Of a DNA stretch of 64,000 nucleotides, positions 1-64,000 are shown one piece after another; the stretch's first letter is position 1; every line of letters begins with the position of its first letter. Source of the stretch: Rhodoplanes sp. Z2-YC6860 (GTDB taxonomy: Bacteria > Pseudomonadota > Alphaproteobacteria > Rhizobiales > Xanthobacteraceae); the NCBI RefSeq assembly GCF_001579845.1, contig NZ_CP007440.1, forward strand, positions 2,874,029 to 2,938,028, in the 5' to 3' direction. The position numbers and the translations under genes are program-made. The notes beneath the pieces are model-generated. The model did not search any database. It was given only the letters and a program-made list of their open reading frames with translations, and had not been told where the DNA came from.

Positions 1-48
1 CACGAAGACGACGATCACACCGAGAACGATCCAGCCGGTCGTGGACAT
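1..48 (-). CDS. LemA-like membrane protein, N-terminal fragment (runs off left edge)
   Basis: The minus strand has ATG at 48-46 preceded by a strong AGGAGA ribosome-binding site about five bases upstream. The frame reads MSTTGWIVLGVIVVFV to the window edge, a short polar start followed by a hydrophobic anchor. This is the usual opening of LemA-family proteins, which are anchored by one N-terminal helix with a helical domain outside the membrane. Only 16 residues are visible, so the family is a guess from the N-terminus; any single-anchor membrane protein would look alike. Confidence 0.5.
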   Translation of the reverse strand, partial: MSTTGWIVLGVIVVFV

Positions 49-227
49 CAGGGTCTCCTGGGACGGGGACGGGGACGGTCAGAGGTTGAAACAGCGCCAA
101 AGGGCGGTACGACCGGTTGGTCGCGACTACCAAGAGGTAGGTTCGCGGTTCCAGCGAAAAAAGTCCAAGGAAACCAAGACCAGACCAAAGACGGGTCGGG
201 GGTCTGAGCCGGAGACGGCTTCGTCCC

Positions 228-262
228 AAAAAAAGACCCCAGGCCCGGGGAGGCCTGGGGTC
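228..262 (-). terminator. Rho-independent terminator, leftward
   Basis: A perfect 11-bp stem (GACCCCAGGCC at 235-245 pairing with 252-262, 6-base loop) is followed on the minus strand by seven T residues (A228-A234 on the plus strand). It would stop leftward transcription before the lemA-like gene, although no gene is seen between it and the smc-proximal hairpin. Confidence 0.7.
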
Positions 263-436
263 GATTGCCGGACGGCTGTCGGGGGGAGGGGGGCGCCGCC
301 CAGCGTTTACGGACAGACAACGCGGGCCTCCTGAGGCCGTTCCGCCGCTTGCCACAAAATTTGGAAAAAAAGTTTTCCACAGGGGCACCAGGGCCACAGA
401 AGTTCCAGCGTCATCTTTCCGTCATGCCAGCAACGA

Positions 437-460
437 AAAGGCGGCCTTTCGGCCGCCTTT
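437..460. terminator. Symmetric terminator hairpin downstream of smc
   Basis: Perfect 10-bp inverted repeat: AAAGGCGGCC at 437-446 pairs with 451-460 around a TTTC loop. It lies about 55 bases beyond the smc stop. The A/T ends of the arms give a short U tract in either direction, so it probably works both ways. Confidence 0.7.
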
Positions 461-513
461 GTGGAGATTGTTTCGCAAACTGAGCCGCTTAGCGGCGTCC
501 CGCTCTGGCTCAA

Positions 514-3500
514 TCAGGCTGCCGAATCCCGGATCCGGACGGCTGCCTCGAGATCGACTGAAACCAATTGTGATACCCCGCGCTCCGCCATGGTCACGCC
601 GAACAGGCGGTTCATCCGGGCCATGGTGATCGGGTTGTGGGTGATGATCACGAAACGGGTGTCGGTTGAGCGGCCCATCTCGTCGAGCAGGTCGCAGAAG
701 CGTTCCACGTTGTGATCGTCCAGCGGCGCGTCGACCTCGTCCAGCACGCAGATCGGCGCCGGATTGGTGAGGAACACCGCGAAGATCAGCGCAAGCGCGG
801 TCAGCGCCTGCTCGCCGCCCGACAGCAGCGACAACGTCGCGGGCTTCTTGCCCGGGGGCTTGGCGAAGATTTCCAAGCCCGCTTCGAGCGGATCGTCAGC
901 CTCGATGAGCTGGAGTTCTGCGGTGCCGCCGCCAAACAGCTCCGTGAACAGCCGCTGGAACTGGGTGTTGACGTTGGCGAAGGATGACAGCAGGCGCTCG
1001 CGAGCCTCCTTGTTGAGGCTGATGATGCCCTGGCGCAGCCGCTTGATCGCCTCGACGAGGTCGTCGCGCTCGGCGGTCAGCGTGTTGTGCTGGGTCTCGA
1101 TCTCGACCAGCTCCTCTTCGGCGCGGAGGTTCACCGCGCCAAGCCGCTCGCGATCGCGGCGCAGCCGCTCGAGGTCCTGCTCGACCACATCCACGTCGGG
1201 CAGTTCCATGTTCGGTTCGATGCCGGCGAGGCCCGCAACGCCATCGGGCTCGACCTCAAGCATCTCTTGGATCTCGTGCGCGACGTCGGTGAGGCGGCGC
1301 TTGGCGCCGTCGACGCGTTCCTCAGCGCGTGCCGCTTCCTCGCGGGCGGCGCCGAGCGCTTCGAGCGCGGCGCGCACGGTGCGGTCGCAGGCGGACAGCG
1401 CGTTTTCGGCTTCGGTGAGGCGATCGGCGGCCTCGCGACGCGCGGCCTCCGCAGTCTCGACCTCGGTGATCAATGCGCGGCGCTTTTCCTCGAACAGGGC
1501 CGGCGCGTCGGCGAGGCCCTCGCGTTCCTGCCTGGCTTCGCCGCTGCGGGTGTCGAGCGTGGCGATCTGCGTATGGGCGCGCTCGCGCCGGTCGTTCCAG
1601 GCCTGCCGGTCGGTGCCGATGGCATTGAGCCGGCGGTCCGCAAGCTCAGCCTCGCGCGCCAGCGCCTGCGCCTCGGCGCGGATCTCGGCGAGCTCGGTGC
1701 GCTTGCCTTCGATCTCGGCTTTGACGGTCGTGAGCTGCGCTTCGAGATCGGCCGACGGCGGCAGTTCGGCGAGGCCGGTCTCGGCAACGTCGGCTGCGGC
1801 CTTGGCTTCGTCGCGGCTGGCGACCAGCCGGGACTGCGCTTCGGTCAGCGCCGAGATGCGTGCGGCGTTGCGGGCGAGCTCCCGTTCGGCCGAGGCGTGC
1901 AATTCGCGGGCGCTGTCGGCCTCGCGCTGAGCGCTGCGCCAGTTGTCGCGCGCTGCGCCTTCGGCGACGCCCGCGGCGGCGAGCTGCGACTGCGCCATCT
2001 CGACGCTCGCGCGCTTCACTTCCACGGTGGCGCGCGCCATGGCGAGCTCGCCGTCGATGTCGGCGAGACGGCTGCGCTGCGCCAGCCGCCGCGCCGCGCC
2101 GGTCGGCGCGTGGGCATCGGCGGCAAAGCCGTCCCAACGCCACAAGTCGCCGTCGCGCGAGACGAGACGCTGGCCGGGCTTGAGCAGTGCTGCGAGCCGC
2201 GCGCCGTCGGCAGCCTCGACCACGCCGATCTGGTTGAGGCGGCGCGCCAGCTCCGGTGGCGCCTCGACGTGCTTGGCGAGCGGCTCGACGCCCTCCGGCA
2301 GCGTCGGATCGGAGGGATCGATCGCAGCGCCTGCCCAGCGCATGGCGTGACTCTGGTCGACCGGCGCGTCGAGATCGTCGCCGAGGGCTGCGCCCAGCGC
2401 GATCTCGTAGCCCTTGTTGACCGTGATGCTGTCGATCACCGGCGGCCACATGCTCTGCGTTTCGACCGCGAGCAGCTTCATCAAGGTCTTGGCTTCGGTG
2501 TCGAGCCGCTGCACCGCGCGCTCGGCCTCGGCCAGCGGTATGCGTGCTGCCTCGAGGTTCTTGCGCGCTTCCTCATGCGCCGCTTCGGCGGCGAGCGCAT
2601 TTTCCTCGCCCTGGCCGACGGCTGCCTGCGCGGCCTCGACCGACTCGGCCAGCGCCGCGACATCGGGGCGGCTTTCGTTCGCGGCCGTCAGCCCGGCCTC
2701 GATGTTGGCGAGCTCGGCGTCCATCCGCGCGATGCGTTCGGCCTGCTCGCGGGCCGTGGTGGTCAGCTGATTGCGTCGCGCCGTCAGGTCGGCGAACTGG
2801 CCGGTCAGCTCACCGAAGGTCTTCTCGGCCTCGGAGACGACGGCATCGGCCTCGGCGACGCGGGTGTCGACGCCGGAACGCCGCTCGGCGCTCTCATGGG
2901 CTTCGCGCCGCAGCGTCTCTTCTTCCTCGGCAAGCTGCGCCAGCGCGGCTTCTGCGTCGGCGACCAGCGCGCGTTCGCGCATGACGTCGGCCTCGAACTG
3001 AGCGAGCCGCCGGTCGAGCTCGGCGAGCCGCTCACGGGCGCGGGTCTCCTCGGCGTCGAGCGCGTCGCGCGCCATGATCAGGCGCTGCAGCGCCGCACCG
3101 GCGCGTGCTTCGGTATCGCGGAGCGGCGGCACGGCTTCAGCCGCGGCCTCGCGCGCATGGCCGGCCTCGGTCTGCGCGATGGTGGCCTCGGCCACCGTGC
3201 GCACGCTGAGATCCTTGGCGCGGTCGGATTCCAAGACCTCGGCATTGGCGCCGAGCCAGCGCAGATAGTAGAGCGTCGCTTCGACCTTGCGGACTTCGGC
3301 CGACAGATTGCGGTAGCGGATCGCCTGACGCGCCTGGCGCTTCAAGCCGTCGATCTGGCCGGAGAGCTGCTTCACCACGTCCTCGACGCGAAGCAGGTTC
3401 GCTTCGGCGGCTTTCAGCCGGAGCTCCGCTTCGTGGCGGCGGGCATGCAGACCCGAGATGCCGGCGGCTTCTTCCAGCACGCGGCGGCGCTGCTCGGGCT

Positions 3501-3966
3501 TGGCCTGGATGATCTCGCCGATGCGGCCCTGGTGCACGAGGGCGGGCGAGCGCGAGCCGGTGGACGCGTCGGCAAACAGCGTCATCACGTCGCGAGCGCG
3601 AACCTCGCGGCCATTGATGCGATAGAGCGAGCCTTTCTCGCGCTCGATCCGGCGCGAGATGTCGAGCGTGTCGTGTTCGTTGAACTGCGCCGGCGCTTCG
3701 TGCTTGTCGTTATCCATCTGGATCGCGACTTCGGCGGTGTTGCGCGGCGGCCGGTTGTTGTTGCCGGCGAAGATGACGTCGTCCATTTCGGCGGCGCGCA
3801 TCGACTTGTGCGACGTCTCGCCCATCACCCAGCGCAGCGCTTCGACCAGGTTCGACTTGCCGCAGCCGTTCGGACCGACCACGCCGGTGAGGCCCGGCTC
3901 GATCAGGAAGTCGGTTGGCTCGACGAAAGACTTGAAGCCAATCAGGCGCAGTCGCGTCAGTTTCAT
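514..3966 (-). CDS. smc: Chromosome segregation protein SMC
   Basis: About 1150 residues, the normal length of bacterial SMC, the ATPase of the condensin-like complex that compacts and separates sister chromosomes. Residues 1-170 form the N-terminal head with Walker A GPNGCGKSN near 31-39. Long Ala/Glu/Arg-rich coiled coils flank a central hinge around 490-630. The C-terminal head has the signature LSGGEQALTALAL and Walker B ICVLDEVDAPLDD. I start at ATG 3966 (MKLTRLRLIGFKSF), where SMC proteins normally begin; the frame stays open 31 codons further upstream, but that translation is low complexity. No scpA or scpB is adjacent. It is followed by a hairpin terminator. Confidence 0.96.
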   Translation of the reverse strand: MKLTRLRLIGFKSFVEPTDFLIEPGLTGVVGPNGCGKSNLVEALRWVMGETSHKSMRAAEMDDVIFAGNNNRPPRNTAEVAIQMDNDKHEAPAQFNEHDTLDISRRIEREKGSLYRINGREVRARDVMTLFADASTGSRSPALVHQGRIGEIIQAKPEQRRRVLEEAAGISGLHARRHEAELRLKAAEANLLRVEDVVKQLSGQIDGLKRQARQAIRYRNLSAEVRKVEATLYYLRWLGANAEVLESDRAKDLSVRTVAEATIAQTEAGHAREAAAEAVPPLRDTEARAGAALQRLIMARDALDAEETRARERLAELDRRLAQFEADVMRERALVADAEAALAQLAEEEETLRREAHESAERRSGVDTRVAEADAVVSEAEKTFGELTGQFADLTARRNQLTTTAREQAERIARMDAELANIEAGLTAANESRPDVAALAESVEAAQAAVGQGEENALAAEAAHEEARKNLEAARIPLAEAERAVQRLDTEAKTLMKLLAVETQSMWPPVIDSITVNKGYEIALGAALGDDLDAPVDQSHAMRWAGAAIDPSDPTLPEGVEPLAKHVEAPPELARRLNQIGVVEAADGARLAALLKPGQRLVSRDGDLWRWDGFAADAHAPTGAARRLAQRSRLADIDGELAMARATVEVKRASVEMAQSQLAAAGVAEGAARDNWRSAQREADSARELHASAERELARNAARISALTEAQSRLVASRDEAKAAADVAETGLAELPPSADLEAQLTTVKAEIEGKRTELAEIRAEAQALAREAELADRRLNAIGTDRQAWNDRRERAHTQIATLDTRSGEARQEREGLADAPALFEEKRRALITEVETAEAARREAADRLTEAENALSACDRTVRAALEALGAAREEAARAEERVDGAKRRLTDVAHEIQEMLEVEPDGVAGLAGIEPNMELPDVDVVEQDLERLRRDRERLGAVNLRAEEELVEIETQHNTLTAERDDLVEAIKRLRQGIISLNKEARERLLSSFANVNTQFQRLFTELFGGGTAELQLIEADDPLEAGLEIFAKPPGKKPATLSLLSGGEQALTALALIFAVFLTNPAPICVLDEVDAPLDDHNVERFCDLLDEMGRSTDTRFVIITHNPITMARMNRLFGVTMAERGVSQLVSVDLEAAVRIRDSAA

Positions 3967-4348
3967 TTCAATGCGCTTCCCAAGATTGCCCCGTCTCGGG
4001 GCCGCCCCCGCTGCGGGCCGAATGACCCTCGCTCCGGTGCGTTCAACGTCCGCGCCCAAGTTCGACCAGTCGGGACCAGCAGCCGGACAGATCGGGCGAC
4101 AGACTGAGCAAAAGAGCGATACCGCATTGGCGCGGAGAATGAATAGGCGAGCCTTTCATCGCAAACGGAAAGGCCGACTTATCCCCCACCTCCATCACTC
4201 AAGAGGCGGAAAAAACCTGTGAGAATCAATCAAATACGGCCAAATGACGACACGCCGCCGTTGACCGGCAAAAAGCCGGTCGCGGCATCGGCGAAATCGC
4301 TGGAGAACGCCAGTTTTGGTCAGTCAGGAGCCAGAATCGATTCGCGGC
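3967..4348. other. 382-base gap between the dsbA-like gene and smc
   Basis: No gene is supported. The gap holds a short hairpin (GACCGGC, AAAAA loop, GCCGGTC, 4263-4281) that could weakly terminate leftward transcripts from the dsbA-like gene, and three GANTC sites, one at 4223-4227 and two abutting at 4334-4343. The smc promoter should be here, but I cannot pick out convincing -35/-10 boxes. Confidence 0.4.
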
Positions 4349-5005
4349 TCAGGATGCCTTGAGCAGCGGGTCGATGACCTTGGCGAGCTCCTCGATGGTC
4401 GCTGCGCCCTTTTGCATCTGGCCGTTGATGAAGATCGTCGGCGTCGAATTGACCTTGAACTTGTCCGTGGCGCGCTTCTGCTCTTCCTGCATGGCGTCGA
4501 GCATCTTCTGGTCCGACAGGCAGGCGTTGAAGCTCTGCTCGGTGAAGCCGGCCTGCTTGGCGATAGCCATCAGCGGCGGGATCGGCTTCTCGACCGCCCA
4601 GGTCCGCTGCATCTGGAACAGCGTCTCGATCAGCGGGAAGAATTTGTCCTTGTCGGCGCAGCGCGCCAGCATCGAAGCGCCGGCGGCCAGCGGATCGAGC
4701 GGGAATTCGCGGAAGATGAACCGAACCTTGCCGGTGTCGATGTAGCGCTTCTTCAGTTCCGGATAGGTGGTCTCGTGGAAATGCGCGCAGTGCGGGCAAG
4801 TCATCGAGGCGTATTCGACGATGGTGACCGGGGCGTCATCCTTGCCGAGCGAGCGGTCGCCGAGCGGGGGAGGGACCAGCAGCTCCAAGGGGGGCACGCT
4901 CTGGGCCGCAGCGGGGCTCGCGTCGATCAGGGCTTCGACGCCTCCCAGCGCCGCGATCATCGCAAACGAGCTGGCGCCGATCAGCAGGGTCCGACGGGTG
5001 ATCAC
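4349..5005 (-). CDS. DsbA-family thiol:disulfide oxidoreductase, exported
   Basis: Thioredoxin-fold protein of about 218 residues. The active-site motif CPHC (about residues 70-73, context MTCPHCAHFHE) is that of DsbA/DsbG-like disulfide oxidoreductases, and the later STPTIFING segment carries the cis-proline loop. The N-terminus (ITRRTLLIGAS, then a hydrophobic stretch ending in PAAAQS) is a signal peptide with a twin-arginine-like pair, so it probably acts in the periplasm. I choose GTG at 5005 because GGAG lies seven bases upstream; an in-frame ATG at 5059 would add an unlikely cysteine-containing leader. It lies between dciA and smc, a neighbourhood common in Rhizobiales. Confidence 0.88.
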   Translation of the reverse strand: MITRRTLLIGASSFAMIAALGGVEALIDASPAAAQSVPPLELLVPPPLGDRSLGKDDAPVTIVEYASMTCPHCAHFHETTYPELKKRYIDTGKVRFIFREFPLDPLAAGASMLARCADKDKFFPLIETLFQMQRTWAVEKPIPPLMAIAKQAGFTEQSFNACLSDQKMLDAMQEEQKRATDKFKVNSTPTIFINGQMQKGAATIEELAKVIDPLLKAS

Positions 5006-5102
5006 CTTAAAACTCCATGGCGTTGAATAAGCAGCCACAATGGCGGCGCAATGTGGCATTGGCAGGCCGCTTCGCCAAGGCCGTCAGGTCACGTTCCGTT
5101 GA

Positions 5103-5576
5103 TCATCCCTTCTTCACGGCGGCCCCAAGCCGGGCCAGCGCCATGCGAAGTTCGTCGTCCGTGATATCGGACAACGTCGCGGCGACCTTGGCGGTTTCAA
5201 CGGGGTCGATCTTCGGCGGAGTGGGGCGGGGCTTGGGCTTCGAGAGCGGCGCCTGGCGCAGCGCGATCCGCCCGACCGCCTGCCAGCCGAAGAAGCGGTT
5301 GACCCGCTCCAGGATGACATGTGTCTGATGCTGGATCTCGAGCGCCGCCGGCCCCTCGGCCCGCAACACGAGCGTGGCGGGCTCGGGGTGCTCGCCCTCC
5401 GGCGTGCGCGGCCATTGCAGCTTCACGGGTTCGGCAAAGGCCGCGATCTCCGCGCCCGCGATGTCCTTCCAGCGGGTCACCAGTTCGGTCGAGGCGAAGC
5501 CTTGCTTCTTGAAGGCGTCCGCCATGAACTCAGCGGTGAGTTCAGCGAGCTTCCGGGTCGGTCGGGGCTTGTTCAT
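5103..5576 (-). CDS. dciA: DUF721 / DciA-like protein
   Basis: 157 residues. The DUF721 core is visible (ADAFKKQGFASTELVTRWKD, then VLRAEGPAALEIQHQ, then VNRFFGWQAVGRI). DciA-type proteins help load the replicative helicase DnaB in bacteria without DnaC, which is the family role; nothing here shows it directly. A Pro/Lys-rich linker (about 110-125) separates the core from a short helical tail (DITDDELRMALARLGAAV). It is divergent from mutY across 29 bases and upstream of the dsbA-like gene on the same strand. Confidence 0.85.
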   Translation of the reverse strand: MNKPRPTRKLAELTAEFMADAFKKQGFASTELVTRWKDIAGAEIAAFAEPVKLQWPRTPEGEHPEPATLVLRAEGPAALEIQHQTHVILERVNRFFGWQAVGRIALRQAPLSKPKPRPTPPKIDPVETAKVAATLSDITDDELRMALARLGAAVKKG

Positions 5577-5605
5577 GGCACAGGGCTCTGCCAGATCGGA
5601 CCATC

Positions 5606-6721
5606 ATGAAAGTATCAGGGGCCGCGGTCCGGAAAAAGCCGAAGCCTGCTCAGGCGGGGGTGCCTGATCCGCAGGCGCTGCTCGACTGGTACGACCGGCA
5701 CCGCCGGCATCTGCCGTGGCGCTCGCCGCCGGGCCGACAGGCCGATCCTTATCATGTCTGGCTGTCGGAGATCATGCTGCAGCAGACCACCGTGAGGGCG
5801 GTCGGTCCTTATTATGTGAAGTTCCTCGGGCTATGGCCGACTGTCGCGGCGCTCGCCGCGGCCCCGCTCGATGACGTGCTGAAGGCCTGGGCCGGGCTCG
5901 GCTATTACGCGAGAGCGCGCAATCTGCATGCCTGTGCCGCGGCGGTGGCGAGGGAGCATGGCGGGCGTTTTCCCGACACCGAGGAGGGACTCCGCGCGCT
6001 GCCCGGCATTGGCGGTTACACATCGGCTGCGATCGCCGCGATTGCCTTCGATCGCCGCGCCGTCGCGATCGACGGCAACATCGAGCGCGTCGTCGCGCGG
6101 CTTTTCGCCATCGAGACCGAGCTGCCTGCAGCGAAGGTCGAAATCCGCGCCCATGCCGACGCGCTGCTGCCGTCGAAGCGGTTCGGCGATTTCACGCAGG
6201 GGCTGATGGATCTTGGCGCCACGATCTGTACGCCGAAGAAACCCGCCTGCGGCATCTGTCCTTGGATGGACGCCTGCGTGGCGCGGGGGCGCGACGACGT
6301 CGAGAGCTTGCCGCGCAAGGCGCCGAAGGTCGAGGGCAAGCTTCGCCGTGGCGCCTCGTTCGTGGCCACGCGCGTGGATGGCTTTGTGCTGGTGCGGACG
6401 CGGCCGTCGAAGGGTTTGCTCGGCGGCATGACCGAAGTGCCGTCGACGGCGTGGACCCATGACTTCGACGAGGACGATGCGCTGACGCATGCGCCGCTGA
6501 AGGCCAAGTGGCGCAAGCTGCCCGGCGTGGTCGAACACGGCTTTACGCACTTTCCGTTGCAGCAGTCGGTCTACGTCGCGGAGCTGCCGGCTAAGACCAA
6601 AGCGCCGGACGGCATGCGCTGGGTCGCCGCAACCGAGCTTCACGGCGAGGCGTTGCCGAACGTGTTTCGCAAGGTCGTCGTCCACGCAGGGCTTCTGGCG
6701 CGCCCGCCGGGCAAACGGTGA
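5606..6721 (+). CDS. mutY: A/G-specific adenine DNA glycosylase MutY
   Basis: 371 residues; removes adenine mispaired with 8-oxoguanine or guanine in base excision repair. The catalytic glutamate lies in SEIMLQQT (E55), the helix-hairpin-helix is LPGIGGYTS (132-140), and the catalytic aspartate is in AIDGNIERV (D156). The 4Fe-4S cluster cysteines C208, C215, C218 and C224 follow the C-x6-C-x2-C-x5-C pattern. The C-terminal part (about 240-371) is the NUDIX-like domain that recognises 8-oxoG, with GLLGGMTEVPS. A 20-residue basic N-terminal extension precedes the glycosylase. The YjbR-type gene follows after six bases. Confidence 0.95.
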   Translation: MKVSGAAVRKKPKPAQAGVPDPQALLDWYDRHRRHLPWRSPPGRQADPYHVWLSEIMLQQTTVRAVGPYYVKFLGLWPTVAALAAAPLDDVLKAWAGLGYYARARNLHACAAAVAREHGGRFPDTEEGLRALPGIGGYTSAAIAAIAFDRRAVAIDGNIERVVARLFAIETELPAAKVEIRAHADALLPSKRFGDFTQGLMDLGATICTPKKPACGICPWMDACVARGRDDVESLPRKAPKVEGKLRRGASFVATRVDGFVLVRTRPSKGLLGGMTEVPSTAWTHDFDEDDALTHAPLKAKWRKLPGVVEHGFTHFPLQQSVYVAELPAKTKAPDGMRWVAATELHGEALPNVFRKVVVHAGLLARPPGKR

Positions 6722-6727
6722 GGATGC

Positions 6728-7063
6728 ATGGCCACGGACAAGGATCTGCGGCGGCTCGCACTCGACCTCGAAGGCACGACGGAAGCGCCGCATTTCGACC
6801 GGACGGCGTTCAAGGTCGCGCGCATCTATGTGACGCTCGCTCCGGACCGCAAGACGGCAAACTTCATGTTCACGCCAGAGGAGCAGGAGTTTAAATGCAT
6901 GCTGGCGCCGGAGGCCTTTGCTCCAGTACCCAACGCATGGGGCAAGCGCGGTGCGACCACCGCGATCCTTGCCAAGCTGAAAGTTGCGGAGCTCAAAAGC
7001 GCGCTGGAGACGGCATATCAGCACGCGTTGCCGAAGAAGCCGAAACGACGTCAAAAATCATAA
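6728..7063 (+). CDS. MmcQ/YjbR-family protein
   Basis: 111 residues with the compact YjbR fold pattern: LALDLEGTTEAPHFDRTAFKV at the start, a central strand pair (YVTLAPD, ANFMFTP), NAWGKRGATTAIL, and a C-terminal helix. YjbR relatives have a double-wing DNA-binding-like fold, but their biochemical role is not established. The basic tail KKPKRRQKS is consistent with nucleic-acid contact. It starts six bases after mutY and is probably co-transcribed. Confidence 0.8.
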   Translation: MATDKDLRRLALDLEGTTEAPHFDRTAFKVARIYVTLAPDRKTANFMFTPEEQEFKCMLAPEAFAPVPNAWGKRGATTAILAKLKVAELKSALETAYQHALPKKPKRRQKS

Positions 7064-7085
7064 AGCGCGACTCAGGAGCAGTGGA

Positions 7086-8045
7086 ATGGGCATCGGCAGG
7101 TTTTTCACGGCGCTGCTTGTTTGCGCCGTCGTGGCGTCGTCTCAAGCGCAGGCGCAATCGTCGCGCACCATCAAGATCATCGTGCCGTCGACGGCGGGCG
7201 GTGGCGCGGACGTGCTGGCGCGCATGCTCGCCGACCAGATCGGCAAGGCGCAGAGCCAGACCATGGTGGTCGAGAACCGGCCTGGCGCCGGCAACACCAT
7301 CGGCACCGAGGCCGTGGCGCGCGCGGCGGCGGACGGCAACACGCTTTTGATCACCACGCCGGAGTTCGTCATCAATCCGCATCTGCGCAAGCTCAACTAC
7401 GATCCGCTGACGAGCTTTGCGCCGATCTGCTACCTCGCGCGCTCGCCACAACTCATCCTGGTCAATCCGGCGACGCCTTATAACACGCTGGCCGATCTGC
7501 TGGACGACGCGCGGCGGAAGCCCGGCGAGTTGACGGTCGCGAGCGCGGGGCCTGCTTCCAGTCCTCATGTCGGCATCGAGCGGATCAAGCACGATGCGAA
7601 GGTCGATTTCACCTTCGTGCCGTTTCAAGGCTCGGGGCCGGCGCTGAATGCGCTGCTCGGCCAGCACGTCACTGCAGCGATGGCGAGCTATCCTAACGTG
7701 ACCGGGCAAGTCCGCGGCGGCCAGCTTCGCGCGATCGCCGTTGCGTCGCTCTCGCGCGTCGATGACCTGCCCAATGTGCCGACCGTGCAGGAAGCGGGCT
7801 TCAAGGATTTCGATCTCGATATCTGGTTCGGCGTGGTGGCGCCGGCCGGCACGCCGCCCGATACGCTCGCGCAGCTTACCTCCTGGTTCAAGGCCGCGCT
7901 GCAGGACCCGGAGATTCTCGCGAAGCTCAAGGCGCAGGGGCTGTTTCCCGTCGGCGCCTGCGGCGACGACTATGCGGCCTTCACGCGCAAGCAGTTCGAC
8001 GACTACGGCCGCGGGATTCGAGAAGCAAACATCAAGCCGAACTGA
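7086..8045 (+). CDS. TctC/Bug-family periplasmic solute-binding protein
   Basis: 319 residues. A cleavable signal peptide (MGIGRFFTALLVCAVVASSQAQAQ) is followed by the TctC core: IKIIVPSTAGGGADVLARMLAD, VVENRPGAGNTIGTEAVA, FVPFQGSGPALNALLGQHV and the VVAPAGTPP signature. These proteins capture carboxylates or other small acids for tripartite tricarboxylate transporters. No tctA or tctB is nearby, so it is an orphan receptor of unknown ligand. AGGAG lies seven bases before ATG 7086. It ends ten bases from the convergent fusion-protein gene. Confidence 0.9.
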   Translation: MGIGRFFTALLVCAVVASSQAQAQSSRTIKIIVPSTAGGGADVLARMLADQIGKAQSQTMVVENRPGAGNTIGTEAVARAAADGNTLLITTPEFVINPHLRKLNYDPLTSFAPICYLARSPQLILVNPATPYNTLADLLDDARRKPGELTVASAGPASSPHVGIERIKHDAKVDFTFVPFQGSGPALNALLGQHVTAAMASYPNVTGQVRGGQLRAIAVASLSRVDDLPNVPTVQEAGFKDFDLDIWFGVVAPAGTPPDTLAQLTSWFKAALQDPEILAKLKAQGLFPVGACGDDYAAFTRKQFDDYGRGIREANIKPN

Positions 8046-8055
8046 GCGGTGAAGA

Positions 8056-10662
8056 TCAGGTTTTCTTCTTTTTACGGCCAACGCGCGTCTTCTTCGCTTT
8101 CTTGACGGGCGCGCGACGGGCGCTCGATTGACCCCGGGATGTGGATGCTGCCCTTCCCCTGGAGTGCGAGGCCGGCGAGCCTTGCGGGTCCGGCTTGACG
8201 ATGCCCGACCAATCCTGGTGCACGTCGGCCGGATATTGATTCAAGGCCACTGAAGGAATGACCTTCGGGTCATTGTAGAGATTCATCATCTCCTTTTCGG
8301 TGATCGTCGGGCCTTCACCGATGGTCTTGTCGCCGTTGCCTGCGTCCCACGCCGCCTGCCAGATCACGGCCAGCAACCGTGTGCCACGCGCCATGCAGGT
8401 GGTCGTCTTGTCCCCGAATTTCGTCCACATGGACGCCGCGCGCGTCTTCTTTTGCACGTCGAGCAGCGACACCCACTCGCTGACGATGGTTTTTGGCGCG
8501 ATATCGGCCTGCGTGGCGTGAACGAGCGTGATCGCAGCTTTCGCTGCGTCATAGCCGTTCGCGATCTCCGGCATGTCTTCCTTGTTTGCAAGCTCGGCAA
8601 TGCGTTTCTTGAGCGCGGTTGCGAGGTCCTTCTGCGTGTAGCCGTAAGCAATCATGTCGTCTTCATAGCCGACATGCACGCCTTCGGCCCGCATCCGGTT
8701 GCCTTCCGATTTCGACCGCTTCACCACGTCGTTCGGATCGCCGTTGGACATGAAGGACGTGTGCAACGGTTGACACGCGTCGCCGAGGTAGTGGATTAGC
8801 ACGCCTCCCGCGCAGAGAAAGAGCTTGGCGTTTCCTTTCTTGGCGGCGGCCACCATGATGTCGAAGATCTGCTTGATCCGGAACGGCAAGGCTCCCCAGT
8901 GCGCGCTGCCGTCGGCCGGCTCCGCTTTGTTTTTGGAGCGTTCGAGCAACTCCTGCCAATGGGCGAATTTCGGTTCGACCGTCTTGAAGTATTGCAGCCA
9001 TGCCGGCGGGTTGAGATAGGTGTCCGGATCGTCGAAATTCAGTTGCAGAAAAGTCTTCTGCTCCTTGTAAACGATATCGATGTCGGCGAAGTGGTTCTTG
9101 TTGTCGGCGGAGCCGCGCGACCCCGGGCCGGCTTTGTGCTTCTTCTTCTCGCCTTCGCCCTGATCGACCAGTGAGAAGTTGACATTGCCCTTCCAGACAT
9201 TGTCGGGAACGTCGGCGAGCGGCACGAAATGGACCGTGTCGCTTCCTTTGGTCAGCACTTTCGGATCGTTGTCGAGCGCCTTGTCCGGCTGAATCGCAAG
9301 GAGATCGATATTCTTGCCGATGAAATCCCGGAGCTTGTTAGATTTCAGCCGGTCGACGGGAAGCGAAAGAGCCCGCCCGATCGCGTAGTGTCCCACCCAT
9401 CCCCAGATGTATTCCTGATCCAGGTTGACGTCGCGGACATAGTCCAGGTCGAGAATGTTGAGGGCCGTGCTCAGCGCAGTGGCGAGCGCGTACGGATGAG
9501 ATTGGACCTTGCCTCCCTCGAGGAACTCTTCCTTTCCCCACAACATCGCGAATGGATAGTAGGTCGTTTTCCCTTCGTCCGAGGAGCCGGGTTTGCCGGT
9601 CTCTTTATGTTCAATGTAGAGAACCGTGCCGGAATCGCCGTGATGGATGGCGAACGTCCGGTCGGGCTGGGGTTGATGAACGCGCCGCCGCTTGTTGTCC
9701 GGCCGCAACGCCTCCTGCGACTCCGGTCCGATCAGGAAATCGCTGACGTATTCGGCACCGCCCAGCGCCTTGTAGCGATAGAAGAGGCCGTGGATCTCAC
9801 CACGGATCAAGCCGCTGATTGCGGACTGACCGACGACCTTCATGGTGATCAGGTTCAAGCTCAGGCTGTTGTCGTAAAGATCGACGACCGGCCCAATCGG
9901 CGCGATGCCGGGCACCTCGGTCTTCCAGGCGAGGATGTCATCGACCGCAACGAGCCCGACATCCATGAGCAAGTGTTGTTCGGTCGACTGAAAGTGCGGA
10001 TAGACCGTCTTGAAATCCTTGCGGGTCAGGCTCTTGTGCGCCGCGATTCCGATTTCGGGTTCGCGGTTTCCTTGCAGGGCGCTGATCGGTGTACCGGGTG
10101 CGCCCACAACATGGCGATTGGTGAGCAGGTAGTAGCTTTCTCCATCGCGCACGACACAGCCGGCGGTGCCTACACGCTCCATGCCTTGCGCGTCTCGATT
10201 CACGATCGGTGTGCCGGGGCCGAGCAGGTTGCGCGGGACCCGCGAGTCTGCCCGCACCATCAGGTCCTTGGCGAAATCCTGCTTCCGCGCCTCGATGACG
10301 CAGACCGGGACAGAACGCCCGTCCGGCAGATACAGCGTTTTCGGGACGACGTCCGAGGGATTGGCGTTTGCCAGCGTGTGCTCTTCTTCCCAGCTTGAAA
10401 CGAACACGTAAACGCACGGCCACGAGTAAGGCCGCACTTGAGAATTGGTAAGCGTCCTGCGGGTGTGTGTCCGTGCAGGTTGCGGGTCCGGATCGCCTTC
10501 GGACGGCCACGGATCGTGAATGCGGATGCGGTACAGCCCGAGCGCAGTCGCGACCACATTTTTCTTGTTCAAGAGATGATAGTGAAACAGGTCGCGCGCT
10601 TCGATGAGATCCTTCAATGACAGCGAAGCAAAATTGCGACTGCTTTTGAATAAAGTATCCAT
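8056..10662 (-). CDS. Predicted trypsin-like serine protease fused to an S1/P1-nuclease-like domain
   Basis: 868 residues, one uninterrupted frame from ATG 10662 (GAGAG just upstream). Residues about 1-120 are unrecognised. Residues about 160-400 look like a chymotrypsin-fold protease with a full triad in order: H184 (LLTNRHVVG), D234 (LLMDVGLVAVDD) and S344 (IHHGDSGTVLY). Residues about 415-690 carry S1/P1 zinc-nuclease/phospholipase C signatures: WGWVGH (H425), NHFADID (H524, D527), HYLGDACQPLH (H624, D628, H634) and GVHVGYEDD (H663, E667 or D668). The last 30 residues are Lys/Arg-rich (KKAKKTRVGRKKKKT). There is no signal peptide or membrane segment. It stands alone between a TctC gene and a hydrolase gene, and base composition looks less GC-rich than the flanks. 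Both catalytic activities are inferred from motifs; a role in defence or as a toxin-like effector is speculation. Confidence 0.75.
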   Translation of the reverse strand: MDTLFKSSRNFASLSLKDLIEARDLFHYHLLNKKNVVATALGLYRIRIHDPWPSEGDPDPQPARTHTRRTLTNSQVRPYSWPCVYVFVSSWEEEHTLANANPSDVVPKTLYLPDGRSVPVCVIEARKQDFAKDLMVRADSRVPRNLLGPGTPIVNRDAQGMERVGTAGCVVRDGESYYLLTNRHVVGAPGTPISALQGNREPEIGIAAHKSLTRKDFKTVYPHFQSTEQHLLMDVGLVAVDDILAWKTEVPGIAPIGPVVDLYDNSLSLNLITMKVVGQSAISGLIRGEIHGLFYRYKALGGAEYVSDFLIGPESQEALRPDNKRRRVHQPQPDRTFAIHHGDSGTVLYIEHKETGKPGSSDEGKTTYYPFAMLWGKEEFLEGGKVQSHPYALATALSTALNILDLDYVRDVNLDQEYIWGWVGHYAIGRALSLPVDRLKSNKLRDFIGKNIDLLAIQPDKALDNDPKVLTKGSDTVHFVPLADVPDNVWKGNVNFSLVDQGEGEKKKHKAGPGSRGSADNKNHFADIDIVYKEQKTFLQLNFDDPDTYLNPPAWLQYFKTVEPKFAHWQELLERSKNKAEPADGSAHWGALPFRIKQIFDIMVAAAKKGNAKLFLCAGGVLIHYLGDACQPLHTSFMSNGDPNDVVKRSKSEGNRMRAEGVHVGYEDDMIAYGYTQKDLATALKKRIAELANKEDMPEIANGYDAAKAAITLVHATQADIAPKTIVSEWVSLLDVQKKTRAASMWTKFGDKTTTCMARGTRLLAVIWQAAWDAGNGDKTIGEGPTITEKEMMNLYNDPKVIPSVALNQYPADVHQDWSGIVKPDPQGSPASHSRGRAASTSRGQSSARRAPVKKAKKTRVGRKKKKT

Positions 10663-10895
10663 GACACTCTCGCTATGATGTTGATCAAATGAAAAAAGAA
10701 TGTCGCGAGCGTGAGGGTACACGGAATGCGTGTATTCGGCAATCGGGTGCTTGCTCGCGTCGTTGAGTTCATCCGGGCGACAACGCGGCGCGCGACGATC
10801 GACACAAATCTGTCACGCGCGCTCGTGCAAGACGGCGCGCGTCGTGATTTCAGCACGCGTCTTCGACGGCGAAATCGTTCGCCGAATGAAAACCG

Positions 10896-11759
10896 CTAAA
10901 ATCCGTAAAGCTTGTTGGCATTCTGCGACATGATGCGGTTGCGGATGGCCGCATCCGGCACCCATTCCAGCATCAGGTCGAGAAGGTCGCCGTCGTTCGG
11001 TATCTGCCTGCCGTCGAGATTGACGTGCGGCCAGTCCGAGCCCCACACCATGCGCTCCGGTGCGTGCTTGACGAACAGTCGCGCGAGCGGCGTCACCGAC
11101 GCATAGGGCATGTCCGAGGGCGTGCAGCGCATCGGGCCCGACAGCTTGAGCCAGACCCGGCCGGTGTCGAGCATGCGCAGCACAGCTGCGACGGCCGGTT
11201 GATCGATGCCGCCTTCGGCCGGGATGCTCGCGAAGTGGTCGAGCACGATGTCGTTCTTCAGCGCCAGAAGCTTGTCGGCATAGTCGACGATGTCGGCGCC
11301 ATGCGGATAGAACTGGATGTGCCAGCCGTGTTCGTGAACGCGGGCCGCGATCTCCTTGGAGTAGTTCGGCACGTGCTGGCCGCGCGCGTCACTCATCATC
11401 CGCATGCCTTTGACGCCGAGCCGCGTCAGCCGCGCGAGTTCTGCGGTCGGGATGTCGTCGCGGACCAGCGCGATGCCGCGAAAGCGCTTCGGGTATTTCG
11501 CGAGCGTGTCGGCGAGCATGGCGTAGTTGCGGCCGTAGCCGCCAGGGCTGACGATCACGCCGGTGCTCAGCCCGAGTGTGTCCTGCAGAGCGAAGAAATG
11601 CTCGGGCAGCGCGTCATGCGCGGTGTAGGGACTGTCCGGCGCGAACGGATACTTCGCGGCAGGTCCGAACAGATGGATGTGGGTGTCGCAGGCGTTGGGT
11701 GGGGCTTTGAGCTTGGGCTTCTTCGGATGGGGATCGGCGATCGTGGTCAGTTTCGGCAT
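10896..11759 (-). CDS. Amidohydrolase-family (LigI-like) metal-dependent hydrolase
   Basis: About 287 residues. The N-terminal metal motif ACDTHIHLFGP and later strands ending in QFYPHGAD, IVLDHFASIP and MVWGSDWPHVN match the COG3618 TIM-barrel amidohydrolases that include 2-pyrone-4,6-dicarboxylate lactonase and related lactone hydrolases. The substrate cannot be read from the sequence. I start at ATG 11759 (MPKLTTIAD), with AGGA eight bases upstream, leaving 31 bases to the TctC gene on the same strand. The pairing with a TctC binding protein suggests uptake and breakdown of an organic acid or lactone. Confidence 0.85.
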   Translation of the reverse strand: MPKLTTIADPHPKKPKLKAPPNACDTHIHLFGPAAKYPFAPDSPYTAHDALPEHFFALQDTLGLSTGVIVSPGGYGRNYAMLADTLAKYPKRFRGIALVRDDIPTAELARLTRLGVKGMRMMSDARGQHVPNYSKEIAARVHEHGWHIQFYPHGADIVDYADKLLALKNDIVLDHFASIPAEGGIDQPAVAAVLRMLDTGRVWLKLSGPMRCTPSDMPYASVTPLARLFVKHAPERMVWGSDWPHVNLDGRQIPNDGDLLDLMLEWVPDAAIRNRIMSQNANKLYGF

Positions 11760-11790
11760 TCCAAAAATCCTGTCGGTGAAATAAGCGCAA

Positions 11791-12753
11791 CTATTCAAGC
11801 TTGATGTTTGCGGCTTTCGCGAGGTTACGCCACTGCGGCAATTCGCGCCCGATCAACGCGGCAAGTTCCTCCGGCGTTCCGCCAACCGGATCGACTCCGT
11901 CGCGCTGCAGGCGTTCGGCGATCTCCGGAGCGCGCGCGGCCTTGGCGCTTGCAGCTGCGAGTCTGTCGATGATCGGTTTGGGTGTGCCGGCAGGCGCCAT
12001 GATGGCGTTCCAGAGAATGCCCTCATAGCCCGGCAATCCCATCTCGGCGATGGTCGGTGTGTCCGGCATCAACTTGGAGCGATGGCGGCTCGCGATCCCC
12101 AGCATGCGAAGCTTGCCGGCCGTCACCTGCGGGTTCGAGGTCGTGTAGGTGTCCATCTTGAGTTGCACCACGCCGGCCAGGAGGTCGTTCATCGCGGGCG
12201 CCGCGCCGCGATAGGGCACATGCGTCACCTGAATGCCTATACGGCGCAGCAACAACTCCATTGTGACATGCGGCAGCGTTCCGAGACCGGCGGAAGCGTA
12301 GTTCAGCTTGCCGGGATTCTTCCTGGCGTATTCGACGAACTCCGGGAACGTCGCAAACGGCGCCGCCGGGTGACTGACCAGCACCTCGGGCACTTCGGCG
12401 ATCACCGACACCGGCACAAGATCCTTCGCGGTGTCGTAGGGCAGTGACGTTTGCAGCGCCGCGTTGATGGTGTGGTTCGGTGTGGTGAGGAGGAGCGTGT
12501 AGCCGTCCGGCGTGGCTTTTGCGACAGCATCGGTCGCGATGACGCCGCCGGCGCCGGATTTGTTCTCGATGATGAAGGGCTTGCCAAGGTCTTCCGACAT
12601 TTTGGCGGTCATCACGCGTGCAATGATGTCGACGGCGCCGCCCGCCGGGAACGGCAGCAGCAATCGGATCGGCCTGTCGGGGTAGGTTGCCTGCGCCATG
12701 CCAGGGCCGGCACCGGCGAGCCATGCGACAAACAGAGCCAGCATCCGCAGCAC
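11791..12753 (-). CDS. TctC/Bug-family periplasmic solute-binding protein
   Basis: 320 residues with a signal peptide (MLRMLALFVAWLAGAGPGMAQA) and the typical TctC blocks: PIRLLLPFPAGGAVDIIARVM, IIENKSGAGGVIATDAVAKA, VTHVPYRGAAPAMNDLLAG, and IMAPAGTPKPIIDRL. It lies directly upstream of the amidohydrolase gene and probably forms an operon with it, so the ligand may be that enzyme's substrate. No membrane subunits are in the window. Divergent from the RidA gene across about 150 bases. Confidence 0.9.
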   Translation of the reverse strand: MLRMLALFVAWLAGAGPGMAQATYPDRPIRLLLPFPAGGAVDIIARVMTAKMSEDLGKPFIIENKSGAGGVIATDAVAKATPDGYTLLLTTPNHTINAALQTSLPYDTAKDLVPVSVIAEVPEVLVSHPAAPFATFPEFVEYARKNPGKLNYASAGLGTLPHVTMELLLRRIGIQVTHVPYRGAAPAMNDLLAGVVQLKMDTYTTSNPQVTAGKLRMLGIASRHRSKLMPDTPTIAEMGLPGYEGILWNAIMAPAGTPKPIIDRLAAASAKAARAPEIAERLQRDGVDPVGGTPEELAALIGRELPQWRNLAKAANIKLE

Positions 12754-12904
12754 GCGAGCCTCCCTTGCTCTTGTTGCCTTGCTTTTGTTGCCGTTGTGCT
12801 TTCTGCTTTTGGCCCACTCAACGCGTTGCTTTGGGGCGGCGCGTTGATCCTACCCGGTCGAGGGCCTGCTGCAATGGCGGCGGCCGCATCATGGAGATTG
12901 TGAG

Positions 12905-13255
12905 ATGTCGATACAGCGTCACGAGAACGGCCCCCGCATGTCACGCGTGGTGGTGCACAACGGCACGGTCTATCTCGCGGGCCTCACCGCTGACGCAACC
13001 GTCGGCAAGAGCGTCGGTGAGCAGACCAAGGAAATTCTCGACAAGATCGACGGCCTCCTGAAACAGGGCGGCAGTGACAAGTCGAAGCTCCTGCAGGCCG
13101 TGATCTGGTTGCAGGACATTCGCGTGGTCGACGAGTTCAACAAGGTTTGGGATGCCTGGGTGGTGCCCGGTCAGACTCCGGCGCGGGCCTGCATCGAGGC
13201 GCGACTGCAGTCGCCTGCCAAGATGATCGAGATCCAGGTGACGGCTGCGCAATAA
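12905..13255 (+). CDS. RidA (YjgF/YER057c)-family protein
   Basis: 116 residues, usual RidA length. The family blocks are visible: RVVVHNGTVYLAGLTA, EQTKEILDKIDGLLKQGGSDKSKLLQAVIWLQDI, and PARACIEARLQSPAKMIEIQVTA, where the arginine of PARA matches the carboxylate-binding arginine that supports imine deaminase activity. RidA enzymes hydrolyse reactive 2-aminoacrylate-type enamines and imines in the cytoplasm; some relatives do other things, so the exact role is open. It is divergent from the TctC-hydrolase pair. Confidence 0.9.
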   Translation: MSIQRHENGPRMSRVVVHNGTVYLAGLTADATVGKSVGEQTKEILDKIDGLLKQGGSDKSKLLQAVIWLQDIRVVDEFNKVWDAWVVPGQTPARACIEARLQSPAKMIEIQVTAAQ

Positions 13256-13573
13256 CGCGCGAACGTTGTAAAAGGCAGACGGCGTCGCGGCGGTGAGCCG
13301 CGGCGCCTTATCATTTGATGCGTTCGGCATTGAGCCCGCATCAAAAGCAACCGCGGCGTCATGTGCTGATGCTTACGGAAGTTTCATGAATCCTGCGGCA
13401 TAAGCCCGCTGGCTCCAAATCAGTCTCTGATTATCGAGCAAATCAAGCGGCAATAGCGCGGCGTAATTCGCCATAAGCGCCAACGCGGCTTACGCCTTCC
13501 GCAAATCAGGCTTACCTTGTTGTTCGTTCTCGCGTGCCATGTATCCGCATTCATACGGATAGGCGAAGCCAGC
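13256..13573. other. 318-base gap with a hairpin and a second inverted repeat
   Basis: A stem near 13281-13307 (GGCGTCGCGG against CCGCGGCGCC, one mismatch) follows ridA by about 25 bases and may terminate it. Next comes a perfect 9-bp inverted repeat, TTTGATGCG at 13314-13322 and CGCATCAAA at 13337-13345. The remainder is A/T-richer than the genes and probably carries the promoter for the zinc-ribbon gene; no ORF here is convincing. Confidence 0.4.
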
Positions 13574-13882
13574 ATGAAGGCTCTAAGTTCGATCGTTCCT
13601 GAAACCACTGGCTCGGACGTTGAACGCAAGCCTCGCGCTCTTGATCAGCATCAAAGCGCGGTTCGCATCGAGAGCGACATGAAACCGATGTGCCCCCATT
13701 GCGGAAGCCTGATGTCGTTTTCCGGCATCAAATCCCGTTCTGGCACGCCGTCCGAACTTCGGACGTTCTGCTGCGAACCGTGCCATTGCGTGTTCAGCGA
13801 TGCGTTGACGCCGACTGGAACTGCGGCGCGCGCGATGCTGCTGGACCTGCAGGCCAACGTCCAACTCGGCGCGATGCATTAA
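13574..13882 (+). CDS. Small zinc-ribbon-like hypothetical protein
   Basis: 102 residues from ATG 13574. The centre holds two cysteine knuckles, CPHCG (context MKPMCPHCGSLMSFSG) and CCEPCHCVFSD, spaced as in a zinc ribbon; the N-terminal third looks disordered and the C-terminus (AARAMLLDLQANVQL) is helical. The family is not recognised. The frame is open back to an ATG at 13517, but the extra leader looks less likely; the start is uncertain. It stands alone with no neighbour that suggests a function. Confidence 0.55.
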   Translation: MKALSSIVPETTGSDVERKPRALDQHQSAVRIESDMKPMCPHCGSLMSFSGIKSRSGTPSELRTFCCEPCHCVFSDALTPTGTAARAMLLDLQANVQLGAMH

Positions 13883-13942
13883 GGTTTACCGGCTGCGCTG
13901 CGTTTGCTGTCGCCGCCAATACGCACGCCTCCGACGTAGTTC

Positions 13943-14863
13943 CTACATCGTCCGGCGACGCATCTGCTGATCGTCGAAATGCACCGGGTCCATCGCCCAC
14001 AATGCGGCGTCATGGCCTTGCGCATAATTGCGCGCGGTCTGCGTCGGATTTCTATTCACCAGCGGCCGCAGGAACATCGGATGCGTGAGGCTTCGCACCT
14101 CATGCTCGATGGTGAACAGGTGCTTGCCGGTGTCGAGATCGACAATGTCGCGGAACCGGTACTGGAACTGGTTGTCCTCGCGGTTGACGAGGCCGCGCTC
14201 GCCGAGCCGCTGGTGCGGGCCCGAGAAGCTCGACACATAGATCTGCACGTGATGCTCGTCGTAATCCGGCAGCGGCTTGTCGGTCTCGCGGAACAGCAGA
14301 TACTGGTTCTTGCCGACCGTGACCTTCGCGGTGGTTCCGTCGCCGTTCACCACCGTGGCCGGCGTGCCGATCATGTGCTCGTAGAATTTTGCGATGCCCT
14401 TGGCGGTGCCGACCGGCACGTCGAACTCCACGTAGGGAATGCCGAGCACGATGCGGCCGAAGCGGTCGGCGTCTGGCTCGTGCAGGCGAACGCGGTTGCC
14501 CCACGGGCAGATCGCCTCGACGTAATCGTTGTGCTCCGAGAAATCGAACTTGGTGTCGGCGAGCTTCGGTTTCACCGTCTTGAGGCGGTTGAGCAGCGCC
14601 TCGCGGCCTTCGATGACGATGCCGGTCTTGCCGCGCAGCACCTGCGCCTTGCCGGTCGGCAGATGGAACTGGCTGCGGCCGACGTTCATCCACATGTTGT
14701 CGTCCATCACCTGCAAATACGGATCGCGGGTGAGGCCCAGGCCTGCGCCATAAAACAACTGCGCCAGCCGTTGATCGGGGATCGTGACGTTGACGTGCTC
14801 GAGGTGGACGGAGTTGCCGAGGTCCTCGGCGGCGCGGTCGAAGGTCTTCTGCATCGGGTCCAT
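13943..14863 (-). CDS. VOC-fold (glyoxalase/dioxygenase-like) protein
   Basis: 306 residues with two vicinal-oxygen-chelate modules: one starts at VHLEHVNVTIPDQRLAQLFYGAGLGL, the second at GIPYVEFDVPVGTAKGIAKFYEHMIG. Candidate metal ligands include the first histidine (LEHVNV), EHHVQIYV and FTIEHEVRS. It resembles uncharacterised glyoxalase-like proteins rather than a named dioxygenase, so the substrate is unknown. It is divergent from the SMP-30 gene across about 110 bases. Confidence 0.75.
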   Translation of the reverse strand: MDPMQKTFDRAAEDLGNSVHLEHVNVTIPDQRLAQLFYGAGLGLTRDPYLQVMDDNMWMNVGRSQFHLPTGKAQVLRGKTGIVIEGREALLNRLKTVKPKLADTKFDFSEHNDYVEAICPWGNRVRLHEPDADRFGRIVLGIPYVEFDVPVGTAKGIAKFYEHMIGTPATVVNGDGTTAKVTVGKNQYLLFRETDKPLPDYDEHHVQIYVSSFSGPHQRLGERGLVNREDNQFQYRFRDIVDLDTGKHLFTIEHEVRSLTHPMFLRPLVNRNPTQTARNYAQGHDAALWAMDPVHFDDQQMRRRTM

Positions 14864-14977
14864 GGCGTCATCCCGGAGTTTTTTGATACCCCAACTATAG
14901 CATGGCGTAAGCCCATCGTATCGGCGTCACGACCGGGCAGCCCTGCTATGCTTCGATGACAAAAAGAGGGAGGAACG

Positions 14978-15937
14978 ATGTACCCGACTGCGACCGCACC
15001 ATTGGTGCTCAACGAACGGCTGCCCGATCCGGCGGTGAAGATCATCGACAAGAGCTTCGAGAAATGCCGGGTGCTGACAGCCAGCGTCGAGCGCCTCTCG
15101 CAGGGCTATTCCTGGGCGGAAGGCCCGGTCTATTTCGGCGACGCGCGCTGCCTTCTCTGGAGCGACATCCCGAACAGCCGCATCCTGCGCTGGGACGAGG
15201 TGACGGGAGCGACCAGCGTCTGGCGCCAGCCCTCCAACTACGCCAACGGCAACACCCGCGACCGGCAGGGAAGGCTCGTGACCGCCGAGCACGGCCGCCG
15301 CGTCACCCGCACCGAATATGACGGCCGCGTCACCGTGCTGATGGAGCGCTTCGAGGGCAAGCGGCTGAGTTCGCCGAATGACATCGTGGTGAAGTCCGAC
15401 GACTCGATCTGGTTCACCGACATGACCGCCGGCATCGACGGCAACTGGAACGGCGAGACCGGTGAGCAGGAGTTGCCGCAGCGGGTCTATCGCATCGATG
15501 CCAAGACAGGGCAGCCGGCGATCGCGACCGACGGCGTGGTGAAGCGGCCGAACGGGCTCGCCTTCTCACCCGACGAGAAGATTCTGTACGTCATCGAAAG
15601 CCAGCCCGGCGAGCGCGCCATCTATGCGTTCGATGTGATCGACGGCGCGAAGCTTGCCAATCCGCGCATGCTGGTGAAATGCACCAAGGAGGAAACGCCG
15701 GACGGCTTTCGCGTCGACGTCAACGGCAATCTCTGGTGCGGCTGGGGCATGGGCACGGCCGAGTTCGACGGCGTCCGTGTCTTCAATCCCCAAGGGCAGC
15801 CGATCGGCCACATCGGGCTGCCGGAGCGCTGCGCCAACGTCTGCTTCGGCGGGCCCAAGCGTAACCGGCTGTTCATGGCGGCGAGCCATTCGATCTACGC
15901 GCTGTATGTGAATACACAGGGAGCGCTCGGCGGGTGA
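14978..15937 (+). CDS. SMP-30/gluconolactonase/LRE-family protein
   Basis: 319 residues; six-bladed propeller family that hydrolyses sugar or other lactones using one divalent metal. Recognisable blocks are YSWAEGPVYFGDARCLLWSDIPNSRILRWD, SSPNDIVVKSDDSIWFTD (metal-binding Asn/Asp) and PNGLAFSPDEKILYVIES. A GGAGG site lies just before ATG 14978. There is no signal peptide, so it is probably cytoplasmic. The substrate is not shown by context; the divergent neighbour is a VOC protein. Confidence 0.88.
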   Translation: MYPTATAPLVLNERLPDPAVKIIDKSFEKCRVLTASVERLSQGYSWAEGPVYFGDARCLLWSDIPNSRILRWDEVTGATSVWRQPSNYANGNTRDRQGRLVTAEHGRRVTRTEYDGRVTVLMERFEGKRLSSPNDIVVKSDDSIWFTDMTAGIDGNWNGETGEQELPQRVYRIDAKTGQPAIATDGVVKRPNGLAFSPDEKILYVIESQPGERAIYAFDVIDGAKLANPRMLVKCTKEETPDGFRVDVNGNLWCGWGMGTAEFDGVRVFNPQGQPIGHIGLPERCANVCFGGPKRNRLFMAASHSIYALYVNTQGALGG

Positions 15938-15956
15938 ACGCACGCTTGCGCCACCC

Positions 15957-16101
15957 GTGTCCCGGGCGCAATGCAGCACGAGCGCAGCGAAGTGGTGCGT
16001 TGCAGACCCGGGACCCCGGTTTCTTTCTTTTATGCGGATGCCAACAATCGGGGTCCCGGATCAGCAGTGCACCGCTTCGCGCTGCACTGCATCCGGGACA
16101 C
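15957..16101. repeat. Paired palindromic intergenic repeat
   Basis: Two GC-rich palindromic units face each other: one begins GTGTCCCGGGCGCAATGCAG and closes with TTGCAGACCCGGGACC near 16015, the other opens with GGGGTCCCGGATCAGCAGTG at about 16050 and closes with TGCATCCGGGACAC at 16101. The outer ends GTGTCCCGG/CCGGGACAC also pair. This is the form of the REP/BIME-like repeats common between genes in Rhizobiales. Confidence 0.7.
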
Positions 16102-16117
16102 AAGCGGAGAGAGCCGG

Positions 16118-16681
16118 CTACGAAGCCGCGCGGCGCACCGCGAGCGCGACCATCAGGATGGAGAAGCCCATCATCAGGAGGTTGATGCCGACCAGCAGTC
16201 CGATCACCCAGATGGCGGTGCCAGGCAGGCCGCTCATGATGATGACGGCGAGGACGATGTCGATGACGCCGCTCAGCAGCAGCCAGAACCACGCATTGGG
16301 AGCATGCGTGCGGTAACCCATCCCCATCATGATCCGGAACACGCCCCCGGCGAGCAGATACGCCGCAAGAATGAGCGTCAGCGTCAGGACGCCCGTGATC
16401 GGCCGTGTCAGCACGGCGAGGCCGGCGAGGAAATAGACGGCGGTGGTCAGCAGATTCCACCAGAAGCCAGGCGCGCTGGTGCCGCCGGAAATCACCGCGA
16501 ACAATCCGAATGCGCCGCCGATCAGCAGCAGCCAGCCGACCATCAATGTGACGGCAAGCGTCGCCACGCCTGGCGCAATGATCGCAAATGCGCCGAGCAG
16601 GATCATGATCACGCCGTAGGTGACGAACCAGGTGCTGTGCTTGCGAAGCACGTCAGCGTCGGCAGGCAGTCCGATGGGCAT
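16118..16681 (-). CDS. HdeD/DUF308-family membrane protein
   Basis: 187 residues with six predicted membrane helices (for example FVTYGVIMILLGAFAIIAP, VTLMVGWLLLIGGAFGLFAV, WVIGLLVGINLLMMGFSIL). The repeated helix pairs with Gly-rich turns match the HdeD/DUF308 family. In E. coli HdeD supports acid resistance; in other bacteria the role is mostly unknown. Single gene between a palindromic repeat and ccrM. Confidence 0.85.
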   Translation of the reverse strand: MPIGLPADADVLRKHSTWFVTYGVIMILLGAFAIIAPGVATLAVTLMVGWLLLIGGAFGLFAVISGGTSAPGFWWNLLTTAVYFLAGLAVLTRPITGVLTLTLILAAYLLAGGVFRIMMGMGYRTHAPNAWFWLLLSGVIDIVLAVIIMSGLPGTAIWVIGLLVGINLLMMGFSILMVALAVRRAAS

Positions 16682-16851
16682 GGCAGCCTCCGTTCAAGCC
16701 GGGCTCGAACAGCCCGGACGTTTCTCGGGACCACATTAGTATAGAGCGGTGCGAAGGCTTGCGGCAGTGGTGCAGCGCTGGCCTGCGCCGGTCAGACTTG
16801 TGCCGCTCAAACCGGGGAAACTTGGGCTTTTGAGACCTAGACTTTTGAAGT

Positions 16852-18012
<1,161 letters not shown>

Positions 18013-18238
18013 AGGCGACGCAGTCGGCGACGCGGGACCTACAAACCGACGTCAGGGAAGATGACGTGTCGCGGTAAAAATCGACTTAACAGCGCGGACG
18101 GGTCTTCCGCTAAAATCGCCGGACGACCATATTGTTTTGGTATTATTTGCTGCGAAGCGTGCTGCAAGTGCTAAGTGCACATGGACTTGGTGCTGACACC
18201 CGGCAACTATTGCCTAGCAAGGCGACGGAGATTCGATC

Positions 18239-19150
18239 ATGCGTCTGGATGATATGCCCGAGAGCGGCAACGTCGAAGATCGACGCGGCGATGGCGGCGG
18301 GGGTTATGGCGGTGGTGGTATGCCGATGGGGGCCGGCGGCCTCGGCATCGGCGGCATCCTGGTGCTCGGGATCGTCGGCTGGGCGCTGGGCATCGACCCG
18401 AGGCTTCTGATCAGCGGCGCAGAAATCCTCACCGGCGGCGGACAATCGACGCAATACCAACAGCCTTCGCGGCCGACTTCGGCGCCGATCAACGACGACA
18501 TGTCGCGCTTCGTGCGCCAGGTGCTCGGCAGCACCGAAGTGCAGTGGAAGGACATCTTCCAGAAGGACGGCCAGACCTATCGTGCGCCGAGGCTCGTGAT
18601 GTTCTCGGGGCAGACGCGTTCGGCCTGCGGCCTGGCGCAGAGCGCGATGGGGCCGTTCTATTGTCCGAACGATCGCGAGGTCTATCTCGACACGGCTTTC
18701 TTCAACGAACTCGAGCGCCGCTTCCGCGGCTGCAGCGGCAAGGCCTGTCAGTTCTCGCAGGCTTACGTGATCGCGCACGAGGTGGGGCACCACGTGCAGA
18801 ACCTGCTCGGCATTCTGCCGAAGGTGCAGGAGGCGCAGCAGCGGGCCGCGAGCAAGGCGGATTCGAACCGCTTGCAGGTGCGCGTCGAGTTGCAGGCCGA
18901 CTGCTTCGCCGGCGTCTGGGCAAACCACGCCGAGGCGCAGAAGAGCTTCCTCGATCCGGGCGATGTCGATGCCGCGCTGCAGACCGCGTCCGCCATCGGC
19001 GACGACACGCTGCAAAGGAAGGCGCAGGGCACGGTGGTGCCGGAGAGCTTCACGCACGGCTCGGCTGAGCAAAGGAAGCGCTGGTTCATGACCGGCTTCA
19101 AGGAAGGCTCGGTGAAGGCTTGCAACACCTTCGCGGCGGGCTCGCCCTAG
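18239..19150 (+). CDS. YpfJ-family neutral zinc metallopeptidase
   Basis: 303 residues. Residues 1-30 are polar and Gly-rich with RRGDGGGGYGGGG, followed by one membrane segment (about 33-52, LGIGGILVLGIVGWALGID) and a catalytic domain carrying the zinc motif HEVGHH (180-185) and a later VELQADCFAGVWA. These are the hallmarks of the YpfJ/zinc_peptidase family. Substrates are unknown for the family. Four bases separate it from moaB. Confidence 0.9.
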   Translation: MRLDDMPESGNVEDRRGDGGGGYGGGGMPMGAGGLGIGGILVLGIVGWALGIDPRLLISGAEILTGGGQSTQYQQPSRPTSAPINDDMSRFVRQVLGSTEVQWKDIFQKDGQTYRAPRLVMFSGQTRSACGLAQSAMGPFYCPNDREVYLDTAFFNELERRFRGCSGKACQFSQAYVIAHEVGHHVQNLLGILPKVQEAQQRAASKADSNRLQVRVELQADCFAGVWANHAEAQKSFLDPGDVDAALQTASAIGDDTLQRKAQGTVVPESFTHGSAEQRKRWFMTGFKEGSVKACNTFAAGSP

Positions 19151-19154
19151 TCAC

Positions 19155-19718
19155 ATGCCGGGTATCGACGACAAGCGAGCGTTCGTCCCGCTGAAGATTG
19201 CGGTGTTGACGATCTCCGACACGCGCAAGTTCGAGGACGACAAGTCGGGATCGACGCTCGCCGAGCGCATCGAGAAGGCCGGACATGCGGTGGCGGATCG
19301 CGCCATCGTCACCGATGACGTGGAAAAAATCCGCGCGCAGATGCGAGTCTGGATCGCCGATCCGGCGGTTGATGTGATCATCTCGACCGGCGGCACGGGC
19401 TTCACGGGCCGCGACGTGACGCCTGAAGCGGCGGAGGCGCTGTTCGAGAAGCGGATGGACGGCTTCTCTACGGTGTTTCACATGGTCAGCCACGCCAAAA
19501 TCGGCTCGTCGACGGTCCAGTCGCGCGCCACTGCGGGTGTCGCCAACTCGACCTTCATCTTCTGCCTGCCGGGCTCGCCCGGCGCCTGTCGCGACGCCTG
19601 GGACGAGATCCTGGTGCACCAGCTCGATTACCGTTACCGGCCCTGCAATTTCGTCGAGCTGATGCCGCGATTGGATGAAGGCATGCGCCGGGCCAAAGCG
19701 CAGGGCGCGACAGCCTGA
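19155..19718 (+). CDS. moaB: Molybdenum cofactor biosynthesis protein MoaB
   Basis: 187 residues of the MoaB/Mog fold: LKIAVLTISDTRKFEDDKSG at the start, the molybdopterin-binding ISTGGTGFTGRDVTPEA in the middle, and CLPGSPGACRDAWDEIL near the end. The family adenylates molybdopterin before metal insertion, although some MoaB proteins are inactive relatives. It follows the metallopeptidase gene by four bases and is probably transcribed with it. A repeat region lies downstream. Confidence 0.9.
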   Translation: MPGIDDKRAFVPLKIAVLTISDTRKFEDDKSGSTLAERIEKAGHAVADRAIVTDDVEKIRAQMRVWIADPAVDVIISTGGTGFTGRDVTPEAAEALFEKRMDGFSTVFHMVSHAKIGSSTVQSRATAGVANSTFIFCLPGSPGACRDAWDEILVHQLDYRYRPCNFVELMPRLDEGMRRAKAQGATA

Positions 19719-19770
19719 AGGCTGTGGGGCGCTTCCCATTGGAGCGCGCTCGCGCAACAGGCACACTGTC

Positions 19771-19876
19771 ACCCGCGTGCTTGACACGCGGGTCCACACG
19801 GTTGTGCAACGACGTACACTCTTACGACTTCTGTCGGCGCAGTCCCCTCACGGATCGCCGGGTCAAGCCCGGCGAT
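19771..19876. repeat. Two palindromic repeats downstream of moaB
   Basis: Two perfect 9-bp stems of the short extragenic type: ACCCGCGTG / CACGCGGGT at 19771-19793, and ATCGCCGGG / CCCGGCGAT at 19854-19876, each with a 5-base loop containing TTGA or TCAA. The second resembles the widespread alphaproteobacterial 'cgccgggtcaagcccggcg' repeat. They fill the gap between convergent moaB and the MarR-GNAT gene. Confidence 0.65.
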
Positions 19877-19920
19877 GACACTGCCATTGTCACGCGTGAT
19901 GCGAGTTGATGGGAAAAGTC

Positions 19921-20856
19921 CTAAAATCTCAAATCCCAGATCTCGCTCACCACATCCTTGCCGAAGCTCTTTTTCTTCTCGCTCGACGTGAGCGTGAAGC
20001 CGGCCTTGGCATAGATGTGCCGCGCCGGCGTGAGAATGCTGTGGGTCCAGAGCGTGATGCGGCGATAGCCGCGCGCTTGGGCGAAACGCACGCACTCCGC
20101 CGTGAGCCGCGTGCCCAGGCCCCGGCCGCGCGCAACGGGATCGACCAGAAGAAGACGCAGCCGCGCGATCTCGTCCGTGTCCTTCACCAGAAATACCGAA
20201 CCGACATTCTCGCCGTTCATTTCGGCGATCCAGCAGCGCTCCCGGGCGGGATCGAACTTCATGCCGAAGTCCGCGACGATCTGCGCGCAGATGGCCTCGA
20301 AGTTTCCAGCCCAGCCGTATTCCTGCAGATAAAGCGTGGCGTGACGCGCGACGATCCAGCCGAGATCGCCCGGCCGAGGTTCGCGCAGGACGATTTCGCT
20401 CTCCGTCTTCGATGCGAGCGCCATCATCCGCTCGACCGAGCGCATGGCCTGGACGAGACGATCCTGCTCGGGATCGCTCAGCCGATGCAGCACGTCGCCA
20501 ACCTGCCGCACCGTGCGCCGCTCCAGATGATCCATCGCCTTGCGCCCCATGGCGGTGATCGACAGAAAACTCTGCCGGCCGTCCGACGGCGAACGCTCCT
20601 TGCGAATGAGTCTGGACTTCTCGAATTGGGCGAGCAGCCGGCTGAGATAGCCGGCATCGAGTCCAAGATCGCGGCCGATGTCCGTCGCGGTCGAGGAGTG
20701 GCGCTCGCGGATTTCATAAAGCACGCGCGCCTGGGTCAGCGAGAACGGGCTGTCGAGGAAGCCGTCGTTCAGCACGCCGAGATGTTGCGTGTAGAAGCGG
20801 TTGAAACGGCGGACAGCGGCAACGCGCTGCGCTTCGTGTTGGGCGGTGGCTGGCAT
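19921..20856 (-). CDS. MarR-family regulator fused to a GNAT acetyltransferase
   Basis: 311 residues. Residues about 1-150 form a MarR winged helix (LTQARVLYEI, TATDIGRDLGLDAGYLSRLLAQFE, IRKERSPSDGRQSFLSIT). Residues about 155-311 form a GNAT N-acetyltransferase with the acetyl-CoA loop VDPVARGRGLGTRL (238-251) and YAKAGFTLTSSEKKKSFGK. This MarR-GNAT fusion is a known architecture; the substrate and effector are unknown. A perfect 33-base palindrome lies 13 bases upstream and is the likely autoregulatory operator. Confidence 0.9.
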   Translation of the reverse strand: MPATAQHEAQRVAAVRRFNRFYTQHLGVLNDGFLDSPFSLTQARVLYEIRERHSSTATDIGRDLGLDAGYLSRLLAQFEKSRLIRKERSPSDGRQSFLSITAMGRKAMDHLERRTVRQVGDVLHRLSDPEQDRLVQAMRSVERMMALASKTESEIVLREPRPGDLGWIVARHATLYLQEYGWAGNFEAICAQIVADFGMKFDPARERCWIAEMNGENVGSVFLVKDTDEIARLRLLLVDPVARGRGLGTRLTAECVRFAQARGYRRITLWTHSILTPARHIYAKAGFTLTSSEKKKSFGKDVVSEIWDLRF

Positions 20857-20868
20857 GGAACGAGCTTC

Positions 20869-20901
20869 GGATAGATACTTGACGGAGTCAAGTATCTATC
20901 C
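20869..20901. promoter_or_regulatory. 33-base perfect palindromic operator
   Basis: A 15-base arm, GGATAGATACTTGAC (20869-20883), is mirrored exactly at 20887-20901 around the spacer GGA. The inner part reads TTGAC-N3-GTCAA, a form seen in MarR-family operators. It lies 13 bases upstream of the MarR-GNAT start and overlaps where its promoter should be, so autorepression is the simplest reading. Confidence 0.8.
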
Positions 20902-20955
20902 GAGCAAAAGCGGCTCCCGGACGTGGCCCGGAAGCCGCTGTTTGGTGGGGTGAGC

Positions 20956-21228
20956 CTAGCGATACTGGCGGTTGAAGTAGGATTCGCTGCGGTTGTCGCG
21001 GACGCCCCAGTTGCTGGCCTGCCACTGGTTCTGTACGCAGAACGACCGCGACTGCCCGGCGATGTAGTTGCGGCACGTCGCGAAGTTCGGGAAATCGCAG
21101 CGCTCGCCAAACGACCCGCCGCCTTGGTCGATCTTGGCGCACCAGTTTCCGCGGAAGTAGGCTTGGCTCGGCTGCGCCTGAACAAGCGCGGTGGCGGCCA
21201 ACGCCGCGATCAAAAGGATCTTCTTCAT
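20956..21228 (-). CDS. DUF3551 small secreted protein
   Basis: 90 residues. A signal peptide (MKKILLIAALAATALVQAQPSQA) precedes a mature domain with the DUF3551 pattern: WCAKIDQGGGSFGERCDFPNF, TCRNYIAG and SFCVQN, four cysteines likely forming disulfides. Function unknown for the family, which is largely restricted to Rhizobiales. A second member lies about 120 bases upstream on the same strand. Confidence 0.85.
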   Translation of the reverse strand: MKKILLIAALAATALVQAQPSQAYFRGNWCAKIDQGGGSFGERCDFPNFATCRNYIAGQSRSFCVQNQWQASNWGVRDNRSESYFNRQYR

Positions 21229-21349
21229 CTCAAAGTTCTCCCGGCCTCACGGCCCTTCAGCGCATGCAGGGGCATGCGCGCCTGACCGTTGGTCGCGCGG
21301 CTGGCCGGGAGGGTTCGAACGATCGTTAACGGCCCGGCGCGGTATCTGC

Positions 21350-21631
21350 TTACTGGGCGCGGTGTTTGCGCTTGGGTTTCTTCGCCCGATGACGCGAAGG
21401 CTCGGGCGCATAGCCGCGGAAATATCCGTTCTGGCGGCAGAAACTCGTTGGTCCGAAGTGAGACGCCTCCTGGCGGCAGACTTCAAACGACGGCATCGAG
21501 CAGTTCTCCGAGACGAAACCTCCGCCGACCGAGATCACCGCGCACCATGGGCCGTTGCCATAGGCGAAGGCGCCCTTCGGACCGAGAAGTAGCAGCGTCG
21601 CTGCTGCAGCGAGCATCACGGCCTTGTGCAT
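21350..21631 (-). CDS. DUF3551 small secreted protein
   Basis: 93 residues. Signal peptide (MHKAVMLAAAATLLLLGPKGAFA), then WCAVISVGGGFVSENCSMPSFEVCRQEA and SFCRQNGYFRG, the DUF3551 cysteine pattern. The C-terminus is unusually basic (RHRAKKPKRKHRAQ). It shares its pattern with the downstream neighbour but differs enough to be an old duplicate. Function unknown. Confidence 0.85.
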   Translation of the reverse strand: MHKAVMLAAAATLLLLGPKGAFAYGNGPWCAVISVGGGFVSENCSMPSFEVCRQEASHFGPTSFCRQNGYFRGYAPEPSRHRAKKPKRKHRAQ

Positions 21632-21765
21632 CGGTCACTCCGCGGCTGGGTTCATTTCAGGGAACAAGCACAGAAATCTGAAGTTGTTTCAACGCCCTGC
21701 GAATTCGTTGTGCTGCGTCAGTTCTTGTTCTTGTTTTGTTCTCAAGAAGGGACTAGATTGCGGCC

Positions 21766-22971
21766 ATGGCTCAGTCAGCGCGACATTCAACATCTGCATT
21801 TCACCGCCCGTCGGCGTCGGTGCCCTCCGCGCCGACGGGCGAGCGCACGGTTGTCCGCCCCAAAATTGTCCGGCCCAGGACGACCGATCCTGAAGATCTT
21901 GCGGTGGACCGCGAGCGCCGCCGTGGTCGCGGCACGATCTCCAACATGTCGGGCCGCTACGAGCCGGTGGCGCGGATCGCGTTCGATGACGGCTGGCAGA
22001 GCCTGGAAGAACTGCCGCCGTTCGCGACCACCGTCTTGATCGACTCGACGCGGCGCATCATCACCAGGAACGAGTCGCCGGACATTTCCTTCGACCGGTC
22101 GATAAACCCCTATCGAGGCTGCGAGCACGGCTGCGTCTACTGCTTCGCGCGGCCGACGCACGCCTATCTCGGACTGTCGCCGGGGCTCGATTTCGAGTCC
22201 AAGCTGTTCGTGAAGCCGGACGCGCCCGCGCTCCTGGAAAAGGAACTGTCGGCGCCGGGCTATCAGCCGCGGACCATCGCGATCGGCACCAACACCGATC
22301 CGTATCAGCCGATCGAGCGCAAGTTTCAGGTGATGCGCGGCATCCTGGAAGTGCTGGAGCGCGCAGGTCACCCGGTCGGCATCGTCACCAAGTCGGCGCT
22401 GATCCTGCGCGATCTTGATATCCTGACTCGCCTCGCCGAGCGCAACCTGGTCAAGGTCGCGATTTCGGTGACGACGCTCGATGCCAAGCTCGCGCGCGTG
22501 ATGGAGCCGCGGGCGGCGACGCCGATGCGTCGTCTGGAAGCGCTGCGGCAGCTTTCAGCCGCGGGCATTCCCACCTCGGTGATGGTTGCGCCGGTGATCC
22601 CCGCGATCAACGATCCTGACATCGAACGAATTCTCGATGCCGCCTCGGTCGCGGGCGTGCGTGGGGCGGGCTATGTGCTGCTGCGGTTGCCGCTCGAGGT
22701 GCGCGACCTGTTCGTCGAATGGCTCAAGGCCAATTTCCCGGACCGCACCAATCACGTGATGAAGCTCATCCGCGATATGCGTGGCGGCAAGGATTACGAC
22801 TCGACGTTCGGCGCACGCATGACCGGAGCCGGCCCTTACGCCTGGCTGATCGGCCGGCGTTTCGAGAACCATTGCGCGAGACTTGGTCTCAACAAGCACA
22901 AGGTGCCGCTCAGCACCTCGCATTTCCGGCCGCCGCGGCCGAACTCCGAGCAACTGAGCTTGTTCGGTTGA
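21766..22971 (+). CDS. PA0069-family radical SAM protein
   Basis: 401 residues. The radical SAM cluster motif C-x3-C-x2-C occurs in RGCEHGCVYCFARP (C119, C123, C126), followed by LSPGLDFESKLFVK and IAIGTNTDPYQPIERKF, typical of the PA0069/COG1533 group related to spore photoproduct lyase. The reaction is not known for this group. The first about 60 residues are basic and probably disordered. It is divergent from the DUF3551 pair. Confidence 0.9.
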   Translation: MAQSARHSTSAFHRPSASVPSAPTGERTVVRPKIVRPRTTDPEDLAVDRERRRGRGTISNMSGRYEPVARIAFDDGWQSLEELPPFATTVLIDSTRRIITRNESPDISFDRSINPYRGCEHGCVYCFARPTHAYLGLSPGLDFESKLFVKPDAPALLEKELSAPGYQPRTIAIGTNTDPYQPIERKFQVMRGILEVLERAGHPVGIVTKSALILRDLDILTRLAERNLVKVAISVTTLDAKLARVMEPRAATPMRRLEALRQLSAAGIPTSVMVAPVIPAINDPDIERILDAASVAGVRGAGYVLLRLPLEVRDLFVEWLKANFPDRTNHVMKLIRDMRGGKDYDSTFGARMTGAGPYAWLIGRRFENHCARLGLNKHKVPLSTSHFRPPRPNSEQLSLFG

Positions 22972-23001
22972 ACACCCGCGTCAAGTAAAGGGGAGGGACA
23001 G

Positions 23002-23439
23002 TTGTCAAAACCTGCATTGACCGCCGTGACGCTTGGCGTCCGCGACGTGCCGGCAAGCGCGCGCTTCTATGAAGCGCTGGGTTTCACCCGAAAGTTTCGC
23101 GCGACCGGCGATGACATCGCGTTTTTCGAAGCGGGTGGTGTCGCGCTCGTGGTGTGGGACTGGAAGCAGCTCGCCGACGATGCCACCGAAGAAGACGAGC
23201 CGAGGCCGCGAACGTTTCGCGGCACGACGCTCGCATGGAACTGCACGACGCCCCAAGATGTCGATGCCGCGCTCGAGAAGGCGATCACCGCGGGTGCGCG
23301 GCTGCTGCGCAAGGCAGGCAAGACCGATTACGGCGGCTATCGCGGCTATTTCTCCGATCCCGACGGACACTGCTGGGAGGTGGTGCAGGCGCCGGGCCTC
23401 GATCTCACCGACGATGGGCGTCTGATCCTACCGGACTGA
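23002..23439 (+). CDS. VOC-family (glyoxalase-like) protein
   Basis: 145 residues of the vicinal oxygen chelate fold: AVTLGVRDVPASARFYEALGF at the start and SDPDGHCWEVVQAP near the end. The start is TTG 23002, eight bases after a strong GGGGAGGG site; no ATG is available in frame near it. Substrate unknown. It lies between the radical SAM gene and rnhB on the same strand. Confidence 0.82.
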   Translation: MSKPALTAVTLGVRDVPASARFYEALGFTRKFRATGDDIAFFEAGGVALVVWDWKQLADDATEEDEPRPRTFRGTTLAWNCTTPQDVDAALEKAITAGARLLRKAGKTDYGGYRGYFSDPDGHCWEVVQAPGLDLTDDGRLILPD

Positions 23440-23530
23440 GCCGCGAGTTTTCCCCGCCATTCTCATGGCGGAACCGACTTGTTCGCCGCCGTGTTTGACT
23501 TCGAGCCGCCGCTGAGCAGGATCGCGGCAA

Positions 23531-24265
23531 ATGAGTCCTGCCCGCACCGCCAAAGCTGCGAAGACCAAGCCCGAGCGTCTGCCGCTCGCCGACACTGTCT
23601 TGCGGCCGACGTTCAATCGCGAACGCCGGGCCCAGGCGAAGGGCGTGTGGCCGGTCGCGGGTTGCGATGAGGCCGGCAGGGGACCGCTCGCCGGTCCTGT
23701 GGTCGCGGCGGCCGTCATCCTCGACCCCAAGCGCATTCCGCGAGGGCTGAACGACTCCAAGAGGCTCACCGCCGAAGAGCGCGAGAAGCTTTACGACAAG
23801 ATCTTCGCCACCGCCCAGGTCGCGGTGGCGTTCGGCTCGCCGGATCGTATCGATCGCGACAATATCCTGCGCGCCTCGCTGTGGGCGCTGGCCGCCGCCG
23901 TCAAGGCGCTGCCGGTGCGCCCCAAGCTCGTCTTCGTCGACGGCCGTGACCGCATCGATTGCGGCTGCGATTGCCAGGCGGTGATCGCCGGCGACGCGCT
24001 GGTGCTGTCGATCGCGGCGGCCTCCATCGTCGCCAAGGTCACGCGCGACCGGTTGATGAAGAAGCTCGGCGAGGAACATCCCGGCTACGGCTTCGAGCGC
24101 CATATGGGCTACAGCGTCCCCGAGCATCAGGCCGCGCTGACGAAACTCGGGCCGACCGTCCATCACCGCCGCTCTTTCGCGCCGGTTGCCGCATTTTACG
24201 GTGAAACCGTGGTGGAAATGGCCACGACCGAAGAGGTTCTGCTGTTTTCGGGCGCAAAGCCGTAA
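23531..24265 (+). CDS. rnhB: Ribonuclease HII
   Basis: 244 residues; cuts the RNA strand of RNA/DNA hybrids and removes single misincorporated ribonucleotides. The active-site [15 protein letters not shown] (D46, E47) and the later VDGRD and ITRDR-type segment (AKVTRDRLM) are present, as is the C-terminal [20 protein letters not shown]. An N-terminal basic extension of about 35 residues precedes the core. A 7-bp hairpin at 23454-23471 lies between the VOC gene and this start and may attenuate read-through. Confidence 0.94.
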
Positions 24266-24407
24266 GGCTCTCCGGTTCGCTTGATCCGGCAGCATATCCT
24301 ATATAGTGGGCCCCGAAGGCCGAAATTCTGACGCGAACCGTCGTTACTTCGGCGCGCAACGCGGTGCCGAACGTGCCCGCTTGGGGAGTTGTGGGGGCTC
24401 CCGCGGC

Positions 24408-26120
24408 ATGGTGTCGATTTCGCTGTTTGTCGAGTTGCTGCGCACCCGGCCGCTGACATTGTTCTGGAGCATGGCGGGGCTTCAGCTCGTCCTTTGGACG
24501 CTGGTGCCGCTCGTGTTCTACACGGCGCCGCCCGGGCAGCTTCCGCTCGTGCTGGCGCTCGGCCACGAATTTCAACTCGGCACCGACTTCGGTCCACCGC
24601 TTGCGTTCTGGCTTGCCGAACTGGCTTATCGCGCATTCGGCATGTTCGGCGTCTACCTGCTCTCGCAGGTCTCCATCGTCGTGACCTTCTGGGCCGTGCT
24701 GGCGCTCGGCCGCGCGGTGGTTGGCGAGGTCCATGCCGTGATGGCGGCGCTGCTGATGGCAGGCATTGCAGTGTTCTCGGTGCCGACACCCGAGTTTGGG
24801 CCTGCGATCCTCGCCGCGCCGCTGTGGGCGCTGTTGCTCTATCATTATTGGCGCGCGGCCGGCAGCGGCGACGTCCGCTATTGGCTCGCCGCCGGCATCG
24901 ATGCGGGTCTGCTCCTGCTCACCACCTATGCCGGTCTGATCCTGCTCGGCCTCGTCGTGATGTTCCTGCTTTGGAGCCGGGTCGGACGCTCGCATCTGGA
25001 GACCGTGGGTCCCTGGATCGCGGGCCTGGTGATCGTGATCATCGAATTTCCCTATCTGATCTGGCTCGATCTCGGCGGCGGCACCAACCTGATCGGCCTC
25101 GACGATGTCGTGCAGAATCTGCGCACTTACGCTTGGCTGCTCGTGGCCTTGGTCCTCAGCCATGCCGGGCTTGCCATCCTCGTCATCCTCGCCCGCGGCT
25201 ATTTCTTTCCGTCGCGCAGCAAGCCGCCCGAGGTGCAGCGCGAGCCGGTGGATTCCGGCGCCAAGGTGTTCGTCTATTTCTTTGCGCTCGCGCCGATCCT
25301 CGCGATGGCGCTGTTTGCACTGATCAGCCATCGGCCGGAAAACTTCATGGCCGCCCCGCTCGCGGTGATGTCCGGGCTTGCGGTGGTGGTCGCGGCCGGC
25401 GACCGCATCCGCATCGAGCATCAATATGTGATCGGCTATGCCTGGGCCGCGTTGATGATCCTGCCGCCGGTGCTGGTCGCGTTCGCGGTGACGATCCAGC
25501 CATGGATCTTCGCCATCGATCTCAAGGTCGGGAGGCCGGCGCGTGACATCGGTTCGTTCTTCGCCGAAAGCTTCCAGCGCCGCACCGGCAGGCCGCTCGA
25601 GATCGTGGCGGGCGATCTGCCGACCGCGGCGCTCATCTCGCTGGCCGCGCCGAGCCGGCCGAGCCTTTATATGCAGTCCGCGCCGGAATATCTGCCGAAG
25701 GTGACGCGGAGCGAGATCGAGGAGAAGGGCGCCATCGTTGTCTGGCCCACGGCCGATGTCGGCGGCAAACCGCCGGCCGAAATCCTGCAAGCGTTTCCCA
25801 ATCTTGTCGCCGAGGTGCCGCAGGCCTTTGCGCGCCGCTTCCAGGGCCGCATGCCGCTGATGCGGCTTGGCTGGGCCATGATCCGTCCGCGCACGCCGGG
25901 CGCAGCCCCTGACGTACAGGCGCAGCCGGAGCCGCAGCAGATGCAGCCGATTCCGTTGCCGCCACCCGAGCTCGAGCCGCCGGCACTGCCGCCGCAGCCG
26001 GCGCCGCCAGCGCCTCCACCACCGCCGCCCGTGCAACACCAGGCACCGCCGCCTGCAGCATCGCCGCCGCCGCGTCCGCGTCCGTCACGGCCGCCGCCGG
26101 ATCGCTTCGCGCCTCAGTGA
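24408..26120 (+). CDS. GT39-type (ArnT-like) glycosyltransferase membrane protein
   Basis: About 570 residues from ATG 24408. Ten or so membrane helices fill residues 10-400. The first periplasmic loop has LGHEFQLGTDFGPPLAFWLAELAYRAFG, which matches the acidic catalytic loop and the GPPL-W pattern of family 39 transferases that move sugars from polyprenyl phosphate to lipid A or other acceptors. Residues about 400-500 are a soluble segment, and the last 70 are Pro-rich and low complexity (PPPPPPV). The 3' end overlaps the convergent cydB stop by seven bases. The acceptor is unknown. Confidence 0.75.
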   Translation: MVSISLFVELLRTRPLTLFWSMAGLQLVLWTLVPLVFYTAPPGQLPLVLALGHEFQLGTDFGPPLAFWLAELAYRAFGMFGVYLLSQVSIVVTFWAVLALGRAVVGEVHAVMAALLMAGIAVFSVPTPEFGPAILAAPLWALLLYHYWRAAGSGDVRYWLAAGIDAGLLLLTTYAGLILLGLVVMFLLWSRVGRSHLETVGPWIAGLVIVIIEFPYLIWLDLGGGTNLIGLDDVVQNLRTYAWLLVALVLSHAGLAILVILARGYFFPSRSKPPEVQREPVDSGAKVFVYFFALAPILAMALFALISHRPENFMAAPLAVMSGLAVVVAAGDRIRIEHQYVIGYAWAALMILPPVLVAFAVTIQPWIFAIDLKVGRPARDIGSFFAESFQRRTGRPLEIVAGDLPTAALISLAAPSRPSLYMQSAPEYLPKVTRSEIEEKGAIVVWPTADVGGKPPAEILQAFPNLVAEVPQAFARRFQGRMPLMRLGWAMIRPRTPGAAPDVQAQPEPQQMQPIPLPPPELEPPALPPQPAPPAPPPPPPVQHQAPPPAASPPPRPRPSRPPPDRFAPQ

Positions 26121-27115
26121 TAGCTCTCGCCCGGCTGCACCTTGCCGCGGAACAGCCAATACACCAGCGCCGTGTAGGTCAGCGCGAGCGGCAGGAACAC
26201 CAGCGTGCCGATCAGGATGAAGATCTGGCTCGCCGGCGGCGCCGCGGCCTGCCAGATCGTGATCGAGGGCGGCACGAGATAGGGAAACCAGGAGATCACG
26301 AGCCCGAGATAGCCGAGGAGAAACATCGCAATCGCCGCAAAGAACGGTCGGACTTCGCGGCCCTTCTCTAGGGCATGCCAGCCGCCGAAGGCGATCAGCG
26401 CGGTCACCGCGGGCACGGGCCAGAGATAGAGGGTGTTGGGCAGCGAGAACCAGCGCTGCGCGATGGCGGGCTGGGTGAATGGCGTCCACAGGCTGACCGC
26501 GCCCATCAGAACGAGCACGGCAAGCAGCAGCCTCTTGGCTTGCTGGCGGGCACGGTCGGCGACCGGTCCGGCTGTCTTGAGCACCAGCCATGTGGCGCCC
26601 AGGAACGCATAGCCCGCGACCACGCCCACGCCGCATAGCAGCGCGAATGGCGTTGCCCAGTCGAAGGCGCCGCCGGCGAACGCGCCGTTCTCGACGCGGA
26701 TGCCCTGGATCAGGCCGGCGAGGATCACGCCCTGGCAGAAGCTCGCGAGCGTCGAGCCTGAGGCAAACGCGAAATTCCACCAGACCTTGCTGCGCGATAC
26801 GGTGCGGAATTCGAAGGCGACGCCGCGAAACACCAGCGACAGCAGCATGAAGATCACCGGCAAATAGAGCGCCGGCATGATCACCGCATAGGCTGGAGGG
26901 AAAGCCACGAACAGGCCGACGCCGCCGAGCACCAGCCAGGTTTCATTGCCGTCCCAGAACGGTGCGATCGAACGCATCATCTGATCGCGTTCGGCCTCCG
27001 AACTGGACGTCGGAAACAGGATGCCGATGCCGAGATCGAAGCCGTCGAGAATGACGTACAGCGCGACCGCGGTGCCGATGAGCGCCGCCCAGATGACAGG
27101 CAGGTACCATTCCAT
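26114..27115 (-). CDS. cydB: Cytochrome d ubiquinol oxidase subunit II (CydB/CioB)
   Basis: 333 residues with about eight membrane helices. The start MEWYLPVIWAALIGTAVALYVILDGFDLGIGILFP is the family signature; IAPFWDGNETWLVLGG follows. This is the second subunit of the quinol oxidase that reduces oxygen to water at the cytoplasmic membrane. It starts 21 bases after the cydA stop. I see no cydX-like small ORF just downstream, where the convergent GT39 gene overlaps. Confidence 0.95.
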   Translation of the reverse strand: MEWYLPVIWAALIGTAVALYVILDGFDLGIGILFPTSSSEAERDQMMRSIAPFWDGNETWLVLGGVGLFVAFPPAYAVIMPALYLPVIFMLLSLVFRGVAFEFRTVSRSKVWWNFAFASGSTLASFCQGVILAGLIQGIRVENGAFAGGAFDWATPFALLCGVGVVAGYAFLGATWLVLKTAGPVADRARQQAKRLLLAVLVLMGAVSLWTPFTQPAIAQRWFSLPNTLYLWPVPAVTALIAFGGWHALEKGREVRPFFAAIAMFLLGYLGLVISWFPYLVPPSITIWQAAAPPASQIFILIGTLVFLPLALTYTALVYWLFRGKVQPGESYH

Positions 27116-27136
27116 GACGGGCCTCCTGCTCTCTCG

Positions 27137-28534
27137 TTAGCTTCCGCCGCCGAACACTTCGCGTCCCCTGTCGGCCGCCGCGGCGATGGGCCGGTTCGGC
27201 AGACTTTCCTCGTCGTGGGACGCGCCCGGCCGCGGTCCGCTCTCGATCAGCCGATTGATGTAGTAGATGCCCATCGTGAACACGATGCCATAGACCACCA
27301 CGAACAGGATGAGCGTGGTCAGCACGTGGCTGGCCGAGACCGGCGAGATGGCGTCCGCGGTGCGCAGGATTCCGCGCGCGATCCAGGGCTGGCGGCCGGT
27401 CTCGGTGACAACCCAGCCCGAGATCACGGCGACGAAGCCGATCCACCACATCTGCGACATCACGCGCAGGTACCACCGCGTCTCGAACAGCGTGCCGCGC
27501 CACCAGAGAAACGCGCCAAAAAGCGCGGCCGCCACCATGAAGAAGCCGACCGCGAGCATGATGCGGAAAGCGAAGAACACCGGGACCACCGGCGGCCGCT
27601 CGGACGGCGGCACGTCCTTCAGGCCCGGAAACAGACCGTTCCACTCATGCGTCAGAACGAGCGATGAGCCATGCGGGATCGAAATCTCGAAAAGGTTCTT
27701 TTCGGCTTTTTGATCCGGCCAGGCAAAGATCGCGAAGTCGCCGGGCTTCGAGCCGTCCCAATGGCCTTCCATCGCCGCGATTTTCGTCGGCTGGTGCTTG
27801 AGCGTGTTGAGCCCGTGCTGATCGCCGATCAGCACCTGCAGCGGCGCGAGGATGGCGGCGAGCCCGATGGCCATGCGCAGCATCGTGCGGGCTTCGTCGA
27901 CATGGCGTCCGGCGACGAGATAACGGGCGCCCACCGCAAGCACGACAAAGGCCGTGGTCAGATAGGCCGCATTGAGCATATGCGCGAAACGATACGGGAA
28001 TGTCGGATTGAAGACGACCGCGAGCCAGTCGACCGGATAGGCGATGCCATCGCGGACCTCATGGCCGGCGGGCGATTGCATCCAGCTGTTGGCCGACAGA
28101 ATCCAGAACGCGGAGGTTGCGGTGCCGATAGCGACCACCGCGGCCGACAGAACGTAGAGCCACGGCGGTACGCGGTTGTAGCCGAACAGCAGAATGCCGA
28201 GGAAGGTCGCCTCCAGGAAAAAGGCGGTCAGCACCTCGTAGCCGAGCAGGGGGCCGAGCACGTTGCCGACGACCACGGAGAATCGGCTCCAATTGGTCCC
28301 GAACTGGTAGCTGAGCACGATTCCCGACACGACGCCCATCGCGAACGACACCGCGAAGACCTTCACCCAGAAGCGCATCAGCACGTGGTAGCGCTCGGCA
28401 TCGGTCTTCAGCCACAGCGCGCCGAGCGTAGCGATGTAGGCCGATAGCCCGATCGTGAAGGTGGGAAATATGATGTGGAATGTGATGGTGAAGGCGAACT
28501 GGAGACGAGCCAACAGGACAGCATCGAGGTCCAT
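27137..28534 (-). CDS. cydA: Cytochrome d ubiquinol oxidase subunit I (CydA/CioA, short Q-loop)
   Basis: 465 residues from ATG 28534 (GGAG nine bases upstream). Heme ligands are visible: H20 (TITFHIIFPTF), H185 (FAHMLNAAY) and the methionine in FFAFRIMLAV; E100 and E108 match the conserved glutamates. The Q-loop segment is TKIAAMEGHWDG and is short, and GRQPW is present, which fits the cyanide-insensitive (CioA) branch rather than the E. coli bd-I type. This terminal oxidase lets the cell respire at low oxygen or when heme-copper oxidases are inhibited. Divergent from the purine permease. Confidence 0.95.
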   Translation of the reverse strand: MDLDAVLLARLQFAFTITFHIIFPTFTIGLSAYIATLGALWLKTDAERYHVLMRFWVKVFAVSFAMGVVSGIVLSYQFGTNWSRFSVVVGNVLGPLLGYEVLTAFFLEATFLGILLFGYNRVPPWLYVLSAAVVAIGTATSAFWILSANSWMQSPAGHEVRDGIAYPVDWLAVVFNPTFPYRFAHMLNAAYLTTAFVVLAVGARYLVAGRHVDEARTMLRMAIGLAAILAPLQVLIGDQHGLNTLKHQPTKIAAMEGHWDGSKPGDFAIFAWPDQKAEKNLFEISIPHGSSLVLTHEWNGLFPGLKDVPPSERPPVVPVFFAFRIMLAVGFFMVAAALFGAFLWWRGTLFETRWYLRVMSQMWWIGFVAVISGWVVTETGRQPWIARGILRTADAISPVSASHVLTTLILFVVVYGIVFTMGIYYINRLIESGPRPGASHDEESLPNRPIAAAADRGREVFGGGS

Positions 28535-28666
28535 GATGCAATGCTCCGGCACCTTTCTTCGCCGCCTAATGTCGAACTCGCTGTTGAATTCCGCAAGTGC
28601 CTGATGTGTCGCGGCCTGCGCATCGCTATGCTGCAAATGCGCTGGGAGTTAACTGGGGGATTGGCA

Positions 28667-29989
28667 ATGAGCGACACCGCGGCAAAGCCTGTGGGCTTTC
28701 TGGAGCGCACCTTCGGGCTTGCGCAGCACGGCACCAACGTCCGCACCGAATTCGTTGCAGGAGCGACCACGTTCCTGACCATGGCCTATATCTTGTTCGT
28801 CAACCCGCAGATTCTCGGCAATGCCGGGATGGACAAGGGCGCGGTGTTTGTTGCGACCTGCATCGCGTCGGCGGTGTCGACGTTGGTGATGGCGTTCTAC
28901 GCCAACTATCCGATCGCGCTCGCGCCCGGTATGGGGCTGAATGCGTTCTTCGCGTTCACAGTGGTGCTTGGGTACAAATATTCGTGGCAGCAGGCGCTGG
29001 CGGCGGTGTTCTGCTCGGGCGCGATCTTCCTGCTGCTGTCGCTTTTCAGGGTCCGCGAATACATCATCGATGCGATCCCGAAGAACTTGAAGCTCGCGAT
29101 CTCGGCGGGGGTCGGCCTGTTTCTCGCGATCATCGCGCTGGAAGAGGCCAAGATCGTCGTGGCGCATCCGGCAACTCTGGTGACGCTCGGCGATCTCAAG
29201 CAATGGCCGGCGGCGCTGTGCCTGCTGGGCTTCGTGCTGATAGCGGCGCTGAACTATCGCAAGGTGATCGGCGGCACGGTGATCGGCATTCTGGTTGTCA
29301 CCATCATCGGTATTCCGCTCGGGCTCGCGCAATTCAACGGCGTCGCTTCGATGCCGCCGTCGCTTGCGCCGACGCTGTTCAAGCTCGACTTCTCCCGGAT
29401 CGCCGAGCAGACATTCCTGATCGTGGTGTTCAGCTTCCTCCTGGTCGACGTGTTCGACAATGCCGGTACGCTGATCGGTGTGAGTCATCGCGCGGGCCTC
29501 CTCGACAAAGACGGCAAGCTGCCGCGGATGCGGCAGGCGCTGCTCGCCGACAGCTTCGCCGCGATGTTCGGCTCGCTGATCGGCACATCGACCACGACGA
29601 GCTACATCGAAAGCGCGGCCGGGGTTGCGGCCGGCGGCCGCACCGGCATGACGGCGATGTTCGTTGCGCTGTTCTTCATTCTGGCGCTGTTCTTCTCGCC
29701 CCTTGCCGGCATGGTGCCGGCCTACGCCACCGCTGCGGCACTGCTTTATGTCGCCTGCGTGATGACCCAAGGCCTCGCCGACATGGCCTGGGACGATCTC
29801 ACCGAATACGCGCCAGCGGTGGTGACGGCTGTCACCATGCCGCTGACCTATTCGATCGCGACCGGCATCGGCCTTGGCTTCATCACTTACGTGTTGGCCA
29901 AGGTCATCGCCGGCAAGTTCACCGAGGCGAAGCCCGCCGTGGTGATCCTGGCACTGATCTTTGCCGCCAAATTCGCAATCACAGGATGA
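28667..29989 (+). CDS. NCS2-family purine permease (AzgA-like)
   Basis: 440 residues and about 12 membrane helices. LERTFGLAQHGTNVRTEFVAGATTFLTMAYILFVNP, AGMGLNAFFAFTVV-like GMGLNAFFAF and the later FVFSFLLVDVFDNAGTLIGV and GTSTTTSYIESAAGVAAGGRTG are the AzgA/GhxP (COG2252) signatures. These carry adenine, guanine or hypoxanthine in with protons. ATG 28667 has GGGGGA upstream; earlier in-frame ATGs overlap the cydA region. Its TGA overlaps the ATG of the next gene. Confidence 0.9.
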   Translation: MSDTAAKPVGFLERTFGLAQHGTNVRTEFVAGATTFLTMAYILFVNPQILGNAGMDKGAVFVATCIASAVSTLVMAFYANYPIALAPGMGLNAFFAFTVVLGYKYSWQQALAAVFCSGAIFLLLSLFRVREYIIDAIPKNLKLAISAGVGLFLAIIALEEAKIVVAHPATLVTLGDLKQWPAALCLLGFVLIAALNYRKVIGGTVIGILVVTIIGIPLGLAQFNGVASMPPSLAPTLFKLDFSRIAEQTFLIVVFSFLLVDVFDNAGTLIGVSHRAGLLDKDGKLPRMRQALLADSFAAMFGSLIGTSTTTSYIESAAGVAAGGRTGMTAMFVALFFILALFFSPLAGMVPAYATAAALLYVACVMTQGLADMAWDDLTEYAPAVVTAVTMPLTYSIATGIGLGFITYVLAKVIAGKFTEAKPAVVILALIFAAKFAITG

Positions 29990-30750
29990 GAATGATGCGA
30001 GGACTGAGGTTCGCCGGCGTGGCTTTGGCTGCGGCATTTGCACTTGGCGCGAATCCCGCAAATGCGGCCGACCTGAAGATTTTCGGCTCGCGCGTCACCA
30101 AGGTCATCGTCGGTGAGCTGGGGCCAAGCTTCGAGAAAGCCAACGGTTTCAAGCCGGAGGTGGTGGCCGACGTAGCTGCCGTGATGAAGCGGCGTATCGA
30201 GGGCGGTGAGCCATTCGATCTCGCCGTGCTGGTCGATTTCCAGATCGACGACCTGATCAAGTCCGGAAAAATCCTGGCCGACACCCGCACGGACATCATG
30301 TCGTCGGGCATTGGCGTTGCGGTCAAGCGCGGTGCGCCGAAGCCGGACATCAGCACGGTCGAGGCTTTCAAGAAGACGCTGCTGAACGCCAAGTCGATCA
30401 CCTACCTGAAGGAGGGTGCGAGCACGATCCACCTGCGCAAGGTGTTCCAGCAGCTCGGCATCGCCGATGCAATCAAGGGCAAGGCGGTCGAGACCGCGGG
30501 CGAGGAGGTGTCGGAGTTCGTCGCCGAGGGCAAAGTCGAGCTTGGCCTGATCGTCACGCCCAATATCATGTCGGTGCCGGACGCCGAACTGGTCGGCCCG
30601 CTGCCGGCCGAGATCAATTCCGTGGTGATGTTCACGGCCGGCGTGTCGGCGCAATCGCCGAACCAACAGGCGGCACGCGAGTTGATCAAGCTCCTGAAGA
30701 GCCCTGAGGCAAAGCCTGTGATCAAGGCCAAGGGCAACGACCCGGCTTAG
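29986..30750 (+). CDS. ModA-like periplasmic substrate-binding protein
   Basis: 254 residues. After a signal peptide (GVALAAAFALGANPANA) comes a type 2 periplasmic binding fold: LKIFGSRVTKVIVGELGPSFEKANGFKPE, GGEPFDLAVLVDFQIDDL, and IVTPNIMSV. It resembles the ModA-like solute-binding proteins but lacks an adjacent ABC permease and ATPase. Its ATG overlaps the permease stop (ATGA), so the two are translated together. Whether it serves the purine permease or another transporter is not known. Confidence 0.8.
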   Translation: MRMMRGLRFAGVALAAAFALGANPANAADLKIFGSRVTKVIVGELGPSFEKANGFKPEVVADVAAVMKRRIEGGEPFDLAVLVDFQIDDLIKSGKILADTRTDIMSSGIGVAVKRGAPKPDISTVEAFKKTLLNAKSITYLKEGASTIHLRKVFQQLGIADAIKGKAVETAGEEVSEFVAEGKVELGLIVTPNIMSVPDAELVGPLPAEINSVVMFTAGVSAQSPNQQAARELIKLLKSPEAKPVIKAKGNDPA

Positions 30751-30859
30751 GGCATGGCCTCAGTCATGGCGGCAATATCGAGAAGCTCACGCTGCCCAAT
30801 TGGCTCGGCGTCGCCTTGATCGCGCGCGATCCTCGTCGCGTACCGCTGAGCCGCCGGCG

Positions 30860-31990
30860 CTACGGCTTGAGGCCGTAGCGCACGAACTCCTCGGCAATGT
30901 CGCGGCGGATCGCCTTCGCGGCGGTCATGTCGGCCGTGCCGCCAGTCCGGTCGCCCTTGCGGGTCTTGGCGAGGCCGCGGCCATAGAGCGAGCCGGCAAG
31001 CTTCGGATCGAGCTTCAGCGCCGCGTCATAGTCCTTCATCGCGCTGTCGAGCTGATTGAGCTTCAGATAGACGAAGCCGCGGGTGTCCAGCACGTCGGGC
31101 GCATCGGCGTTGATCTTCAGCGCCTGATCGCAGTCGGCAAGCGCCTGCTGCGTCTGGCCGCTCACCGCGCGCACCCAGCAGCGCGCGTTCCAGGCGTCGG
31201 CATTGCCGGGCTGTATCCTTGTGACCTCGCCATAGTCGGCGGCGGCTCGGGCGAAGTCGCCCTTGCGCTGGTAGGCCGTGCCGCGGTTGTTGTAGGAGAG
31301 CGCCAAATTCGGGTTGGCCTTGATCGACTGATTGTAATCGGCAAGCGCGCGCTCGAGATCGTTCTTGGCTTCATAGGCCTGGGCGCGGCTGTTCAGGTAA
31401 TCGGGGTCCGAGCCGTCGAGACGCAGGGCCTGGCTGTAATCGCCGATTGCGCCGTCGAGGTCGTTCTTGCCGACCTTGGCGTTGCCACGGAAGTAATAGG
31501 CGTTGGCGAGATTCTTGGTCGTCTCGGTGATGATGGCGTCGCAGTTCTTGATTGCGATATCGGCTTCGGACGACTTGCCGTCGTTCATGCAGTATGCGGC
31601 GGTCTGCGCCGAGGTCTGCTGGGCTGGCGTTGCTTTGCTTGGAGCCTCCGCGGCCTGGCTCTCAGCCTGAGAATCCGGCACAGGCGAGGGGAGCGGAGCA
31701 GCCTGCTGCGGCGTCATTGGAGACGGCTGGGTCTCTATGGGCTGGGCTTGCACCGGCTGAGATTCTGCCTGGGGAGCTTGCACGAGCTCACGGACCGGCA
31801 CGGGCTCTTGGGTCGGCACGCCGCTCAATTCGGTCTGCGCCGGAGGCCCGGCAAGCTCGGACGGTGCCGGCTGATCGGGCTTCACTTTCGGCCGGAAGCC
31901 GAAATAGCCGCCCAAACCGATGGCGAAGATCAGCAACGCGCCCAGCATCAAAAGCTTAGACGATGGAAGGCTGCGCCGGTCACTAGTCAT
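30860..31990 (-). CDS. Membrane-anchored TPR protein
   Basis: 376 residues. One N-terminal anchor (about 12-30, LLMLGALLIFAIGLGGYFGF) is followed by a Pro/Gln/Ala-rich linker to about 130 and then several tetratricopeptide repeats (AYYFRGNAKVGKNDLDGAIGDYSQALRLD, ALADYNQSIKANPNLALSYNNRGTAYQRKGDF, LDTRGFVYLKLNQLDSAMKDYDAALKLDP). TPR arrays bind other proteins; the partner is unknown. Convergent with the ModA-like gene. Confidence 0.8.
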   Translation of the reverse strand: MTSDRRSLPSSKLLMLGALLIFAIGLGGYFGFRPKVKPDQPAPSELAGPPAQTELSGVPTQEPVPVRELVQAPQAESQPVQAQPIETQPSPMTPQQAAPLPSPVPDSQAESQAAEAPSKATPAQQTSAQTAAYCMNDGKSSEADIAIKNCDAIITETTKNLANAYYFRGNAKVGKNDLDGAIGDYSQALRLDGSDPDYLNSRAQAYEAKNDLERALADYNQSIKANPNLALSYNNRGTAYQRKGDFARAAADYGEVTRIQPGNADAWNARCWVRAVSGQTQQALADCDQALKINADAPDVLDTRGFVYLKLNQLDSAMKDYDAALKLDPKLAGSLYGRGLAKTRKGDRTGGTADMTAAKAIRRDIAEEFVRYGLKP

Positions 31991-32096
31991 GATCAGTCCC
32001 CGAATGCATCGAAATGCCCCCGGTGCCGCGCAATCCCGGTGGCGATTTCATCACAAGCATGCGAGCATCATCATTGCGTCCCAGCGGTGAAACGCA

Positions 32097-32390
32097 ATGC
32101 GGTCCGCGTTCTTTCTGTTGCTCAGGTTAATTTGCTATCCGGCGCTGGCGGTCATGCTTGCGGCGGCGATCGCGCTCGCCGTCGTTTGGGTTAACGGCCA
32201 ATGCCCGCCGTTCGATGAGGTCGGCGTCACCTGCGCAACCAAATCCTCTCAGGCGCTTGCGGACTTTGGCATTACGATCGCGCTGTTTTCGGCGATCACC
32301 GGAATTCCCGTGATCCCTGCGCTCGGTGGCGCGGCTTTCCTGTTTTTCGACCTGCGCCGCAAGCGAAAGCCTGGTCTCGACAAGCCTTAA
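32097..32390 (+). CDS. Small two-helix membrane protein, unrecognised
   Basis: 97 residues. Two hydrophobic segments (about 5-32 and 57-84) enclose a short loop with two cysteines (GQCPPFDEVGVTCATK) that may be disulfide-bonded outside the membrane; the end is basic (RRKRKPGL). Family not recognised. Its stop overlaps the convergent uracil-DNA glycosylase stop by four bases. The start is the first ATG of the frame with no clear ribosome-binding site. Confidence 0.6.
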   Translation: MRSAFFLLLRLICYPALAVMLAAAIALAVVWVNGQCPPFDEVGVTCATKSSQALADFGITIALFSAITGIPVIPALGGAAFLFFDLRRKRKPGLDKP

Positions 32391-33214
32391 CCGAGCGCCT
32401 TCTTGATCGCGAGCAGATCGCGCCAGGCGAGCCGCTTGCCGATCGGCGAACGCAGGAGATAGGCCGGGTGCAGCATCGGCATGGCACGGATCTCGCGCGT
32501 GCCGGTCTGATAGGAGAACCAGCGGCCGCGGTTTTTCATGATGCCTTGCACGTTGAGCAGCGCGCCGGTGGACGGCTGGCCGATGGTGACCAGCACGTCC
32601 GGGTCGCAAAGCTCGATCTGGCGCTGAACGAACGGCAGGCAGATTTGCGTCTCGACCGGCGTCGGCGTGCGATTGCCCGGCGGCCGCCACGGCACGATAT
32701 TGGCGATATAGACCTTGCTTCGATCGAGCCCGATTGCAGCCAGCATCCGGTCGAGCAATTGTCCGGACTTGCCGACGAAGGGCAGGCCCTGCCGGTCTTC
32801 CTCGGCGCCCGGCGCCTCGCCGACCAGCATCAGCCGCGACCCCGGCGTGCCGTCAGCAAACACGAGCCGGCTCGCGCCGTTCTTCAGCGCACAGCCGTCG
32901 AAGCCGTCGAGGATGGTTCGCAACTCGTCAAGGCTCGCGGCACTGCGCGCGGCCTCGCGAGCCGTCATCACGGCGGCATCGGGCGGTGGCGGCACCGGAG
33001 CGGATGGCAGAATGGACGCACTGACGGCGCGCACAGGCGCAGGGGAACGTGGCGCAGGGGAACGTTGCGCAGGGGCCGGCTCCGGCGCGGCGGCAGGCGC
33101 GGGCTCTTCGGCGGACAGCCAGTCGTTCGGCTCGTCGCGAAGCGCGATATCCACACCCGCTTCGCTGTAGAAAGCGAGCAGGTCGCGGTTGGCCTTGGCG
33201 CGGTCGATGTTCAT
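32387..33214 (-). CDS. Uracil-DNA glycosylase (family 4-like)
   Basis: 275 residues. A Pro/Ala-rich N-terminal arm of about 80 residues precedes the glycosylase: LMLVGEAPGAEEDRQGLPFVGKSGQLLDRML, VYIANIVPWRPPGNRTPTP and MLHPAYLLRSP. These are the catalytic and DNA-binding motifs of family 4-like enzymes that cut uracil from DNA. Only one cysteine stands where family 4 has C-x2-C (DGCALKNGA), and two later cysteines (TQICLPF, IELCDPD) remain, so the usual four-ligand 4Fe-4S site looks incomplete. It follows a hypothetical gene by 14 bases. Confidence 0.88.
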   Translation of the reverse strand: MNIDRAKANRDLLAFYSEAGVDIALRDEPNDWLSAEEPAPAAAPEPAPAQRSPAPRSPAPVRAVSASILPSAPVPPPPDAAVMTAREAARSAASLDELRTILDGFDGCALKNGASRLVFADGTPGSRLMLVGEAPGAEEDRQGLPFVGKSGQLLDRMLAAIGLDRSKVYIANIVPWRPPGNRTPTPVETQICLPFVQRQIELCDPDVLVTIGQPSTGALLNVQGIMKNRGRWFSYQTGTREIRAMPMLHPAYLLRSPIGKRLAWRDLLAIKKALG

Positions 33215-33228
33215 CCCGGCAGATATAG

Positions 33229-33792
33229 TCAGTCGAACAGCCGGTGCGCAGGCCCGCTCTGCAAAAGACCGAGCAGCACGATGATCAAACCGCCGGCCAC
33301 GGTGCCGAGCGCAGCCCCGATGATCGCCATCAGCAGCGGCCTAAAATGGTCGGGCGCTCGCTCGCTGGCCACCTCCTTGGCGTGCATCTCGATCGCGGTG
33401 TTGATGAGCACCTGAATCTGATCGGCGTTGAGCGGGCTGCTGGCTGCGTCGCCCTCCGGCTTCTCGGCGGAAGCCTTGCCGTTGGCCCCTTCCTTTGCCT
33501 CGCGCTTGATCGATTCCGAAAAGCGCCAGCGAAGCAGGACGCGCGGCTCGCCACGTAGCGTATAGGTCTTGAAGAATTCCGGATGTTGCTCGAAAACAGC
33601 CTGCCATTTCTTGCGCTCGGCAAACTTGATGGGAGACTGATCGAGTTGGTCGGATGTCAGCTCTTCGCTGGCCTCCAGCTCCGCGACCCAACGATTCAGG
33701 GTGGCGGACGGGCGATCTGCCACGGCCATTGTCTGGAGAGCTGCGATAACATTCGCCAGACGATCCGTTTCCAGATAGTGGCTCTTCGCCAT
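33229..33792 (-). CDS. Hypothetical protein with C-terminal membrane anchor
   Basis: 187 residues. The N-terminal domain (about 1-90) has ERKKWQAVFEQHPEFFKTYTLRGEPRVLLRWRF, which I recall from uncharacterised bacterial proteins without a named domain. A Glu/Ala/Lys-rich linker leads to PLLMAIIGAALGTVAGGLIIVLLGLL, a single helix near 155-180. It lies directly upstream of the uracil-DNA glycosylase gene, probably in one transcript, and is divergent from the ETF-QO gene. No function is assigned. Confidence 0.7.
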   Translation of the reverse strand: MAKSHYLETDRLANVIAALQTMAVADRPSATLNRWVAELEASEELTSDQLDQSPIKFAERKKWQAVFEQHPEFFKTYTLRGEPRVLLRWRFSESIKREAKEGANGKASAEKPEGDAASSPLNADQIQVLINTAIEMHAKEVASERAPDHFRPLLMAIIGAALGTVAGGLIIVLLGLLQSGPAHRLFD

Positions 33793-33871
33793 TTCCTAGC
33801 CCTCAACTCCCCAAGCTGGGCTATCATGCGACGGAGAAAATGCATGTGCAACAAAAGGTTGCGAGTTTACC

Positions 33872-35521
33872 ATGTCTGATCAGATGCCCGCCCGCGAATC
33901 CATGGAGTTCGACGTCGTTATCGTCGGCGCGGGCCCGGCGGGGCTTGCTGCAGCGATTCACCTTAAGCAGCGTTCGCCTGAACTCGGCGTCGTGGTGGTC
34001 GAGAAGGGTTCCGAGGTTGGCGCCCACATCCTGTCGGGCGCGGTGATCGACCCGATCGGCCTCGATCGCCTGCTGCCGGAATGGCGTTCCGAAGACACGC
34101 CGATCAAGACGCCCGTGACCGATGACCGGTTCTACTGGCTCGGCCAGTCCGGTGGCATGCGGCTGCCGAATTTCATGATGCCGCCGCTGATGTCGAACCA
34201 CGGCAACTTCATCGTCTCGCTGGGGAATGTGTGCCGCTGGCTCGCCACCAAGGCCGAGGCGTTGGGTGTGGAAATCTATCCGGGCTTCGCCGCGACCGAG
34301 GTGCTGTTCGAGAACGGCGCGGTGGTCGGCGTCGCCACCGGCGACATGGGCATCGCCAAGGATGGCAAGCCGCGTGGCGACTTCACCCGCGGCATGGAGC
34401 TCAAGGCTAAATACACGCTGTTCGCCGAGGGCGCGCGTGGCAGCCTGTCGAAAATACTGATCGCAAATTACGGCCTCGATCGTGGCCGCCAGCCGCAGAA
34501 GTTCGGCCTCGGCCTGAAGGAGCTCTGGCAGGTCGCGCCCGACAAGCACAAGCGCGGCCGGGTGCAGCACAGCTTCGGCTGGCCGCTCGGCAATTCCACG
34601 GGCGGCGGCTCCTTCCTCTACCACTTCGACGACAACCTCGTGGCGGTCGGCTTCGTCGTGCATCTCAACTACTCGAATCCGTATCTGTCGCCGTTCGAGG
34701 AATTCCAGCGCTTCAAGACCCACCCGGACATCAGCGGCATCTTCGAGGGCGGCAAGCGGCTGTCCTATGGCGCGCGTGCCATCACCGAAGGCGGCTATCA
34801 GTCGGTGCCGAAGCTCACCTTCCCGGGCGGAGCGCTGATCGGCTGCGCCGCGGGCTTTGTGAACGTGCCGCGCATCAAGGGCAGCCACAATGCGATCCTG
34901 TCCGGCATGCTTGCCGCGACGCATATCGCCGACGCGCTGACGCAGGGCCGCGCCCACGACGAGATCGCAAGCTACGAGGAAGCGTGGCGCGACGGCGAGA
35001 TCGGCAAGGATCTCTGGAAGGTCCGCAACGCCAAGCCGTTGTGGTCGAAGCTCGGCACGACGCTCGGCATCGCCGCCGGCGGCTTCGACATGTGGACCAA
35101 CACGCTCGGCTTCTCGCTGGTCGGCACGCTTGCCCACGGCAAGCCGGACTCCGATACGCTCAGGCCCGCGAACGAGTGCAAGCCGATCGCCTATCCCAAG
35201 CCCGACGGCAAATTGACCTTCGACCGCCTGTCATCGGTATTTCTCTCGAACACCAATCACGAGGAGGATCAGCCGCCGCATCTGCGTGTCGGGGACATGG
35301 CGCTCCAGCAGTCGTCCGAGCACGACATCTATGCCGGGCCGTCGGCGCGGTATTGCCCGGCCGGCGTATACGAGTGGGTCGAGGAGGCGGGAAAGCCGCG
35401 GTTTGTGATTAACGCGCAGAACTGCGTGCATTGCAAAACTTGCGACATCAAGGACCCCAACCGGAACATCACCTGGGTGCCGCCGGAAGGCAGCGGCGGG
35501 CCCAAGTATTCGAATATGTGA
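33872..35521 (+). CDS. Electron transfer flavoprotein-ubiquinone oxidoreductase
   Basis: 549 residues; passes electrons from ETF (fed by acyl-CoA and amino-acid dehydrogenases) to ubiquinone in the membrane. FAD site: FDVVIVGAGPAGLAAAIHL near the start. The C-terminal 4Fe-4S cluster cysteines are C495 (CPAGVYEW) and C518, C521, C524 (NCVHCKTCDIKDP). Length and motifs are typical of the family. The etfAB genes are not in this window. Confidence 0.96.
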   Translation: MSDQMPARESMEFDVVIVGAGPAGLAAAIHLKQRSPELGVVVVEKGSEVGAHILSGAVIDPIGLDRLLPEWRSEDTPIKTPVTDDRFYWLGQSGGMRLPNFMMPPLMSNHGNFIVSLGNVCRWLATKAEALGVEIYPGFAATEVLFENGAVVGVATGDMGIAKDGKPRGDFTRGMELKAKYTLFAEGARGSLSKILIANYGLDRGRQPQKFGLGLKELWQVAPDKHKRGRVQHSFGWPLGNSTGGGSFLYHFDDNLVAVGFVVHLNYSNPYLSPFEEFQRFKTHPDISGIFEGGKRLSYGARAITEGGYQSVPKLTFPGGALIGCAAGFVNVPRIKGSHNAILSGMLAATHIADALTQGRAHDEIASYEEAWRDGEIGKDLWKVRNAKPLWSKLGTTLGIAAGGFDMWTNTLGFSLVGTLAHGKPDSDTLRPANECKPIAYPKPDGKLTFDRLSSVFLSNTNHEEDQPPHLRVGDMALQQSSEHDIYAGPSARYCPAGVYEWVEEAGKPRFVINAQNCVHCKTCDIKDPNRNITWVPPEGSGGPKYSNM

Positions 35522-35694
35522 AGTCAGTTCCTGGCTGATTTTTAGGCTTCGTCACGATGCTGCCACACCGCGGGTTTGCAAGGTGTTGGGGGGATGGCGC
35601 GTGGCTGGGGCGTCCTTGCGGCGGCGCAGTAAAAAGGCCATCCTGCAGGCGACTCGGAGGGCTGGCGCACCGCCGCCCATGGAGGCATTCACTC

Positions 35695-37482
35695 GTGAAC
35701 GTTTCGAAGAAATTTCGCCATTTGGCAGGGGTCGTGCTTGGCGCGGCCGCGCTTTGTTTGCCCGCAACACTGTCGGCGCAGGGGACCTCGCAGAACCCGC
35801 CTCTGGGACAGACCTTTACTCCTTCGGCAAGCGAGCTTGCCCGCCTGACGATGTCGGGCAGCTATCTCGCGGCGCGCCACGCCGGCACGCAACGCGATGC
35901 AGGCGCCGCCGCCGCCTACTACCGCGCAGCGCTCCGCAACGATCCGAAGAACACCGAACTCCTGCAACTTGCCTTCCTCTCGGTGCTGTCCGAGGGCGAT
36001 GTCGAAGAGGCGACGCGTCTTGCCGAACAGGTCATCGTCATCGACAAGAATGACAGGATCGCGAGGCTCGTGATCGGCGTCAAAGCGCTCAAGCAGAAGA
36101 AATACCAGGCCGCCAAGCAGAACCTGACGCAGTCGGTGCGCGGGCCGATCACCGATCTCGCCGCGACGCTTCTCGCCGCCTGGGCAAGCTACGGCGCCAA
36201 CGACGCGAAAGGCGCGGTCGAGGCGATCGACAAGCTGCAGGGCGCCGAATGGTACGCGCTGTTCAAGGACCTGCACGCGGGTCTGATCCTCGACTTGTCG
36301 GGCGGAAAGAAAGAGGCCGGCAAGCGTTTCGACCGGGCGGCCAAGCTCGACGGCTCGGCGCTGCGCATCGTCGAGGCTTACGGCTCCTGGCTGTCGCGCA
36401 ACGGCAACAAGGAAGAGGCGCTCAAGGTCTACAAGGCCTTCGATGCGCAGTTGCCGCGCCACCCGCTGATCACTGAAGAGATGGACCTGCTCAACAAGGG
36501 CAAGACCGTGCCGCCCATCGTCGACAGCCCGCAGACCGGCGCTGCCGAAGTGCTCTACGGCCTCGGCGCCGCGATCGGCCGCCGCGGCGGCGAGAATCTG
36601 GGACTTGTCTATCTGCAGCTCGCGCTCTACCTCGCGCCCAATCAGCCGTTGGCGCTGCTCTCGCTCGCCGATCTCTACGAGCAGGTGAAGAACCCCGAGC
36701 TCGCGATCAAGATGTATGAGCGGGTGCCGCAGAACTCGCCGTTGCGCCGCAATGCCGAGATCCAGCTTGCCACCGATCTCGACAGCCTGGATCGCACCGA
36801 CGAGGCCAAGCAGCGCCTCGGCAAGCTCATCGCCGAGCACGGCGACGACACCGACGCCATCATGGCGCTGGGCAACATCCTCCGCTCTCGCAAGGCGTTC
36901 GACGAGTGCGCCGACGTCTACGGCAAGGCGATCGCCCAGATCGCCAATCCGGAGCGGTCGAACTGGCTGGTCTATTACTTCCGCGGCATCTGCAATGAAC
37001 GAGCGAAGAAGTGGGACCGCGCCGAGGCCGATCTGAAGAAAGCCCTGGAGCTGTTTCCCGATCAGCCGCACGTGCTGAACTATCTCGGCTATTCCTGGAT
37101 CGACCAGGGCACCAATCTCGACGAGGGCATGCGGATGATCCGCCGTGCGGTCGAGCAGCGGCCGGACGACGGCTACATCGTCGACTCGCTCGGCTGGGCC
37201 TATTACCGGGTCGGCAACTACGACGAAGCGGTGAAGAATCTGGAGCGGGCCGTCGAACTGAAGCCCGAAGACCCGACTATCAACGATCATCTCGGGGATG
37301 CGTATTGGAAGGTTGGCCGGACGCTCGAGGCGAACTTCCAGTGGTCGCACGCCCGGGACCTCAAGCCCGAGCCTGAGGATCTGGTGAAGATCAAGCAGAA
37401 GATTGCGAGCGGTATGCCGGAAGAGACTTCGGTCGCCAACGGCAAGAAGAAAGCGGACGGGGAGGCCACCCAGCCGAACTGA
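35695..37482 (+). CDS. Exported TPR protein
   Basis: 595 residues from GTG 35695, which has GGAGG nine bases upstream. A signal peptide (GVVLGAAALCLPATLSAQG) leads into at least ten tetratricopeptide-like units, the clearest being YYRAALRNDPKNTELLQLAFLSVL, RAEADLKKALELFPDQPHVLNYLGYSWIDQG and VGNYDEAVKNLERAVELKPEDPTINDHLGDAYWK. The final repeats recall the BTAD/YfgC-type exported TPR proteins of Rhizobiales. Partner unknown. A strong terminator follows. Confidence 0.85.
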   Translation: MNVSKKFRHLAGVVLGAAALCLPATLSAQGTSQNPPLGQTFTPSASELARLTMSGSYLAARHAGTQRDAGAAAAYYRAALRNDPKNTELLQLAFLSVLSEGDVEEATRLAEQVIVIDKNDRIARLVIGVKALKQKKYQAAKQNLTQSVRGPITDLAATLLAAWASYGANDAKGAVEAIDKLQGAEWYALFKDLHAGLILDLSGGKKEAGKRFDRAAKLDGSALRIVEAYGSWLSRNGNKEEALKVYKAFDAQLPRHPLITEEMDLLNKGKTVPPIVDSPQTGAAEVLYGLGAAIGRRGGENLGLVYLQLALYLAPNQPLALLSLADLYEQVKNPELAIKMYERVPQNSPLRRNAEIQLATDLDSLDRTDEAKQRLGKLIAEHGDDTDAIMALGNILRSRKAFDECADVYGKAIAQIANPERSNWLVYYFRGICNERAKKWDRAEADLKKALELFPDQPHVLNYLGYSWIDQGTNLDEGMRMIRRAVEQRPDDGYIVDSLGWAYYRVGNYDEAVKNLERAVELKPEDPTINDHLGDAYWKVGRTLEANFQWSHARDLKPEPEDLVKIKQKIASGMPEETSVANGKKKADGEATQPN

Positions 37483-37505
37483 CCGGCCAGTCGAACCGAA
37501 TGCGC

Positions 37506-37537
37506 ACAATGCCCGGCTCTGCCGGGCATTGTTGTTA
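37506..37537 (+). terminator. Rho-independent terminator after the TPR gene
   Basis: A perfect 12-bp stem, ACAATGCCCGGC (37506-37517) pairing with GCCGGGCATTGT (37521-37532), with a TCT loop, followed by TGTTAT. It separates the TPR gene from ispE. Confidence 0.75.
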
Positions 37538-37585
37538 TCACAGTGCTGTTGCGATAATCGCAACAGCGGCGGATAAGTTGCCATT

Positions 37586-38455
37586 ATGGCAACTCTCGTC
37601 GAACTCGCTCCCGCCAAGGTCAATCTGACGCTCGCGGTGCTGGGCCGCAGGGCCGACGGCTATCATCTGCTCGACAGTCTCGTGGTCTTTGCCGGCATCG
37701 CCGACCGTCTCACGCTTGCGCCCGGACCGACGCTGTCGCTGAAGGTTCGCGGCGAGACCGCCGAGCAGGCCGGACCGCTCGACGACAATCTGGTGCTGAA
37801 GGCCGCTCGTGCGCTCGCTGTCGAAACGCCTGGCCTGACGCTCGGCCGCTTCACTCTCGAGAAGCATCTGCCGGTCGCGGCCGGGCTCGGCGGCGGCTCG
37901 TCCGACGCTGCCGCGGCGCTGCGGTTGCTCGCCCGCGCCAACCGGCTCGCGCGTCACAATCCGAAGCTCATCAAGGTTGCGCCCACGGTGGGCGCCGATG
38001 TGCCGGTCTGCGTCGATCCGCGGCCGCGACGGATGCGCGGCATCGGCGAGGCGCTCTCAGTGCCGCTGAAGATGCCGAAGATCGCCGCCGTGATGATCAA
38101 TCCCGGCGTCGCGGTCCCGACCAAGGACGTGTTCATGCGGCTTGGGCTCAAGCCCGGCGGACCTGTGCGCCGCGCGGCGCCTTCGCGCGCGCTGCCGCGC
38201 GGTCTGGAAGACTTCGTCGCCTATCTTGCAAAACACGGCAACGATCTCGAACCGCCGGCGATCGAGATCCAGCCGGTCATCGCGCGTGTGCTTCTGGGGC
38301 TTCGCGAGACCAAAGGCTGCGTGCTGGCGCGGATGTCCGGCTCAGGCGCAACCTGCTTTGGTCTGTATGCGTCCCCGCGTACCGCCGCAGCGGCCGCGAA
38401 AAGCATATCGGCCGCCCAGCCCACATGGTGGGTGAAGGCGACAAGCTTCGGCTGA
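37586..38455 (+). CDS. ispE: 4-(cytidine 5'-diphospho)-2-C-methyl-D-erythritol kinase IspE
   Basis: 289 residues; the ATP-dependent kinase of the MEP isoprenoid pathway. GHMP-kinase motifs are present: APAKVNLTLAVLGRRADGYHLLDSLVVF (lysine K11), PVAAGLGGGSSDAAAAL (about 97-112), GADVPVCVD, and the C-terminal ARMSGSGATCFGLY. It is convergent with the polyprenyl diphosphate synthase gene, which uses the products of the same pathway. Confidence 0.96.
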   Translation: MATLVELAPAKVNLTLAVLGRRADGYHLLDSLVVFAGIADRLTLAPGPTLSLKVRGETAEQAGPLDDNLVLKAARALAVETPGLTLGRFTLEKHLPVAAGLGGGSSDAAAALRLLARANRLARHNPKLIKVAPTVGADVPVCVDPRPRRMRGIGEALSVPLKMPKIAAVMINPGVAVPTKDVFMRLGLKPGGPVRRAAPSRALPRGLEDFVAYLAKHGNDLEPPAIEIQPVIARVLLGLRETKGCVLARMSGSGATCFGLYASPRTAAAAAKSISAAQPTWWVKATSFG

Positions 38456-38480
38456 TCGCCCTCAGGTCTGCACGTCAGTG

Positions 38481-39488
38481 TCAGTGCGTTCTGGCGGTGC
38501 AGAACTCCACCGCCTCTTCCAGCGCCTGCTTCATCTCCGACGCCGGATAAAGCGCGAGAGCGTCGCGGGCGATGGCGCCGTAGTGCTGGGCGCGCTTGAT
38601 GGTGTCTTCCAGCGCCCGGTGTTTGATCATCAGGCCGACCGCGGTTTCGAAATCGCTGTCGGACACCTCGCCCTTCTCCAGCGTCTGCGTCCAGAACGCA
38701 CGCTCGCTTTCCGAGCCGCGGCGGAACGACAGCACCACCGGCAGGGTGATCTTGCCCTCGCGGAAGTCGTCGCCGGTGTTCTTGCCGAGCTTGGCCGCCT
38801 TGCCGCCGTAGTCGAGCGCGTCGTCGACCAGCTGGAAGGCGATGCCGAGGTTCATGCCGAACGAGCGGCAGGCGGCGGCCTCGGCCTTCGAGCGTTGCGT
38901 CAGCACCGGGCCGACCTCGCAGGCCGCGGCGAACAGCTCGGCGGTCTTGGCGCGGATCACGGCGAGATATTCGTCCTCGGTGGTCGCGGTGTTCTTGGCT
39001 GCGCCGAGCTGCATCACCTCGCCCTCGGCGATCACGGCTGCAGCCGATGACAGGATTTCGAGCGCGCGGAGCGAGCCGACCTCGACCATCATCTTGAAAG
39101 CCTGGCCCAGCAAAAAGTCGCCGACCAGCACGCTCGCCTCGTTGCCCCAGACCTTGCGGGCGGCCGGGCGGCCGCGGCGCATGTCGCTCTGGTCGACCAC
39201 GTCATCGTGCAGCAGCGTCGCCGTGTGCATGAATTCGACGGCGGCGGCGAGCTTGATATGGCCGTCGCCGGAGTAGCCGTTCAGCCGCGCCGTGGCGAGC
39301 GTCAGCATCGGCCGCAGCCGCTTACCACCCGATGAGATCAGATGGTTGGCGACCTCCGGGATCATCGTGACCTCGGAGCCGGTGCGCGACAGGATTTCGG
39401 AATTGACCCGGCCCATATCGGCGTTCACGAGCTCGACGAGCCGCTCGATTGTGGCATCTGCCGGACTGAAGGGGACGACGACGGCCAA
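38481..39488 (-). CDS. Polyprenyl (octaprenyl-type) diphosphate synthase
   Basis: 335 residues. The first aspartate-rich motif DDVVD (LLHDDVVDQSDMRRGRPAARK) and the second, LVDDALDYGG, with GGKRLRPML upstream, define a trans-prenyltransferase making the ubiquinone side chain (C40 or C50; length cannot be read). TTG 39488 is taken as start, with GGAG seven bases upstream; further upstream codons in the frame give an unlikely leader. Divergent from the DUF2007-methyltransferase gene. Confidence 0.9.
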   Translation of the reverse strand: MAVVVPFSPADATIERLVELVNADMGRVNSEILSRTGSEVTMIPEVANHLISSGGKRLRPMLTLATARLNGYSGDGHIKLAAAVEFMHTATLLHDDVVDQSDMRRGRPAARKVWGNEASVLVGDFLLGQAFKMMVEVGSLRALEILSSAAAVIAEGEVMQLGAAKNTATTEDEYLAVIRAKTAELFAAACEVGPVLTQRSKAEAAACRSFGMNLGIAFQLVDDALDYGGKAAKLGKNTGDDFREGKITLPVVLSFRRGSESERAFWTQTLEKGEVSDSDFETAVGLMIKHRALEDTIKRAQHYGAIARDALALYPASEMKQALEEAVEFCTARTH

Positions 39489-39778
39489 AATGGTTCTCCA
39501 AGGCGAGGCAAATCGGACGGTGCGGACAAACGCGGCCCCGCAGATAACACGGGAACACATAGAAGCGCTATGATATGCGGGCAAGGGTGCCGGCGGGGGC
39601 TGCGACAAGGATTTCTCCCGATGCCAAGGCAGCCGGCAAAAGAGCGCCCGGCCGGGCGCAGAGAGCGGGCGCCAATGTTGCGGAAGGATGTCAGAAATAC
39701 CGCTTTGCTCGCCGCTGGATGCGGTCGGATCGCGGCGTCGCTTACGCCGGCCGGGGAGTGGCGGCGGAGCTGACGACC

Positions 39779-40774
39779 GTGCACGAACTCGTTCGCACCA
39801 ACAACGCCGTGCTGATCACCGCGATCGAAGCACTCCTGAAAGCCGCCGAGATCCCGCACTTGGTGCTCGACCAGCATATGAGCGTGTTGGAAGGCTCGCT
39901 CGGAATCCTGCCGCGCCGCATCCTGGTTGAGGAGACCAGCATCGAGGATGCCAGGCGACTGCTGGAGGACGCGGGCCTCGCGCACGAATTGCGGCCTGAC
40001 AAACCGGCGCTCTATGCCGAGCTGACCGACGACGCCGTGCTCGGCGGACGATTGCGGCTCAAACAGAAGAAGCGCGGTCATCGCGTCGGCCACGATGCCA
40101 TTCTGCTGGCTGCCGCGACCGCAGCACGCGCCGGCGATCGGATCATCGATTTCGGATCGGGAGTCGGTGCCGCTGGCTTGGCGCTCGCCATGCGCATCCC
40201 GGATGTCGAGGTCACGTTGCTGGAGCTCGATCCGGAGTTGTCCTCGCTCGCTATCGAGAACATCGAACGCAATGGGCTTTCGGAACGGGCGAGGGCGGTG
40301 ACGCTCGACGTCGCCGGCCCGGCCGCCGACTACGCCGCAGCTGGGCTCACGCCCGGCTCAGCCGATCACGTTCTGATGAATCCACCGTTCCACGATCCGT
40401 CGCGGCAGAACGTGTCGCCTGATCCTGGCAGGCGCCTCGCTCACGCGGCGTCCGAAAGCCTCTTGGTGGATTGGATCGACGCCGCGTCGCGCGTGCTGCA
40501 CTCGGCGGGCTCGCTGACGCTGATCTGGCGCGCTGACGGACTCGGTGACGTTCTCGCTGCGCTCGGCGAGCGCTTCGGCGGCATTGCAGTGCTGCCGGTC
40601 CATGGCCGTGCCGGCCAGCCGGCCATTCGCATCCTTGTTTGCGCGCACAAGAGCAGCCGCGCGCCGCTGATGCTTTTGCCTGGACTGGTGTTGAACGGTG
40701 AAGACGGCAAGCCGACCGCAGAAGCTGAAGCGGTCTTGCGCGGCGCGCAGGCGCTGCCGATGTCTGGTCGTTAG
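39779..40774 (+). CDS. DUF2007 domain fused to a tRNA1(Val)-type adenine methyltransferase
   Basis: 331 residues from GTG 39779 (GGAG nine bases upstream). Residues about 1-75 are a DUF2007 'putative signal transducing' module (VLITAIEALLKAAEIPHLVLDQHMSVLEGSLGILPRRILV). A short link (DKPALYAEL) joins it to a class I methyltransferase: TDDAVLGGRLRLKQKKRGHRVGHDAILLAAAT, IIDFGSGVGAAGLAL, and NPPF (LMNPPFHDPSRQNVSPD), the TrmN6/YfiC pattern for N6-adenine methylation of tRNA. In relatives I recall these as separate neighbouring genes; here one frame covers both with no stop. The frame is open to ATG 39575, overlapping the divergent promoter. Confidence 0.75.
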   Translation: MHELVRTNNAVLITAIEALLKAAEIPHLVLDQHMSVLEGSLGILPRRILVEETSIEDARRLLEDAGLAHELRPDKPALYAELTDDAVLGGRLRLKQKKRGHRVGHDAILLAAATAARAGDRIIDFGSGVGAAGLALAMRIPDVEVTLLELDPELSSLAIENIERNGLSERARAVTLDVAGPAADYAAAGLTPGSADHVLMNPPFHDPSRQNVSPDPGRRLAHAASESLLVDWIDAASRVLHSAGSLTLIWRADGLGDVLAALGERFGGIAVLPVHGRAGQPAIRILVCAHKSSRAPLMLLPGLVLNGEDGKPTAEAEAVLRGAQALPMSGR

Positions 40775-40778
40775 GCGG

Positions 40779-40877
40779 TCAGGCCGCGGAACGGCGTGCG
40801 ACGGTGCGGATCAACGCGCCCGGATGGGCCGCAAGCACGATCGCCGTCATTAACACGAACAGGAAAAGCAGCTTCAT
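40779..40877 (-). CDS. 32-residue hydrophobic mini-protein, tentative
   Basis: A short frame from ATG 40877 reads MKLLFLFVLMTAIVLAAHP and then a basic tail ending RTVARRSAA. It could be a one-helix membrane peptide. A GGA lies eight bases upstream. It stands between the convergent methyltransferase stop and the S49 peptidase gene. Nothing beyond this supports expression. Confidence 0.35.
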   Translation of the reverse strand: MKLLFLFVLMTAIVLAAHPGALIRTVARRSAA

Positions 40878-40992
40878 ACCCGGTTCCAAAATTAACGGCT
40901 TAACGCCCCGTCGGCCTTGATGTTCCGGGAAATCTGCCTGGGGTGTGTTAACAATGAATGACTCGTAAAGTGGTCAAGAGAGATGGTTGCCG

Positions 40993-41892
40993 ATGTCTGA
41001 AGTCACCCCGATGCAGCGTGTAGGCGCCATGCTCGCGCCGCTTATTCCGGCGCGTTTTCGCTCCGATATTCCGGTGGTTCCTGTGGTGCGGCTGAGTGGC
41101 GCGATCGGCATTTCGACGCCGCTGCGGCCCGGCATGACAATGGCCAATGTCGCCCGTTCGCTCGAGCGCGCCTTCGCCATCAAGAACATCAAAGGCGTCG
41201 CGCTTTCGATCAATTCTCCGGGAGGTTCGGCGGTCCAGTCGCACCTGATCTTCAAGCGCATCCGGGCGCTTGCCGACGAGAAGAAGGTGCCGGTGTTTGC
41301 CTTCGTCGAGGATGTGGCGGCCTCTGGCGGCTACATGATTGCCTGCGCCGCCGACGAGATCATCTGCGACATGTCGTCCATCGTCGGCTCGATCGGAGTG
41401 ATCGGCGGCTCGTTCGGCTTCGACAAGCTGATCGAAAAGATCGGCGTCGAGCGGCGGCTTTACACCGCAGGCGAGCGCAAGGGCATGCTCGATCCGTTCC
41501 TGCCGGAAAAGTCCGACGAGGTCGAAAAGCTGCACGCCATCCAGCGCGGCATTCACGAGGGCTTTATCGAACTCGTGAAGTCGCGGCGGGGAAGCAAGCT
41601 CGACAGCCGCGAAACGGCCTTGTTCTCTGGGGAATATTGGACCGGTCGGCGGGGTCTGGAACTGGGACTGGCCGATACCATCGGCGACCTCCGTGGGGTC
41701 CTGCGAGACCGCTTTGGCGATAGGGTCCGCACCCCGCTGATTGCCGACCGTGGTTTCTTCGGGCGGCGGGTGCCGGGGATAGGCGCCGGTGCGGGATCGG
41801 GGCTTTCGTCGCTATGGAGCGGAGCCAACCTTGCCGAAGATGTCATCGCGGCGCTGGAAACACGCGCGCTTTGGGCACGTTATGGATTGTAG
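40993..41892 (+). CDS. S49-family peptidase (SppA/SohB-like)
   Basis: 299 residues. The SppA core is visible: ALSINSPGGSAVQSHLIFKRI (oxyanion region), FVEDVAASGGYMIACAADEI (nucleophile serine in ASGGY) and SIVGSIGVIGGSFGFDKLIEKIGV. The general-base lysine lies in the KIGVERRLYTAGERKG region. These membrane-associated enzymes degrade leftover signal peptides or membrane proteins. There is no clear N-terminal helix, so association with the membrane is uncertain. The start is ATG 40993. Confidence 0.9.
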   Translation: MSEVTPMQRVGAMLAPLIPARFRSDIPVVPVVRLSGAIGISTPLRPGMTMANVARSLERAFAIKNIKGVALSINSPGGSAVQSHLIFKRIRALADEKKVPVFAFVEDVAASGGYMIACAADEIICDMSSIVGSIGVIGGSFGFDKLIEKIGVERRLYTAGERKGMLDPFLPEKSDEVEKLHAIQRGIHEGFIELVKSRRGSKLDSRETALFSGEYWTGRRGLELGLADTIGDLRGVLRDRFGDRVRTPLIADRGFFGRRVPGIGAGAGSGLSSLWSGANLAEDVIAALETRALWARYGL

Positions 41893-41948
41893 ATCGAACC
41901 GCTAGACTGTGACGGAACACCAAGTACACCGACCCTGAGGAGAATCTC

Positions 41949-42152
41949 ATGCCTGCGTTGCCACCCCTTGTCGCCTGGACGCTTGGCGCCATCGGTGCCG
42001 TCGTGGTGATGAAGCTGATCAGCCGCGAATGGCAACGCATCAACGGCGAATTGGATCAGGTCCGTCCGGTGCGGGTCACCGACCCTGAGCGCGCGCGGCT
42101 GCCGAAGCTCCGGCGCGATCCGGTGACCGGCGAATACCGTCCCTATCGCTGA
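41949..42152 (+). CDS. Small single-helix membrane protein, unrecognised
   Basis: 67 residues. One N-terminal helix (about 6-24, LVAWTLGAIGAVVVMKLI) and a polar tail with PVRVTDPERARLPKLRRDPVTGEYRPYR. A strong GAGGAG site precedes ATG 41949. It follows the S49 peptidase by 56 bases and in related genomes I recall it next to glyQ. Its end overlaps the convergent TctC stop by ten bases. Confidence 0.65.
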   Translation: MPALPPLVAWTLGAIGAVVVMKLISREWQRINGELDQVRPVRVTDPERARLPKLRRDPVTGEYRPYR

Positions 42153-43120
42153 TCGTCTTTGATTCCTCGTTCGCGCACGACCTTGCCCCAGCGGTCGTAT
42201 TCCTCTTTGAGGAATTTGCCGAACTCTGCAGGGCTGTTGGCGACCGGGATCGCGCCGGACTGGATCAGCTTGTCCTTCACCACCGGATCATTGACCGCTG
42301 CAACGAAGGCGTCGTGAAGCCGCGTGATTGTCGCGGGCGGCGTGCCGGCGGGAGCCAGCAGTCCGTACCAGTTGTCGACCGTGGTGTCCGGATAGCCCTG
42401 CTCGGCGAGTGTCGCCACGTCCGGCAGCATCGGATTGCGCCGGCCTGACGCCGCGCCCAGCGGCTTGACCTTCCCGCCCTTGATGTGGGGCATCAGCACC
42501 GGCGCATCGGCGGCGAACACCTGGACCTGGCCGCCGAGCAGATCGGTGAGAGCAGGCGCCGCGCCACGATAGGGCACATGCACGAATTTCACGCCGGCAG
42601 CGCTTTGGTAGAGCTCCAGCGCCAGGTGTGTGTTGGAGCCCACGCCGGTCGAGGCGAAGGTCATTTCGCCCGGCTTGGCCTTCGCTGCGGCGGTGAGGTC
42701 TTTCATCGAGTTGAAGGGCGACTCGGCCTTCACCACGATGAGTGTGGTGTTGAGCACCACCAGCGTGATCGGAGCGAAGTCCTTGATGGCGTCGTAGCGG
42801 ACGTCGGTCCGCATATGCGGTGTCACGCCCAGCGCACCCAGCGTGGTGAGAAACAGCGTGCTGCCGTCGGGCGGTGACTTCGCCACATAGTCGGCGCCGA
42901 TCGCGCCGTTGGCGCCGGGCTTGTTCTCGATGACGATCGGCTGGCCCAGGATGTCCTTGACCTTGTCCGCCACCAGCCGGCCGACGAAATCAGTGGGGCC
43001 GCCGGCCGGGAAGGCGATCACGATGCGAATCGGCCGGGAGGTATCCTGCGCCTGGGATACGGTGGCCGACGCCGCAAAGGCGAAAAGCGCGCAGGCGAAA
43101 GCGGCAAGGCGTAGCGGCAC
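42143..43120 (-). CDS. TctC/Bug-family periplasmic solute-binding protein
   Basis: 325 residues: signal peptide (MPLRLAAFACALFAFAASATVSQAQ), then PIRIVIAFPAGGPTDFVGRLVADKV, IVIENKPGANGAIGADYVAKSP, VHVPYRGAAPALTDLLGGQ and LAPAGTPPATITRL. It binds an unknown small acid. A GGAGG site precedes the start. No TctA/TctB genes are near. It lies on the opposite strand between the S49-small-protein pair and glyQ and may be an insertion into that conserved neighbourhood (inference). Confidence 0.9.
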   Translation of the reverse strand: MPLRLAAFACALFAFAASATVSQAQDTSRPIRIVIAFPAGGPTDFVGRLVADKVKDILGQPIVIENKPGANGAIGADYVAKSPPDGSTLFLTTLGALGVTPHMRTDVRYDAIKDFAPITLVVLNTTLIVVKAESPFNSMKDLTAAAKAKPGEMTFASTGVGSNTHLALELYQSAAGVKFVHVPYRGAAPALTDLLGGQVQVFAADAPVLMPHIKGGKVKPLGAASGRRNPMLPDVATLAEQGYPDTTVDNWYGLLAPAGTPPATITRLHDAFVAAVNDPVVKDKLIQSGAIPVANSPAEFGKFLKEEYDRWGKVVRERGIKDDQR

Positions 43121-43267
43121 GAAATCCTCCCATTCGATCGGCCCCGACTGGCCGATGTTTTGGGCGACCCTATCGTGCCAGGACCCATGTGGGGAGAGCC
43201 TGTTCCCGCGCCTTGACCCCCGAAAGCTGCGCCGTTAGGTCTCACCCCGCGCGTTCTGGGACTCCTT

Positions 43268-44200
43268 ATGGCCGACGATCTTCCCGCTCACATGCGCCCG
43301 GAACGCTCGTTCCAGGGGCTGATTCTGGCGCTGCAGCGGTTTTGGGCCGACCAGGGCTGTGTCATTCTGCAGCCCTACGACATGGAGGTCGGCGCAGGCA
43401 CGTTCCATCCGGCGACCACGCTGCGCGCGCTCGGTCCCAAGCACTGGAACGCGGCCTATGTGCAGCCATCCCGGCGGCCGAAGGACGGCCGTTACGGCGA
43501 GAACCCGAACCGGCTCCAGCATTACTACCAGTTTCAGGCGATCCTGAAGCCATCGCCTCTCGACATCCAGGACCTCTATCTCAAGTCGCTTGCCGCGATC
43601 GGCGTCGACTCCAAGCTTCATGACATCCGCTTTGTCGAGGACGACTGGGAAAGCCCGACGCTCGGCGCCTGGGGCCTAGGCTGGGAGTGCTGGTGCGACG
43701 GCATGGAAGTCTCGCAGTTCACCTACTTCCAGCAGGTCGCGGGCTTCGAATGTGCGCCGGTTGCGGGCGAACTGACCTACGGCCTGGAGCGCCTTGCGAT
43801 GTATGTGCAGGGCGTCGACCGCGTCTATGACCTCAACTTCAACGGCCGCGAGGGCGCCGAGAAGGTCACGTACGGCGACGTCTTCCTGCAGGCCGAGCAG
43901 GAATATTCGCGGCACAATTTCGAGCACTCGGACACGAACATGCTGTTCGAGCAGTTCCGGATGGCCGAAGGCGCCTGCAAGCGTTACCTCGAAGCCGGCT
44001 GGTCCGAGGATGGCAATCGCCATCTGATGGCGCTGCCCGCTTACGACCAGTGCATCAAGGCGAGCCATGTGTTCAATCTGCTCGACGCCCGAGGCGTCAT
44101 CTCGGTGACCGAGCGGCAGAGCTATATCCTTCGCGTGCGCGAACTGGCCAAAGCCTGTGGCGAGGCCTGGCTCAAAACCGAGGCGGGAGGTGCAGCATGA
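43268..44200 (+). CDS. glyQ: Glycyl-tRNA synthetase alpha chain
   Basis: 310 residues; catalytic subunit of the bacterial heterotetrameric glycyl-tRNA synthetase. The start [36 protein letters not shown] and the motifs [27 protein letters not shown] and LGWEWCDGME-like [23 protein letters not shown] are characteristic. Its TGA overlaps the ATG of a CDGSH gene, which overlaps glyS in turn, so all three are one operon. Confidence 0.97.
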
Positions 44201-44448
44201 GCGGTACACCTGAGATCGGCGGTCGCAGACCGATCGCGATGAACGTGGAAGCAGGCAAGAGCTACTGGTGGTGCGCCTGCGGGCGCTCGAAGGCGCAGCC
44301 GTTCTGCGACGGCTCCCACAAGGGTACGGAATTCTCGCCGCGCGAGTTCAAGGCGGAGAAATCGGAAGAGGCGTGGTTCTGCACCTGCAAGCGCACGGCC
44401 AATCAGCCGATGTGCGACGGCAGCCATAAGAAACTTGCGACGACGTAA
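44197..44448 (+). CDS. CDGSH iron-sulfur domain protein
   Basis: 83 residues with two CDGSH-type cluster motifs: [16 protein letters not shown] and [16 protein letters not shown], each supplying three cysteines and one histidine for a 2Fe-2S cluster. Its ATG overlaps the glyQ stop (ATGA) and its TAA overlaps the glyS ATG by one base, so translation of all three is coupled. Role unknown in bacteria; proposed electron or cluster carriers. Confidence 0.9.
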
Positions 44449-46523
44449 TGCCTGATCTTCTGCTCGAATTCTTCTCCGAGGAAATCCCGGCCCGCATGCA
44501 GGCGCGGGCCGCGGAGGATTTGAAGAAGCTCGTGACCGACAGGCTGGTAAATGCCGGGCTGACCTACGAGGGTGCGACCGCATTCGCGACGCCGCGACGG
44601 CTTGCGCTCGCGGTCGCCGGCATCCCGGTGCGCCAGCCCGACGTGAAGGAAGAGCGCAAGGGTCCGCGGATCGACGCCAACGAAAAGGCGATCGCTGGAT
44701 TCCTCAAAGCCGCGGGGCTGGCTTCCGTCGAGCAGGCCAAGATCGAGAAGGACCCGAAGAAGGGCGACTTCTACGTCGCGGTGATCGAGAAGGCCGGACG
44801 GCCCGCGATCGACGTGATCGGCGAGATCGTGCCGGAGGTCACCACCGCGTTTCCGTGGCCAAAGGCGATGCGCTGGGGCGAGGCCTCGGCCCGGCCCGGT
44901 GCGCTCAACTGGGTGCGGCCGCTGCATTCCATCATCGCGACCTTCGGGCCTGAGACCGAAGAACCCGAGATCGTGAAGTTCGAGGTCGGCGGCGTTGCAT
45001 CGAGTGACATCACGCACGGCCATCGCTTCCTCGCGCCCGACGCGATCAAGGTGAAGCGTTTCGACGACTACATGGCCAAGCTCGAGAAGGCCAAGGTCGT
45101 GGTCGATCCGGCGCGGCGCGCGCAGATGATCCTCACTGACGCGAAGAACCTTGCCTTCGCCCAGGGCTTCGAACTGATCGAAGACGAAGGCCTGTTGGCT
45201 GAAGCCGCGGGTCTGGTCGAATGGCCGGTGGTGCTGATGGGCTCGTTCGACGCGGCGTTTCTCTCGATCCCCGAAGAGGTGATCCGCGCGACCATCCGCA
45301 ACAACCAGAAGTGCTTCGTGGTCCGCGACCTGAACACGTCGAAGCTCGTCAACAAATTCATCCTCGTTTCGAACATCGAAGCGACCGACGGCGGCAAGGC
45401 CATCGTCGCCGGCAACGAGCGCGTCATCCGCGCGCGGCTGTCCGACGCCAAGTTCTTCTACGAGACGGACCTCAAGACGCGGCTTGAAGACCGGCTGCCG
45501 AAATTCGAGCACATCGTGTTCCACGAGAAGCTCGGGACGCAGGCCGAGCGCATCAACCGCATGATCGCGCTGGCGGGTCATTTGGCGCCTATCGTCAACG
45601 CCGATGTGGCGCTGGCCGAGCGCGCCGCTTGGCTGTGCAAGGCCGACCTTCAGACCGAGGTGGTCGGCGAATTCCCCGAGGTGCAGGGCCTGATGGGCCG
45701 CTACTACGCGGAAGCGCAGGGTGAAGACGAAGCCGTCGCGCACGCGATCGAGGATCACTACAAGCCGAAGGGCCCCGACGATCTGGTGCCGGCAGAGCCA
45801 GTGTCGATCGCGGTCGCGCTCGCCGACAAGATCGATATCCTCACAGGCTTCTGGGCGATCGACGAGAAGCCGACCGGTTCGAAGGACCCCTACGCGTTGC
45901 GCCGTGCGGCGCTCGGCGTCATCCGGCTGGTGCTCGACAACAATGTCCGGATGCCGCTGTTGCCGGTGTTTGCCAAAGCGCGCTCCGATGCCGACGGCCG
46001 CGATCTGCTCTCATTCTTCGCCGATCGCCTGAAGGTCCAACTCCGCGAGCAAGGCGCGCGCCACGATCTGGTCGACGCCGTGTTCGCCCTCGCAGGTCAG
46101 GACGATCTGGTGCTGATCGTCCGCCGCATCGAGGCGCTGGCCAAATTTCTCGAAACCGACGACGGCAAGAACCTGCTCGCCGGTGTCAAACGCGCGACCA
46201 ACATCCTCCGTATCGAGGAAAAAAAGGACAAGCTCGAATACACCGAGGCGCCCGATGGTGCCATGTTGCAGCAAGCCGAAGAAAAGGAACTTGCGGCCGC
46301 GATCGGCGTTGCCAAGCTCGAGGCCGACCTTGCGATCGTGCGCGAGGACTTTGCCGCCGCCATGACCGCCATGGCCAAGCTCCGTCCCCGCGTCGATGCC
46401 TTCTTCGACAAGGTGACGGTCAACGTCGACGACGTGGCGCTGCGCGCGAACCGCCTGCGGCTCCTCAACGAGATCCGGGTGACAACCCGGGCAGTCGCGG
46501 ATTTCTCCAAGATCGAAGGATAA
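44448..46523 (+). CDS. glyS: Glycyl-tRNA synthetase beta chain
   Basis: 691 residues. The N-terminus [26 protein letters not shown], the FLAPDAIKV segment and the C-terminal [21 protein letters not shown]...[21 protein letters not shown] match GlyS, which binds the tRNA anticodon arm and works with GlyQ. It starts within the stop of the CDGSH gene. ppdK follows after about 120 bases. Confidence 0.97.
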
Positions 46524-46643
46524 AATGTCAGGGCCGGCGCAAGACCGGCCACGTGGCGGATGGGCCGCTCATAACAAAAGGCCAATTGAGGAAACGCCGG
46601 TGAGGGGTCTACAAAGCGCCCCGACGAGACAGCGAGATCACTG

Positions 46644-49484
46644 ATGGCACGCCGCCCTGCATCCTCCAAAAAGACATCCGCCAAAGGCAAGCCCGCGAAA
46701 GCCAAAGCCCGCGCGGGCTCGAAGCCCGCCAAGGCTGCTGGCAGGCCCGCCGCAGCCAAGTCTGTGGCAGCAAAGCCTGCGGCCGCCAAATCCGCAGCGG
46801 TAAAATCCGGCCAGTGGGTCTACGTCTTCGGCGGCGGCAAGGCGCAAGGACGCGCCGGCATGAAGGAGCTTCTCGGCGGCAAGGGCGCGAACCTCGCCGA
46901 AATGGCCAACCTGGGCCTGCCTGTGCCGCCGGGCTTCACCATCACCACCGCGGTCTGCACCGCCTACTATGCCAACGCCAGGAAATACCCGAAGGATCTG
47001 GAGAAGCAGGTCGACGCGGGGCTTTCGCATATCGCCAAGATCACCGGCCGCAAGTTCGGCGATCCGGCCAATCCGCTGCTCGTTTCGGTGCGCTCCGGCG
47101 CGCGGGCCTCGATGCCCGGCATGATGGATACGGTGCTCAATCTCGGCCTCAACGACGAGACCGTGGAGGCGCTGGCCAAGCAATCCGGTGACCGGCGCTT
47201 CGCTTACGATTCCTACCGCCGCTTCATCCAGATGTATTCGAACGTGGTGCTCGACATTGAGCACCACAATTTCGAGGACATTCTCGAGGAGCACAAATCG
47301 CGGGCGAACTACACGCTCGACACCGATCTCACCGCCGACGACTGGATCGAGGTGGTCAAGCTCTACAAGAGCCGCGTCGAGGAGGAGCAGGGCACGCCGT
47401 TCCCGCAGGATCCGCGCGATCAGCTCTGGGGCGCGATCGGCGCCGTGTTCGGGTCGTGGATGAACGCCCGTGCCATCACGTATCGCCGGCTGCACAGCAT
47501 TCCGGAAAGCTGGGGCACCGCGGTGAACGTGCAGGCCATGGTGTTCGGCAACATGGGCGACACGTCCGCCACCGGCGTCGCCTTCACGCGCAATCCGTCG
47601 ACCGGCGAGAAGCGGCTCTACGGCGAATTCCTGATCAACGCCCAGGGCGAAGACGTGGTGGCGGGCATCCGCACCCCGCAGGAGATCACCGAAGCGGCCC
47701 GCAAGGAGTCCGGCTCCGACAAGCCGTCGATGGAGACCGCGATGCCCGCGGCCTTCAAGGAACTCACCCGCATCTACGGTACGCTGGAAAAGCATTACCG
47801 CGACATGCAGGACATGGAGTTCACGGTCGAGCAGGGCAAGCTCTGGATGCTGCAGACCCGCAACGGCAAGCGCACCGCGAAGGCGGCGCTGCGCATCGCG
47901 GTCGAACTCGCCAATGAAAAGCTGATCACGAAGGATGAAGCGGTGGCTCGCATCGAGCCGGCCTCGCTCGATCAGCTGCTGCATCCGACCATCGATCCCA
48001 AAGCCGAGCGCAACGTCATCGCCACGGGCCTGCCGGCGTCGCCGGGCGCAGCCTCGGGCGAGATCGTGTTCAGCTCCGACGAGGCCGCCGAGCTCAAGGC
48101 CGAGGGCAAGAAGGTCATTCTCGTCCGTGTCGAGACCTCGCCGGAGGACATCCACGGCATGCACGCTGCCGAAGGCATTCTCACCACGCGCGGCGGCATG
48201 ACCTCGCACGCCGCCGTGGTGGCGCGCGGCATGGGCAAGCCCTGCGTCTCGGGCGCGGGCTCGCTCCGCGTCGATTACAACGCGCAGACGCTGCAAGCCG
48301 GCAATGTCGTGCTGAAGCGCGGCGAACTGGTCACCATCGACGGCTCGACCGGCCAGGTTCTGGCCGGCCGGGTGCCGATGGTCGAGCCCGAGCTGTCCGG
48401 TGAATTCGGCACGCTGATGGGCTGGGCCGACAAGGTGCGTTCGCTCGGCGTTCGCGCCAATGCCGATACGCCGGCCGATGCTCGGGTTGCCGTGCGCTTT
48501 GGCGCACAGGGCATCGGGCTCTGCCGCACCGAGCACATGTTCTTCGACGAGGCGCGCATCCAGGCGGTGCGCGAGATGATCCTCTCCGACACAACCGATC
48601 AACGGAAAAAGGCGCTGGCCAAGATTCTGCCGATGCAGCGTGGCGATTTCGTCGAGCTGTTCGAGATCATGCAGGGCATGCCGGTGACGATCCGGCTGCT
48701 CGATCCGCCGCTGCACGAATTCCTGCCGCACACCGAGGAGGACATCGCCGAGGTTGCGGCCGCGATGGGCGTCGATCCGAAGAAGCTCGGCCATCGCGCC
48801 AAGGAGCTGGCCGAGTTCAACCCAATGCTGGGCTTCCGCGGCTGCCGCATTGCCATCGCCTATCCGGAGGTGGCCGAGATGCAGGCGCGGGCGATCTTCG
48901 AGGCCGCGGTCGAAGCCGGCAAGCGCACCGGCAAGCCCGTGGTACCCGAGGTGATGGTGCCGCTGATCGCGACCAAGGCCGAGCTCGATATCGTGAAGGC
49001 GCGGATCGATGCGATGGCCGCCGAAGTGCAGAAGGAGAGCGGCAGCAAGCTCAACTATCAGGTCGGCACGATGATCGAGCTGCCGCGTGCGGCGCTGATG
49101 GCCGACGAGATCGCGCAAAGCGCCGAGTTCTTCTCGTTCGGCACCAACGATCTGACGCAGACCACCTTCGGCATCAGCCGTGACGATGCCGCGTCGTTCC
49201 TCGGCATCTACACCCAGCGCGGCATCCTGCCGGGCGACCCGTTCGTGTCGATCGATCAGGAGGGCGTCGGTGCGCTGGTCCGGATCGGCGTCGAGCGTGG
49301 CCGCAAGGTGCGCGGCAAGCTCAAGGTTGGCATCTGCGGCGAGCACGGGGGCGATCCCGCGTCTGTCGCGTTCTGCCACGAGGTCGGCCTCGACTATGTG
49401 TCGTGTTCGCCGTTCCGTGTGCCGATTGCGAGGCTTGCGGCCGCACAGGCCGCACTCGGCAAAAAGGCTGCCGGCGAGGCCTGA
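46644..49484 (+). CDS. ppdK: Pyruvate, phosphate dikinase
   Basis: 946 residues; converts pyruvate, ATP and phosphate to PEP, AMP and PPi. An extra N-terminal arm of about 55 residues, rich in Ala, Lys and Pro (SAKGKPAKAKARAG-type repeats), precedes the core that begins WVYVFGGGK. Motifs: KGANLAEMANLGLPVPPGFTITT, the phosphohistidine loop GGMTSHAAVVARGMGKPC near residue 520, and the C-terminal PEP-binding FSFGTNDLTQTTFGISRDDAASFL and GICGEHGGDP. The arm resembles bacterial histone-H1-like tails. Stands downstream of glyS. Confidence 0.96.
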   Translation: MARRPASSKKTSAKGKPAKAKARAGSKPAKAAGRPAAAKSVAAKPAAAKSAAVKSGQWVYVFGGGKAQGRAGMKELLGGKGANLAEMANLGLPVPPGFTITTAVCTAYYANARKYPKDLEKQVDAGLSHIAKITGRKFGDPANPLLVSVRSGARASMPGMMDTVLNLGLNDETVEALAKQSGDRRFAYDSYRRFIQMYSNVVLDIEHHNFEDILEEHKSRANYTLDTDLTADDWIEVVKLYKSRVEEEQGTPFPQDPRDQLWGAIGAVFGSWMNARAITYRRLHSIPESWGTAVNVQAMVFGNMGDTSATGVAFTRNPSTGEKRLYGEFLINAQGEDVVAGIRTPQEITEAARKESGSDKPSMETAMPAAFKELTRIYGTLEKHYRDMQDMEFTVEQGKLWMLQTRNGKRTAKAALRIAVELANEKLITKDEAVARIEPASLDQLLHPTIDPKAERNVIATGLPASPGAASGEIVFSSDEAAELKAEGKKVILVRVETSPEDIHGMHAAEGILTTRGGMTSHAAVVARGMGKPCVSGAGSLRVDYNAQTLQAGNVVLKRGELVTIDGSTGQVLAGRVPMVEPELSGEFGTLMGWADKVRSLGVRANADTPADARVAVRFGAQGIGLCRTEHMFFDEARIQAVREMILSDTTDQRKKALAKILPMQRGDFVELFEIMQGMPVTIRLLDPPLHEFLPHTEEDIAEVAAAMGVDPKKLGHRAKELAEFNPMLGFRGCRIAIAYPEVAEMQARAIFEAAVEAGKRTGKPVVPEVMVPLIATKAELDIVKARIDAMAAEVQKESGSKLNYQVGTMIELPRAALMADEIAQSAEFFSFGTNDLTQTTFGISRDDAASFLGIYTQRGILPGDPFVSIDQEGVGALVRIGVERGRKVRGKLKVGICGEHGGDPASVAFCHEVGLDYVSCSPFRVPIARLAAAQAALGKKAAGEA

Positions 49485-49492
49485 TTTACCTG

Positions 49493-49849
49493 TTAGATCG
49501 TATCGTCGCGGGCGACCACGGGTTGCCACGATTGGCCGGCGCCGACCATGCAGGTCAAACCATTGGGCGCGGTCGCCACGATGGTCCAACTGCCCTTGGC
49601 GCTGGTGAACACCTCAGCGACGGTCCCGGCGTCGGATAGGCCCTGGGCGCTTGGGCTTTCGCCGTACTGCTCGCGTAGCAGGCGCACGATGTCTGCGCGT
49701 TGGCCGCACGGCGTCGGCAGCATGTGAGGTGGTGGTGGCGTGCCTTGAGGAGGCGACGTTTCCGGCTCGCTCAGGGTCAGGTCCGCAGGCAAGGTGGCCA
49801 TCAGGGCCGCGGCCGCGATCAGCAAAGCTCGGTTGGCGACTCGGGGCAT
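49493..49849 (-). CDS. Small exported hypothetical protein
   Basis: 118 residues from ATG 49849, with AGGAG six bases upstream. A signal peptide (ANRALLIAAAALMATLPADLTLS) is followed by a Pro-rich linker and a compact domain with two cysteines (LPTPCGQRADIVRLLREQYGE, PNGLTCMVGAGQSWQ). Family not recognised; such proteins are common in Rhizobiales. Convergent with ppdK, eight bases away. Confidence 0.75.
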   Translation of the reverse strand: MPRVANRALLIAAAALMATLPADLTLSEPETSPPQGTPPPPHMLPTPCGQRADIVRLLREQYGESPSAQGLSDAGTVAEVFTSAKGSWTIVATAPNGLTCMVGAGQSWQPVVARDDTI

Positions 49850-50054
49850 GGTGATCTCCTTCAGGCAGGAGGCCCACGCTTCCAATCCGATCGTGGAGCA
49901 GCTGCATCCGGATAAGTCGCCGCGCCCGGGCCGGTTCCGACCGAAGGTTGAGACAGCAATCAAGACGTTGGTTGGATGTTCCCTGAGGCGGCGACCGTGT
50001 TAGCCTCAGCGCCGGGGGACGACGCCAAAAACGAATAATGCCGGCAGGGAGACG

Positions 50055-52106
50055 ATGGGCGAGGGGGCGATTCCGAAACTGGCGGGCGATCCGCAGGGCA
50101 TTTCCGAAGAGGCGCTGAAGAAGGCCGAAGAGTTCATCGAGGCCGATGAGGGCGCGTTGAACCGGCTGTCCGGCGTTGCCGGCAACGTCACCACCATGAT
50201 CGCCGTGGTGATGTCGCTGTTTCATCTTTATTGCGCGATCGCGGGCGCCTGGCCGTTCGGCTGGGCGCCGATCGTTCCGACCCAGCCGCTGCGATATGCG
50301 CACGTCGCCTTCGTGCTGGTGCTGAGCTTCCTGCTATTCCCGATGTCGATGCGGTTTCGCAATCGCATCCGCTGGTGGGACGTGGTGCTGGGCGTCGCCG
50401 GCGCCGCGATCCTGATCTACGCCATCGAGGGCGGCGACGACTTCACCGACCGCGCGACGATGCCGACGCAGCTCGATACGTGGCTCGGTGCGATCTTCAT
50501 GCTGCTGCTGCTCGAAGCCACGCGGCGCACCACCGGCTGGATCGTGCCGGTCGTCGCGGTGGCGTTCCTGGCTTACGCCTACTTCGGTCCGTACCTGCCG
50601 CAGCCCTGGACTCATCGCGGCTTCGATGTCGGCCAGATCGTCGGACAGTTGTTCATCACGCTCGAAGGTATCTTCGGCGTGCCGGTCGACGTGTCGTCGT
50701 CGCTGATCATTCTGTTCACTATCTATGGCGCGTTTCTGCAGCATTCCGGTGCCGGAAAATTCTTTATCGATTTTTCCATGGCGCTGATGGGCAACAAGGC
50801 CAACAGCGCCGGCCGCACCGTGGTGCTGTCGTCGTTCCTGCTCGGCGGACCGTCGGGCTCGGGCGTCGCCACCACGGTGACGATCGGCGCCGTGGCCTGG
50901 CCGATGATGGAGCGCGCGGGCTTCGAGCGGAACGCTGCCGGTGGCCTGCTCGCCGCCGGCGGACTCGGCGCGATCATCTCGCCGCCGGTGCTCGGCGCCG
51001 CGGCCTTCCTGATCGCGGAGTTTCTGAAGATCAGCTATCTCGACGTGATCTGGATGGCGACCATCCCGACGCTGCTCTATTACCTCGCGCTGCTCTTCAT
51101 GGTCGAGCTCGACGCCAAGCGCTTCCAGGCGCAGATGGTGGACACGAGTCAGGGGCTGACGTTGTGGCAGCTGACGCGGCGCTATGGCTTCCACTTCATC
51201 TCGCTGATCTCGATCGTCATCTTCATGCTGTGGGGCTATTCGCCGACGCTCGCGGTGTTCTGGTCGATCGTGCTCACCTTCGGCCTGAGCTTCCTCTCCC
51301 GCGAGACCGCGATCACGCCGAAGCGACTGGTGAAGACGCTGTCGGACGGCTCGATCCAGGTGCTGACCGCGGCCACTACGTGCGCCACGGCGGGCATCAT
51401 CGTCGGCGTCGTCACGCTGACGGGACTGGGCCTGAAATTCTCGTCGATCGTGATCGACTATGCGGGCGGCAACCTGCTGCTGACCGCGATCTACACCGCG
51501 CTCATCGTCTGGATCGTCGGCCTCGCCGTGCCGGTCACGGCGAGCTACATCATCTGCGCCGTGATCGCGGCGCCCGCCATGACCAAGCTCGGCGTGCCGG
51601 ACATCGCGGCGCACATGTTCATCTTCTATTACGCCGTGCTCTCGGAAGTCTCGCCGCCGACCGCGCTGTCGCCGTTCGCCGCGGCCGCCATCACCAACGG
51701 CGATCCCTACAAGACGACCTTGCAAGCGTGGAAGTACACATTGCCGGCCTTCCTGGTGCCATTCGTGTTCGTGCTCGATCCGCAGGGGCTTGGCCTCCTG
51801 CTCAAGATCCCGAAGGATGGCTCGTGGATCGACATCGTGGAAATCACGGTCAAGACCGCGCTGGGCTTGGCTGCGCTTGCGGCCGCCGCCCAGGGCTGGG
51901 CGCTGCAACGCACAACGCTGTGGGAGCGTGCGCTGCTGACGCTCTCGGGGCTGCTGCTCGTGTTCCCGAGCCTGATCGAAGCGGTGCTGGAAGCCATCGT
52001 CGGCCGCGACCTCAGCTACACCGCGGCATTTGGCTTGCTGATTGCGGCCTTGGTCCTGGTAAAACAGCACATGCAGGCGCCGCCGAAAGCGGCTGCGAGC
52101 GGGTGA
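50055..52106 (+). CDS. TRAP transporter fused permease (DctQ-DctM, TAXI type)
   Basis: 683 residues with 16 or more membrane helices; the small and large permease subunits are joined in one protein (TRAP 4TM/12TM fusion). The large-subunit motif GPSGSGVATTVTIGAVAWPMM and ISPPVLGAAAFLIAEFLKISYLDV, and VLSEVSPPTALSPFAAAAIT, are typical. It imports an organic acid or amino-acid-like solute with sodium or proton movement. The TAXI binding protein follows after 50 bases. GGGAG precedes ATG 50055. Confidence 0.93.
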   Translation: MGEGAIPKLAGDPQGISEEALKKAEEFIEADEGALNRLSGVAGNVTTMIAVVMSLFHLYCAIAGAWPFGWAPIVPTQPLRYAHVAFVLVLSFLLFPMSMRFRNRIRWWDVVLGVAGAAILIYAIEGGDDFTDRATMPTQLDTWLGAIFMLLLLEATRRTTGWIVPVVAVAFLAYAYFGPYLPQPWTHRGFDVGQIVGQLFITLEGIFGVPVDVSSSLIILFTIYGAFLQHSGAGKFFIDFSMALMGNKANSAGRTVVLSSFLLGGPSGSGVATTVTIGAVAWPMMERAGFERNAAGGLLAAGGLGAIISPPVLGAAAFLIAEFLKISYLDVIWMATIPTLLYYLALLFMVELDAKRFQAQMVDTSQGLTLWQLTRRYGFHFISLISIVIFMLWGYSPTLAVFWSIVLTFGLSFLSRETAITPKRLVKTLSDGSIQVLTAATTCATAGIIVGVVTLTGLGLKFSSIVIDYAGGNLLLTAIYTALIVWIVGLAVPVTASYIICAVIAAPAMTKLGVPDIAAHMFIFYYAVLSEVSPPTALSPFAAAAITNGDPYKTTLQAWKYTLPAFLVPFVFVLDPQGLGLLLKIPKDGSWIDIVEITVKTALGLAALAAAAQGWALQRTTLWERALLTLSGLLLVFPSLIEAVLEAIVGRDLSYTAAFGLLIAALVLVKQHMQAPPKAAASG

Positions 52107-52156
52107 CGCATCCGAAGACAACACCAGAACCAAGACAAAAAGGGAGGATGGATCGA

Positions 52157-53119
52157 ATGAAACGCAGAACTTGGATCGCGGGCGCAATCGCGGGCGCGAC
52201 GCTGCTCGCAGGCGCGGCGCTCGCCGAGCCGATGAACATCGCGATCGCGACCGGCGGCACGGGCGGCGTCTACTATCCGCTCGGCGGCGGCATGGCGAAC
52301 ATCCTCACCAAATACGTGCCGGGCGCAGCGGCGACTGCGCGTGTCACCGGAGGCTCGGTCGACAACCTCAAGCTGATCGGCTCCAAGCAAAGCGAGATCG
52401 CGCTGGTGATGGTCGACGCCGCGCTCGATGCGGTGAAGGGCGAGGACAAGTTCAAAGGCCATCCGGTCGATGCCCGCACCCTGATGGTGCTTTATCCGAA
52501 CCGCATGCATGTCGTGACCATCGAAGGCCGCGGCATCGAGAAGATGTCGGACCTCAAGGGCAAACGTGTCTCGACCGGCTCTCCCGGCAGCGCCACCGAG
52601 GTGATGGCGTTCCGCGTCATCGAGGCGGCGGGCCTCGACAAGGACAAGGACATGAAGCGCGAGAGGCTCGGCGTCGCCGAGTCCACCAACGCGATCAAGG
52701 ACGGCAAGATCGACGCTTACTTCTGGGTCGGTGGCCTGCCGACTGCGGCGGTGACCGACCTCGGGGCAACGCCTGGCGTCAAGCTCAAGCTGATCGATCA
52801 CGCCGAGGTGCTCGACAAGATGAACGCCAAGTACGGCGACATCTACAGCGCCGCCGTGATCCCGGCGAAAACCTATCCGGGCCAGGACAAGGACAACAAG
52901 ATCACCTCGGTGCAGAACATCCTGGTGTCGAACGCTTCGATGTCCGACCAGGTCGCCTACGACATCGTGAAAACGTTCATCGAGCACAAGGCCGATCTGG
53001 TCGCGGTGCATGGTGAAGCCGCCGCTATCGATCTTTCGACCCAGGTCATGAAGAATTCGCCGATCCCGTGGCATCCGGGCGCGGTGAAGTACTTCAAGGA
53101 AAAGGGCGTGCAGATGTAG
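52157..53119 (+). CDS. TAXI-family TRAP transporter solute-binding protein
   Basis: 320 residues. Signal peptide (WIAGAIAGATLLAGAALA), then MNIAIATGGTGGVYYPLGGGMANIL, the TAXI (TRAP-associated extracytoplasmic immunogenic) opening, and KRVSTGSPGSATEVMAFRVIEAAGL. The ligand is unknown; some TAXI proteins bind glutamate or 2-oxoglutarate. ATG 52157 is chosen because GGAGG is nine bases upstream; an ATG at 52148 is too close to that site. Partner of the fused permease just upstream. Confidence 0.93.
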   Translation: MKRRTWIAGAIAGATLLAGAALAEPMNIAIATGGTGGVYYPLGGGMANILTKYVPGAAATARVTGGSVDNLKLIGSKQSEIALVMVDAALDAVKGEDKFKGHPVDARTLMVLYPNRMHVVTIEGRGIEKMSDLKGKRVSTGSPGSATEVMAFRVIEAAGLDKDKDMKRERLGVAESTNAIKDGKIDAYFWVGGLPTAAVTDLGATPGVKLKLIDHAEVLDKMNAKYGDIYSAAVIPAKTYPGQDKDNKITSVQNILVSNASMSDQVAYDIVKTFIEHKADLVAVHGEAAAIDLSTQVMKNSPIPWHPGAVKYFKEKGVQM

Positions 53120-53143
53120 CTGCGCGGAGGTTTCAAAACACAG

Positions 53144-53185
53144 CGGCCGGCCGGTGTACTCATCGGGCCGGCCGTTTCGTTTTTT
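53144..53185 (+). terminator. Rho-independent terminator after the TRAP operon
   Basis: CGGCCGGCC (53144-53152) pairs with GGCCGGCCG (53166-53174) across a 13-base loop and is followed by TTTCGTTTTTT. It ends the TRAP-TAXI transcript. Confidence 0.85.
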
Positions 53186-53422
53186 GTACTGCACTCGTTC
53201 CGTTGTTGACGAAGCGTTTACCAGAACGCTTAAGGCGCCGCGCCATTGCTGCGCTTTGCGTTCCGCAAATGTGCGCCAAATGCGCAGGGTTAACGGCTTC
53301 GCAAGGTTAATCCGACAATAAAGGAATGCGTCGCATTGGAGCCACTCCGGCGCCAACTCCCGGCGTTTGTATCGATCGCGTTGCGTACCTCCTGTTGTTG
53401 CGTCTGTTGCGTGAGCGTTTGA
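53186..53422. other. Gap before the SleB gene
   Basis: No gene is supported. The gap is less GC-rich than the genes around it and contains the direct repeat GGTTAA at 53288 and 53306 and the promoter expected for the SleB-type gene; I do not see clear -35/-10 boxes. Confidence 0.3.
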
Positions 53423-54937
53423 ATGGGTGTGTCGCGTAGGAGGCCGAAGGAAGCCAGCGTCTACGCTTCCTTCGGCCTTGGCGTCCTGGTGATGGGTCTG
53501 ATGCCGAATTCAATCGGCTATCAGGACCTTGCGTCATTGATGGCGCGTCAGCCCGACGTGTCGCAGCGCGCCCGCGCGCACATGCTGGCGTCACCGTTCG
53601 GCACCATCCACGCCGCGACTTTCAGCTTTCCGCAGCCGGTCGGCACGTTGATTCCCGAGCCGCCTTTGGCGCGCGTCGCCAGCATCACGGCTGAACCTGC
53701 GATCACCGGATCGGTGATGATCGACACCGGCATGCCGATGCAGCTCTATCGGCCGCGTATCGAATTCCCGTCGGTCAACCGTGCGCTCAAGGGCGATCTC
53801 CTGGTATCGCGGTCACACGATCCGGCGGTCGGCCGGAGCCGCGACCTGACGCCGGGGAGGGTCAAGACCGTGACCTTCACCAAGCCCAGCGACGCGCCCG
53901 CCGAGGTGCTGCCGGTTGCCACGCAGCCCGTTGCCACGGCCCCGGCTGTCGTTGCGCCGCCACAGCCGAAAGCCGATCTCTCGGTCAATCCAGGCTCGTT
54001 GACCCCAGCCGATCTGGTGCTCACCCCGGACGCCGAAACCGCGCCGAAATCTCAAACGAACTCCGAGGCGTCGCCCGAGAAAACTGCCGGGCCGGTGATG
54101 CTGGCTTCGGCGCCGCCGGAAGCCCGGGATTTCGCGAGCATCGTGTCGCCGTTCAAGGCGACGCTCGATGACAACGCCGCGCAGCGGCTCGGCCGGCTCT
54201 ATTTCGGCAACAATCCGGTCGGCGATTCCGTTGCGCCCATTCAGCCCTGGCCGATGGACGAAGAGGTGCAGATCGTCACCCCTCCGGCGCACGATCCCGA
54301 CATCAAGGCTTCGGCTGTGACACCGCCGGCCGCCCAGCCGAAAGCCGTTACGCCAGCCACGAGCAGCGCCGGCGAAACCGTAGCGCCGAAGGGCGAGGTG
54401 ACCGGCGCAGGCAAGCGGCCGCGCACGCCCGCCGAGCGGCTCGGGCTCGACACCAAGCAGCGCGCTAAGGCCGAGAAGTGTCTCGCCGACGCGGTCTATT
54501 TCGAATCCCGCGGCGAGGTGAAGCGCGGCCAGATCGCCGTCGCCCAAGTGGTGATGAACCGCGTGTTCTCCGGCTTCTATCCGAACAATGTGTGCGGTGT
54601 GGTCTATCAGAACGCGCATCGCAAACTGGCCTGCCAGTTCACCTTCGCCTGCGACGGCATCCCCGACGTGGTGAAAGAGCCCGACATGTGGACGCAGGCG
54701 AAGGAGATCTCGCGCGACATGCTCGACGGCAAGCTGTGGCTGCCCGAGGTCGGACATTCCACCCACTACCATGCTTACTGGGTGCATCCGGCCTGGGTCC
54801 GCGAGATGCGGCGCATGCAGAAGATCGGCGTACACAGCTTCTACCGGCCGCGCGCCTGGGGCGATGGCTCCGAGGTGCCGCCGCTCAATCAGTCGATGAC
54901 GAAGCCGGACGAGACGGTGCAGAAGGCGAAGCTGTAG
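53423..54937 (+). CDS. SleB-type cell wall hydrolase
   Basis: 504 residues. The N-terminus has one hydrophobic segment (about 12-30) and then about 310 residues of Pro/Ala/Thr-rich, low-conservation sequence. The C-terminal hydrolase_2 (SleB) domain, about 350-490, contains KAEKCLADAVYFESRGE (catalytic glutamate in FESRGE), VAQVVMNRVFSGFYPNNVCGVVYQN and CQFTFACDGIPD. It cuts peptidoglycan glycan strands at the cell surface; in non-sporeformers it is used in wall remodelling. Confidence 0.9.
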   Translation: MGVSRRRPKEASVYASFGLGVLVMGLMPNSIGYQDLASLMARQPDVSQRARAHMLASPFGTIHAATFSFPQPVGTLIPEPPLARVASITAEPAITGSVMIDTGMPMQLYRPRIEFPSVNRALKGDLLVSRSHDPAVGRSRDLTPGRVKTVTFTKPSDAPAEVLPVATQPVATAPAVVAPPQPKADLSVNPGSLTPADLVLTPDAETAPKSQTNSEASPEKTAGPVMLASAPPEARDFASIVSPFKATLDDNAAQRLGRLYFGNNPVGDSVAPIQPWPMDEEVQIVTPPAHDPDIKASAVTPPAAQPKAVTPATSSAGETVAPKGEVTGAGKRPRTPAERLGLDTKQRAKAEKCLADAVYFESRGEVKRGQIAVAQVVMNRVFSGFYPNNVCGVVYQNAHRKLACQFTFACDGIPDVVKEPDMWTQAKEISRDMLDGKLWLPEVGHSTHYHAYWVHPAWVREMRRMQKIGVHSFYRPRAWGDGSEVPPLNQSMTKPDETVQKAKL

Positions 54938-54952
54938 CCGCACTTCGTTTTA

Positions 54953-55083
54953 CCCTCCCCTGGAGGGTGAGGGTCGCTCGCGAAGCGAGCGGGGTGGGGT
55001 GATCCTCTTCGTAAATAAGGCTCACCCCACCCCGCCCGCCTCCGCTTCGCTACGGCGGTCGACCCTCCCCCTCCAGGGGAGGG
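54953..55083. repeat. Long intergenic inverted repeat
   Basis: A 131-base imperfect palindrome: CCCTCCCCTGGAGGG at the left pairs with CCCTCCAGGGGAGGG at the right, with an inner GGGGTGGGGTGA / TCACCCCACCCC pair and a short spacer. It lies between convergent SleB and nadA genes and resembles other dispersed repeats of this group. Confidence 0.7.
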
Positions 55084-55109
55084 TGTTCGAGTTCGTTGCA
55101 CCACTTGCG

Positions 55110-56210
55110 TCAGCTCTTCAAATAGATCATCCGCTCGACCGCGCGTCGTGCTCTCGCCGCAACGGCTGGATCGACCACAACCTCCTCCTTCATGTTGAGC
55201 AGGCTGTCGAGAATCTTCGGCAGCGTGATGCGTTTCATGTGCGGGCAGAGATTGCAGGGCCTCGAAAACTCCACGTCGGGCAATTCGGCCTGCACGTTGT
55301 CGGCCATCGAGCATTCGGTGACCAGGACCACGCGCTTCGGCTTGTTCTTGCGCACATAGTCGATCATGTGCGCGGTCGAGCCGGTGAAGTCGGCGGCCGC
55401 GATCACGTCCGGCGGGCATTCCGGATGCGCGACGATCTGCACCTGCGGATCGTTGGCGCGGATCAGCGCCAACTCGTCGCCGGTGAAGCGTTCGTGCACC
55501 TCGCAGGCGCCCTTCCAGGCGATGATCTTTACCTTGCTCTGCGAGGCCACATACTTCGCGAGATACTGATCCGGGACGAAGATCACCCTGTCGACGCCGA
55601 GGCTCTCCACGACCTGCAGCGCGTTCGACGACGTGCAGGTGATGTCGCTCTCGGCCTTCACTTCGGCCGAGGTGTTCACGTAAGTCACCACCGGCACGCC
55701 CGGGAAACGCTCGCGCAGCAGCCGCACGTCCTCGCCGGTGATCGCGGAGGCGAGCGAGCAGCCGGCCTTGAGGTCCGGGATCAAGACAGTCTTTTCCGGA
55801 TTCAAAACCTTCGCGGTCTCGGCCATGAAGTGCACGCCGCACTGCACGATGATGCCGGCCTTCACCTTGGTGGCCTCGCGGGCGAGCTGCAAAGAGTCGC
55901 CGACGAAGTCAGCGACGCAGTTGTAGATCTCCGGCGTCTGATAGTTGTGCGCCAGGATGACGGCGTTGCGCTTTTTCTTCAGCGCGTTGATGGCGGCGAC
56001 GTAGGGCGCGAAGAACGGCCATTCCACCGAGGGCACCACGTTCTTGATGCGCCTGTAGAGATGGGCGGTCGCCTGCTCGACGTCGGCATTCCATTCGAGC
56101 GAGGCCGCAGGCAGCGCGCCGAACCTGTCGAGTGCGCCATGGCCCGCGGCGGTGGGCGGGGCGGCGGGCTGCCGGTCGGCGAGGGGGCCTACGGTTTCGA
56201 GGATCGGCAT
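55110..56210 (-). CDS. nadA: Quinolinate synthase NadA
   Basis: 366 residues; condenses iminoaspartate and dihydroxyacetone phosphate to quinolinate for NAD. Three conserved 4Fe-4S cysteines lie in [21 protein letters not shown] and [34 protein letters not shown] and HPECPPDV are also typical. The start is ATG 56210 (MPILETVG). nadB and nadC are not in the window, which is unusual as these often form an operon with nadA. Two operator-like palindromes lie upstream. Confidence 0.96.
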
Positions 56211-56230
56211 GAAAACCTCCATGCGTAGAT

Positions 56231-56259
56231 CTAAATATGCTCATAATGAGCATATTTAG
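56231..56259. promoter_or_regulatory. 29-base perfect palindrome upstream of nadA (NadQ-like operator)
   Basis: Arm CTAAATATGCTCAT (56231-56244) is mirrored at 56246-56259 around one central A. The core GCTCAT/ATGAGC matches what I recall for NadQ-type operators ahead of NAD genes in alphaproteobacteria. It lies 21 bases upstream of the nadA start. The regulator name is inferred. Confidence 0.75.
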
Positions 56260-56301
56260 GGGCTAAAAATGTCCGGCATTCAGCCGGCCTTGACCTTCTT
56301 A

Positions 56302-56316
56302 TCCTCATTTTGAGCA
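56302..56316. promoter_or_regulatory. Second, imperfect operator-like site upstream of nadA
   Basis: TCCTCA-TTT-TGAGCA, which matches the core of the perfect palindrome 43 bases away with one mismatch. Two sites may allow cooperative binding. Confidence 0.5.
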
Positions 56317-56501
56317 AAACATATAACGCTTCCCCGCACGGTGCGCCAGTCCCTCGATATCGCCCGGCGGGCATTTCGTCCGATCAGCTATGCATATGCC
56401 CGGGAGATCGTTTCCATCACCAACTTTCGTTTGGTGCGCGGCGATAGATCACCAATTATGCCGTGCGCGCCGTTGCGGCGCAGATTCTCGGGGCACGGAT
56501 T

Positions 56502-57743
56502 ATGTCGACCACTGTTTCGCCTGCGCCAATCAAGCTTGCTGCGTGGCGTACCCCTTGGGTGCTGATTGCCATCGGCTGTGTCATCGCGCTGATTGCCTTT
56601 GGTCCACGTTCGGCTGTGGGCCAATTCCTCGCGCCGTTGTCGCTGGACCGCGGCTGGGGCCGCGAGGCGTTTTCGGTCGCGATCGCCATCCAGAACCTGC
56701 TGTGGGGCGCGGCGCAGCCGTTCGCCGGCGCATTCGCCGACCGTTTCGGGCCGGTGCGCGTGTTGAGCCTCGGCGCGCTGCTCTATGCGGCGGGCCTCGC
56801 CTGGATGTCGCAGGCCACGTCGCTCACCGGTCTCAACATGTCGGCCGGCGTGCTGATCGGCTTCGGCCTTGCCGGCTGCTCGTTCCCGATGGTGATCGGC
56901 GCCTTGGGCAAGCTCGTGCCGGACAACTGGCGTCCGCTCGCGTTCGGCGCTGGCACCGCGGCGGGCTCGTTCGGTCAGTTTCTCTATTCACCGATGGCGC
57001 ATTTGTTCATCGGCCTGTTTTCCTGGCAGACAGCCTTGCTGATCTTCGCTGGAACGCTGCTGCTGGTGCTGCCGCTCTCGCTGATGCTCGCGACGCCTCC
57101 GGCGGCTCAAGGCGCCACTGCGGCCAAGACGCAGTCGTCGAGACAGGCGCTGGTCGAAGCCTTCGGTCATCGCAGCTATATCCTTCTGGTGCTGGGCTTC
57201 TTCACCTGCGGCTTCCAGCTCGCCTTCGTCACCGTGCATCTGCCGGCCTATCTGGTCGACCGCGGCCTTGGCGCCGATGCCGGCGCCATCACCATCGGCC
57301 TGATCGGCCTGTTCAACATCATCGGCTCGCTGACGTCCGGATGGCTGTGCAGCCGCATGCCGAGGCGCTATCTGCTTTCGGTCATCTACTTCGGACGTGC
57401 CGCGGCCATCGTGGCGCTGATCCTGCTGCCGGCCAGCAACATTTCGACATGGGTGTTCGGCGCGGTGACCGGACTGCTCTGGTTATCGACCGTGCCGCCG
57501 ACTTCGGGGCTGGTCGCGCTGATGTTCGGCACACGCTGGCTGACCATGCTGTTCGGGTTCGCCTTTTTCAGCCACCAGGTCGGAGGCTTCCTGGGTGTCC
57601 TGCTCGGCGGCATGGCCTACGAGATGACGGGGTCCTATGACGTGGTGTGGTGGCTGTCGGTTTTCTTCGGGGTCGCTTCCGCGGTGATCAACCTGCCGAT
57701 TGTCGAGAAACCAGTGGCGCGACCTGCGGTTGCCACGGCATAA
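56502..57743 (+). CDS. MFS transporter (first of tandem pair)
   Basis: 413 residues, 12 predicted membrane helices. The first half has LSLDRGWGREAFSVAIAIQNLLWGAAQPFAGAFADRFGPVRVL, an MFS loop 2-3 signature with ADRFG; the second has SGWLCSRMPRRYLL. It resembles the oxalate/formate-antiporter-like MFS group. The substrate is unknown. ATG 56502 is taken as start; an upstream GTG at 56463 is possible. The next gene is a close paralogue. Confidence 0.88.
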   Translation: MSTTVSPAPIKLAAWRTPWVLIAIGCVIALIAFGPRSAVGQFLAPLSLDRGWGREAFSVAIAIQNLLWGAAQPFAGAFADRFGPVRVLSLGALLYAAGLAWMSQATSLTGLNMSAGVLIGFGLAGCSFPMVIGALGKLVPDNWRPLAFGAGTAAGSFGQFLYSPMAHLFIGLFSWQTALLIFAGTLLLVLPLSLMLATPPAAQGATAAKTQSSRQALVEAFGHRSYILLVLGFFTCGFQLAFVTVHLPAYLVDRGLGADAGAITIGLIGLFNIIGSLTSGWLCSRMPRRYLLSVIYFGRAAAIVALILLPASNISTWVFGAVTGLLWLSTVPPTSGLVALMFGTRWLTMLFGFAFFSHQVGGFLGVLLGGMAYEMTGSYDVVWWLSVFFGVASAVINLPIVEKPVARPAVATA

Positions 57744-57750
57744 CAGTGGG

Positions 57751-58977
57751 ATGCCGGATCGTCTCTCTGCGTGGCGTACGCCGCTCGTCATTCTATTCTG
57801 CGGCTGTCTGATCGGATTGCTGGGCTTCGGCCCGCGTTCGTCCTTCGGCTTTTTTCTCGGGCCGATGTCGAACGCCAATGGCTGGGGCCGCGACGTGTTC
57901 GCCCTGGCGCTGGCGATCGAGATGCTGCTGTGGGGCGCGACCCAGCCGTTCGCAGGTGCCTTGGCCGATCGCTTCGGCGCGACCTGGGTGCTGGCGACTG
58001 GCGCAATTCTTTACGCCCTGGGCATTGTCTGGATGTCCTATGCCCATACGACACTGGAGCTGCACTTGTCGGCCGGTGTGCTCATCGGCTTGGGTCTTGG
58101 TGGTTGTTCGTTCACGCTGGTGCTCGGCGCCTTCGGCAAGCTTCTGCCAGAGGGCTGGCGCACGATCGGTTTCGGTATTGGCACAGCCGCGGGCTCGCTC
58201 GGCCAATTGGTGTTCTCGCCGCTGGCCGTCGCGATGATCCGTGGGGTTGGATGGCAGGAAACGCTGTGGGTGTTCGCCGCGGTCCTGCTCCTGATCGTGC
58301 CGCTTGCGATGATGATCGCGGCGCCGCGCGGCGGATCGGGCGCGCCGACCCGCCCGCTGGCTGGACAGACAGTCTCGCAAGCTTTGGCCGAAGCGCTCGG
58401 GCACAAGAGCTACGTGCTCCTGATCATCGGCTACTTCACCTGCGGCTTTCAGCTGTTCTTCATCACCGTGCATCTGCCGGCTTATCTCGTCGATCGCGGC
58501 GTTCCCATCGAAGTTGGCGGCTGGGCGATCGGGCTGATCGGATTGACCAACATCGTAGGCTCGATCTCAGCGGGCTATCTCGTCAAATGGATGCCGCGAC
58601 GATATCTGCTGTCGCTGATCTATTTCAGCCGATCGGCGGCGATCCTGGCGTTCATTCTTGCGCCCATCAGTACCGCTTCGACACTTCTGTTCAGCGCGGT
58701 GATGGGTTTGCTCTGGCTTTCGACCATCCCGCCGACATCGGCGCTGGTCGCTGTCATGTTCGGGCAACGCTGGCTCACCATGCTGCTCGGCGTCGCCTTC
58801 TTCAGCCATCAGCTCGGCGGCTTCCTCGGCGTCTGGCTCGGCGGCGTGCTGTTCGAGCGCACCGGCTCCTACGACGTGATCTGGTGGGGCACGATCATGC
58901 TGGGTGTCGCGTCGGCGGTCATCAACCTGCCGATCGTGGAAAAGCCCGTGGCGCGGCCCACGGCCGCCGCGGCTTGA
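57751..58977 (+). CDS. MFS transporter (second of tandem pair)
   Basis: 408 residues, 12 predicted helices, clearly paralogous to the gene seven bases upstream: both share AWRTP, GFGPRS, NGWGRDVF-like GWGRE/GWGRD, FTCGFQL, PAYLVDRG, MPRRYLLS, FFSHQ and the end VINLPIVEKPVARP. The pair comes from a tandem duplication. The different loops suggest related but distinct substrates, or a two-protein transporter; neither is shown. Confidence 0.88.
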   Translation: MPDRLSAWRTPLVILFCGCLIGLLGFGPRSSFGFFLGPMSNANGWGRDVFALALAIEMLLWGATQPFAGALADRFGATWVLATGAILYALGIVWMSYAHTTLELHLSAGVLIGLGLGGCSFTLVLGAFGKLLPEGWRTIGFGIGTAAGSLGQLVFSPLAVAMIRGVGWQETLWVFAAVLLLIVPLAMMIAAPRGGSGAPTRPLAGQTVSQALAEALGHKSYVLLIIGYFTCGFQLFFITVHLPAYLVDRGVPIEVGGWAIGLIGLTNIVGSISAGYLVKWMPRRYLLSLIYFSRSAAILAFILAPISTASTLLFSAVMGLLWLSTIPPTSALVAVMFGQRWLTMLLGVAFFSHQLGGFLGVWLGGVLFERTGSYDVIWWGTIMLGVASAVINLPIVEKPVARPTAAAA

Positions 58978-59052
58978 CGGCTGGTCTCATTGCCAGCTTG
59001 CGCGATCATCCCGGCTGGTGAAACTGCATCCATTCAGCCGGGAGCAAGCGTC

Positions 59053-60039
59053 ATGGCAAAGTTCAAAGCCATCGTGGTCGAGAAAGCCGACAAAGGCCAG
59101 ACCGTCAGTCTGACCGAATTCGACGAAACCAACCTGATGGACGGCGACGTCACCGTTCGCGTCCGCTGGTCCACCATCAACTACAAGGACGGTCTCGCCA
59201 TCACCGGCAAGTCGCCCGTGGTGCGGCGCTTCCCGATGATCCCGGGCATCGACTTCGCCGGCGAAGTGGAAAGTTCGTCGGATCCCCAATGGAAGCCTGG
59301 CGACAAGGTGATCCTCAACGGCTGGGGCACCGGCGAAAGCCACCTCGGTGCCTACGCGCAAAAGTCCCGCGTGAAAGGCTCGTGGCTGGTGCGGCTGCCA
59401 TCGGGAATGACCGAGCGCGACGCGATGGCGGTTGGCACCGCGGGCTACACCGCGATGCTCGCCGTGATGGCGCTGGAGCGTCACGGTTTGAAGCCTTCAA
59501 GCGGAGCGATCCTGGTGACCGGCGCGGTCGGCGGCGTCGGGTCGGTCGCGGTGGCGCTTTTGGCGAAGCTCGGCTTCACCGTGATCGCTTCGACCGGGCG
59601 GGCCGAGGAGACGGATTACCTGAAATCACTTGGCGCGGCCGAGGTCATCAATCGAGCCGAACTGACAGTGCCGCCTCGGCCGCTCGCCAAGGAGCGCTGG
59701 GCCGGCGGAATTGATTCGGTCGGTTCCACGACTTTGGCCAATGCGCTGTCGATGACCAAATATGGCGGCGCCGTCGCAGCGTGCGGGCTCGCCGGCGGCA
59801 TGGACCTGCCCGGTAGCGTCGCACCGTTCATTTTGCGCGGAGTGTCGCTTTTGGGCATCGATTCCGTGCAATGTGCGCTGGAACTGCGGACGGAGGCTTG
59901 GCGGCGCTTGGCTTCAGACCTTGAGCGCGGCAAACTTCAGCAAATAACCCGGGCAATCGGGCTGAACGAGGTGATTTCCGTCGCCGGAACCATCCTCGAA
60001 GGCCGGGTTCGGGGCCGGATCGTGGTCAAAATTGAGTAA
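59053..60039 (+). CDS. MDR-family oxidoreductase (YhdH/AcuI-like acrylyl-CoA reductase)
   Basis: 328 residues of the zinc-free medium-chain dehydrogenase/reductase type: [36 protein letters not shown], then the nucleotide-binding [23 protein letters not shown]. This is the YhdH/YhfP group, in which AcuI reduces acrylyl-CoA to propionyl-CoA with NADPH. A GGGAGC site lies about eight bases before ATG 59053. The substrate is inferred only from the family. Confidence 0.85.
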
Positions 60040-60146
60040 ACGCGTTCAGAATTTGGCTACGAACGTCGGGCATGATCGTCTGAGTCGTATGGTAAGCGGG
60101 CGGTTAACGTCGTAGGTCTGTCGGCACAATGTTGGGGTGGGGTGAA

Positions 60147-60608
60147 ATGATCTCCATGGGTAAGCGGTTGGCGCTGGTGATCGCGGGTCTCGTCTGCACG
60201 CTTCCAGCCAAGGCCGATGAGCTGCGGGCAGACGCTGCGCGCTCTTTCATCGCCGGCAAGCACTTCGCCTACAACTGTTTCGATGGCACGACCGGCAATG
60301 GCCGCATCTACGCAGATGGCTCGGTTGCGGGTTACATCCAGGTTGGCGGCTCGGGCGCCCGTCGCTACGTGGTGCTGCCATCCGGCACCCTGCAGGTGAA
60401 GGGCGACCGCTATTGCGCCTCGCTGCGCGGCGTGCCGTTCGAGCCGTGCTTCAACGTCAACCGCACCAGCGGGGTGAGCTTCCGCGGTGCGATCTCGGGG
60501 CTTGGTTTCGCCTACTGCGACTTCACCCGCCGCAGCACCCGCGCCGATCTCACCCATCGGCCGCTCCGCGTGCGGGATGTGCGCGCCGAGGCCGTCCAGC
60601 GCGACTGA
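60147..60608 (+). CDS. Secreted protein with CFDGT-type motif, function unknown
   Basis: 153 residues. Signal peptide (RLALVIAGLVCTLPAKA), then a domain with FIAGKHFAYNCFDGTTGNGRIYADGSVAGYI and two further cysteine pairs (YCASLRGVPFEPCFN, FAYCDF). A related domain is in the gene at 61558. The start may be ATG 60147 or 60156. Function not known. Confidence 0.7.
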   Translation: MISMGKRLALVIAGLVCTLPAKADELRADAARSFIAGKHFAYNCFDGTTGNGRIYADGSVAGYIQVGGSGARRYVVLPSGTLQVKGDRYCASLRGVPFEPCFNVNRTSGVSFRGAISGLGFAYCDFTRRSTRADLTHRPLRVRDVRAEAVQRD

Positions 60609-60632
60609 GTCTCGCAGACTTCCGTGAATGAC

Positions 60633-60663
60633 ACGCGCCGCGAAAGCGGCGCGTTGCATTTTG
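60633..60663. terminator. Terminator between convergent genes
   Basis: A perfect 9-bp stem, ACGCGCCGC (60633-60641) and GCGGCGCGT (60646-60654), with a stable GAAA loop, followed on the plus strand by TGCATTTT. It sits between the secreted protein gene and the convergent LysR-hotdog gene and may serve both. Confidence 0.7.
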
Positions 60664-60667
60664 GCGA

Positions 60668-61438
60668 TCAGGCCGGTTTCGTCGGCAAGCTATTGGCCGG
60701 CAAGACCTTGGCCGGAAAGATCATGCAGGTCGTCGTGGCGTGGGCGTAGAGCTTGTCGGCGCCGTCCTTCAATGTGCCGTCGGAGGTCGCGACGGTCCGG
60801 CCGCGATGGATGACGCGGCCTTCGGCGCGAACCACGCCGGTGTCGTCGCTGATCGGGCGCACCATGTTGAGTTTCAGCTCAAGCGTGGTCCAGGCTTCGC
60901 CCTTTTGCAGCGTGGTGAAGATCGCGCAGCCGAGGGCGGAATCGAGCAGCGTCGCGGCGAAGCCACCATGCACCGTGCCGATCGGATTGTAGTGCCGTCG
61001 CTCCGGCATGCCGTCGAAGCGGGCGTAGCCTTCTTCGACCTCGGCCAGATGAAATCCCAGCGTCGCGCAGATCGGCGGCTGTGGAACCTCACCCGCAACC
61101 ATGGCGCTCAGGAACGACAGACCGCTGCGGGCCATGATTTCGTCCTTGCGAAGCAGGCCGAACTTCATGGCTTTCGCCTGTGGTGATTTTGCTGCGCCGT
61201 CGAATTCGTCGGCAGCGGCCGCCATGGCGGCGGCAGTCTGCGTCATCCGCGCGCCAAGCGCCGTCGGCGTCAGCGTTGCGCCGTCGCGCGCAAACAGTGA
61301 TGCGCCGAGTTTTCGCTCGATCTCCGCAAGCCTGTTCATCAAAATTGATTGGTTAATCGCGAGATCGTTCGCCGCTCCAATCGGCGTTTGACGATCAGCG
61401 ATCGCTTTGACGAGGCGGAAGTCATCCCACGACAGCAT
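60668..61438 (-). CDS. LysR-type HTH fused to a PaaI-like hotdog thioesterase domain
   Basis: 256 residues in one frame. Residues 1-65 are a LysR-type winged helix (MLSWDDFRLVKAIADRQTPI, GAANDLAINQSILMNRLAEI, LGASLFARDGATLTPTALG). In place of the usual periplasmic-binding-like sensor, residues about 115-245 form a PaaI-type hotdog domain: NPIGTVHGGFAATLLDSALGCA (the HGG active-site loop), ELKLNMVRPI and VIHRGRTVATSDGTL. The hotdog domain could hydrolyse or sense an acyl- or aryl-CoA, as FapR does with a different HTH. The target genes are unknown; the secreted-protein gene is convergent. Confidence 0.82.
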   Translation of the reverse strand: MLSWDDFRLVKAIADRQTPIGAANDLAINQSILMNRLAEIERKLGASLFARDGATLTPTALGARMTQTAAAMAAAADEFDGAAKSPQAKAMKFGLLRKDEIMARSGLSFLSAMVAGEVPQPPICATLGFHLAEVEEGYARFDGMPERRHYNPIGTVHGGFAATLLDSALGCAIFTTLQKGEAWTTLELKLNMVRPISDDTGVVRAEGRVIHRGRTVATSDGTLKDGADKLYAHATTTCMIFPAKVLPANSLPTKPA

Positions 61439-61557
61439 TCACGATAACTCCAGGCAGGATCGGTTTCCGGGGACTGCGACATTAACCGTCGAAGCAGAAC
61501 TGACGCGACGCTGCAGCGCGAATAGCGGATGATGGTTTCAACAGGGAAGCTGCAGAA

Positions 61558-61968
61558 ATGAATTTATTGAGAGCGATTATCGCGAGCCCCCGGCGGGTTG
61601 TCTGCGCTGCTTTTGCAATTGGCACGCTCGTCGGTGCGACATTGCCGGCCGAAGCCGGTCGTCAGGTTCATGGCGGTGACGTGGCGCGTTTGTTGACGGG
61701 CCGCTCGTTCCGGATCGATTGCGTGGATGGCACGCGCGGGCGTGGCCAGGTCAGCCAAGCCGGTGTGGTCAACGTGCTTTATCGCCGTCCGCAGGAGCAG
61801 CGCGAGGAAGCCGATCGCGCCGTGATGCGGGTGCGCGGTGTGGAAATCTGCCTCGCGTGGAAGCAGTTCAACGGCGGTGGTGGCGGCTGCTATCCGGTGT
61901 CGGAAGAGGCCGCCGGTCGCTATCGGCTGAGCACCGGTCCGGCCTGGTGCGACATCAGCGCGAAATAG
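61558..61968 (+). CDS. Secreted protein related to the gene at 60147
   Basis: 136 residues. Signal peptide (VVCAAFAIGTLVGATLPAEA), then LLTGRSFRIDCVDGTRGRGQVSQAGVVNVLY, which parallels FIAGKHFAYNCFDGTTGNGRIYADGSVAGYI of the 60147 protein, and cysteines near CLAWKQF, GGCYPV and WCDIS. No family recognised. Divergent from the LysR-hotdog gene. Function unknown. Confidence 0.75.
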   Translation: MNLLRAIIASPRRVVCAAFAIGTLVGATLPAEAGRQVHGGDVARLLTGRSFRIDCVDGTRGRGQVSQAGVVNVLYRRPQEQREEADRAVMRVRGVEICLAWKQFNGGGGGCYPVSEEAAGRYRLSTGPAWCDISAK

Positions 61969-61980
61969 TCGCTTACGAGA

Positions 61981-64000
61981 TCAGCTCGACGGCGGCACCT
62001 CGGTCACTCCGGGCGCGGCTGTTGTATTTGCGGCAGGCGGAAACAACAGTCGCTGATAGAGCAGGCCGATGCCGACCAGCACTGCGCCGAGCCCGATGAA
62101 GGATAGCGCGCGGAACACGCCGGTGAGGCCCGCCATGTCGACCAGAAATACCTTGCCGACCGTCAGCAGCGTGATCAGCGCCGAAGCAAACCGCGCCGGC
62201 TGTGAGCGAAGCGCGATGCCGAACAGCAGCAGCGCCACGCCATAGGCGAGCCACACCACCGAATAGGTGTACTGCTCGGCATTGCCGATGCCGCCGCGCG
62301 ACAACACCGGCCCCTGATAGACGGTGCGGACCTCGAGCGTCAGATAGCTCAGCATCAGCAGCACCGCGAAGGCCGCGGCGGTGACGCGATAGGCATGGGG
62401 CCGCACGTTGCGTGTCGTCAGCGACAGCGCGATGGCGAGCACCGCCGGGATGCCGTAGCCGAGCAGGATCAGGTTGAAGGGACCGCTGCCGACGGATTCG
62501 CCCGAGAACAGCGGATTGTCGGCGAGCCAGAGCCCGATCACGATCCCGGCGGCCGTGAGACCCGCGACGATCAGCGCGCCGGCGTTGTGCACGATGCTCC
62601 GGGTGCGATGGCGCACATGCTCGAGGCCGATCGCGGTCGCGAAGCCGCCGCAGACTTGCAGCGCGGTTTCGCCGAGCGGGCTGGAGGTGCGGTAGATGTT
62701 GCCGCCGTTCATATAATGGCGGATTTCGAGGAACACGGTCAGCACCGTGAACAGGATCGCAGCGCCTTCGACCGTGCGCGTGGGCTGATCGTCGGCGTTT
62801 TTGCGCAGGAGATGCCCGCCGAACCAGAAGGCCGCGGCCGGAATGCCGTAGCCATAAAGCAGCCAATTGAAGATCGGCGTGGTGCCGACCTCGTTACCGA
62901 CGATGCGCGGCTCCCAGACGATGCGGGCCACGACCAGCGCGGTCATCACCGCGGCAAGCCAGCGCAGCATCGGCACCGGGCGCGCGTTGGCGATCCAGGC
63001 GATGCCCGGCACCATCAGGGCGAGTGCGACGGTGAGCCAGCCTTTTTCCAGCGAGAAGGTCAGCGCAAGCGCCAACGCTGCCACGGCGCCCGAGGCGTGC
63101 AGCGCGCCTGCCGTGACGAGCGTCGGCGTTTGATCGCGCTTGCCGAACTGCTCGGTGGCAAAGGCGTTGAGTGCGGCGAGCAGCAGCGCAAGGCCGGCAA
63201 ACGGGATCGAGCGCTCGAAGCCTGCGATGCGATAGTAGAGCGCGACCAGCATGACGAGAGGCACTGCGACGCCGCATGCGCTCCACAGCACCGACGCGAC
63301 CGGGCAGGTGGTGCGCCCCTGTGCGAGATAGCCGAGCCCGCCGAACAGCGCGGCGAAGCCAAAACCCAGGGCGAGATGGGGCACGATATCGTATTGCCAG
63401 GGCTGCGGCGCCGCAGCGCCAGCCGGGCCCGCGGGCGCGATCAGAAGATCGACCGCCGGCGCCAGCGCCCAGCGTACGATGACGATGCCGGCAAACACGG
63501 CCGCGACCGGGACGGTGCCGGCGGCCGACACCGTGCGCCATGAGATCGCAAGCGTCGCAACGATCATCAGCGTGAAGACCGTGAGCGCCGCGGTGTCGTG
63601 GCGGCTCGCCAGCACGAGCAGCAGCGCGCCAAGCAGATAAGCCGCAAGTGTGCCCGACGACACCGGATCGATCTGGCCGGGCACGGGGTCAGGACCGTAG
63701 AGCAGGCCGGAGACGAGGATCGTCGCCACCAGGGCAAAGCCCGCGACCACGTGGAACAGGTGCGGCGCCAGTGCATCGACGGTTGTGGGATTGATGCCAG
63801 GCAACAGCCAGAAGAAGCCGAAGGCCACGGCGGTCACCGCGAGCCAGAGCCACATGCGCATCCGCGCCAGCGCGAATGCAGCGCCGCTGACGACGGCGAG
63901 ATAGATGTAGAGCGCCCAGTAGTTCGGCTCGTTGGTGGAAACGAGAAGCGGCGTGACGTATGCGCCGACGAGACCGAGCGCGGCGAGCGCCGGGCCGTGC
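61981..64000 (-). CDS. DUF2339 multi-pass membrane protein, N-terminus beyond the right edge
   Basis: At least 670 residues with about 20 hydrophobic helices, open at the right edge; whole members are 900 or more residues long. The first visible residues, ALGLVGAYVTPLLVSTNEPNYWALY, include the TPLL-EPNYWAL block typical of DUF2339 proteins. ATG 63861 is internal, since the frame continues without a stop to the edge. Near the C-terminus, GKVFLVDMAGLTGVFRALSFIGLGAVLVGIGLLYQR is also characteristic. Function unknown; it is 12 bases from the preceding convergent gene. Confidence 0.9.
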   Translation of the reverse strand, partial: HGPALAALGLVGAYVTPLLVSTNEPNYWALYIYLAVVSGAAFALARMRMWLWLAVTAVAFGFFWLLPGINPTTVDALAPHLFHVVAGFALVATILVSGLLYGPDPVPGQIDPVSSGTLAAYLLGALLLVLASRHDTAALTVFTLMIVATLAISWRTVSAAGTVPVAAVFAGIVIVRWALAPAVDLLIAPAGPAGAAAPQPWQYDIVPHLALGFGFAALFGGLGYLAQGRTTCPVASVLWSACGVAVPLVMLVALYYRIAGFERSIPFAGLALLLAALNAFATEQFGKRDQTPTLVTAGALHASGAVAALALALTFSLEKGWLTVALALMVPGIAWIANARPVPMLRWLAAVMTALVVARIVWEPRIVGNEVGTTPIFNWLLYGYGIPAAAFWFGGHLLRKNADDQPTRTVEGAAILFTVLTVFLEIRHYMNGGNIYRTSSPLGETALQVCGGFATAIGLEHVRHRTRSIVHNAGALIVAGLTAAGIVIGLWLADNPLFSGESVGSGPFNLILLGYGIPAVLAIALSLTTRNVRPHAYRVTAAAFAVLLMLSYLTLEVRTVYQGPVLSRGGIGNAEQYTYSVVWLAYGVALLLFGIALRSQPARFASALITLLTVGKVFLVDMAGLTGVFRALSFIGLGAVLVGIGLLYQRLLFPPAANTTAAPGVTEVPPSS

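Follow-up and report, generated by a model that had tools for sequence, protein, structure and literature searches.

The window, that is, the whole stretch of 64,000 nucleotides that was analysed, carries on its minus strand an intact frame that opens with an ATG at 10662 and whose stop codon ends at 8056, encoding a protein of 868 residues. The original prediction had described this frame (8056-10662, 868 codons), without giving a strand, as a trypsin-like protease joined to an S1/P1-nuclease-like domain, and its extent is upheld here. An upstream GTG (10722), which would yield 888 residues, is disfavoured as a start, because both Rhizobium copies of the protein open with the same MDTLFKSS as the chain that begins with the ATG at 10662. 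The codon composition is gene-like, with a third-position GC of 0.75 as against mostly 0.8 or more in the neighbouring genes. The features of the gene are as follows.

8056..10662, minus strand: whole gene, 868 codons plus stop (open frame and full-length homologues)
9436..10662, minus strand: front half, residues 1-409, predicted NAL1-like N-terminal region (SLxDL..ARD..H.H) plus trypsin-like protease (PDB profile, Pfam Nal1_C)
10111..10113, minus strand: H184, predicted catalytic His (invariant in 6/6 copies)
9961..9963, minus strand: D234, predicted catalytic Asp (invariant in 6/6)
9631..9633, minus strand: S344, predicted catalytic Ser, in GDSG (invariant in 6/6)
9403..9408, minus strand: I419/W420, predicted cut; W420 is the putative counterpart of the N-terminal Trp ligand of S1/P1 enzymes (Trp in 6/6)
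8227..9405, minus strand: back half, residues W420-812, predicted S1/P1 nuclease/zinc-PLC-like domain (PDB profile, ligand map)
8059..8226, minus strand: residues 813-868, Lys/Arg-rich tail (not conserved in the family)

Surroundings and distribution of the gene

Nine of the ten window neighbours scanned have Pfam matches, all of them ordinary: SMC, a DsbA-like thioredoxin, DciA, MutY, two TctC receptors, an amidohydrolase, an SMP-30-like protein and a CcrM-like methylase, the last being our label for a protein with N6_N4_Mtase plus RAMA. The window copy is surrounded by housekeeping or metabolic genes and not by defence genes. Ten congeners were searched and eight of their loci compared (G004 and G007 are not among these); in all eight, the block with MutY and the amidohydrolase is present and the gene is missing from it. 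At two congener loci a TctC gene stands between them, its match lying 57 and 21 bases from the amidohydrolase match. As the congeners keep this block without the gene, the window gene would most simply be an insertion into it, and the place between MutY and the amidohydrolase may be one that can take varied inserts. GC content is 0.58-0.61 over 8200-11199 of the window, against 0.64-0.68 over 4600-8199, a drop that is no proof by itself since comparably low values occur at 4000-4599 (0.607) and 13000-13599 (0.577).

Some other observations concern the same stretch. In G006, the closest congener by its amidohydrolase, alpha-amylase-type genes lie between MutY and the amidohydrolase (L046:4952-9525). 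A 306-residue frame at 13943-14863 of the window has no Pfam match and is 74-86% identical in the congener loci that cover it. At 2020-2116, antisense within the SMC gene, ARAGORN places a 97-base tRNA-Ile, which is probably a false call.

The protein occurs once in its own genome, a single 8.19-Mb contig, and in none of 40 relatives of that genome. Eight copies were found altogether, and the original prediction's proposal to look for the same domain order in other genomes was thereby answered with full-length homologues. Six copies are intact (window, L002, L003, L005, L006 and L026) and come from the window genome, two Rhizobium, an Ensifer, a Sphingobium and one further genome, those of Rhizobium having been found in a search of a genome collection. 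The other two are broken plasmid copies, that of Neorhizobium galegae (L004:7980-10276) being split in four pieces, three frames of which share 98.6-100% identity with the intact Ensifer copy, and that of Sinorhizobium sp. B11 (L007:7974-10324) in two. The five other intact copies are 38-71% identical to the window protein in the front half and 35-61% in the back half. Because all six intact copies keep the layout, the catalytic triad and nine predicted zinc ligands, the joining of two genes by a sequencing error, named originally as a possible source of the frame, is ruled out. Between the two close Rhizobium copies dN/dS is about 0.11 and 0.08 (back half about 0.08) and, as judged from this pair, substitution is purifying in both halves.

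Of 72,556 plasmid records only four carry the gene; the front half occurs in just these four, each of which has the back half too, and on the plasmids the protein is annotated as hypothetical. A profile built from five copies gave no additional full-length copy in 384 further genomes of the class and, in 345 other genomes of the R. leucaenae family, one copy besides the centre genome. Carriage by phages is rejected, given that none of 50,697 phage records has the gene and that, in viral contigs, 31 stretches fit a pattern and none is a relative. Weak matches were set aside: L027 is HtrA-like by eye, and in G474 a frame of 353 residues matches profile positions 157-397 only. L009-L012 were likewise not counted, as they are S1/P1-type proteins with signal-peptide-like N-termini; by profile they are the closest relatives of the back half that were found, their last ligand is Glu, and three of them do not reach the cut-off of Pfam PF02265. 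The gene is rare, patchy and mobile.

A comparison of neighbours, in which the near-identical pairs between L002 and L003 were skipped, gave no partner gene common to the copies. Besides the family gene itself and antisense frames, the neighbour types that recur are a cyclase pair, a LysR pair and dehydrogenase subunits. The cyclases (adenylate/guanylate type) lie upstream of two copies in opposite orientation (L005:5094-6671 and L054:9946-11154) and are 30% identical, which may be chance. The Sphingobium copy lies near conjugation genes, which may simply belong to its plasmid.

The two halves of the protein

A six-row profile of residues 1-409, compared with the PDB, matches NARROW LEAF 1 (NAL1) best, with an E value of 2.8e-9 over profile positions 82-364. 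NAL1 accounts for nine of the 23 distinct PDB sequences listed (E 2.8e-9 to 6.9e-8), the next best being DegS at 0.14. The Pfam family Nal1_C is above its cut-off in four of the six proteins scanned (P0004, P0005, P0006 and P0014), below it in P0001 and not listed for P0002, P0003 having been outside the scan. The residues of the triad, H184, D234 and S344, as well as H624 in the back half, stand where they had originally been placed. On this evidence the front half is a predicted trypsin-like serine protease of the NAL1 type. Five copies have Ala or Gly six positions before the catalytic Ser and one has a gap there, Asp being present in none; specificity for Lys/Arg would therefore not be expected, a reading that depends on the alignment at this place and on trypsin numbering.

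The corresponding profile of residues 410-812 matches Endonuclease 2 in the PDB, which is AtBFN2 (PMC4144908), modestly (E 0.0015) and over profile positions 165-260 only. The Trp stretch at the start of the back half aligns with residue 1 of that chain, with a score of its own of -2.7 bits. As this match is modest, the case for an S1/P1 identity rests on the metal ligands, which are predicted to be W420, H425, D487, H524, H624, D628, H634, H663 and E667 and are the same in 6/6 copies. Seven S1/P1-type proteins from other genomes, whose start codons were chosen by us, served as controls, and in these the ligands are present, in the same order, in 6, 7, 7, 7, 7, 7, 6, 6 and 7 of the seven (the last as Glu or Asp). 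The ligands of SmNuc1 are given as W27, H32, D71, H88, H141, D145, H151, H175 and D179 (PMC11705217). The zinc motifs named in the original prediction begin at residues 420 (WGWVGH), 523 (NHFADID), 624 (HYLGDACQPLH) and 661 (GVHVGYEDD); it lacked the Asp ligand D487, which came from the alignment with the controls. D484 was also considered for this role but gave way to D487 once ordinary relatives were aligned. Against the Pfam family S1-P1 (PF02265), six proteins or pieces score 13.8-21.6 bits, all below the curated cut-off of 29.5, and Zn_dep_PLPC is below its cut-off in every family protein scanned. Taken together, the back half is predicted to be S1/P1-nuclease/zinc-PLC-like.

The presence of both domains in one protein, with the protease first, is thus borne out by the profile matches and the six intact copies. 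The Lys/Arg-rich tail, which had been made part of the design, is present, with Lys or Arg at 16 of the last 50 residues, but is rejected as a design element since this number varies across the six copies (16, 4, 5, 3, 9 and 5). Confirmation of the two domains by AlphaFold, also proposed originally, did not succeed: three-row alignments that left out P0004, P0005 and P0014 gave a mean pLDDT of 28.9 for the whole protein and 34.2 for the back half, and no usable model.

The internal tryptophan and a possible activating cut

In S1/P1 enzymes a Trp at the mature N-terminus is described as itself binding zinc (PMC5201275, PMC11705217). In SmNuc1 the metal is bound through the main chain of the N-terminal Trp27 (PMC11705217), and for another S1/P1 enzyme the Conclusions of the paper name the corresponding residue Trp26. 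In all seven controls the aromatic ligand (Trp in six, Tyr in one) lies at residues 23-34, directly after a signal-peptide-like stretch, whereas in the six fused copies the ligand Trp lies at residues 392-425, directly after the protease. L404 is the last invariant residue of the front half, and its distance to W420 is 16 residues, ungapped, in 6/6 copies, although the sequence in between drifts. Position 419 is occupied by I, I, I, T, Y and T across the six, with Ile in the window and both Rhizobium copies and Thr or Tyr in the other three, and the residues preceding it are not conserved; a specific Ile ahead of the cut was therefore rejected as a family rule.

By hydropathy, the absence of a signal peptide from the window protein, claimed originally, extends to the fused proteins generally, in which no hydrophobic N-terminus is apparent. 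Within the first 45 residues, the most hydrophobic 12-residue stretch averages 0.79-1.71 in the fused proteins, against 1.95-2.27 in four controls measured, and the highest fused value (1.71) begins only at residue 34 of the L026 copy. Nor is a membrane segment apparent in them, no 19-residue stretch exceeding a hydropathy of 1.36. As the protease occupies the place that the signal peptide has in the secreted kin, the simplest reading is that it would do the same job, exposing the Trp as removal of a signal peptide would, but under control.

We therefore propose, with a probability of roughly 0.4, that the gene product is a single-chain zymogen inside the cell, in which a NAL1-type protease activates an S1/P1-type nuclease by a cut at 419/420. 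The back half would be a three-zinc nuclease that begins with W420. In the uncut chain W420 would be held in a peptide bond and one of the nine metal ligands impaired, so that the nuclease should be off or weak. Upon a trigger, the protease would cut at 419/420, either in its own chain or in that of a neighbouring molecule; W420, its amino group now free, would complete the zinc cluster, and the activated enzyme would degrade nucleic acid inside the cell, its likely use being that of an accessory self-killing or anti-invader gene. We infer the cut, its effect, nucleic acid as the substrate, the trigger and the role alike. That the protease controls or releases the nuclease part, as had been suggested, would be the best reading, and the internal Trp ligand would supply a chemical reason for it. 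The fuller statement, which we hold tentatively and at rather less than even odds, is that of a one-gene suicide or defence enzyme whose activating cut itself creates a catalytic metal ligand, the amino group of W420 closing the three-zinc site. The gate would then be a missing ligand, not a blocking loop, and a nuclease fold that is normally secreted would have reached the cytosol through replacement of its signal peptide by a protease.

Counting in favour of a zymogen are the matches to NAL1 and Endonuclease 2, the triad and ligands kept in 6/6 copies, the place of the ligand Trp as compared with the seven controls, the fixed 16-residue spacing, purifying selection, and the rarity and mobility of the gene. 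A published parallel exists in Hachiman, whose pro-nuclease is switched on when a trypsin-like protease cuts it after Ile, and the same principle of a protease activating a nuclease is stated for AVAST (PMC12799240). Counting against it, residue 419 and those before it are unconserved, unlike the cut-site Ile residues of HamM, which are described as highly conserved (PMC12799240), the Endonuclease 2 match is modest and the two Pfam families of the back half stay below their cut-offs. LypC, the nearest published protease-nuclease fusion, is moreover reported to lyse without its nuclease residues (PMC13236601), and the housekeeping or metabolic neighbours of the window copy count against it too.

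A conflict or defence role, raised originally as a possibility, is plausible, on indirect grounds. The PADLOC profile 'trypsin-like' (PDLC03017) matches 5/5 family proteins scanned, with E values of 7.9e-29 to 8.4e-47, and each third of P0001, and it matches none of seven ordinary S1/P1-type and none of three NAL1-type proteins. It also matches each third of P0009 (E 8.8e-4, 1.4e-20 and 3.7e-18). This is a helical-trypsin-P-loop protein, encoded in another genome, which is similar to LypA in the description of PMC13236601; the front-half profile (residues 1-409) does not match it. Since each third of P0009 matches as well, PDLC03017 is a mixed profile, and its match was rejected as proof of a defence role; it gives a hint that relatives had been gathered in a defence context, and does not confer membership. 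Rarity, carriage on plasmids, insertion, two broken copies among eight and the lack of shared partners fit an accessory conflict gene, and would suit other accessory genes as well. Separately, G500 has two overlapping genes that resemble LypA-type CARD-NLR loci (L013:197-3528), the first encoding a Trypsin_2 protein with a match to PADLOC 'nacht' (E 9.7e-80), a name that fits badly, and the second a helical-trypsin-P-loop protein that matches PADLOC 'trypsin-like'.

The alternative that survives best, although we consider it unlikely, is that no cut is needed and that two catalytic domains sit side by side, the protease acting on another protein and the nuclease being active uncut, with W420 used for packing or as a carbonyl ligand. 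The lack of a conserved residue ahead of W420 favours this, as does the fixed length of the linker, which would suit a structural spacer. However, S1/P1 zinc clusters are described as using the main chain of the Trp at the N-terminus, and the equivalent residue follows a signal-peptide-like stretch in every control.

It is improbable that the back half is a phospholipase C, with the protease controlling an attack on the membrane from inside. The last ligand of zinc PLC is Glu, as is E667 in 6/6 copies, and Zn_dep_PLPC outscores S1-P1 for P0001 and P0004; but S1-P1 outscores Zn_dep_PLPC for P0002, P0005, P0007 and P0014, Glu is also the last ligand in five of the seven controls, three of which (L011, L012 and L031) are S1-P1 matches by score, and the PDB match is a nuclease. 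The effectors of CARD-NLR systems are reported to be phospholipases or endonucleases (PMC13236601), a point on the side of the phospholipase, and against it the W-to-H spacing of 5 matches that of SmNuc1.

A back half that is no longer an enzyme and serves in binding or folding, leaving the protease as the effector, appears slightly less probable again. It would parallel LypC, whose endonuclease residues are dispensable for lysis and which has a close homologue without the domain (PMC13236601), but the nine ligands are the same in 6/6 copies down to 35% identity, and the pair of Rhizobium copies gives a back-half dN/dS of about 0.08. It is very improbable that the protein is delivered as an effector to a eukaryotic or bacterial target cell, the basic tail serving as a nuclear or nucleic-acid signal: several copies come from plant-associated bacteria and the tail of the window copy is NLS-like, but the tail is not conserved, none of the ten window neighbours scanned is a secretion-system gene, and the conjugation genes near the Sphingobium copy are perhaps just the plasmid's own.

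Relation to known systems

The likeness to the NAL1 family lies in the profile match over the front half and in the His-Asp-Ser triad kept in all six intact copies. NAL1, a plant protein, is not known to have a nuclease half, whereas the protease of the window family is fused to an S1/P1-like domain. With the S1/P1 nucleases (PF02265; S1, AtBFN2 and SmNuc1; PLC/P1 superfamily) the family shares the nine ligand positions, the PDB profile match and the spacings W+5 H, H+4 D, H+10 H and H+4 acid. It differs in a ligand Trp that is internal in the encoded protein and would be N-terminal only after a cut, in the protease in front, in the lack of an apparent signal peptide, in a last ligand that is Glu instead of Asp, and in scores below the PF02265 cut-off.

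Nucleases that are switched on by proteases have recently emerged as a theme in bacterial immunity (PMC12799240). In the Hachiman, AVAST, Lamassu and DRT pairs, as described there, the nuclease has a metallo-beta-lactamase fold and in every case a gene of its own, the protease comes fused to an immune protein, and blocking insertions gate the nuclease (PMC12799240). If the predicted cut is real, the window family would share with these pairs a trypsin-like protease that switches on a nuclease, but it differs in being one chain with an S1/P1-like fold, and Pfam gives no match to a metallo-beta-lactamase nuclease in the protein or its ten window neighbours.

Closer in architecture is LypC of LypABC, encoded in a CARD-NLR operon, in which a trypsin-like peptidase and a NucA-type nuclease are reported always to be in one protein (PMC13236601); in System 3 the same two domains are in some cases in one protein (PMC7159879). 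The window family resembles both in having a trypsin-like peptidase and a nuclease in a single protein, and differs in that its nuclease is S1/P1-like, with no Pfam match to a NucA-type endonuclease domain in the window protein up to an E value of 1. It differs also in that no partner gene is seen, the CARD-NLR genes lypA and lypB not being among the ten window neighbours.

The original prediction knew of no description of the architecture. This holds for the exact domain pair, a NAL1-type protease and an S1/P1-like nuclease in one protein not being found in word searches of open-licence papers, but not for the broader design, for which these precedents exist. A protease and a nuclease in one protein were thus already known, and the pairing of a NAL1-type with an S1/P1-like domain would be a new combination. 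If the proposed activation is correct, the cut product would start with Trp, and the family would add another nuclease fold to the protease-switched nucleases, with both parts joined in one chain, no partner gene, and the switch set by a single metal ligand.
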